26,238 nucleotides of DNA from a virus. Every line of letters begins with the position of its first letter. Positions within the stretch are counted from its first letter, which is position 1. Positions 1-26,238 of the stretch are shown one piece after another. The notes beneath the pieces were generated by a model. That model was not told the DNA's origin and searched no databases. It worked only from the letters and a program-made list of their open reading frames with translations. The position numbers and the translations under genes are program-made. The stretch covers positions 1 through 26,238 of the IMG/VR virus record IMGVR_UViG_3300021961_000548; one strand, given 5' to 3'.

Positions 1-181
1 CAGGGAACATATTGTTCTGCCCGAATGGGATGTATCCTGCCACTTGATACCTACCATTGACATAAGGCAGTGATAGGTTGGCATCACCTACCTTACCAAA
101 TGGAGTACTAAAGGACTGATATCCTTCCACTACTTCTGTTGCTTGAGGCTTAGAGCCTATGAATCTACTATACCATGCCAT
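1..181 (-). CDS. Portal protein, N-terminal part (cut by window edge)
   Basis: The start is the ATG at 181-179, which shares one base with the TGA of the upstream gene (TGATG). The first 60 residues run open to the window edge, and the C-terminal bulk is outside. They begin MAWYSRF and carry LSLPYVNGRYQ followed by PFGQNNMFP. A short N-terminus ending in a D/QNNxxP turn just before the stem region is typical of portal proteins of Bacteroidota phages, which form the dodecameric DNA entry ring and the docking site for terminase and neck. The next residues (normally a SPLHGAI-like helix) cannot be seen. The position at the end of the capsid block fits, although portal genes usually precede the protease and capsid genes. 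The call rests on a short stretch and on context; another neck or head protein is possible. Confidence 0.6.
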   Translation of the reverse strand, partial: MAWYSRFIGSKPQATEVVEGYQSFSTPFGKVGDANLSLPYVNGRYQVAGYIPFGQNNMFP

Positions 182-516
182 CAGTCATATATTGAGTTAG
201 TTGTTAGTCCTGCCACTACCATCCTACCCTCTTCTATCATGGTCAAGCCAGTAGGGTCAAGGGTGTATGTGGGTGTCTGATAGACCTTGTATCTGTACTG
301 ACCTTTTACAAAGTCAATATCTGTAGGCTCATCAATAGTAAACAGGTTGAATCTTGAGGGATAAGGTGAAGTATCTGGTCCACTCCAATAGATTGGGTCG
401 GGTGCAGTGTTGAACTCATCCTCAAACTCAAATAAATAGAGTGCATTGGGTATTGTAGTGACCTCTGTAAGGGTCAACACAAAGCTATTCACTGAGTCCT
501 TCTCAAGATATATCAT
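181..516 (-). CDS. Conserved phage structural-region protein of unknown function (111 aa)
   Basis: The product begins MIYLEKDSVNSFVLTLTE and looks all-beta, with alternating hydrophobic residues and segments such as YLFEFEDEF and PIYWSGPD; there is no signal peptide or membrane segment. I recall similar small proteins with the MIYLEK..NTFVLTLTE opening in flavobacterial phages and prophages, but no function is established to my knowledge. It is the first gene after a terminator and is headed by one copy of the shared TACAATATAGGTATG element, so it likely leads the operon that continues with the portal (1-nt overlap). A head-tail connector or decoration role is possible from context only. Confidence 0.75.
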   Translation of the reverse strand: MIYLEKDSVNSFVLTLTEVTTIPNALYLFEFEDEFNTAPDPIYWSGPDTSPYPSRFNLFTIDEPTDIDFVKGQYRYKVYQTPTYTLDPTGLTMIEEGRMVVAGLTTNSIYD

Positions 517-528
517 ACCTATATTGTA
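514..528 (-). promoter_or_regulatory. Late start element, copy A (TACAATATAGGT + ATG)
   Basis: Minus strand reads TACAATATAGGTATG with the ATG being the start codon of the 111-aa gene. The upstream element 20 bp before TACAAT reads TAATT (544-548), the weakest of the five. It lies just downstream of a terminator, so a new transcript must start here or the 111-aa gene and portal would be poorly expressed. Confidence 0.65.
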
Positions 529-549
529 TCACCTGTTTATAATAATTAA

Positions 550-581
550 AAAAGCCCCACCGAAGTGAGGCTCTTGTCTAT
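550..581 (-). terminator. Rho-independent terminator after the tail tube gene
   Basis: On the minus strand AGCCTCAC-TTCG-GTGGGGCT forms an 8-bp stem (one G-U pair) closed by a TTCG tetraloop and followed by a run of six T. It sits 13 bases after the stop of the upstream gene. Confidence 0.85.
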
Positions 582-593
582 AATCGGCAAGGA

Positions 594-1118
594 TTAAAGG
601 AGTCCAGGGATGATTGTAGGATCTACTTCATATGCTAAGTAGTCATTTTCCGCTACCAGTGTAAGGGAATACTTACTACCATCTGCACGAGCTGTACCAG
701 AACCTTCACCTGTTGCAGATACCTGCAAGTAAGGGAAGTACCAGTATAAGCCATTAGCATCTTGAATGATACCAGCTAAGTATTGTTGACCTGCTCCAAG
801 CACTTTGATAGCTTGAGACTTATTTTGGTCTCTTCTATGGAACATCAAGTTCACAGTTGCAGTAACGTAGCTTGATCCGTTAATCAAGTCTATAGCACTC
901 TCCTCTGTATATGAGGAAGTGTTTCTCTTGAACTCTAATTCAATGAATGGGTCAGCACCTACCACTAATGGCAATGTGTCAATGGTATAAGTCTTGATAG
1001 CATCAAATGCGATACCAGTCTCATCTATGTTATCCTGTTGGTTCACATAAAACTTGTATATACCCCCAGAATTGTTGTCACAAGATTTTAAAATTGTCTC
1101 TAAAGTTGCACAGCTCAT
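594..1118 (-). CDS. Probable major tail (tube) protein
   Basis: 174 residues. The N-terminus MSCATLETILKSCDNNSGGIYKFYV and the C-terminal half, with IIQDANGLYWYFPYLQV, an ATGEGSGTARADGSKYSLTL segment and a final AYEVDP, match the pattern of tail tube proteins in Bacteroidota siphoviruses, where a short query-like phrase (vxDxNGxYW) precedes a glycine-rich loop and a last beta strand. Such proteins stack as hexameric rings around the tape measure. The gene lies between two strong terminators, directly after the major capsid gene, so it is probably made in large amounts from the same promoter with partial read-through. It is separated from the other tail genes, which is unusual. Family assignment is from remembered pattern; a head protein is the alternative. 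Confidence 0.6.
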   Translation of the reverse strand: MSCATLETILKSCDNNSGGIYKFYVNQQDNIDETGIAFDAIKTYTIDTLPLVVGADPFIELEFKRNTSSYTEESAIDLINGSSYVTATVNLMFHRRDQNKSQAIKVLGAGQQYLAGIIQDANGLYWYFPYLQVSATGEGSGTARADGSKYSLTLVAENDYLAYEVDPTIIPGLL

Positions 1119-1140
1119 CTGTATTAATTTTTTTAAGGTT

Positions 1141-1170
1141 TAAAAATAGGGGAGCACTTACTGCCCCCCT
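1141..1170 (-). terminator. Hairpin terminator/attenuator between capsid and tail tube genes
   Basis: On the minus strand AGGGGGGCA-GTAAG-TGCTCCCCT forms a 9-bp stem with one G-U pair, followed by ATTTTT. It starts 10 bases after the capsid stop codon. No start element was found between it and the next gene, so partial read-through is needed. Confidence 0.8.
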
Positions 1171-1179
1171 GGTATATTG

Positions 1180-2112
1180 TTAGTCAAAACATACGTTATA
1201 CACAACGATCTCAGCAGGGTTCGTGTAATGGAAACCAGCCTTCATGTTAGCACGAGTTCTTAAGTAAGGCTCAGCAACTGAGTCAGATAAGTTTACTGCT
1301 TTCAATGCTTTAGAATCTCCTTCTGCATCAAATGCATATACAAGGTTGTTTTTCAATGTCAACACGATAGTGTTGTCTGGCATACCCTCACACACAACTA
1401 CATTGATACCTAAGAAAGTCAATCCTAATGGTAATGTCACATAAGTTTGAGTGTTACCTTGAGCTGCTTTCAACTCATAAGCGTTAGCTACATTTGTTGA
1501 AACATACAATCTCAAGTCAGCTTTCTTACGTACGATAGCAGCAGGAGCAGCGTTAACTACAGCCTCTAATACTGTCAACACGTTTGATGTAGTAATAGCT
1601 CCAGAGTACAATCCGTTAACATCACCATCACCACACAACTGTACTAAGTACCCGTTGCAAAGAGATAATAATGGGTCAACAGATGCAACATCACCTTGCC
1701 ATCTTAATAACTCTAAATCTTGACCAATAACCATTGCCATCTCATTCCAGTAGTAAGACATGAATGATGCAACAGTGAAGTCACCATTTGAACCTTGAGC
1801 CATTTGTAAAGCTAAGAATGATTGCTCTAAGTCAAACTGACATAATTGAGCCATAGCAGACAATGGACATACATCAATGTCAATAGCATCTAATGAGTCA
1901 GTAGGTGCAGAGAAGTTACAAGTTGAAGCCTGTAATAATGAACCAAAAGTTACATTTGCTAACTTAGTCTTTGACTTAATACCTGGTAGGGTACGGAAAT
2001 TATTAGCAATGTCTGGGCTTGATAAATAAGCCTTTGAATAGAACTCATCTGGGTTTGCACATAATAGTGCGTTTGTTTCGATATCTAAATCGAATTTAAG
2101 GTTACGTGTCAT
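1180..2112 (-). CDS. Major capsid protein
   Basis: 310 residues, beginning MTRNLKFDLDIETNALL. Features of HK97-fold capsid proteins of Bacteroidota phages: an N-terminal arm, a stretch around residues 40-75 (NFRTLPGIKSKTKLANVTFG) where the long beta hairpin would begin, a predicted spine helix around residues 85-105 with FDLEQSFLALQM, a central domain with LRLYVSTNVANAYELK, and a C-terminal strand pair ending IVVYNVCFD. The product is the shell subunit. The gene starts one base after the protease-scaffold stop, the usual protease, scaffold, capsid order, and is followed by a strong hairpin terminator, consistent with high expression. The protein lacks an obvious long delta-domain to be cut off, so the scaffold role is likely in the preceding gene. 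Confidence 0.85.
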   Translation of the reverse strand: MTRNLKFDLDIETNALLCANPDEFYSKAYLSSPDIANNFRTLPGIKSKTKLANVTFGSLLQASTCNFSAPTDSLDAIDIDVCPLSAMAQLCQFDLEQSFLALQMAQGSNGDFTVASFMSYYWNEMAMVIGQDLELLRWQGDVASVDPLLSLCNGYLVQLCGDGDVNGLYSGAITTSNVLTVLEAVVNAAPAAIVRKKADLRLYVSTNVANAYELKAAQGNTQTYVTLPLGLTFLGINVVVCEGMPDNTIVLTLKNNLVYAFDAEGDSKALKAVNLSDSVAEPYLRTRANMKAGFHYTNPAEIVVYNVCFD

Positions 2113-2113
2113 C

Positions 2114-3091
2114 TTATTTGGTTTTTGAAAATTTTACAAATTCTTTGAATTTCTCATGTGCAGTCAATGCAACTGGTGCTGCTTCCTCCACAGTCTCAGC
2201 TGATAGACTTTCTTCCAGCTGGTTTTTTAAATCTGCTATCATAGCAACAAGTTGATTAACTTGCTCCTCAATAACTGGTGCTACTATAGCAAGTACAGCC
2301 TCAGCATCAAGGGCAGGGTCAACTGCCATTTCAACATCCTCTGCTGCTGCTGCAGACTCTTCTTCTTGTACAGCTTCCTCTGCATTGTCTACAGTGGTCT
2401 GAGCTTCTTCTTCAACAGCAGGATCTGCTGCCATTTCTGCCTCCATTTCGGTAGGCACATCTTTGATTTCAACAACTTCTCCATCTGCTATGACGTAGAT
2501 TTTGTCTTCCATCTGATGCTCTCCATCAGGTAACTTCATTGTATATTTATTTAAGTGTTCCGATAATTTCATACCTAAGAATCCCTCAATAGAGTACCCT
2601 ACTTGACCAGACTCAACCAGCTTATCATAGTACTCCTTATCAGTTACTTGGCTTGTCAACATCAATGTTCCCTTAGGTACTTCAATGCCGTATGTTGTGA
2701 ATGCCTTGTCATGTTGTGGGCTGTCCACTATCCATGCCTCAAGGATGTATGCAGGTACTTTCTCAGTAGCATCATGCTCAAGGTTAAAGATATCCTTGTT
2801 CTGTAGGTTCAGCATGAACTTGCTGTGGATAGCCTCAATCACTTCTGCAGTGAACTGTACATCATACTCACTACCATCCTCATCTTTCCTGTAGATCTCC
2901 ATAGGTATCATGGCAGGTGCTACAATACGCATCTTAACATCATCACTGAATGTCATCACAGCATGAGAATTGAATGCCATCCCTTTCACCTTAATTGCAG
3001 GCTTATTGGTGAAGGCTATCATCTCCATCCCAAGGTCCTCTCCATCGGAGTAGGCATCCTCTATTGTTATCTTGTAGCATGGTCTGTCCAT
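2114..3091 (-). CDS. XkdF-type prohead protease fused to an acidic scaffold-like tail
   Basis: 325 residues. Residues 1-180 match the XkdF-type phage serine protease pattern: MEMIAFTNKPAIKVKGMAF, then KMRIVAPAMIPMEIYRKDEDG, a conserved NLEHD motif, ILEAWIVDSPQHDKA, VPKGTLMLTSQV and VGYSIEGF. In this family the histidine of the EH motif and the serine of the GYSIEG motif are the likely catalytic pair. Residues 215-325 are of low complexity, rich in E and A (EEEAQTTVDNAEEAVQEEES), with a short coiled coil (VNQLVAMIADLKNQLEESL) and a basic C-terminus (HEKFKEFVKFSKTK), typical of a scaffold that binds capsid. The gene is headed by late start element B and runs straight into the capsid gene, so one polypeptide probably does both scaffolding and maturation cleavage. 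Confidence 0.8.
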   Translation of the reverse strand: MDRPCYKITIEDAYSDGEDLGMEMIAFTNKPAIKVKGMAFNSHAVMTFSDDVKMRIVAPAMIPMEIYRKDEDGSEYDVQFTAEVIEAIHSKFMLNLQNKDIFNLEHDATEKVPAYILEAWIVDSPQHDKAFTTYGIEVPKGTLMLTSQVTDKEYYDKLVESGQVGYSIEGFLGMKLSEHLNKYTMKLPDGEHQMEDKIYVIADGEVVEIKDVPTEMEAEMAADPAVEEEAQTTVDNAEEAVQEEESAAAAEDVEMAVDPALDAEAVLAIVAPVIEEQVNQLVAMIADLKNQLEESLSAETVEEAAPVALTAHEKFKEFVKFSKTK

Positions 3092-3103
3092 GCCTATATT
3101 GTA
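3089..3103 (-). promoter_or_regulatory. Late start element, copy B (TACAATATAGGC + ATG)
   Basis: Minus strand TACAATATAGGCATG, one base different from the other four copies, with the ATG of the protease-scaffold gene as its end. An upstream TAACAAAT begins 19 bp before TACAAT (minus strand, 3115-3122). It is the divergent partner of the plus-strand promoter box at 3112-3119. Confidence 0.7.
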
Positions 3104-3111
3104 GAAAGTGT

Positions 3112-3119
3112 TATATTTG
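3112..3119 (+). promoter_or_regulatory. Bacteroidota -7 box for the plus-strand pair
   Basis: TATATTTG matches the TAnnTTTG box and lies 16 bp before the ATG at 3136. I see no TTG or TTTG at the expected 17-23 bp upstream, so the match is half. The box overlaps the TAACAAAT element of the divergent late promoter, so the two may compete. Confidence 0.45.
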
Positions 3120-3135
3120 TTAAAAATTAATATTT

Positions 3136-3681
3136 ATGGTAACTATTTTAGGCAAGGAGATACCTAATCAACTGAGTGAGTTGACGGTGCAACAGTTCGA
3201 GGACATCACTACAATCCATGCAAGACAAGACATTGATGCTATTGAGAAACATATTGAGGTGTTCATGCTCTTAGGCATTGCAGAGGATGAGTGGGAGGAT
3301 GTATCTATTGAGGAGTTCAAGGAATGTGTTAAGCAGTTCAACAATCTTAGTGGTAAGCCAGAGCTACAGCCGTCCTTTGAGCACATGAACTACACCTACA
3401 CTGCCTTTGAGGAGCAGTTCAAGTTGTCAGTTAAGGACACTAAGCACATTGAGAAGGTGATGCACTCAAGACATAAGGGGTACATCTCAGAGATGTTGGC
3501 CATCCTGTTCAAACGTACTGACCTCACTAAGGCTGAGCACTATGCAGATGCACACATCAAGCACAAGGCAAAGATTATCAGAGAGCTCAAGGCAGAGTTA
3601 GCTATGCCATATTTGGTTGAGATAGGTCAGAAGTTAGCTAAGCAAATGCCTAAGGATGCACCTGCCGAAGTCGTGGAGTGA
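3136..3681 (+). CDS. Putative tail assembly chaperone, paralogue 1
   Basis: 181 residues, helical and acidic, no membrane segment. It begins MVTILGKEIPNQLSELTVQQFEDITTI. The region LSELTVQQFEDI...IEVFMLLGIAEDEWEDVSIEEF aligns position by position with SEIDVLQFKEI...IEILAALADIPSDELEDLDISEV of the next gene, so the two are paralogues from a tandem duplication. Small helical proteins of this type precede the tape measure gene in many Bacteroidota phages and are taken to be tail assembly chaperones; that role is inference here. With the next gene it is one of only two plus-strand genes in the window and sits in the middle of a minus-strand late block. It overlaps the next gene by 26 nt in the +1 frame. 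Confidence 0.7.
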   Translation: MVTILGKEIPNQLSELTVQQFEDITTIHARQDIDAIEKHIEVFMLLGIAEDEWEDVSIEEFKECVKQFNNLSGKPELQPSFEHMNYTYTAFEEQFKLSVKDTKHIEKVMHSRHKGYISEMLAILFKRTDLTKAEHYADAHIKHKAKIIRELKAELAMPYLVEIGQKLAKQMPKDAPAEVVE

Positions 3682-4387
3682 GATAGATGTACTGCAGTTC
3701 AAAGAGATTAGAGAGCTGTACACTATTGAGGAAGTATTCACCAGGGAGATAGAGATACTTGCCGCACTGGCAGACATCCCATCTGATGAGCTTGAAGACC
3801 TTGACATCAGTGAGGTGAGCACCATGTTAGCAGAAATCACGTTCATAAACTCTGAGCCATCAAAGAACTATAAGCACCTCATCGGAGAGTGGAAGGTCAA
3901 GCCACTGAGCAAGCTGACAATAGGTGAGTTCATTGACCTTGAGTATTTTTTTGCCAATGATTATGTCAAGCACATTGGTCACATTGCATCCATACTATAC
4001 CGTAAATACACCATCAATGAGTGGGGAGATGAGGTCATTGAGCCTTATAAGTACTCCCCATTTGATAGAGCTGAGCAGTGGGATGATTACTGTATCAATG
4101 ATATCTATGGCATCATACCTACATACCTCACTTTTAGAACTGAGTTCATGGATAAGTACGAGCTATTATTTCAATCAGATGATAGTGAGGATGATGAAGA
4201 TGATGGACCAAAGACAAGCCAAGATGTGAAGGCTGAGCAAGAGCAGAAGAGTGCCATCAAATGGTCATGGGAGAGACTACTGTACAGCCTGTGTCAAGAG
4301 GACTTGACTAAGTTTGACCAGGTGACAGATATGCCGCTTGTCTTGACCTTTAATATGCTGGCTATGAAGAAAGAGTTAAATCTATAG
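3656..4387 (+). CDS. Putative tail assembly chaperone, paralogue 2
   Basis: 243 residues. The start ATG at 3656 is inside the end of paralogue 1, in the +1 frame, with AAGG just before it. The frame has a stop (TAG, 3635-3637) seven codons upstream, and the N-terminus aligns with that of paralogue 1, so an independent, coupled start is more likely than a frameshift fusion. After the shared domain there is an IGEFIDLEYFFANDY...ASILYRKY region, an acidic linker (residues about 180-205, SDDSEDDEDDG), and a C-terminal SWERLLYSLCQEDLTKFDQV helix pair ending LAMKKELNL. The last part resembles tail chaperone ends that contact the tape measure. Its stop overlaps the 3-prime end of the convergent 4382-4819 gene by 6 bases with no terminator between. 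Confidence 0.65.
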   Translation: MHLPKSWSEIDVLQFKEIRELYTIEEVFTREIEILAALADIPSDELEDLDISEVSTMLAEITFINSEPSKNYKHLIGEWKVKPLSKLTIGEFIDLEYFFANDYVKHIGHIASILYRKYTINEWGDEVIEPYKYSPFDRAEQWDDYCINDIYGIIPTYLTFRTEFMDKYELLFQSDDSEDDEDDGPKTSQDVKAEQEQKSAIKWSWERLLYSLCQEDLTKFDQVTDMPLVLTFNMLAMKKELNL

Positions 4388-4819
4388 CTGACCTCTGAAT
4401 GATAGAGGTGCAGAGAATTGACCTCCGATAGGTTCAAAGGTGTAGATAATAGAACGTTTCTCCCCTAAGATACGAGCCACATCAAGGATAGGATATCTTT
4501 GAGTCATCCACTCAGTGTACTGTGAGTAGATTTCACCTGTGATACCTTGACTATCCAGCTCCCTTGTTAGCTTAGCACATAGGTCAAAGGGTGCAATGTT
4601 GATTGTACCATTGTTCAAGAATCCAAAGTAATACATTGCAAGTATCTGTATCTCAAGTTCACCTAATGCAGGTATCTTAGCATTGATACGAACTGAGTCA
4701 TAGAGAGCCTCTGTATCAATCAAGCCCTCTCTCAAGATTATCTGTTGCATAATTCTCTGTATCTTCCTTCTGGTAGGATACAGGACATTGAACACACCGT
4801 TATTTGCGTATCTTGCCAT
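4382..4819 (-). CDS. Uncharacterised phage protein (145 aa), tail/neck region
   Basis: Begins MARYANNGVFNVLYPTRRKIQR. It is mixed helix and strand, with LGELEIQILAMYYFGFLNNG as the most recognisable stretch and a C-terminus IYTFEPIGGQFSAPLSF. I do not recognise a named family. It is the last gene of the operon starting at 6264 and shares one base with the stop of the 77-aa gene upstream. Its 3-prime end meets the plus-strand chaperone gene head to head. Position suggests a minor tail or neck component. Confidence 0.7.
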   Translation of the reverse strand: MARYANNGVFNVLYPTRRKIQRIMQQIILREGLIDTEALYDSVRINAKIPALGELEIQILAMYYFGFLNNGTINIAPFDLCAKLTRELDSQGITGEIYSQYTEWMTQRYPILDVARILGEKRSIIYTFEPIGGQFSAPLSFRGQL

Positions 4820-5052
4820 TATACTAAGTACTTAGGTAGTTCTACATTCTCAACCCAAGCCACTATATCATCATCATGCCATGTATCAACATAGGTGAAC
4901 CCTACGAATGTCACACCGAATACTGCAGACTCAGTGGTCAACACCACATCAACTGAGCAAGTATGATACATGATAGAGTCATTGACTTTCTCCACATTGA
5001 TAAGTGGGTCTGTTATCTCTACATTGAACTGGGGAAATTTATAAGTTGCCAT
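4819..5052 (-). CDS. Uncharacterised small beta-rich phage protein (77 aa)
   Basis: Begins MATYKFPQFNVEITDPLI and is predicted all-beta by its alternation (VDVVLTTESAVFGVTFVGFTYV), ending in VENVELPKYLV. No family recognised. It is the third gene of the fibre operon, one base after the DUF1566-like gene, and overlaps the following gene by one base. A small tail fibre cap, chaperone or decoration protein would fit, but this is only context. Confidence 0.65.
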   Translation of the reverse strand: MATYKFPQFNVEITDPLINVEKVNDSIMYHTCSVDVVLTTESAVFGVTFVGFTYVDTWHDDDIVAWVENVELPKYLV

Positions 5053-5053
5053 A

Positions 5054-5647
5054 TTAGGTTAGTGTTGTTCCTGTTACTGTGAATGTTCTTACTGCAAGCC
5101 GTTGACCTCCTGCTCCTGTCTTATCCCCAACAGTACTCACACCTGTATCACTCAATGTGTAAGCATAAGTTGTTATGAATTTCCATGATGTTGAGCTCCA
5201 TATTGTAGCTACTAAACTAAATGGAGCATAGTTAAGACCTTGAACTCTCTCATGATCATATAAGCTGAGCAACTCTTCTCTATTAACTAACCTCCATCCA
5301 CTGGTATAAGTACCCACACTCAGTGCAAGGCATTGGTCAATAGCGTTATTCCATGTGATGTTGCCAGTAAGCACTCTATAATATCCATTGACTACTGAGC
5401 CATCATAAGTACTCCAGTCAATCACTATGTTGTTAGTGTAGGTCTGAGTACCTAACTCACTTGTGAATCTGTTAGTGTTACCAAAGGGGTTATTCTCAGC
5501 AAGTACTGTGAATGAGGTAGCTCTACCTGCCTCAATATCACCATCATCACCTGTTCTGTATGAAGTGGTCTGACCAGTCTTCATTAGCTTGGCAGTGCTA
5601 CGTGATACAGCAGTTGCCCGAGCCTTGATATATAAATCACTTATCAT
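5054..5647 (-). CDS. Tail-tip adhesin-like protein with a DUF1566/Lcl-type domain
   Basis: 197 residues. The N-terminal 40 residues (MISDLYIKARATAVSRS) look like an attachment segment. From about residue 85 the pattern is that of DUF1566: NGYYRVLTGNITWNNAIDQC, then SGWRLVNREELLSLYD, IWSSTSW, a YTL strand, and a last RLAVRTFTV strand. The W-R-L-x-x-x-E-E-L and W-S-S-T motifs are the family hallmarks. DUF1566 domains have a C-type-lectin-like fold and occur in surface adhesins and phage tail-end proteins, so this is a good candidate for the receptor-binding protein. The start overlaps the stop of the preceding fibre gene by 4 nt (ATGA). Confidence 0.7.
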   Translation of the reverse strand: MISDLYIKARATAVSRSTAKLMKTGQTTSYRTGDDGDIEAGRATSFTVLAENNPFGNTNRFTSELGTQTYTNNIVIDWSTYDGSVVNGYYRVLTGNITWNNAIDQCLALSVGTYTSGWRLVNREELLSLYDHERVQGLNYAPFSLVATIWSSTSWKFITTYAYTLSDTGVSTVGDKTGAGGQRLAVRTFTVTGTTLT

Positions 5648-6264
5648 ACCCTTGTCGCGTTCAATGTTACTACTGCAGCAGTGTTTACTGTCACTGTTAT
5701 CTTACTTCCAGATGCTATTGTTGCACCACCACCTGCAGTGTAGGTTGCTCCATCATCCTTGAGTGTTGTTGTGGGTGCGTTAAGTATGTTGGTGACTGAG
5801 TCAATCTTAAGGTTGTACGGTGCATAGAAGTCTACTGTCAAGGCATCAATCAGCTCAACAGTGTACTTTGGCTTGAGCACTATTACATTCTGGTTCTTAA
5901 TCACGAATATCTCATCACCTGTATTGTGGTCTTTGACGGCAAAGCTGTGATATGTGGCATCACTACGTACTTCAAAGGTGATGTTATCAGTGTTGTTCAT
6001 GTGACTGTGCACATTGAACTGGCCCATTGTTTGAAACAATAGCACCTTATTATCACCTGTCAATGTCCTATCACCTGTCAGTGTGCCGTCAGTGTTGTAG
6101 ATGTTCACACTACCACCACTTGAAGCAGCATCAATAATCTCCTGCCCTGTGATAGAGTAAGTACCGTATCCAGTGCCAGTCAATACACTCACCTCAAGTA
6201 AGTCAGTAGCTTCAAGGTTAGCCCCTTTCGGGGTCATCTGTGATATCTTTTGTCTGCTTGCCAT
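5644..6264 (-). CDS. Tail fibre / tail appendage protein
   Basis: 206 residues beginning MASRQKISQMTPKGANLEATDLLEV, an N-terminus I recognise from fibre-type proteins of Bacteroidota phages. It then has the NIYNTDGTLTGDRTLTGDNK phrase, which recurs in tail fibre shafts of many phages and marks the start of a beta-structured region. The C-terminal part is rich in T, V and A with a glycine turn (AGGGATIASGSKITV). It is headed by late start element C and coupled to the DUF1566-like gene, so the two probably build the distal fibre. Confidence 0.7.
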   Translation of the reverse strand: MASRQKISQMTPKGANLEATDLLEVSVLTGTGYGTYSITGQEIIDAASSGGSVNIYNTDGTLTGDRTLTGDNKVLLFQTMGQFNVHSHMNNTDNITFEVRSDATYHSFAVKDHNTGDEIFVIKNQNVIVLKPKYTVELIDALTVDFYAPYNLKIDSVTNILNAPTTTLKDDGATYTAGGGATIASGSKITVTVNTAAVVTLNATRV

Positions 6265-6276
6265 ACCTATATTGTA
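6262..6276 (-). promoter_or_regulatory. Late start element, copy C (TACAATATAGGT + ATG)
   Basis: Minus strand TACAATATAGGTATG, ending in the start codon of the fibre gene. It begins immediately after the TAG stop (6277-6279) of the 150-aa gene, so the element alone fills the whole intergenic gap. TAACAAAT starts 20 bp before TACAAT (minus strand, 6289-6296) inside the coding end of the upstream gene. Confidence 0.7.
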
Positions 6277-6729
6277 CTATCCTGGCAGATTTGTTATAAG
6301 TGGTACTTGACAGTCAGTCCAGTTACTCATATCCACCTCTATGCTCATCATCCACCCTGCTGCATAGTCAAGCAGTTGGTTGTTCATAGGGGTTAGTGAT
6401 GGTGTTCCTAAGATGTCAAAGGAGTAGTCATCACTAAATGTGAAGTAGTTGAACAAGTCAACCAGTATCTGATGGCAGTCCGATAGTATTACAGTGATGT
6501 TGGCTCTGTCCTTCTGGATGATGTCAAAGCAATATATCTCAAGGCTGATTGTGTTTGTGTTCTCACTTGGTAAGGCAGTCACAGGAGCTATGAATACCAA
6601 AGGATACTTCTCATCCTTGGTGGCAAAGTTAGTTAACTGTTCAGTGAAGTCAGTACCTATCTTTTTAACCTGTAGGTGATCGTTGTAGAATGCCTCAATG
6701 TGGTTGATTAGTGCTTGATAACTTGTCAT
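6277..6729 (-). CDS. Conserved phage protein, tail region (150 aa)
   Basis: Begins MTSYQALINHIEAFYNDHLQVKK and continues FTEQLTNFATKDEKYPLVFIAP, then SLEIYCFDIIQKDRANI and a C-terminal AAGWMMSIEVDMSNWTDCQVP. I recognise this set of motifs as a recurring family found next to tape measure genes in Bacteroidota phages. Length and the hydrophobic core strands resemble tail terminator or head-tail joining proteins, but that function is inference. The start overlaps the tape measure stop by 4 nt, so it is translated with it. Confidence 0.75.
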   Translation of the reverse strand: MTSYQALINHIEAFYNDHLQVKKIGTDFTEQLTNFATKDEKYPLVFIAPVTALPSENTNTISLEIYCFDIIQKDRANITVILSDCHQILVDLFNYFTFSDDYSFDILGTPSLTPMNNQLLDYAAGWMMSIEVDMSNWTDCQVPLITNLPG

Positions 6730-9323
6730 AATTCTGCGTTTCGTTGTATTTTATTTACTCTATTCTGTACCTCTGTTACTTGGGTCTCACTCACTATAGC
6801 ATTGACAGTGATAGTCTGTCCTTGTTGCTGTCCTTCCTGTTGAGCACCTACGTTGTTCAAGTTGTTGCCACCTCCGAATAAGCTCACTGATGGTACTGCC
6901 ATCCCCCCTGTTGTTGTAGTACCTCCAAGTGATGGTTGACCAGGATCTGTTGGTGGTGTAGTTGATGTAAACTGTGTACCTGCAATCTTAGCTATGTTCA
7001 TGGCAGATGTCAAGGTAGCAAATGCAAGTGATGCAATACCAGCAGGGTTAGGTACAGGACCAATAGCTACAGGTGATGCAGCTAATGAGGCAGTAATTGC
7101 CTTACCAGCATCAATAATAGCAGCACTCAACTGTAATGATTTCATTATTTGAAACTCTTGCTTTGCTGCCTTCTCAGCCTCAACAGTACCTTCTTTTAGT
7201 TTTTTCTTTTTATTAGAAAATACTAAATCAGCTAATTGTGTTGCAGCAGCTTGACCTTTCTCAGCCCATTCAAATCCTTTATTGATAGCCTCAAATTGTT
7301 TCTCTCTTGCAGTTTTTTCAATCTCTACAATTTTATCAGCAGTTGCCTGTTCTGCTACTTCTTTTGCCTGTCTATATTTCTCCTCAATGGCTGCAATCTC
7401 TTCAACTGTTAGTTGCTTATTAGCTAACTCATTAAGTCTTTGTTTCTCAAGGGTGCTTAATTGTGTTTGAAGGAAGGACTCATTGGCCGCAATCTCTTGC
7501 TCCTTAGTACCTTTGAATCTCTCCAGTGCAAATGCCTCTGCTGACTGCTTAGTCTCAGCTGCTAATTGTTCAGCATCAAGTATCTTTTTAGCTGCTGCAA
7601 TCTTTATGTTGGTTCTTTGAGCTTCAATCTCCTCAATATCATTTGATAACTTATCCTCAATGTTTTTCCTTTGAGTAGCTGATAACTCATTATTGTCAAG
7701 TTCTATTCTTGCAGTAGTTTCAAGTACTTTTATCTTAGCAGATAGTTTTTCCTCTTCAGTTTTAGCATTGAGTAACAAACTTTCTGCCTCAGATTTCGCC
7801 TGTTCATTGCTTAGGTTTTTTTGCTTAGTATCAAAGTCCTCTTGTAGCTTTCTCTTCTTTTTATCATAGTCAGCTGCAATATTGAACAACTGGTCATTGC
7901 TTAATTTTAAGGTCTTTTGGTTTTTCTCCATGTACTTAACCTCTTCAGTAAGTGCTTTTACCTCAGCATCAACTCGAGCTTGAGTGCCTTCCTTAGTTAA
8001 GTTGATTTCCTTTTGATTAGCATCCTTAAGTTTTTTCAACTTACCCTCAATCAATTTCTCATACTCTGCCTGTTGCTCCTTAGCTCTACTTTGTGCCTCT
8101 TTATTGGCAGCCATAGCTGCATCACTTTGTTGTTTTTGTACCCTTGCATCTACTTTCTTTGCCTCATTAGCATAGTAATTTTTTACCTCAAGTTTAGCAG
8201 CTTCAAATCCAGCAGTATCTTGCTTCAAAGATTTTGCTAATCTTATCTGTACATCAAGATCGGCAAGTGCTTTTTGCTCATCAAGTTTAAATTGCTCTTT
8301 TGCTCTGGCATTCTCATCAGTCATGTTTTTTAACTTCCAAGATACCAGCACATCATTTTGCTTCCTGTTAATATCTATGATAGCCTTAGCCCTATTAGCC
8401 TCATTCTGCTCTATTGCTTTGTTTGAGTCAAGCCATGCCTGTCTTAATTTCTCTCTATCTTTTACCTGCTCCTCTGTTAGTTCACCACCTGCATCCTCAA
8501 TATCTTGATAGGCTTGTTGTTGCCTCTCAATAGATGCCTGTATGTCCTGTTGTTTTTGTTGCTCAATATCAAACTCAGACTCAGATGTGTTGATACGCAC
8601 ACCAAGTGCATCCTCCATCATCTTAATCTCTTGGTCAGTCATATCCTTAGTAAGGTTGAACAACTGTTTTCTATTATTGTAACTTTCCTCAATAGCCTTT
8701 CTTTTATCCTCTTCTGCTTGTTTAGTCACCTCTGCAGCTTCCTCTTCTGCATATGATGTCAATCCAAGCATATCTGTCAAGGCTTTAAATCCATCTATGA
8801 TAGCATTGATTGGTGCCATGATAGCCTTAAGTATTGCATCAAGTACCCCTATCTTTTTAAGAAAGTAACCTATTGCAACTACTATAGCAGTGATGACCGC
8901 AACTAATAAGAATATAGGGTTAGCAAGTATCTGCATTCCTAACTTAACGAATGCACCACCAATGGTCTTAATAGTACCCATCAATCCACTAAATCCTTTT
9001 GCCAAGTCACCAGGGTTTAGCTTGCCCATCACTTGGCTGAACACTTGAGCCTTCTGTTGTGCCTCTTCAAAGTCAAGACTCATCAATGAATCCTTGATAC
9101 CTCCGATAGAGTTACTCACCTGCTCAAACTTACTGCCAGAAGCAAAGACTGTCACTGCATCATTAGCATCAGATATCTTATCCTTGAGCTCCCCTGCCTT
9201 AGCAGATAGGGCTGCAATCTGTGCTGGGTCTGTGGCATCTGCAATAGCTCCCTTGAGGTCTCTCAACTCAGCCTTCATTGCACCAATGCCGGTAATCTTT
9301 AAGGGTATCTCTACTTCATTCAT
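6726..9323 (-). CDS. Tail tape measure protein
   Basis: 865 residues. The N-terminus (1-60) has helices with ALSAKAGELKDKISDANDAV. Residues about 121-195 form a hydrophobic stretch (IFLLVAVITAIVVAIGYFL) typical of tape measures, which may enter the host membrane during DNA ejection. Residues about 195-690 are highly charged and helical, rich in K, E, A and Q, consistent with a long coiled coil. A second small-residue segment (SAAIIDAGKAITASLAASP) follows, then a P/G/Q-rich tail. By the common rule of about 0.15 nm per residue the tail would be roughly 130 nm, which is inference. The gene starts one base after the tail hub stop and overlaps the next gene by 4 nt. Confidence 0.9.
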   Translation of the reverse strand: MNEVEIPLKITGIGAMKAELRDLKGAIADATDPAQIAALSAKAGELKDKISDANDAVTVFASGSKFEQVSNSIGGIKDSLMSLDFEEAQQKAQVFSQVMGKLNPGDLAKGFSGLMGTIKTIGGAFVKLGMQILANPIFLLVAVITAIVVAIGYFLKKIGVLDAILKAIMAPINAIIDGFKALTDMLGLTSYAEEEAAEVTKQAEEDKRKAIEESYNNRKQLFNLTKDMTDQEIKMMEDALGVRINTSESEFDIEQQKQQDIQASIERQQQAYQDIEDAGGELTEEQVKDREKLRQAWLDSNKAIEQNEANRAKAIIDINRKQNDVLVSWKLKNMTDENARAKEQFKLDEQKALADLDVQIRLAKSLKQDTAGFEAAKLEVKNYYANEAKKVDARVQKQQSDAAMAANKEAQSRAKEQQAEYEKLIEGKLKKLKDANQKEINLTKEGTQARVDAEVKALTEEVKYMEKNQKTLKLSNDQLFNIAADYDKKKRKLQEDFDTKQKNLSNEQAKSEAESLLLNAKTEEEKLSAKIKVLETTARIELDNNELSATQRKNIEDKLSNDIEEIEAQRTNIKIAAAKKILDAEQLAAETKQSAEAFALERFKGTKEQEIAANESFLQTQLSTLEKQRLNELANKQLTVEEIAAIEEKYRQAKEVAEQATADKIVEIEKTAREKQFEAINKGFEWAEKGQAAATQLADLVFSNKKKKLKEGTVEAEKAAKQEFQIMKSLQLSAAIIDAGKAITASLAASPVAIGPVPNPAGIASLAFATLTSAMNIAKIAGTQFTSTTPPTDPGQPSLGGTTTTGGMAVPSVSLFGGGNNLNNVGAQQEGQQQGQTITVNAIVSETQVTEVQNRVNKIQRNAEL

Positions 9324-9324
9324 G

Positions 9325-12105
9325 TTAATAAGTTCTTATTTCGATTGTTGCATATGTTAATAAGTCATCTGATAAGGCATCAAGTGATGTGTCTCTGGTC
9401 TCTATCCTTATCTGATTAGTGTTGTACCAGTACGCTGAACATAGTCCTGGGTCTGTTGTACCATTGAGCATGATGTATGTCATGTCAGCAGTTGGGAACG
9501 CACCTGTCAATGTACCTGCATATAGCCCTGTTGATAGTCTGGTCCATACAATGTCACCTAAGCTATTCTCAAGTACTGTAGCCGTTGGGTCACTTGTACT
9601 GCTCTGTAGTAGGTTAGCAATGTACCTCGAACTGTTCACCACTACAGCACCATTAATACTACCAGTCACAGTCAAGTTGCTCACCACCATACCATCATTC
9701 TCAAGGACTTGACCGTTGCCTACAATAACACCCTTAGTGCCAGCAGTCACAGTGTTGCCCTTACCAAACACCATTGCATCTGCACCAGGCATGATGACGT
9801 TGTTGTTCATACTCATGGTACGTAACATAGAGTCAACACCCACAGCTGTGATTGTATCACCTATAGGGTTGCCGTTGCCTGTCTGGTAGCGTGCAAGGTC
9901 AATCTCTGTATCTATGCTTATCAACTCCACCTTAGTGAGTTGGTTGTTGTTGGCGTTGTAGTCAGCTATCTTGTTGATGTTCCACCATGAGTTATCAATG
10001 TAGATCTTATCATTGAGCTTGAGTGACTGGATATCCACCTCATCAAGGTCAAAGTAAGCTATCAACATCTTACCTACGTTTATCTGGTTGACTGTCCTCC
10101 TCCAGTACAAGTTGTACAGGTTGTTAGCAGTCAGTGATACAGGCTCATAGAAGTAGTAATCATTCGTGCCAAAGTTGATGTCAAAGGTAGGAGTCAAGGC
10201 GTTGTTGAAATGTCCTAACATTGGATACTTAGTCAAGCCATACTGACCTGTTATACCAAAGTCCACAATGTCAAAGGGCTGGCATCCTTGCTCTCCTCCA
10301 TCATACAAGATACGGATGTTAGTATTCGGAGCTGAGCCTATTATGGCTGGAACATATGCCCCAAAGTTTGTAGGGTAGACTGGAGTAGGGGAGAACAGTA
10401 AAGCCTGAGTCTCAACATCCTTAACATATTCATTGTCAAAAGTATATTCTATCTGACCGTATATCTCACCAGTCGCTTGTGTGTATAACTTGTTGAAATT
10501 ATCGTCATCCTGTTCATAAGTTAACTTAAGTTTTTTCTTAGTCAAGTCTGGAAGGAACACCAATTCTTGAGGCTTATCCTTTGCCAGTTTACTTGACCAA
10601 TCCTTCTCAGCACCCGAATCATAGTACTCATCCCTATGTCTCAGTACAAGGTTATAGGGGTTGTCAATATCCTGCTCCACATACAGGTTGTACATCTGTA
10701 GGATAGACTTGACAAACTCTGATTGCTTAATCTCCACAGGTACATACTGGTTCATGGTCAACGTGCCACCTGTCACTTGTATGTTGTTGCTTGGCAGTAT
10801 CACCATGTTGATGGATGTCAAGTCAAGGACTACATTCACATCCACAAAGTTAGTCACTGTGACATCATACCAGAAACTGTTAGTCTGTATCTGTCCTGTT
10901 CCGTTACTATTATCAAAGCTCACTACCTCAACACCCACATCAAGTATCTGTATATCTCCTGCACTGATACCATTAGCGAACCCAGAGCCGTTATAAGCCA
11001 CAGGGATATTCAATGTATCTGCAAAACTTAACACCGTTGTACTACCATTAGGAAGGGGTGTTGTACTTGGGTATAGTACGCTTGAGCCATAGACTATAGC
11101 GTTACCACTACCTGCCACACTCACCCTTGCAAAGACTCTGTATCTGTTGTAGTTATCACCTACTGGATAGAGACTTGTCAAGTAGGCATTTGCTCCACTG
11201 GTATTGTCAAGTGAGATGCTACCACTCAATGTCAAGCTATACACATAGTGCTCACCTGCTGTTGAGTTAGTATTGAATGGTGAAGTGTACTCTCCAAGTG
11301 CTGGGTCAAAGATACCTTGAGTATCCACAAGCTCACTCCATCCAGAGTCAACTGACTCAATGAAAGTGACGTTGTATCCTGTTGCCTGTACGTTGGTTGT
11401 GGTCCATGTGTTGGTTGCCTCAACTCTGTAGTCATCATAGTTCTGGTCATTGGTATCACCATTGTATGGTATCAACAACTTATCGAAGTGTGCAGCAGTT
11501 AAGCCTGCCCATGTATATGTGAATCCTGCCACAGCGAATATCCTATCAAAGTAGGTCTTGGCGTAGATAGCTGGCTTGAAGTCATTTGCATTGAACACGT
11601 TAGTGTTGTTGTACGGCATCACATACTTATATCCATCTACCACAGTGTTGTCAAATGTGCCCGCTATAACTGATGAGTCAAACGCATGGTTGAGGTCAGA
11701 GAAATCTAAGTCAGTCAAGTTAACGTTAGTGATGGCTGTGAAGAACTCAGCTCTGCTGTCCTTAATCAATACAGTGTAACTCACCTCATCCTCATAGCTG
11801 TTGTTGGCCTGTACCTTGTTCACACTCACCAACTGCAGAAGAGCCTCATCCAAGATAGGCACTCCGTTCTGTATCACCTGACACTTAGTCAAGGCGTTAA
11901 GGTTGAACGTGCCTGCCTGTATGTTCACATCATAGTAGTGACCTAACAACTCATTGTTGTTCTTAGTGCCATCCAATGTGACAGTCTTTGAGAATGTACC
12001 CTTGCGAGCTGACAAGTCTCTGATGTCACCAATGTTGAACGTGATGGGTAGGGATAGAGTCTCAGCAACATCCAGCTCCCCTGTTGATAGTACTATCTTA
12101 ACCAT
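9325..12105 (-). CDS. Large tail/baseplate protein (926 aa)
   Basis: Begins MVKIVLSTGELDVAETLSLP, followed by FNIGDIRDLSARKGTFSKTV and LDGTKNNNELLGHYYDVN. This opening is a recurring family in Bacteroidota phages and is found after the tape measure in most maps. The middle (residues about 480-700) has a hub-like part with SEFVKSILQMYNLYVEQDI and KPQELVFLPDLTKKKLKL. Near residues 775-830 there is a beta-helix-like stretch (GADAMVFGKGNTVTAGTKGV) followed by SNLTVTGSINGAVV, as in fibre shafts and chaperone-domain fibres. It is probably a baseplate hub or tail-tip protein. The start lies within the last 8 nt of the 497-aa gene. Confidence 0.8.
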   Translation of the reverse strand: MVKIVLSTGELDVAETLSLPITFNIGDIRDLSARKGTFSKTVTLDGTKNNNELLGHYYDVNIQAGTFNLNALTKCQVIQNGVPILDEALLQLVSVNKVQANNSYEDEVSYTVLIKDSRAEFFTAITNVNLTDLDFSDLNHAFDSSVIAGTFDNTVVDGYKYVMPYNNTNVFNANDFKPAIYAKTYFDRIFAVAGFTYTWAGLTAAHFDKLLIPYNGDTNDQNYDDYRVEATNTWTTTNVQATGYNVTFIESVDSGWSELVDTQGIFDPALGEYTSPFNTNSTAGEHYVYSLTLSGSISLDNTSGANAYLTSLYPVGDNYNRYRVFARVSVAGSGNAIVYGSSVLYPSTTPLPNGSTTVLSFADTLNIPVAYNGSGFANGISAGDIQILDVGVEVVSFDNSNGTGQIQTNSFWYDVTVTNFVDVNVVLDLTSINMVILPSNNIQVTGGTLTMNQYVPVEIKQSEFVKSILQMYNLYVEQDIDNPYNLVLRHRDEYYDSGAEKDWSSKLAKDKPQELVFLPDLTKKKLKLTYEQDDDNFNKLYTQATGEIYGQIEYTFDNEYVKDVETQALLFSPTPVYPTNFGAYVPAIIGSAPNTNIRILYDGGEQGCQPFDIVDFGITGQYGLTKYPMLGHFNNALTPTFDINFGTNDYYFYEPVSLTANNLYNLYWRRTVNQINVGKMLIAYFDLDEVDIQSLKLNDKIYIDNSWWNINKIADYNANNNQLTKVELISIDTEIDLARYQTGNGNPIGDTITAVGVDSMLRTMSMNNNVIMPGADAMVFGKGNTVTAGTKGVIVGNGQVLENDGMVVSNLTVTGSINGAVVVNSSRYIANLLQSSTSDPTATVLENSLGDIVWTRLSTGLYAGTLTGAFPTADMTYIMLNGTTDPGLCSAYWYNTNQIRIETRDTSLDALSDDLLTYATIEIRTY

Positions 12106-13591
12106 TGATGATGTCGTTATTAGATAACCTAACTTGTAGCTGTTGCCTTATCAGATGCTTGTTCCGAACCCTCTGTATGTCGAAGGTGTTATTCAGTACA
12201 TTACAGCTCACATACTCAGTGCTCTCTGGGATGTGTATGATACAGCCATCCTCATCATAGAGTGGTATCCCATCCTCTGTGATGTGGTACACTACGTTCT
12301 TGATGTAAGTCTGTGGTGAGGTCACTAACTGCTGGAAGTAGATACCTTCATTCTCACTCATCCAGTTGGTGTTGAGGTCTATGGTCTTAGTCACTTGGGT
12401 GTTGTAATTAACAGTGCCTTGTTCATAAGTCTTGTACTTCCACTCTGAGCCAGTTACATATCCTGGCACATCCTTGTTGTAGGTCTCCCTCTTGATGTTG
12501 AGCTTCTCATAGCTCTTAAGCTGGAAGGCAAAGCTACTCCATGAACCCATCCTATCTAAGAACACGATGTGACTCTCAGAGATCAATACCCTCCTGTCTA
12601 TGTTGATGGCATACTTAATACTCTTCTGAGGGTTGAATATACCGTCACTGTAGTACACTCCATAGCTCTTAGTAGTTGGCTTGACAAGTGGAGCAGTGCC
12701 ACTTACTAAGGTCAGTGAGCCGTAGTTGTTAGGACCAACTGCCACACCCTTGATGTAGTCACCTCCTGTAATATCCTTGTAGAACACTGAGCCGTCATCA
12801 CTGGTGAAGTACAACCTTTTGTTGACAGTGATGTTGTCACCTCGTAGGTTCAGCCATAAGTCCTGCCCGGGGGTGCAACTGAATGATAGAGGCTGGTCAG
12901 TCAACCATCCCTTAGTAACACCGTCAAGCTCATAGTCAGTCTCATCCCAGTACGGCATCTCAAGCCATGGTTGCACACCATTGAACACATACTTGTCAAG
13001 GGTGCTTATGATGTCAAGGTCTATGGTCTTGCGGTTGTCAGCATACTTGACAGTGCCATTGATGGTGTCATCAGTCACATCTGCCCATAGTGCGTTAATC
13101 GTGAAGGAGGTAGTACCTGTGATTGCAGTCACAGTGTGCAGTCCTTCCACCGATGGGTTAGCTACACCTCCATCTGCCTGAGTGATGTTCACCTGGTCCC
13201 CCACTTGGAAGGGATGAGTCGCTGTTATCTCAACACTCCCTCCATTGTCAGTTAGTGATGCAGTATAGCTTAGGTCAAAGATATACTCTTCACCTATCCT
13301 TAGGTCATAGTTATAGTAGCTGTTGGTGGCATCATAGAAGGTGGTCACTGTGGGGTTGAAGTCAAAGGTTACCATGTTACTCAAGAGCTTACTCAAGTCT
13401 TGCTCACCATAGCCAGTGCCGAATGTTGGCAGTGCCTTGTAGTATCCTATCCTTGTTGCAGTGCCTGCCTCAAACACCTCAAAGATATATCTGAACCCTG
13501 CCTTGTTTACATTGGTTGAGTCCACTATGAACTTGACCTCATTGTACGCAGGAGTAAAGTCTTGAGGCTGTGCTATGAATGTTGTTGCCAT
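12098..13591 (-). CDS. Tail/baseplate protein (497 aa)
   Basis: Begins MATTFIAQPQDFTPAYNEVK, a start pattern (QPxDFxPAYNxxxF) that I recall from tail proteins of Bacteroidota phages. Residues 1-120 look like a beta sandwich with IGYYKALPTFGTGYGEQDLS. Residues about 115-180 resemble a short inserted domain (HPFQVGDQVNITQADG...GLHTVTAITGTTSFTI), of the kind found in tail proteins with carbohydrate- or protein-binding modules. The remainder is beta-rich, with SWSSFAFQLKSYEKLNIKRE and a charged C-terminus. Headed by late start element D. A distal tail or baseplate role is inferred from the next gene. Confidence 0.75.
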   Translation of the reverse strand: MATTFIAQPQDFTPAYNEVKFIVDSTNVNKAGFRYIFEVFEAGTATRIGYYKALPTFGTGYGEQDLSKLLSNMVTFDFNPTVTTFYDATNSYYNYDLRIGEEYIFDLSYTASLTDNGGSVEITATHPFQVGDQVNITQADGGVANPSVEGLHTVTAITGTTSFTINALWADVTDDTINGTVKYADNRKTIDLDIISTLDKYVFNGVQPWLEMPYWDETDYELDGVTKGWLTDQPLSFSCTPGQDLWLNLRGDNITVNKRLYFTSDDGSVFYKDITGGDYIKGVAVGPNNYGSLTLVSGTAPLVKPTTKSYGVYYSDGIFNPQKSIKYAINIDRRVLISESHIVFLDRMGSWSSFAFQLKSYEKLNIKRETYNKDVPGYVTGSEWKYKTYEQGTVNYNTQVTKTIDLNTNWMSENEGIYFQQLVTSPQTYIKNVVYHITEDGIPLYDEDGCIIHIPESTEYVSCNVLNNTFDIQRVRNKHLIRQQLQVRLSNNDIING

Positions 13592-13603
13592 ACCTATATT
13601 GTA
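13589..13603 (-). promoter_or_regulatory. Late start element, copy D (TACAATATAGGT + ATG)
   Basis: Minus strand TACAATATAGGTATG, ending in the start codon of the 497-aa tail gene. TAACA begins exactly 20 bp upstream of TACAAT (13619-13623) and coincides with the TAA stop of the terminase gene. The gap between genes is only 29 bp. Confidence 0.7.
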
Positions 13604-13620
13604 TCTTGAAGTGAATCCTG

Positions 13621-14772
13621 TTAGAAGGCTAAGTAACTGTCATCAGTGTAGTACTCCTGCTTGATGTAGGTAGCTGCATATCGGATGGCATCCATGGCAT
13701 CATCCCATAACTTGACAGGCTCATCTGTGATGGTATCCCCTATCTTTTTCCACTTGTAATTCTCGTACTCCTTCTTGAGTGCGGGGTGGTCTTCACATAT
13801 CACGCCAAAGGTCTTGATGTTATCTATCCCTTTCTTCACCACCTTGTTGGCATTCTCAATGTAGTACCCTGCCCTATCTATCTCAGCAATGGTCTCTGGT
13901 CTTGAGTAGTCAGCCAGTATGTTCACACTCTTGTCAATGCCTAACTGGTCCATACGAGCAATGAGGTCAGTGGTGGTGAGGTAGCTCTCATATATCACAG
14001 GCTCAATGTAGATGTCCTTATCTCTCCAGTACACCCTCACCAATGCAGTAGGGTGATTGTATCCGAAGTCAAGACCATAGACAAAGGAGGTGAACTTAGC
14101 AGGCCTATGCTTGACAAAGGACCAGTTACTGTAGATGTTGCTCTTAGAGATAGCCTTCTCCCCAAGTGCGTATATCTGGTACTGTGCCTCATCTGTCCTC
14201 TTCAAGTCCTCTATCTGTCGCTTGATGCTATCTGGTAGGAACGGGTTATCCTTGTAGGTTGACTTGATAAGTACACTCTCATCTGGTGGCAGTTCATACA
14301 GCCATGAGTTAGATTCCGATGGGTTGTAGTCAAAGATTAGCTTGCCCTCTGTCCTCATGTTCAGCTGAGTAAAGTCATCATAGTACAGCTCATTAGCCTC
14401 ATTGCACCATGCAAGGTCTCTCTTCCTACCTCGTATCTTTTGCTCATCATCCACTGAGAAGAATTCCACAATAGAGCCATTGTCAAAGGTGTAGATGTGC
14501 TCAGACTTATTGTGCTTGGTCACCTCGTAGATATCCAAGTCCTTCATGATCTCAAGGAAGTCTCTCATCACTGTAGCTCTGAGTGCCGGGAAGGTCTTGC
14601 GTATGATGCTCACCACCTTGCCTCTGTTCTGTAGGCAGTAGACTATTATCAGCTGGCAAAGGCTGTAGGTCTTGCTTGACCTTGAGCCACCTTCATTGAT
14701 TATGAATCTATGGTCTGGGCTTGTCAGTGCCTCGTAGTTCCTCTCGAAGATGTGTGTTGCTTTTATTTCCAT
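13621..14772 (-). CDS. terL: Terminase large subunit
   Basis: 383 residues, shorter than average but complete. Walker A is EGGSRSSKT (27-35), Walker B with catalytic glutamate is DLAWCNEANEL (119-129), and the coupling region FDYNPSESNSWLY follows. The C-terminal RNase H-like nuclease has D235 in YGLDFGYNHPTA, D288 in ILADYSRPE and D357/D361 in DDAMDAIRYA. This is the PBSX-like type of phage terminase. It packages the genome and cuts concatemers at the portal. The gene follows terS after a 50-bp gap with a weak palindrome and no start element of its own. Confidence 0.95.
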   Translation of the reverse strand: MEIKATHIFERNYEALTSPDHRFIINEGGSRSSKTYSLCQLIIVYCLQNRGKVVSIIRKTFPALRATVMRDFLEIMKDLDIYEVTKHNKSEHIYTFDNGSIVEFFSVDDEQKIRGRKRDLAWCNEANELYYDDFTQLNMRTEGKLIFDYNPSESNSWLYELPPDESVLIKSTYKDNPFLPDSIKRQIEDLKRTDEAQYQIYALGEKAISKSNIYSNWSFVKHRPAKFTSFVYGLDFGYNHPTALVRVYWRDKDIYIEPVIYESYLTTTDLIARMDQLGIDKSVNILADYSRPETIAEIDRAGYYIENANKVVKKGIDNIKTFGVICEDHPALKKEYENYKWKKIGDTITDEPVKLWDDAMDAIRYAATYIKQEYYTDDSYLAF

Positions 14773-14782
14773 AGCAAAGCCA

Positions 14783-14798
14783 CTACCTAATTAGATAG
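14783..14798 (-). other. Short imperfect palindrome between terS and terL
   Basis: CTACCTAATTAGATAG is a 16-bp palindrome with one mismatched pair, centred on AATT, in the 50-bp gap before terL. It could be a protein site or an RNA hairpin on the minus strand, where the mismatch becomes G-U. I have no further support. Confidence 0.25.
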
Positions 14799-14822
14799 TA
14801 TTTATTAACAATTATAAGTTAG

Positions 14823-15242
14823 TTACTTTACTATAGTAACCTTAATATCAGAGATAGACTGACCATTGCTGGTAACATCTACAGTATCAGTCACACCTGT
14901 TACCCTTGCTGTAAGGTTAGGTGCTTTATATTTTCCTGTCATAGTTCCACTCACATGATCATGAGTCCATTCATTTCGTATATGCGTTGTGACTCCCAGA
15001 TATGCGTTGTACTCCTTATCTTGATTATCCAGATATTGCTTAACTCCATGCCCATAATTCTCAAATACCCAAGCCTCAAATCCCCATCTTGTCAATGGTT
15101 TTTGAACAGGTAAATAAAGTACTTCACCTGTTTTATTATTAGCTACAGGTAACAAGTCATAAATCCCTTGTGCATAAGCCTTATACTTATCCCACATGGC
15201 CTTTAAGTCCTCTGGAGTCTCTATGTATTTATGCTTGGCCAT
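14823..15242 (-). CDS. terS: Terminase small subunit
   Basis: 139 residues from the ATG at 15242, beginning MAKHKYIETPEDLKAMWDKY. A longer form from 15299 would add 19 residues but would overlap the upstream gene by 71 nt; the shorter start leaves a 14-nt overlap and an AAGG in front. The ETPEDLKAMWDKYKAY opening, the PVQKPLTRWGFEAWVFENYG segment, and the NLTARVTGVTDTVDV region match a small-terminase family (DNA-packaging gp3 type) in Bacteroidota phages. It recognises the packaging site and stimulates TerL. Position directly before terL supports the call. Confidence 0.75.
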   Translation of the reverse strand: MAKHKYIETPEDLKAMWDKYKAYAQGIYDLLPVANNKTGEVLYLPVQKPLTRWGFEAWVFENYGHGVKQYLDNQDKEYNAYLGVTTHIRNEWTHDHVSGTMTGKYKAPNLTARVTGVTDTVDVTSNGQSISDIKVTIVK

Positions 15243-15501
15243 TAGCCTTAGGTTTGCGTTTCTTTTTAGGTTTCGGAGTAGCCTCTGGTATTGGTCCATC
15301 TACAGCCTTGTACTCTATCACAGTGACCTCTGGTACAGTGGTAGTCACCACCTCTTCAAAGATATGCTTGAGCCCGATAGACTGGTAGTACTTAACCTTG
15401 TTCATGTCAATCTTATCCACCACTATTGTGCGAGTTCCTAAGATGCGATCATACACCTTCACAGTAGTTCCGATGTATTCTTGTTTAATTTTGTAAGTCA
15501 T
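15229..15501 (-). CDS. Small basic-tailed phage protein (90 aa)
   Basis: Begins MTYKIKQEYIGTTVKVYDRI. The N-terminal 45 residues resemble a small SH3- or OB-like beta fold, with MNKVKYYQSIGLKHIFEE, a phrase I have seen in small phage proteins upstream of terminases. The C-terminus (PKPKKKRKPKANGQA) is strongly basic and may bind DNA. The gene overlaps the two-TM gene by 17 nt and terS by 14 nt. No function is known to me. Confidence 0.7.
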   Translation of the reverse strand: MTYKIKQEYIGTTVKVYDRILGTRTIVVDKIDMNKVKYYQSIGLKHIFEEVVTTTVPEVTVIEYKAVDGPIPEATPKPKKKRKPKANGQA

Positions 15502-15649
15502 TTTGTTGTATTATAATGAATATTAGATATGCTCCTATTGTTGCACCTGCGAACTTGAACAGCAGATACACATTCTCATTGAACAGTGCCAGCACCACAC
15601 CCCAAGCAAGGATGTAAGTGATTAAGCCTATAATGTCAACACTCTTCAT
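15485..15649 (-). CDS. Small protein with two membrane segments; first late gene
   Basis: 54 residues, beginning MKSVDIIGLITYILAWGVVL. Two hydrophobic segments are seen, residues about 5-22 and 30-48, separated by a short polar loop (NENVY), with QQNDLQN at the end. This is the size and layout of a class II-like holin, but nothing else points to lysis, so a membrane protein of unknown role is the safe call. The ATG is the end of late start element E, which lies inside the coding end of the sigma-like gene. The conserved element in front of this start is the main reason to believe the ORF. Confidence 0.65.
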   Translation of the reverse strand: MKSVDIIGLITYILAWGVVLALFNENVYLLFKFAGATIGAYLIFIIIQQNDLQN

Positions 15650-16178
15650 ACCTATATTGTATCTCTTTAATATTTTGTTTAATTTCTCGTATCAGAAAGT
15701 AAGCCGATGTGATGTTGATGTTGAAGTACTTAGCCAGTGCCGTTTGAGTTGAATGTCCTTTGTCATAGTATGCCTCAAATATAAGTCTTTTTATCCTGTC
15801 ATCCAATGAGCTCCGATATATCTCAACCATTGCTTTCTTAAAGTTATGCCGTTCCTCTATCTCGAGCTTATGCTCTATCTCACTGGGGTCATCTATGCAA
15901 TCACCCAAGTACTCCTGTGACCTATAGATGTCATCTCGCTTGCTCTTTGACCCTTGAGTCCAGATGAGCTCATACTTAATAGTGTTCAGTAGGTAGCTCT
16001 TAGCCTTGTCTTGAGTCATGTCTGGTATGTTGACTTTCACACAGTGCAAGTAAGCGTTGTTGATCACTGCATGAGCCTCTATTGAGGATGGTATGTTCAG
16101 TCGCTTGAGGAAGTGCTTAGTATATCTGAGCACCTCATCATAGTTCCTACTGATATATTGGTCAAGTATTAGCTTCAT
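15636..16178 (-). CDS. Putative divergent sigma factor-like regulator
   Basis: 180 residues from the ATG at 16178, beginning MKLILDQYISRNYDEVLRYT. A start at 16244 is possible but would overlap the previous gene by 83 nt. Residues about 25-70 have the layout of sigma region 2 (helix with AHAVINNAYLHCVKVNI, then AKSYLLNTIKYELIW), and residues about 125-175 look like a region 4 helix-turn-helix (LIFEAYYDKGHSTQTALAKYFNINITSAYFLIREI). Between them is an acidic linker. Phages of Bacteroidota often carry such weakly conserved sigma-70-like proteins. The gene ends inside the first late start element, so it is the last middle gene before the late blocks and is the obvious candidate to recognise those elements. 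The sigma role is inference. Confidence 0.55.
   Translation of the reverse strand: MKLILDQYISRNYDEVLRYTKHFLKRLNIPSSIEAHAVINNAYLHCVKVNIPDMTQDKAKSYLLNTIKYELIWTQGSKSKRDDIYRSQEYLGDCIDDPSEIEHKLEIEERHNFKKAMVEIYRSSLDDRIKRLIFEAYYDKGHSTQTALAKYFNINITSAYFLIREIKQNIKEIQYRYEEC
15647..15661 (-). promoter_or_regulatory. Late start element, copy E (TACAATATAGGT + ATG)
   Basis: Minus strand TACAATATAGGTATG, wholly inside the last codons of the sigma-like gene (which read IQYRYE there). TAAACA begins 20 bp upstream of TACAAT (15676-15681). It heads the two-TM, 90-aa, terS, terL block. Confidence 0.7.
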
Positions 16179-16365
16179 ACCAGGTGAGAAAGTCTTTGTA
16201 CCACACCTTCCTGCGTACTCCAGAGCAAAAGCACTCTTTATCACGTATGCCAGTCACTCTGTTCTTCACCCTCTGCAGTTGTACCAGTGAGCTCTTCCTC
16301 ATGGTCTGCTCCTCTGGTAGGTTGAGGATGGTCTCTATGAGTTGTATATCAGTTTGTTCAAGCAT
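16162..16365 (-). CDS. Small conserved phage protein upstream of the sigma-like gene (67 aa)
   Basis: Begins MLEQTDIQLIETILNLPEEQ at 16365. A longer ORF exists from 16449, but its extra residues overlap the membrane protein gene almost fully. Motif RVKNRVTGIRDKECFCSGVR followed by KVWYKDFLTWYE is one I recall from small proteins in flavobacterial phages, next to sigma-like genes. It has a CxC pair but no full zinc motif. The stop overlaps the sigma-like start by 17 nt, so the two are probably translated together and may act in the same process. Function unknown. Confidence 0.65.
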   Translation of the reverse strand: MLEQTDIQLIETILNLPEEQTMRKSSLVQLQRVKNRVTGIRDKECFCSGVRRKVWYKDFLTWYEANT

Positions 16366-16568
16366 ACGGCTGTGAGTGATGTGGCACAAGCCACAGTGAA
16401 TGATTGTGAGTAGGCCAAGGTTGACCAGAATGATAGACACTTCCAGCAACCTAAGGCAGTGTGTAGCCAGTCAGGTAGTATTAGTCGGGTGTCAAGGTAG
16501 TGTTGAATGGGCTCGAAGTGTGTGAACCACCATGAGACTACTAATGGAGTTAGGTATGTGATTATCAT
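16335..16568 (-). CDS. Small membrane protein with CWKCLSFW motif (77 aa)
   Basis: Hydrophobic segments lie at residues about 3-15 and 50-70, with the conserved phrase LGCWKCLSFWSTL between. A C-x-x-C-x-S-F-W motif beside a membrane helix is seen in small phage and bacterial membrane proteins resembling DUF1360; the assignment is tentative. The gene overlaps the next by 31 nt. Upstream the minus strand reads TACTATATTTACACC before the ATG, close to a TAnnTTTG box except for the last base, so a promoter may lie there. Confidence 0.6.
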   Translation of the reverse strand: MIITYLTPLVVSWWFTHFEPIQHYLDTRLILPDWLHTALGCWKCLSFWSTLAYSQSFTVACATSLTAVCLNKLIYNS

Positions 16569-16600
16569 GGTGTAAATATAGTAATTATTTATAACAGTTG

Positions 16601-16626
16601 CTAAAAGACATTTAAACGTCTCTTAG
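16601..16626 (-). terminator. Hairpin between two genes, possible weak terminator or operator
   Basis: In the minus-strand RNA CUAAGAGAC and GUCUUUUAG pair over 9 bp with one G-U, around GUUUAAAU. On the plus strand the same arms have an A-C mismatch, so the fold suits the minus transcript. No U run follows. It sits just after the stop of the 16634-16999 gene. Confidence 0.4.
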
Positions 16627-16633
16627 CTTGGTG

Positions 16634-16999
16634 TTATGTGCCATTAATTAAGTTCGCCTTTATCCATTTCGATAAGTCGACATTTAAGTCGTTTAAATTC
16701 TTGTAAGAACCTCTTGCGATAACGTTTCCATATTGGTTTTTAATTATTTCTATATCAAAATGAACTTTATATTTTCCCCCATTTACCTCTATTGTATAAT
16801 CCCCTATTTTTTTTTCAGCATAATAATAATATTTATTTTTAGAAACCATATTCTGAAATCTACTAAAATCTTCATCTAAAAACGCCACATAACACGTGCT
16901 ATAAGCAATAGCGTGTTCTGTGCTATCTGAAAGTTTCTGCTGTTTATTATCGTTTGTCATAAATTGAAAGTTTGTTGTTATTAATCCGCTACTGCTCAT
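16634..16999 (-). CDS. Uncharacterised AT-rich protein (up to 121 aa)
   Basis: The start may be at 16999 (MSSSGLITTNFQF) or 16960 (MTNDNKQQKLSDST); the second gives a 108-residue product. Residues rich in K, N and Y, with DYTIEVNGGKYKVHFDIEII and NVIARGSYKNLNDL, suggest a beta-rich soluble protein. I recognise no family. Base use is more AT-rich than its neighbours, and it stands alone between a terminator upstream and a hairpin downstream, so it looks like an added cargo gene (moron-like) with its own signals. Confidence 0.6.
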   Translation of the reverse strand: MSSSGLITTNFQFMTNDNKQQKLSDSTEHAIAYSTCYVAFLDEDFSRFQNMVSKNKYYYYAEKKIGDYTIEVNGGKYKVHFDIEIIKNQYGNVIARGSYKNLNDLNVDLSKWIKANLINGT

Positions 17000-17015
17000 A
17001 GCACCATACGTTATA

Positions 17016-17040
17016 AAAAGGGGAGCTGTTACACTCCCCT
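17016..17040 (-). terminator. Rho-independent terminator ending the early/middle block
   Basis: Minus strand AGGGGAG-TGTAACAG-CTCCCCT forms a 7-bp GC-rich stem followed by five T. It lies 16 bases after the 27-residue micro-ORF and separates the block from the 16634-16999 gene. Confidence 0.85.
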
Positions 17041-17055
17041 GTTGGCTTCTGAGCC

Positions 17056-17139
17056 TCAGTTGTTAATCTTATCAAGTATTGATTGAGGGGTGTGGTACTG
17101 CCCTTCAATGTAGATCATTATTTGTACTAAGTAGTTCAT
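17056..17139 (-). CDS. Micro-ORF, MNYL type, 27 aa
   Basis: Begins MNYLVQIMIYIEG, then QYHTPQSILDKINN. Its ATG overlaps the TGA of the HTH gene by ATGA. The first 12 bases (ATGAACTACTTA) are identical to those of the 39-aa micro-ORF at 21078-21197, and both proteins share MNYL and Y-x-T-P-x-x-I-x-D-K-I. That repeat pattern, plus the coupled start, is the reason to keep it. It is followed by the block terminator. Function unknown. Confidence 0.5.
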   Translation of the reverse strand: MNYLVQIMIYIEGQYHTPQSILDKINN

Positions 17140-17369
17140 TTCAACAAGTAATTAAAAACCTTATCATAGAACTTACCCCTTGCCTCACCCCCTTGAAGGA
17201 AGCGGTGCAGTGTTGCGTTCACTACACCAATATCCTCTGCCATGTGTACAGCCCTGTTTCTGCCGTTTAGCTTGTCTCTAAGCTCACATCTCATCCATTC
17301 GGTTAGTGTTTGACCTTCTTGGAGATAAACGGTCTTAGAACGTTTGCTTTCTGCCATATATTTTGACAT
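17136..17369 (-). CDS. Small helix-turn-helix DNA-binding protein
   Basis: 77 residues, possibly starting at the second Met (MAESKRSK). Residues about 33-62 read RDKLNGRNRAVHMAEDIGVV then NATLHRFLQGG, and the end FYDKVFNYL is typical of small Cro/CI-like phage regulators, in which recognition helix residues are the N-A-T-L-H-R-F part. It probably represses or times early transcription. The stop overlaps the following micro-ORF by ATGA. Confidence 0.65.
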   Translation of the reverse strand: MSKYMAESKRSKTVYLQEGQTLTEWMRCELRDKLNGRNRAVHMAEDIGVVNATLHRFLQGGEARGKFYDKVFNYLLK

Positions 17370-17379
17370 AATCTATATT

Positions 17380-17904
17380 TTAAATTTTATTTTTTATACA
17401 GAATGTAATAAAATCAAGGTGAGATTCCCTTGTATCTAATAACTCATTTGTATCATACCTTCTATACATCATTCTTTCTTGATCGTAAATAATAAATCTA
17501 TGTGCTTTACTATGATTTTGAATTGTGATGTCTATTACATCTTTAGCGTGTTCAATATTATAAGACCAATGATGCTTGTGTCCCAATGTAGATTTTATTT
17601 TTTGAGATAAATTTTGAGCTATAATTTTTTCTGGATATTTATCCTTGTATCTATTTATTACCTCTATTTTTTTCTCTGTAGAAGGTTTATGTTTATTAAG
17701 GTAATTTAACCTATGATACTTATCTCTACCTCTCTTTTTTTCTTTCTCCAAAAAGCTTGGGTCTTTAGATAATATTTTACGTCTATCATTCGTGTCTTTT
17801 TTAGTACACTCTTTACATTTACTCAAGTGACCATCCCCCATCTGATTATGTTTATAAAAATCAGATAGAGGTTTAGTACACTTACATTTAAAACATTTTT
17901 TCAT
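17380..17904 (-). CDS. Zinc-ribbon His-Me finger (HNH-like) endonuclease, free-standing
   Basis: 174 residues from the ATG at 17904; an upstream ATG at 17919 lies within the promoter box and is unlikely. The N-terminus has two CxxC knuckles, C4/C7 and C30/C33 ([25 protein letters not shown]), followed by a basic helical region. The C-terminal part has HHWSY (111-115), [10 protein letters not shown], and H131/H135 in [12 protein letters not shown], which I recognise as a His-Me finger nuclease pattern of phage-borne homing-like enzymes. The gene is more AT-rich than its neighbours and has its own promoter box, so it looks like a mobile insertion into the middle block. Confidence 0.65.
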
Positions 17905-17908
17905 AATA

Positions 17909-17916
17909 CAAATATA
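17909..17916 (-). promoter_or_regulatory. Bacteroidota -7 box, four bases from an ATG
   Basis: Minus strand TATATTTG matches TAnnTTTG. It ends four bases before the ATG at 17904, so transcription would start at or near the A of ATG. The expected upstream element is only TTTT-like. Confidence 0.5.
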
Positions 17917-17977
17917 CAATTAAAATGTTTAAAACGGGATTTTTTTTTTAGTTTTTTATTTCGAGATACTATAACTC

Positions 17978-18304
17978 TTAATTAAAAGGTAAATCATCGT
18001 CCATAGGCATTGGTTCATTGACTGGAGCTGTAGTTACCTCACCTTGCACCTTCCATGCATCAAGGGTGTTGTAGTACCTACCGTTGTACTCTCTACCTCT
18101 CACATTGAAATATACCTCTACCTCTTGACCTTCACCATACGGTGCTATGACATCCATCTTGTCATTGACTGTCTGGAAGATTATCTCTTGAGGGTACTTT
18201 GCATCACCTGTTGAGATGACAAACTCTCTCACTGAGAACTTGTCACTGATTACCTTGATTGGATTGATGAGCTTGATAGCTCCTTTGATTGTTAGTTCTG
18301 ACAT
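17978..18304 (-). CDS. SSB-like single-stranded DNA-binding protein (DUF3127 type)
   Basis: 108 residues with the OB-fold pattern of DUF3127: MSELTIKGAIKLINPIK, then FSVREFVISTG, KYPQEIIFQTVNDKMDVIAP, GQEVEVYFNVRGREYNGRYY and LDAWKVQ. The C-terminus is acidic, DDDLPFN, close to the DDxPF tip by which SSBs recruit partner proteins. It probably coats single-stranded DNA for the recombination genes (ERF, exonuclease) just upstream. It starts 4 bases after the previous stop. A 58-bp gap with long A and T runs follows it. Confidence 0.75.
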   Translation of the reverse strand: MSELTIKGAIKLINPIKVISDKFSVREFVISTGDAKYPQEIIFQTVNDKMDVIAPYGEGQEVEVYFNVRGREYNGRYYNTLDAWKVQGEVTTAPVNEPMPMDDDLPFN

Positions 18305-18308
18305 TTGT

Positions 18309-18716
18309 TTAAAACTTAATTGTTAATAAGCCCCATCCTATTTTTAGCTCTCTACGTTGCTGGGGCTGTGCAACTTTAGTGCTTTCAATAAACTCTTTCT
18401 CTTTGCCTTGAGGAACAATAGTAACTGTACCCTCCTTAGCATCTTTGATAATGTGTGGTGCTGATTTAGATGGATAGTCATATGTTTGGTATTTTTCATA
18501 TAATTGTTTTGAAACTTTATTGATATGCACTTTTGACTTACCATTGAATACTTTGTCACCTTTTTTAATTATAAGAGTTATTTCTCCCCATCTCCAAAAT
18601 TTGTGTCGTCTTGCAATATGTTGTGTATTTTTTACCACAATACCATTATCATCAGTAATTTCAAGTAAAAACTTTCTAAATTTTTGCCATGTCATTTGAT
18701 TTCTTGAATATATCAT
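18309..18716 (-). CDS. Uncharacterised basic protein (135 aa)
   Basis: Begins MIYSRNQMTWQKFRKFLLEI, possibly starting at the second Met. It has a WGEITLIIKKGDKVFNGKSK segment and a basic C-terminus with QQRRELKIGWGLLTIKF. No family recognised. It lies between the pentapeptide protein and the SSB-like gene with 1- and 4-base gaps, so it is in the recombination operon. A DNA-binding accessory role is a guess only. Confidence 0.65.
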   Translation of the reverse strand: MIYSRNQMTWQKFRKFLLEITDDNGIVVKNTQHIARRHKFWRWGEITLIIKKGDKVFNGKSKVHINKVSKQLYEKYQTYDYPSKSAPHIIKDAKEGTVTIVPQGKEKEFIESTKVAQPQQRRELKIGWGLLTIKF

Positions 18717-18717
18717 A

Positions 18718-19278
18718 TCACTTATTATTTATTGTTTCTAAATACGCTTTATAAGCATTGTAAATTGCGTGTATTTGCGTGAATTCTGGTGTATTTCTGG
18801 GTGTTTGTATTACTTCATCAGATGCAAAGAATTCATCCCAGTCTTCAATACTTCTTTTCTTACATCCAATATGAATCATGTTATCTGTAATTCCATGATT
18901 CCACTTGCAATACATTGGAATTTTATCAGCCCCTGTAAGGTCAGCCTCTCTAAGGTTAGCCTCTCTAAGGTTAGCCTCTCTAAGGTTAGCCTCTCTAAGG
19001 TTAGCCCCTGTGAGGTTAGCCCATGTAAGGTTAGCCCCTCTAAGGTCAGCCTCTCTAAGGTCAGCCTCTCTAAGGTTAGCCTCTCTAAGGTTAGCCTCTC
19101 TAAGGTTAGCCTCTCTAAGGTTAGCCTCTCTAAGGTTAGCCCATGTAAGGTCAGCCCATGTAAGGTTAGCCCCTCTAAGGTCAGCCTCTCTAAGGTTAGC
19201 TCTAACTCCATTTTTATCATTATTCAACCACAATTTATGTAGTCTTAATGTTTCATCTAATTTGCTTTGCTCCATCAC
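18718..19278 (-). CDS. Pentapeptide repeat protein
   Basis: 186 residues. Residues 27-116 are 18 consecutive pentapeptides of A(N/D)LRE, A(N/D)LRG and A(N/D)LTW type, plus ADKIP, enough for about 4.5 coils of the right-handed quadrilateral beta helix. The C-terminal 65 residues ([20 protein letters not shown], then [12 protein letters not shown]) match a tail domain that I recall in many phage pentapeptide proteins. Some family members mimic DNA and bind gyrase; whether this one does is unknown. The ATG overlaps the exonuclease stop by 4 nt, placing it in the recombination operon. Confidence 0.9.
18931..19200. repeat. 15-bp tandem DNA repeat encoding the pentapeptides
   Basis: Eighteen 15-bp units of the type ggttagcctctctaa. 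Units 2-3 and 11-12 both encode [10 protein letters not shown], so a block of nine units (135 bp) seems duplicated. High nucleotide identity shows recent expansion. Confidence 0.9.
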
Positions 19279-19895
19279 TTATTATTTAAAAGATTAATAT
19301 ACTGTGCATAATACTCTGAGCAGTGAGTCAACCGTTCCTTAATCTGCTCCTCAAGTGCTAAGTCTCTCTCATATCTCACCACTGTGATACGCTTAGCTGG
19401 GTCAATGTGGTCAACTCTATGGATAGATAGGTTATCCCACTCAGTAAGTAGCTCATCTGGTGTAGTGCACATGGTGTAGACTAACTCAAACGCTGGCTTG
19501 TCATAGAGCCACATATATCCTCTACCTTGCCACTCATACCCACTTGCATCCCCTTCTGATGGTGTAGCTGGGAAGGTCTCTAATGACCATGGCATCTTGA
19601 TGTCAATGATAAGTTTAGGCTCTTTAATATCACAGCACCCAGTTATGTAATCATTAGACAGTCTTAGCTCATTCTTAGTGTACTGAGTGAACCGTACTGA
19701 GTTTAGTAGGTCAATGCCTTCCTGCTCCCAGTCAGTACCCTTGATCATTGGCTTAGTCTTGATCTCTGTGGTGTATCCATAGAAGTCTTGCTTAGCTATC
19801 TTGCGTATCTCAGACTTTGTAGTCTCAGATAGTACCTCTGACTTACTCCTTGAGTTGGTCATTAGGTTGCCCAGTTGTGATGCTCTCCACTTCAT
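19275..19895 (-). CDS. YqaJ-like PD-(D/E)XK exonuclease
   Basis: 206 residues beginning [20 protein letters not shown], the usual opening of phage YqaJ/lambda Exo-type nucleases. Core: glutamates at 57 and 59 ([12 protein letters not shown]), D89 in TGCCDI, and D98-I-K100 in [18 protein letters not shown] (123-131) is the conserved Q-helix. The product would resect DNA ends for strand annealing. It directly follows the ERF gene with a 4-nt overlap, giving a two-component SSAP and exonuclease recombinase system. Confidence 0.85.
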
Positions 19896-20443
19896 AGTCT
19901 TGCCTCCTGTTCTTTAGTTAGTGAGAATTGATCTCTTAACTTCTCAAGTGAGTAAGTACCTGCCTCAATAGACTTAAGTGCTCCATCAAGTCTCTCGTCA
20001 CTGATAGGTGGCTTGGTAGGTGTTGACTTACTTGCAGCTGCACCATCATCATCTACTGCCTGTAGTGATAGGGTTGACTGTAGGGTGTAACGTCTGTAGT
20101 AAGTGATGGCACTACCTTGCTGTTGTGGATTCATACCTGCTGGCAGTTCCATACAAGACTCAATACTCATGCCTGAGTCAATGTCAATAATCTGAGTGCA
20201 CACGCTGTTGCCTTGAATAGGTTGCAGGAGTAACAGTCCATTCTCAAGTAGAATAGGCTCAACTGCCTCAATGATTGCGTTTAAGTCAGCATAAGACTTT
20301 TTGAAGTGTGGGTTGTTGGCGTTCTTAGTAACCTTACCGATTGCTAACTTAGCTCTGTGGAGCTTCTGGTGGAAGGACAGTGTATCCTGTACTTCGTTTG
20401 CCTGTCTGATTTTCTCAGATGAGCTGATTAATTGCTTTTCCAT
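19892..20443 (-). CDS. ERF-family single-strand annealing protein
   Basis: 183 residues from the ATG at 20443 (MEKQLISSSEKIRQANEVQD). A longer form from 20482 is unlikely because a good promoter box lies inside it. ERF motifs: FHQKLHRAKLAIGKVTKN, then KSYADLNAIIEAVEPILLE, and GSAITYYRRYTLQSTLSLQA ending in DDDGAAA. The family anneals single-stranded DNA during phage recombination and circularisation. The C-terminus has a linker and a small helical region (SLEKLRDQFSLTKEQE). It overlaps the exonuclease gene by 4 nt. Confidence 0.85.
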   Translation of the reverse strand: MEKQLISSSEKIRQANEVQDTLSFHQKLHRAKLAIGKVTKNANNPHFKKSYADLNAIIEAVEPILLENGLLLLQPIQGNSVCTQIIDIDSGMSIESCMELPAGMNPQQQGSAITYYRRYTLQSTLSLQAVDDDGAAASKSTPTKPPISDERLDGALKSIEAGTYSLEKLRDQFSLTKEQEARL

Positions 20444-20460
20444 GATTAAATTATTTTCAT

Positions 20461-20490
20461 CAAAGTTAATAAAATTTTGCATAAGTACAA
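20461..20490 (-). promoter_or_regulatory. Bacteroidota-type promoter before the ERF gene
   Basis: Minus strand TTG (20488-20490), 19 bp, then TAACTTTG (20461-20468), fitting the TTG-N19-TAnnTTTG consensus. Transcription would start near 20455, upstream of the ATG at 20443. It decides the shorter ERF start. Confidence 0.7.
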
Positions 20491-20500
20491 TAAAAAGTTA

Positions 20501-20608
20501 TTAACAATTATCATGTTCATTATTCTCTCCCCTTACATAACACTTGTATTTTTTCTTGATGTGCTTGAGAAATATCTTTGCCCTGGGGAATTTTAGCTTG
20601 ATTCTCAT
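20501..20608 (-). CDS. Small very basic protein (35 aa)
   Basis: Begins MRIKLKFPRAKIFLKHIKKK and ends in CYVRGENNEHDNC. The ATG overlaps the TGA of the nuclease gene by ATGA, so it is translationally coupled. The K/R-rich first half could bind nucleic acid. It ends just before the ERF promoter and is the last gene of the operon starting at the origin. Function unknown. Confidence 0.55.
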   Translation of the reverse strand: MRIKLKFPRAKIFLKHIKKKYKCYVRGENNEHDNC

Positions 20609-21081
20609 AGTCCTTGAGTGAAGTTACTATACCACTCCACAAACTCATCAAACGACCTCACAATGATATACACCCCTCCTGCACGTTCAATGGCTGCTTG
20701 ATATTGTTTCTGTACATCACTCTGCTTGTCCTTTTGCTTAATCTCAATCTTAACTGACCTTCCTCTGATGGTAGATGAGATGTCAGCAGTACCCTTAGTA
20801 CTCTGTCCTGGTGTCCACTTGCCAGGGAGCTGTCTATGGTGAGCAAGTTCACCTGTGCCGACTTGTATCTTTGCTCCCTCCCTGTACTGACCTTGTGAGC
20901 TGATACGTTCAGCTTGACCACCCATGAAGGTGATGTAAGCAATCACACACTTAGTCAGTGCGTTGGCTGAGTTATCTGACCACTTAGTGAAAGGTATGTA
21001 CCTCTCATCCATGGATGGATACTTAAGTCTCAAGTCCTCCAGCTCCAGTGCCTTGAGTAGTTGTTGGTTTGTTTTGTTCAT
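20605..21081 (-). CDS. VRR-NUC-like PD-(D/E)XK nuclease
   Basis: 158 residues. The core has a TKGTADISS motif with D100 and KIEIK (111-115), the D...E-x-K signature, followed by QKQYQAAIERAGGVYIIV, matching VRR-NUC-type enzymes that act as phage Holliday-junction-like resolvases or repair nucleases. The N-terminal half has ALTKCVIAYITFMGGQAERI. It is coupled by ATGA to the micro-ORF upstream and to the basic 35-aa gene downstream. Confidence 0.75.
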   Translation of the reverse strand: MNKTNQQLLKALELEDLRLKYPSMDERYIPFTKWSDNSANALTKCVIAYITFMGGQAERISSQGQYREGAKIQVGTGELAHHRQLPGKWTPGQSTKGTADISSTIRGRSVKIEIKQKDKQSDVQKQYQAAIERAGGVYIIVRSFDEFVEWYSNFTQGL

Positions 21082-21197
21082 TTGATTGGTGGGTTACCGA
21101 TTATACAATCGTAGGTTATCTTATCAATCACCTTTTTAGGGGTGTAGTAGACTCCATCTAACTTGAGCTTGTCTATTGCTGCTTGTAAGTAGTTCAT
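21078..21197 (-). CDS. Micro-ORF, MNYL type, 39 aa
   Basis: Begins MNYLQAAIDKLKLDGVYYTP and ends KVIDKITYDCIIGNPPIK. It shares its first 12 bases and the MNYL...Y-x-T-P...I-x-D-K-I pattern with the 27-aa ORF at 17056-17139. The start is one base after the methyltransferase stop (TAA), and its stop overlaps the nuclease start by ATGA. The YYTPKKVIDKI and GNPP phrases faintly recall N6-adenine methylases, but the size rules out an enzyme. Function unknown. Confidence 0.6.
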   Translation of the reverse strand: MNYLQAAIDKLKLDGVYYTPKKVIDKITYDCIIGNPPIK

Positions 21198-21198
21198 A

Positions 21199-21852
21199 TT
21201 AAAAAAGTTTAGTTTGTGCTGTGTGGTTGTTTATTCTCTGCATAGCCTTGTCAAAGTACTCTTTGTCCAGCTCACAGGCTGTCAAGTCAAATTTGTAATC
21301 ATGACAGGCAATTGCTATTGAGCCACTGCCTAAGTGGGTGTCAAGTATCTTGTCGCCTTGTTTAGCGTATTTGTCAAGAAGCCATTTGTAAAGGGCTACT
21401 GGTTTTTGGGTTGGGTGTATTCTTTGTTCTTTGTTTTTCATATCTCCTTGCAACATTCCCTGCCATTTAAACTCAAATACTCGAACAGCAGTTTCAAATG
21501 ATGTCCAAGCAAGTTCTGCATCTGCAAATGGATTATCTCCATTAATTTTATTCCAAATAACCCAACAACTACTATCAAAAGGAATTTTACTAATAAAGTG
21601 ATTAGCTCCCCATATAATTTGATTTTTTGAAATTCTAAACAACTCAATAAAATATTCATTATCAGGTGATTTTTTATCTCCTCCTGCAAATGGTTTATGT
21701 AAAGTAGTTTTTGCCTTTGCTTTTCCTCCTCCATAATGTTTATCAAATCCTGCAAAACCTATCCCATAAGGAGGGTCAACAATAGCCAAATCAAAATAAT
21801 TATCAGGATAGCGAGCCATTAGCTCCATATTATCCTCGTTGGTGATTGTCAT
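21199..21852 (-). CDS. Orphan DNA methyltransferase (beta-class, N6-A or N4-C)
   Basis: 217 residues. Catalytic motif IV DPPYG is at 26-30, before the AdoMet site: HPTQKPVALYKWLL (146-159) then ILDTHLGSGSIAIA (169-182), giving the IV then X then I order of beta-class enzymes. The FxGxG position is occupied by LGSGS. No restriction enzyme or specificity gene is near, so it probably protects phage DNA or marks it for replication timing. The start is inside the last 23 nt of the primase gene. Confidence 0.9.
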   Translation of the reverse strand: MTITNEDNMELMARYPDNYFDLAIVDPPYGIGFAGFDKHYGGGKAKAKTTLHKPFAGGDKKSPDNEYFIELFRISKNQIIWGANHFISKIPFDSSCWVIWNKINGDNPFADAELAWTSFETAVRVFEFKWQGMLQGDMKNKEQRIHPTQKPVALYKWLLDKYAKQGDKILDTHLGSGSIAIACHDYKFDLTACELDKEYFDKAMQRINNHTAQTKLF

Positions 21853-24079
21853 TGTCTATCTTTTTAACCCATTTATAAATACATTCTCTTGATACATCTA
21901 ATAGATCAGCAACACTGACCTTGTTTAATTTTTTGTTAGCTTGATACATCACCTTGAACTTGTCAAATTTACTCTTACCAGGATCGTTTTTTATTACATC
22001 CTTGAGCTCCTTTTTTTCTGCTGATTCTATCTTAACCTTTTTACTCATGTTTATGAAGTAGTGAGACAGTTTCTCAGCTCTCAACATAGAAGGCTCCATT
22101 AGAGTGCCGTAAAAATACTCTTCTGGTTGATCGTATGACCACAAAGAATTGATTAACATAGCGAACCTTGGAATGTAACTCTTCTGTTTTGGTAGCATTG
22201 ACTTCATATACTCATTCTCAGCATCACTGTTTTGCATCTCCGTAATCTGATTAAAGATTCGAGTCCATTGTTGCTTAGATGCCTTAGTCATTCTCACTAC
22301 TATAGGCTCAATGTCATCCTCTACGTTGTACTTAACCCACTTCATTTTTACCTCTTCAAAAAACTTGACTATATAGGCATCATACCATACTGATGTTGAT
22401 ACATCCATCTCATTCTCATTATAAGATTCCACAAACAAGTCAGGAAATGATATCAACATCCTATCTGTAAAGCCATTCTCTTTGTTCTCTTCTGTATTAA
22501 AGGCATCAAATATTGTCGGTTGTATACCACCAAGCACTGGTATATGAGGCTTGTCAACAAATGAACTCTTAGCGGTCTTTCTATTCATGCTTACAGCTTT
22601 ACCACTCCAGCATGATAACCAAAATTCAAGGTCTGAACCTGCTCTGTACTTGTTCATATCCTTAAACCATCCTGCCAGCTCATCCTTAAACACACCTACT
22701 GAGTTCTTATTCTCTTCATGTAGGTCAACCAATGCCTCAAGTGTGATGTCATTCACTATAAACTGAGTCTTTTTAGGCTTTCTTACCTCTTCTGAGTGCT
22801 CCTTCTCTTGCTTGTCTTTTTTCTCATACTCAACCCACTTAGCATATTCCTTAATATAGCGTTTGATGTGAGTATTATTTACCGTTTCAAGGGGTCTGAT
22901 TATCTGGTTGATGCTGGGAGTCTTACCAATACCTGCCTTACCTACTAATGATATCCACAGTGTACCTGTCTCAAGCCATCCACTCTTGACCTCTACCTTC
23001 AATGAGTTACCTACTATCACTGACAGCATCCACATGAATGCACACCCCATGTAGTCTATTGACAGCCCTAATGTGTGAGCAGATTCTAAGATAAAGTGCT
23101 GTATATTCTCTGGATAGATGTCGATAGGAAAGGTTAACTTGCTCACATCTACCTTAGGCTTGTCATCCAGTTCTATCTGTGGCACCCTACGAGAGCCATA
23201 TCCTTTGTCATAGAGATCGTTGGCAGCTTGTTTCATATCACCAAAGTGATATTTATGGGCATAGATAGCAAATGGACTGAGTAACTTCTCAGCTGGGTAT
23301 TGTGTGCCAGTACTAAACAGATACATACATCCACTATCCTTGTACACATATCCTGAATGTGGTGACTCAGCTCCATGTCTGCGTATGATGTAGCTCTTAT
23401 TCGTGTTCCTTACAATGGTGAACTCATCACTAATCAGCTCAATAGTGTTGTTTTTTGAGTTGTAGTCATCCCATGGAGTGACCTCATCCTCATTAGTTGA
23501 GTATTGTTTCTTAGTTGGCTTGTCAAGGTTGACCTCTTCAATGTAGTTGTAGGTCTTAGATATGGACCAAAGTATCTCTCTCTCCTCTTCTGTGATGTAC
23601 TTGATATCATGGTACTCATTCTCACCATGAAAGTTGCCGTACAAAATAAACTGACCACCCACTCCCCTGGTCTCAATGATAGCCTCCTTCATGCCTTGCA
23701 ACTTAGCTATCTTGGTGTTGCCTTGTACCTTTGTGCACTTGTATATAATGTGATATCCATCTCTCATAGTCTTAGCTATGACAAACTTATAATCAAACTC
23801 AGATATGTTATCTCGAAGGAAGGAGATGTATTCATTCCACCAGGCTAATTTTTCTGGGAGTGATGAGAATACTTTGAGATCTATATCAATGCACTCAATG
23901 TCATTAACACCTGACCGGCATCCATAGAGAGGTGCATCCATCTGGTCAATCTCATCATGAGTCTTGCATGGTTTGGAGGTCCATTTGCTCTCTATTGGTT
24001 TCTTGGTAGCATCACAAGGAATGACACTATAACCCAATGAGGCAAGTTTTTTTAAATAATCTTTTGTTATCATACTCAT
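21830..24079 (-). CDS. Primase-polymerase with DUF3987 helicase-like domain
   Basis: 749 residues. The N-terminal Prim-Pol domain has CIDIDLK (63-69) with the two catalytic aspartates, GYHIIYK (108-114), and ETRGVGGQFILYG (136-148). Residues about 320-640 match DUF3987, with Walker A GKAGIGKT (380-387), followed by RPLETV and a helical insertion. The C-terminus has a helix-turn-helix, VSVADLLDVSRECIYKWVKK. One protein thus primes and probably unwinds the origin. It follows the homing endonuclease with a 4-nt overlap and lies downstream of the iteron region, so it shares the promoter at 24671-24698. Confidence 0.85.
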   Translation of the reverse strand: MSMITKDYLKKLASLGYSVIPCDATKKPIESKWTSKPCKTHDEIDQMDAPLYGCRSGVNDIECIDIDLKVFSSLPEKLAWWNEYISFLRDNISEFDYKFVIAKTMRDGYHIIYKCTKVQGNTKIAKLQGMKEAIIETRGVGGQFILYGNFHGENEYHDIKYITEEEREILWSISKTYNYIEEVNLDKPTKKQYSTNEDEVTPWDDYNSKNNTIELISDEFTIVRNTNKSYIIRRHGAESPHSGYVYKDSGCMYLFSTGTQYPAEKLLSPFAIYAHKYHFGDMKQAANDLYDKGYGSRRVPQIELDDKPKVDVSKLTFPIDIYPENIQHFILESAHTLGLSIDYMGCAFMWMLSVIVGNSLKVEVKSGWLETGTLWISLVGKAGIGKTPSINQIIRPLETVNNTHIKRYIKEYAKWVEYEKKDKQEKEHSEEVRKPKKTQFIVNDITLEALVDLHEENKNSVGVFKDELAGWFKDMNKYRAGSDLEFWLSCWSGKAVSMNRKTAKSSFVDKPHIPVLGGIQPTIFDAFNTEENKENGFTDRMLISFPDLFVESYNENEMDVSTSVWYDAYIVKFFEEVKMKWVKYNVEDDIEPIVVRMTKASKQQWTRIFNQITEMQNSDAENEYMKSMLPKQKSYIPRFAMLINSLWSYDQPEEYFYGTLMEPSMLRAEKLSHYFINMSKKVKIESAEKKELKDVIKNDPGKSKFDKFKVMYQANKKLNKVSVADLLDVSRECIYKWVKKIDNDNHQRG

Positions 24080-24558
24080 AGCATTGCTAAACTATTCTGA
24101 TATGCTTGACTCGCTTCTTGTTCATTTACAAAATAACCTAAATGTTTTAGTTTTCCATTTATCTTAATTTGTGCCACCCATTTTTCTGCTAATTTGTGCC
24201 AACAAACTCCTTTATATTTACTTGAATATTTACCTTGAGTTTTATAACAATTTTCTCTATTAGTTAGAACTTGTAAATTATCTAATCTATTGTCTAATTT
24301 ATTATCGTTGATATGGTCAACAACATATATATTACCATTTGGGATATGATTTAAAAATGATTGAGCTAATAATTGATGTACCAGTTTAGTAGTTGCTATT
24401 TTATTTTTATATAATCTACATTGCCAATAACCTTTTTTATTTATAACAGGACTTAAAATTTTTTCTTTATTACATTTCAAACTTTTTACCCTACCTAAAT
24501 TAGATACTTCATATAATCCTTCATAACCAATTACATCCTTCCAAATTTCTTTTTTCAT
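24076..24558 (-). CDS. NUMOD4-HNH-AP2 homing endonuclease, free-standing
   Basis: 160 residues with three known modules: NUMOD4 (IWKDVIGYEGLYEVSNLGRV, 5-24), HNH with D81-H82 (VDHINDNKLDNRLDNLQVLT), and AP2 (YKGVCWHKLAEKWVAQIKIN, about 115-134, ending EASQAYQNSL). AP2 and NUMOD4 give DNA contacts, HNH cuts. The gene is AT-rich and sits between the RNA leader and the primase gene, overlapping the primase start by 4 nt. Homing endonucleases often sit beside replication genes and spread by cutting cognate sites in related phages. Confidence 0.9.
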   Translation of the reverse strand: MKKEIWKDVIGYEGLYEVSNLGRVKSLKCNKEKILSPVINKKGYWQCRLYKNKIATTKLVHQLLAQSFLNHIPNGNIYVVDHINDNKLDNRLDNLQVLTNRENCYKTQGKYSSKYKGVCWHKLAEKWVAQIKINGKLKHLGYFVNEQEASQAYQNSLAML

Positions 24559-24576
24559 TTCTAAAAAATTAAGTAT

Positions 24577-24662
24577 AAAAAAAACCCTGTAAATCCTGTG
24601 CGTCTCACTTCACGTTCATTACAGAGTTTTAATAACTTCTTTAGTTCTATTGCGTGAGACGG
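24577..24662 (-). ncRNA. Structured leader RNA: pseudoknot or terminator with U8
   Basis: On the minus strand arm CGTCTCAC (24654-24661) pairs with GTGAGACG (24601-24608). In its loop AACT and AGTT (24634-24646) form a small hairpin, and CTCTGTAA (24619-24626) pairs with TTACAGGG (24585-24592), one G-U pair, which lies outside and is followed at once by eight U. The first and third helices cross, so an H-type pseudoknot forms if both are made; alone, the third helix with U8 is a terminator. The element begins about 10 bases after a promoter box and ends 18 bases before the endonuclease ATG. A riboswitch, attenuator or sRNA is possible; no known class recognised. Confidence 0.55.
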
Positions 24663-24670
24663 AACAAGTA

Positions 24671-24698
24671 CAAATATAATCATTATTCTAATACCAAA
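24671..24698 (-). promoter_or_regulatory. Bacteroidota-type promoter driving the RNA leader
   Basis: Minus strand TTTG (24695-24698), 16 bp, TATATTTG (24671-24678), fitting TTTG-N-TAnnTTTG with slightly short spacing. Transcription would begin near 24665, exactly before the folded RNA. Confidence 0.7.
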
Positions 24699-24732
24699 CA
24701 TAATTTTTAAAAAATAAAGTTTATTATTATCA

Positions 24733-25000
24733 ACTGTCAACTTACTGTCAACTAATTTGTAAAAGTTGACACTCGAGTGTGTACGGAGTTGACAGTAAAA
24801 ATTCAGTATTTACAAGGGATACAGAGGTTTTTTAGTGTAAACTTACACTTTTTTTAAAAAAGTACATTTTTGATGAGGTAAAAAAATATTGAAATTTCAA
24901 GTGTAAACTACTGTCAACTGTACACTTTTGATATAAGTCACTGATATATAGTATTTTAACTGTGTAAACTACTGTCAACTACTGTCAACTTAAGTTTACA
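24733..25000. repeat. Iteron cluster, candidate replication origin
   Basis: ACTGTCAACT occurs five times direct (24733, 24744, 24910, 24971, 24981) and once inverted (24787), with a partial inverted copy at 24764. GTGTAAACT occurs at 24835, 24901 and 24962, with an inverted agtttaca at 24993; the 19-mer GTGTAAACTACTGTCAACT is present twice, 61 bp apart. There are also a 12-bp palindrome ACACTCGAGTGT (24769-24780), an inverted repeat AGTGTAAacTTACACT (24834-24849), and an A/T-rich stretch about 24840-24900. It lies between a DnaA-like gene and primase. No gene is seen in 24559-25078. A repressor operator array is the alternative to an origin. Confidence 0.6.
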
Positions 25001-25006
25001 GTCCAC

Positions 25007-25038
25007 AAAAAAACCCCCAGCCAATCAAGGAGGGGGTC
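25007..25038 (-). terminator. Terminator after the DnaA-like gene, partly bidirectional
   Basis: Minus strand ACCCCC-TCC-TTGATT-GGCTG-GGGGT, followed by TTTTTTT. On the plus strand the same stem is followed by CTTTT. It separates the DnaA-like gene from the iterons. Confidence 0.8.
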
Positions 25039-25078
25039 TTTTCGGATAATCAATCAAGTAAAAGCGTTGCTAAATTAG

Positions 25079-25441
25079 TCAATAATATTCATTATTTGCA
25101 ATCATTTCTTTAATTATTTTTAAATCAGTTGTGTTGTTGCACTTCAAGATGTCATCAAAGATGTTTCTTTTTTCCTCTACCACTGTCTCAAACAGTTCTA
25201 TCTCATTCTCAATGTATGATAGGTAGATCTTGTCATTGTGTTCCATAAACTGGTTGTGTACACCAATAGAGTGCATGATGGTGGCATGGTTTCTATTGAA
25301 TAGGTCTGCTATCTTTTGCAGAGTCCATCCCTGCTTGCGTAACAGGTGGCAAATGAATGCCCTTCTGTACACATATTCTCTGGCTCTGCTTGGCTTAGCC
25401 AGTTCATGCTCTTTGATGTGTTCAATTATTTCTTCTATCAT
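25079..25441 (-). CDS. DnaA domain IV-like DNA-binding protein
   Basis: 120 residues. Residues 20-62 match the DnaA C-terminal domain: REYVYRRAFICHLLRKQGWT, then LQKIADLFNRNHATIMHSIG, in which NHATIMHS (51-58) corresponds to the DHTTVLHA signature that reads the DnaA box. AAA+ and domain III are missing, so the protein can bind DNA but cannot load helicase by itself. The C-terminal half is acidic and helical. It lies just upstream of the iteron cluster, so it is the likely origin- or operator-binding protein. AGGAA lies about 9 bases before the ATG. Such truncated DnaA-like proteins are common in phages of Bacteroidota. Confidence 0.75.
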   Translation of the reverse strand: MIEEIIEHIKEHELAKPSRAREYVYRRAFICHLLRKQGWTLQKIADLFNRNHATIMHSIGVHNQFMEHNDKIYLSYIENEIELFETVVEEKRNIFDDILKCNNTTDLKIIKEMIANNEYY

Positions 25442-25517
25442 TGTATATTATTCCTATAATCATTACTATTGCTGACACTGCACAAGTAAACAGTGCCATT
25501 TTTGCCTCTTCACTCAT
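25422..25517 (-). CDS. 31-aa single-span membrane micro-protein
   Basis: Begins MSEEAKMALFTCAVSAIVMI and ends GIIYNDRRNN, with a clear 17-20 residue transmembrane segment and positive residues after it (C-terminus probably in the cytoplasm). The strongest ribosome site in the window, GGAGGAGGTG, lies just 5 bases before the ATG. It overlaps the upstream gene stop by 8 nt and the DnaA-like start by 20 nt. Function unknown. Confidence 0.65.
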   Translation of the reverse strand: MSEEAKMALFTCAVSAIVMIIGIIYNDRRNN

Positions 25518-25689
25518 TGGTCACCTCCTCCACTTTATACCCCCATGCAATGTATTGCTGTAGTGTATCTCTCTCTTCATTAGGGTAGCTCTCATTATAG
25601 AGGCATCCGTTGTCATCCAGTAGACAATACCACCAAAATCCACCATCCTCTTCCACTGCATCCTCAAGCCATATTCTATACTGTTTCAT
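25510..25689 (-). CDS. Small acidic protein (59 aa)
   Basis: Begins MKQYRIWLEDAVEEDGGFWW, then YCLLDDNGCLYN and ends GYKVEEVTNE. The ATG overlaps the TGA of the upstream gene (ATGA), which supports the start. It is acidic and tryptophan-rich. I recognise no family; acidic, W-rich small phage proteins are sometimes anti-host-defence or DNA-mimic proteins, but that is not shown here. Confidence 0.65.
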   Translation of the reverse strand: MKQYRIWLEDAVEEDGGFWWYCLLDDNGCLYNESYPNEERDTLQQYIAWGYKVEEVTNE

Positions 25690-25931
25690 TTCAACTGCTT
25701 TATATCGTCAATACTCTTAAATATCTCTGAGTTAGAGTCAATCCTGCCAGTTGCCTTAAGGTAGTCTACCTCAAGTTTAGCTGAGTTGATAATCACTGAC
25801 CCAATGTGAGCCACCGCCTTAGCTTTGCCCAGCTCTGCCTGTAGTTGCTCAGGTGTAATCTGGTCATCATCCAGTCTCTCTAATTGTGCGAATAGGTGAT
25901 CACGTAGATCACTGATTTTGTTCCTTGCCAT
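25686..25931 (-). CDS. Small helical phage protein (81 aa)
   Basis: Begins MARNKISDLRDHLFAQLERL and is helical throughout, with KAKAVAHIGSVIINSAKLEV and LKATGR in the middle. I recall similar 80-residue proteins (MARNKIxDLxxHLFAQLERL) in early regions of many phages and prophages across phyla, function unknown. The start is inside the HNH-like gene (23-nt overlap) and the stop overlaps the next gene by ATGA. Confidence 0.75.
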   Translation of the reverse strand: MARNKISDLRDHLFAQLERLDDDQITPEQLQAELGKAKAVAHIGSVIINSAKLEVDYLKATGRIDSNSEIFKSIDDIKQLK

Positions 25932-26238
25932 TTATTAACTTGTTTAATTTGTTACGTAATTTTAGTACCTCTTTTAGTTCTGCAGGGTACTGATGCATTG
26001 TGTTCCTCATCATGTTTTCTTGCTGAGTCAACAGCTCAAGATTAGCTACCTCACAGTTCATGGTGTTGCCATCTATGAACCTTAGCACCATCCCTTTAGG
26101 TATCTTGCCGTTAACTTTCTCCCAGTTGTACCTGTGGAGTAGTTGCCAGTTCCTGTTACCTACCTTGATATACTGGTATGGTATATCACCTGCTTTCTCC
26201 TGTATCCTTATTGAGCCAACAGGTCGAGTGTTGTGAGG
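25909..26238 (-). CDS. HNH-like protein with degenerate active site, 5-prime part cut off
   Basis: The reading frame is open from the window edge to 25909 (109 residues visible). It has PHNTRPVGS, then WQLLHRYNWEKVNGKIPKG, VLRFIDGNTMNCEVANLELL, and TQQENMMRN, the layout of phage HNH_3 proteins. The D-H pair of the active site (DHIDGN) is replaced by R-F (LRFIDGN), a change known in a subgroup of phage HNH-like proteins (such as HVVIFKDGD forms). It may therefore bind DNA without cutting. The gene overlaps the next gene by 23 nt. The first ATG in view (26091) is internal. Confidence 0.75.
   Translation of the reverse strand, partial: PHNTRPVGSIRIQEKAGDIPYQYIKVGNRNWQLLHRYNWEKVNGKIPKGMVLRFIDGNTMNCEVANLELLTQQENMMRNTMHQYPAELKEVLKLRNKLNKLINGKEQNQ

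Follow-up and report, generated by a model that had tools for sequence, protein, structure and literature searches.

A sigma-like gene of an uncultured freshwater phage family with a predicted bipartite late promoter in its last codons

The 26,238-base virus record analysed here over its full length (the window) has its late genes on the minus strand and contains a small, previously unrecognised gene of an uncultured freshwater phage family, the product of which is sigma-like and, as judged from predicted structure, most probably an ECF-type sigma factor. It is accompanied by a set of bipartite late promoters, one of which is written into the last codons of the sigma-like gene itself. That the sigma-like protein reads these promoters is the best-supported reading, and is what we infer from the evidence set out below.

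The gene is a minus-strand open reading frame (ORF) that begins with an ATG at 16178 and ends with a TGA stop at 15638-15636 (Table 1). In IMG/VR, approximately 300 homologous loci can be aligned from this start codon, and close relatives all share that methionine. The relatives sort into Subfamilies 1a (which includes the window), 1b, 2, L085, 3, and 4, with identities down to about 45%. All of these loci were retrieved via the protein and not via the promoter element, so that the counts of conservation given here are free of ascertainment bias; loci found by the element pattern were excluded from the counts, with the exception of a few that the protein search also recovered. Occurrence in hundreds of contigs from many metagenomes rules out a sequencing or assembly artefact. 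No relative was found among GenBank phages, and none in a conserved-stretch scan of GTDB genomes. Two small minus-strand ORFs adjoin the gene: 16335-16568, just upstream, is membrane-like with cysteines and is kept beside the sigma-like gene in every subfamily, and 16162-16449 overlaps its start; both are candidates for a co-regulator or an anti-sigma factor.

An earlier sequence-only reading had proposed that the protein combines a region 2-like and a region 4-like part, and this architecture is supported both by the computed fold and by the NCBIfam matches of the relatives. Two AlphaFold models, run with 23 and then with 37 homologues, are all-helical (mean pLDDT 78 and 80) and have the ECF-type layout of domain 2, linker, and domain 4, with no domain 3, in an arrangement that is not confidently predicted (pTM 0.41). 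Compared with known structures by Foldseek, both models match sigma factors almost exclusively among the best PDB entries, with the ECF type first: sigma factors, mostly of the ECF type, make up nearly all of the top 50 (probability up to 1.0, E-values of about 1e-3 at best), and 9n9q_C, SigL, sigmaE, SigH, AlgU, and CnrH lead the list. Whole-chain TM scores are low (0.3-0.4), which follows from the uncertain domain arrangement; domain 4, the C-terminal half, superposes alone on region 4 of sigmaE in complex with its -35 DNA, with a TM of about 0.62 and an rmsd of about 2.5 angstrom. Among the predicted viral structures of BFVD the top match is 39% identical and probably a member of the same family, and the next are annotated phage sigma-70/ECF proteins.

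Profile searches give a more graded picture. When the 37 relatives are scanned singly, 14 match the NCBIfam sigma70-ECF family (TIGR02937; best E 1.3e-5), 12 the RinA family (TIGR01636; best E 0.001), and six the Bacteroidetes ECF family (TIGR02985; best E 3.5e-4). The window protein, unlike those 14 relatives, has no sigma70-ECF match, and its sole NCBIfam match is to TIGR01636 (E 0.027; 14.6 bits against a cut-off of 31.9), in the C-terminal half only. Its Pfam, PHROG, and PDB-sequence searches gave no match above any cut-off, with neither Sigma70_r2 nor Sigma70_r4_2 found; PDB sequence matches such as VapC or P-element transposase are at chance level and were discarded as noise. Aligned by hhalign to eleven ECF sigmas, the profile is collinear along its full length, but the match is not significant (P 0.05), so the sigma call rests on structure together with the NCBIfam matches of the relatives. 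Because no profile match exceeds a curated cut-off, we file the protein as sigma-like, acting like an ECF sigma, and not as a certified member of that family.

Table 1. Positions of the sigma-like gene, its predicted domains, and the late promoters and adjoining features of the window.
Feature	Position	Strand	Details
Sigma-like gene, 180 aa	15636..16178	-	AlphaFold models; Foldseek PDB and BFVD; NCBIfam sigma70-ECF in 14/37 relatives
Predicted domain 2 of sigma-like protein, helices	residues 2-75		AlphaFold
Flexible, disordered linker	residues 76-97		AlphaFold
Predicted domain 4 with helix-turn-helix	residues 98-179		AlphaFold
Upstream box of promoter E (AAACA)	15676..15680	-	within codons AAA CAA (K167-Q168); fixed spacing
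Element E (TACAATATAGGT+ATG), downstream box	15647..15661	-	encodes IQYRY; holds start codon of next ORF
Overlap of sigma-like gene and next ORF, 14 nt	15636..15649	-	
Hydrophobic 54-aa ORF	15485..15649	-	starts at ATG of element E, 15649-15647; absent in group 1b
Terminase large subunit, downstream of promoter E	13621..14772	-	Pfam Terminase_3 2e-31; PHROG 7.6e-40
Late promoter after terminase	13589..13623	-	TAACA 13619-13623; CAATATAGG 13593-13601; ATG 13589-13591
Late promoter	6262..6296	-	TAACA 6292-6296; CAATATAGG 6266-6274; ATG 6262-6264
Late promoter, protease/capsid unit	3089..3122	-	TAACA 3118-3122; CAATATAGG 3093-3101; ATG 3089-3091
Late promoter of ORF 181-516	514..548	-	weak upstream box TAATT 544-548; CAATATAGG 518-526; ATG 514-516

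The sigma-like gene is the last before the late blocks, as the sequence-only reading had it and as the gene order of the window bears out. Five copies of TACAATATAGGT followed by ATG, one with C replacing the last T, are present in the window, and each ATG starts an ORF; four of them sit before late genes and the fifth, element E, lies inside the end of the sigma-like gene. The word TACAATATAGGTATG was found at 514-528, 3089-3103 (with GGC), 6262-6276, 13589-13603, and 15647-15661, always on the minus strand and with no more than one mismatch. If up to three mismatches are allowed there are seven element sites, against a chance mean of 1.6, and seven were reached in none of 100 shuffles; the pattern read backwards has no site in the window.

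The element as first described makes up just one half of the signal, the other being a further box, (A/T)AACA, that lies upstream; the whole is a bipartite promoter in which (A/T)AACA is followed by YAATATAGG 21-22 nt on, start to start. Four of the five window copies have the upstream box at this distance, with TAATT in its place at the copy at 514-528, and the window holds four occurrences of the bipartite pattern where a first-order Markov model predicts 0.085. Among the relatives, 225 unique sites lie close to the start of an ORF, and 180 of these have the upstream box at 20-22 nt, versus 9 of 118 short-word matches elsewhere; in Subfamily 2 it is at -21 in 33 of 39 non-E sites, regardless of the distance to the ATG (mostly 10-22 nt). 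De novo k-mer counts upstream of late ORFs return the element as the top word in 1a, 1b, 2, and L085 (TACAATATAGGT, TAATATAGGT, and TTTAATATAGTT), and Subfamilies 3 and 4 carry TAATATTGTT and TAATATAGTT after the terminase gene; in 1a, 1b, 2, L085, 3, and 4 alike, the Y of YAATATAG comes 21-22 nt after (A/T)AACA. The promoter is present in every subfamily that carries the sigma-like gene, and after the terminase both boxes are kept although unrelated genes follow in the different subfamilies (homologues of ORF12098, homologues of ORF5644, or a third gene). A scan of the window for the sigma-70 consensus found no more sites than in shuffles. Two boxes at fixed spacing with AAC in the upstream one make this an ECF-type arrangement—AAC in the upstream box is a hallmark of ECF -35 elements—and would pair the promoter with the sigma-like protein.

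All five window copies end exactly at a start codon, and Shine-Dalgarno sites are absent from the phage (2 of 34 starts; 2.9 when shuffled), as would suit a translation start signal of the late genes. Conservation of the element, however, is independent of the start codon. Group 1b keeps E letter-perfect with no ATG directly behind it, the next start lying beyond the stop codon of the sigma-like gene, and this argues against a translation signal; these groups, which lack TACAATATAGG+ATG, might be read as having lost E, a reading rejected since their DNA retains E intact and lacks just the ATG. The ATG of the post-terminase gene has moved 11-15 nt away in part of Subfamily 2, with the 21-nt spacing of the two boxes unchanged. 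Only 5 of about 35 genes in the window carry the element, and all five copies have G at -3, versus the A that is favoured in Flavobacterium, where most mRNAs have leaders (PMC6847099); G is expected there if the element is a promoter, since those bases would then be promoter and not leader. We regard a translation signal as extremely improbable.

That element E sits among the last codons of the gene, as the sequence-only reading described, is borne out, and the placement is conserved at the level of DNA. Read in the frame of the gene, E is ATA CAA TAT AGG TAT GAA, or IQYRYE, and among 173 distinct genes TACAATATAGGTAT is exact in 128 and has one change in six, with the L085-group variant TTCAATATAGTT in a further 12. 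Codon usage was analysed in 87 dereplicated genes of 1a, 1b, and 2, over 76 columns with a mostly conserved amino acid. The codon is invariant in only four columns, K167 (AAA), Q174 (CAA), Y175 (TAT), and Y177 (TAT), and all four are within the two boxes, the upstream box being coded by K167-Q168 and the downstream box by Q174-Y177; R176 is AGG in 83 of the 87 genes, and Q168 is nearly invariant as CAA. With six of the 76 columns in the boxes, the hypergeometric probability that all four invariant ones fall there is about 1e-5, a value that ignores the kinship of the sequences and serves as a guide only. The in-gene copy in Subfamilies 2 and L085 has C where the non-coding copies have T; as T would create an in-frame TAA stop, the gene holds the promoter as near to consensus as the reading frame permits. 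In Subfamilies 3 and 4, which have no in-gene promoter, the protein tail is ..RIKLENEN or ..LRDEN; because lineages without the in-gene box are also without the IQYRY peptide, the peptide is dispensable for the protein. The best explanation of this double constraint on the codons is that they are frozen by the promoter, and that the C-terminal IQYRY would be largely its by-product.

A further suggestion of the sequence-only reading, that the overlap links the end of the middle operon to the start of late expression, is weakened by a sister clade (support 98/92) with the same sigma-like gene and the same promoter after the terminase, and with no element in the sigma-like gene. One branch (98/92) of an unrooted tree built without the protein tail splits the lineages with and without E, and E in the sigma-like gene thus appears to have been gained or lost once. 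The window has at least two further late promoters that overlap the gene before them: the TAACA of one overlaps the stop codon of the large terminase gene, and that of another sits within the end of ORF 6277-6729. The overlap at E is accounted for in the same way by ordinary compaction of the genome, and we regard it as a compact arrangement that is dispensable in the sister clade. It is doubtful that promoter E acts as a self-limiting switch, in which sigma-bound polymerase at E blocks middle-operon polymerases from finishing the sigma gene; if it did, the factor would switch off its own production and, at the very same site, set leaderless late transcription going.

A host among the Bacteroidota is probable, since the nearest terminases belong to phages of Parabacteroides, Bacteroides, and Flavobacterium and no Shine-Dalgarno signal is present. 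The promoter of the Flavobacterium primary sigma is TTTG/TANNTTTG (PMC6847099). None of the five late elements contains TANNTTTG; the sites read YAATATAGG, and lacking a match to TTTG/TANNTTTG they are unlikely to be read by the host primary sigma. Host-type TANNTTTG sites are only mildly above chance in the window (33 versus 23), and a few of them stand before early genes.

The sigma-like protein could instead be a late activator of the RinA/Ltr type, with a sigma-region-4-like helix-turn-helix, that binds the AACA box and helps the host holoenzyme without being a true sigma. The TIGR01636 matches of the relatives point that way, as does the position of the gene, which as the last of the early cluster and directly upstream of a late promoter follows the published Ltr arrangement (PMC13123087). 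We consider this unlikely, however: the model also has a three-helix N-terminal domain, ECF sigma structures and not single helix-turn-helix proteins lead the matches, and the two boxes, at a fixed spacing, are equally conserved, the downstream one lacking the host -7 motif TANNTTTG, so that the host primary sigma would find nothing to read. It is very unlikely that the promoters have a different reader, be it a phage RNA polymerase that escaped notice, a further phage regulator, or an alternative sigma of the host, and that the sigma-like protein serves some other purpose. The contig is a fragment of 26 kb with no estimate of completeness, and further small DNA-binding proteins are encoded at 17136-17369 and 25079-25441; against this, the window ORFs that were scanned include no recognisable RNA polymerase gene, the two-box geometry is of sigma type, and each subfamily with the sigma-like gene also has the promoter.

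The two-box geometry suits a two-domain sigma, which makes the sigma-like protein the best candidate reader. To this extent the proposal of the sequence-only reading that it reads the five elements stands, and initiation at the elements is the part that we infer. The protein would be made from the early/middle cluster, and on the predicted structure it is likely that it binds the core RNA polymerase of the host and guides this enzyme to the five bipartite late promoters; domain 4 would read (A/T)AACA, and domain 2 would read and melt YAATATAGG. The five promoters would fire the terminase, neck/tail, tail, protease and capsid, and ORF 181 units late. Promoter E, which lies within the final 14 codons of the sigma gene, would be the first of the five and start the terminase unit. 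At most promoters the start codon follows the first base of the downstream box at a distance of 10 nt, so close that the late mRNAs are probably leaderless or nearly so, and ECF geometry would place the start site at or beside the A of the ATG in most units. In bacteria, TA-like boxes roughly 12 bp ahead of the start codon have served as a mark of leaderless genes (PMC3160421).

Several other features of the window were noted. A terminator-like hairpin at 550-575 directly precedes the late promoter of ORF 181-516. At 3112-3119 on the plus strand a host-type -7 box, TATATTTG, stands before two plus-strand genes (3136-4387), back to back with the late promoter on the opposite strand. The minus-strand gene in the small-terminase position (14823-15299) has 29-41% identity between subfamilies versus 80-95% for the adjacent large terminase, an unusual contrast. 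Among the genes of the early cluster is a pentapeptide-repeat protein (18718-19278, minus strand; Pfam 2e-36) coded by 15-bp tandem repeats, and a homing-endonuclease-like gene with NUMOD4, HNH, and AP2 parts (24076-24558, minus strand) is directly upstream of the primase-polymerase gene. The 120-aa protein at 25079-25441 (minus strand) has a stand-alone DnaA domain IV (Bac_DnaA_C, 4.9e-10) without the ATPase part and is a possible phage replication-origin binder; adjoining its gene, a 19-nt direct repeat (GTGTAAACTACTGTCAACT) occurs three times between genes at 24901-24990, and these repeats could be origin iterons.

Phage sigma factors with short AT-rich late promoters are already known, as are late regulators encoded beside their target promoter (PMC13123087). 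In phages phiEco32 and 7-11, a phage-encoded sigma distantly related to the sigma-A family is associated with the late promoter TAATGTATA (PMC4331800). In layout the window phage is alike in kind: a phage sigma or sigma-like protein, a short AT-rich late promoter before structural units, and host promoters for early genes. It differs in its clear upstream box, in having most promoters 10 nt from the start codon, in its probable Bacteroidota host, and in the promoter inside the sigma-like gene. The RinA/Ltr proteins of staphylococcal phages share the weak profile matches and a location beside the terminase genes, but are basic activators of about 130 aa that act on a host-type promoter (PMC13123087), whereas the window protein has about 180 aa, a predicted second domain, and a non-host promoter. 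ECF sigmas (TIGR02937, TIGR02985) resemble it in domains 2 and 4, in fold matches, and in the AAC-containing upstream box; the window protein differs in being encoded by a phage, in passing no curated cut-off, and in that no anti-sigma gene was identified. New are the protein family, its promoter, and the writing of that promoter into codons of the sigma-like gene.

The sigma-like gene has no cultured or annotated relative within the collections searched, and these findings identify for an abundant freshwater phage family a probable late-transcription factor and a precise late promoter, from which transcription start sites are predicted to within a few bases. With a promoter in the codons of the gene for its probable reader, the end of the protein and the promoter constrain each other. 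The two together are a short, probably host-orthogonal candidate promoter-factor pair for Bacteroidota.
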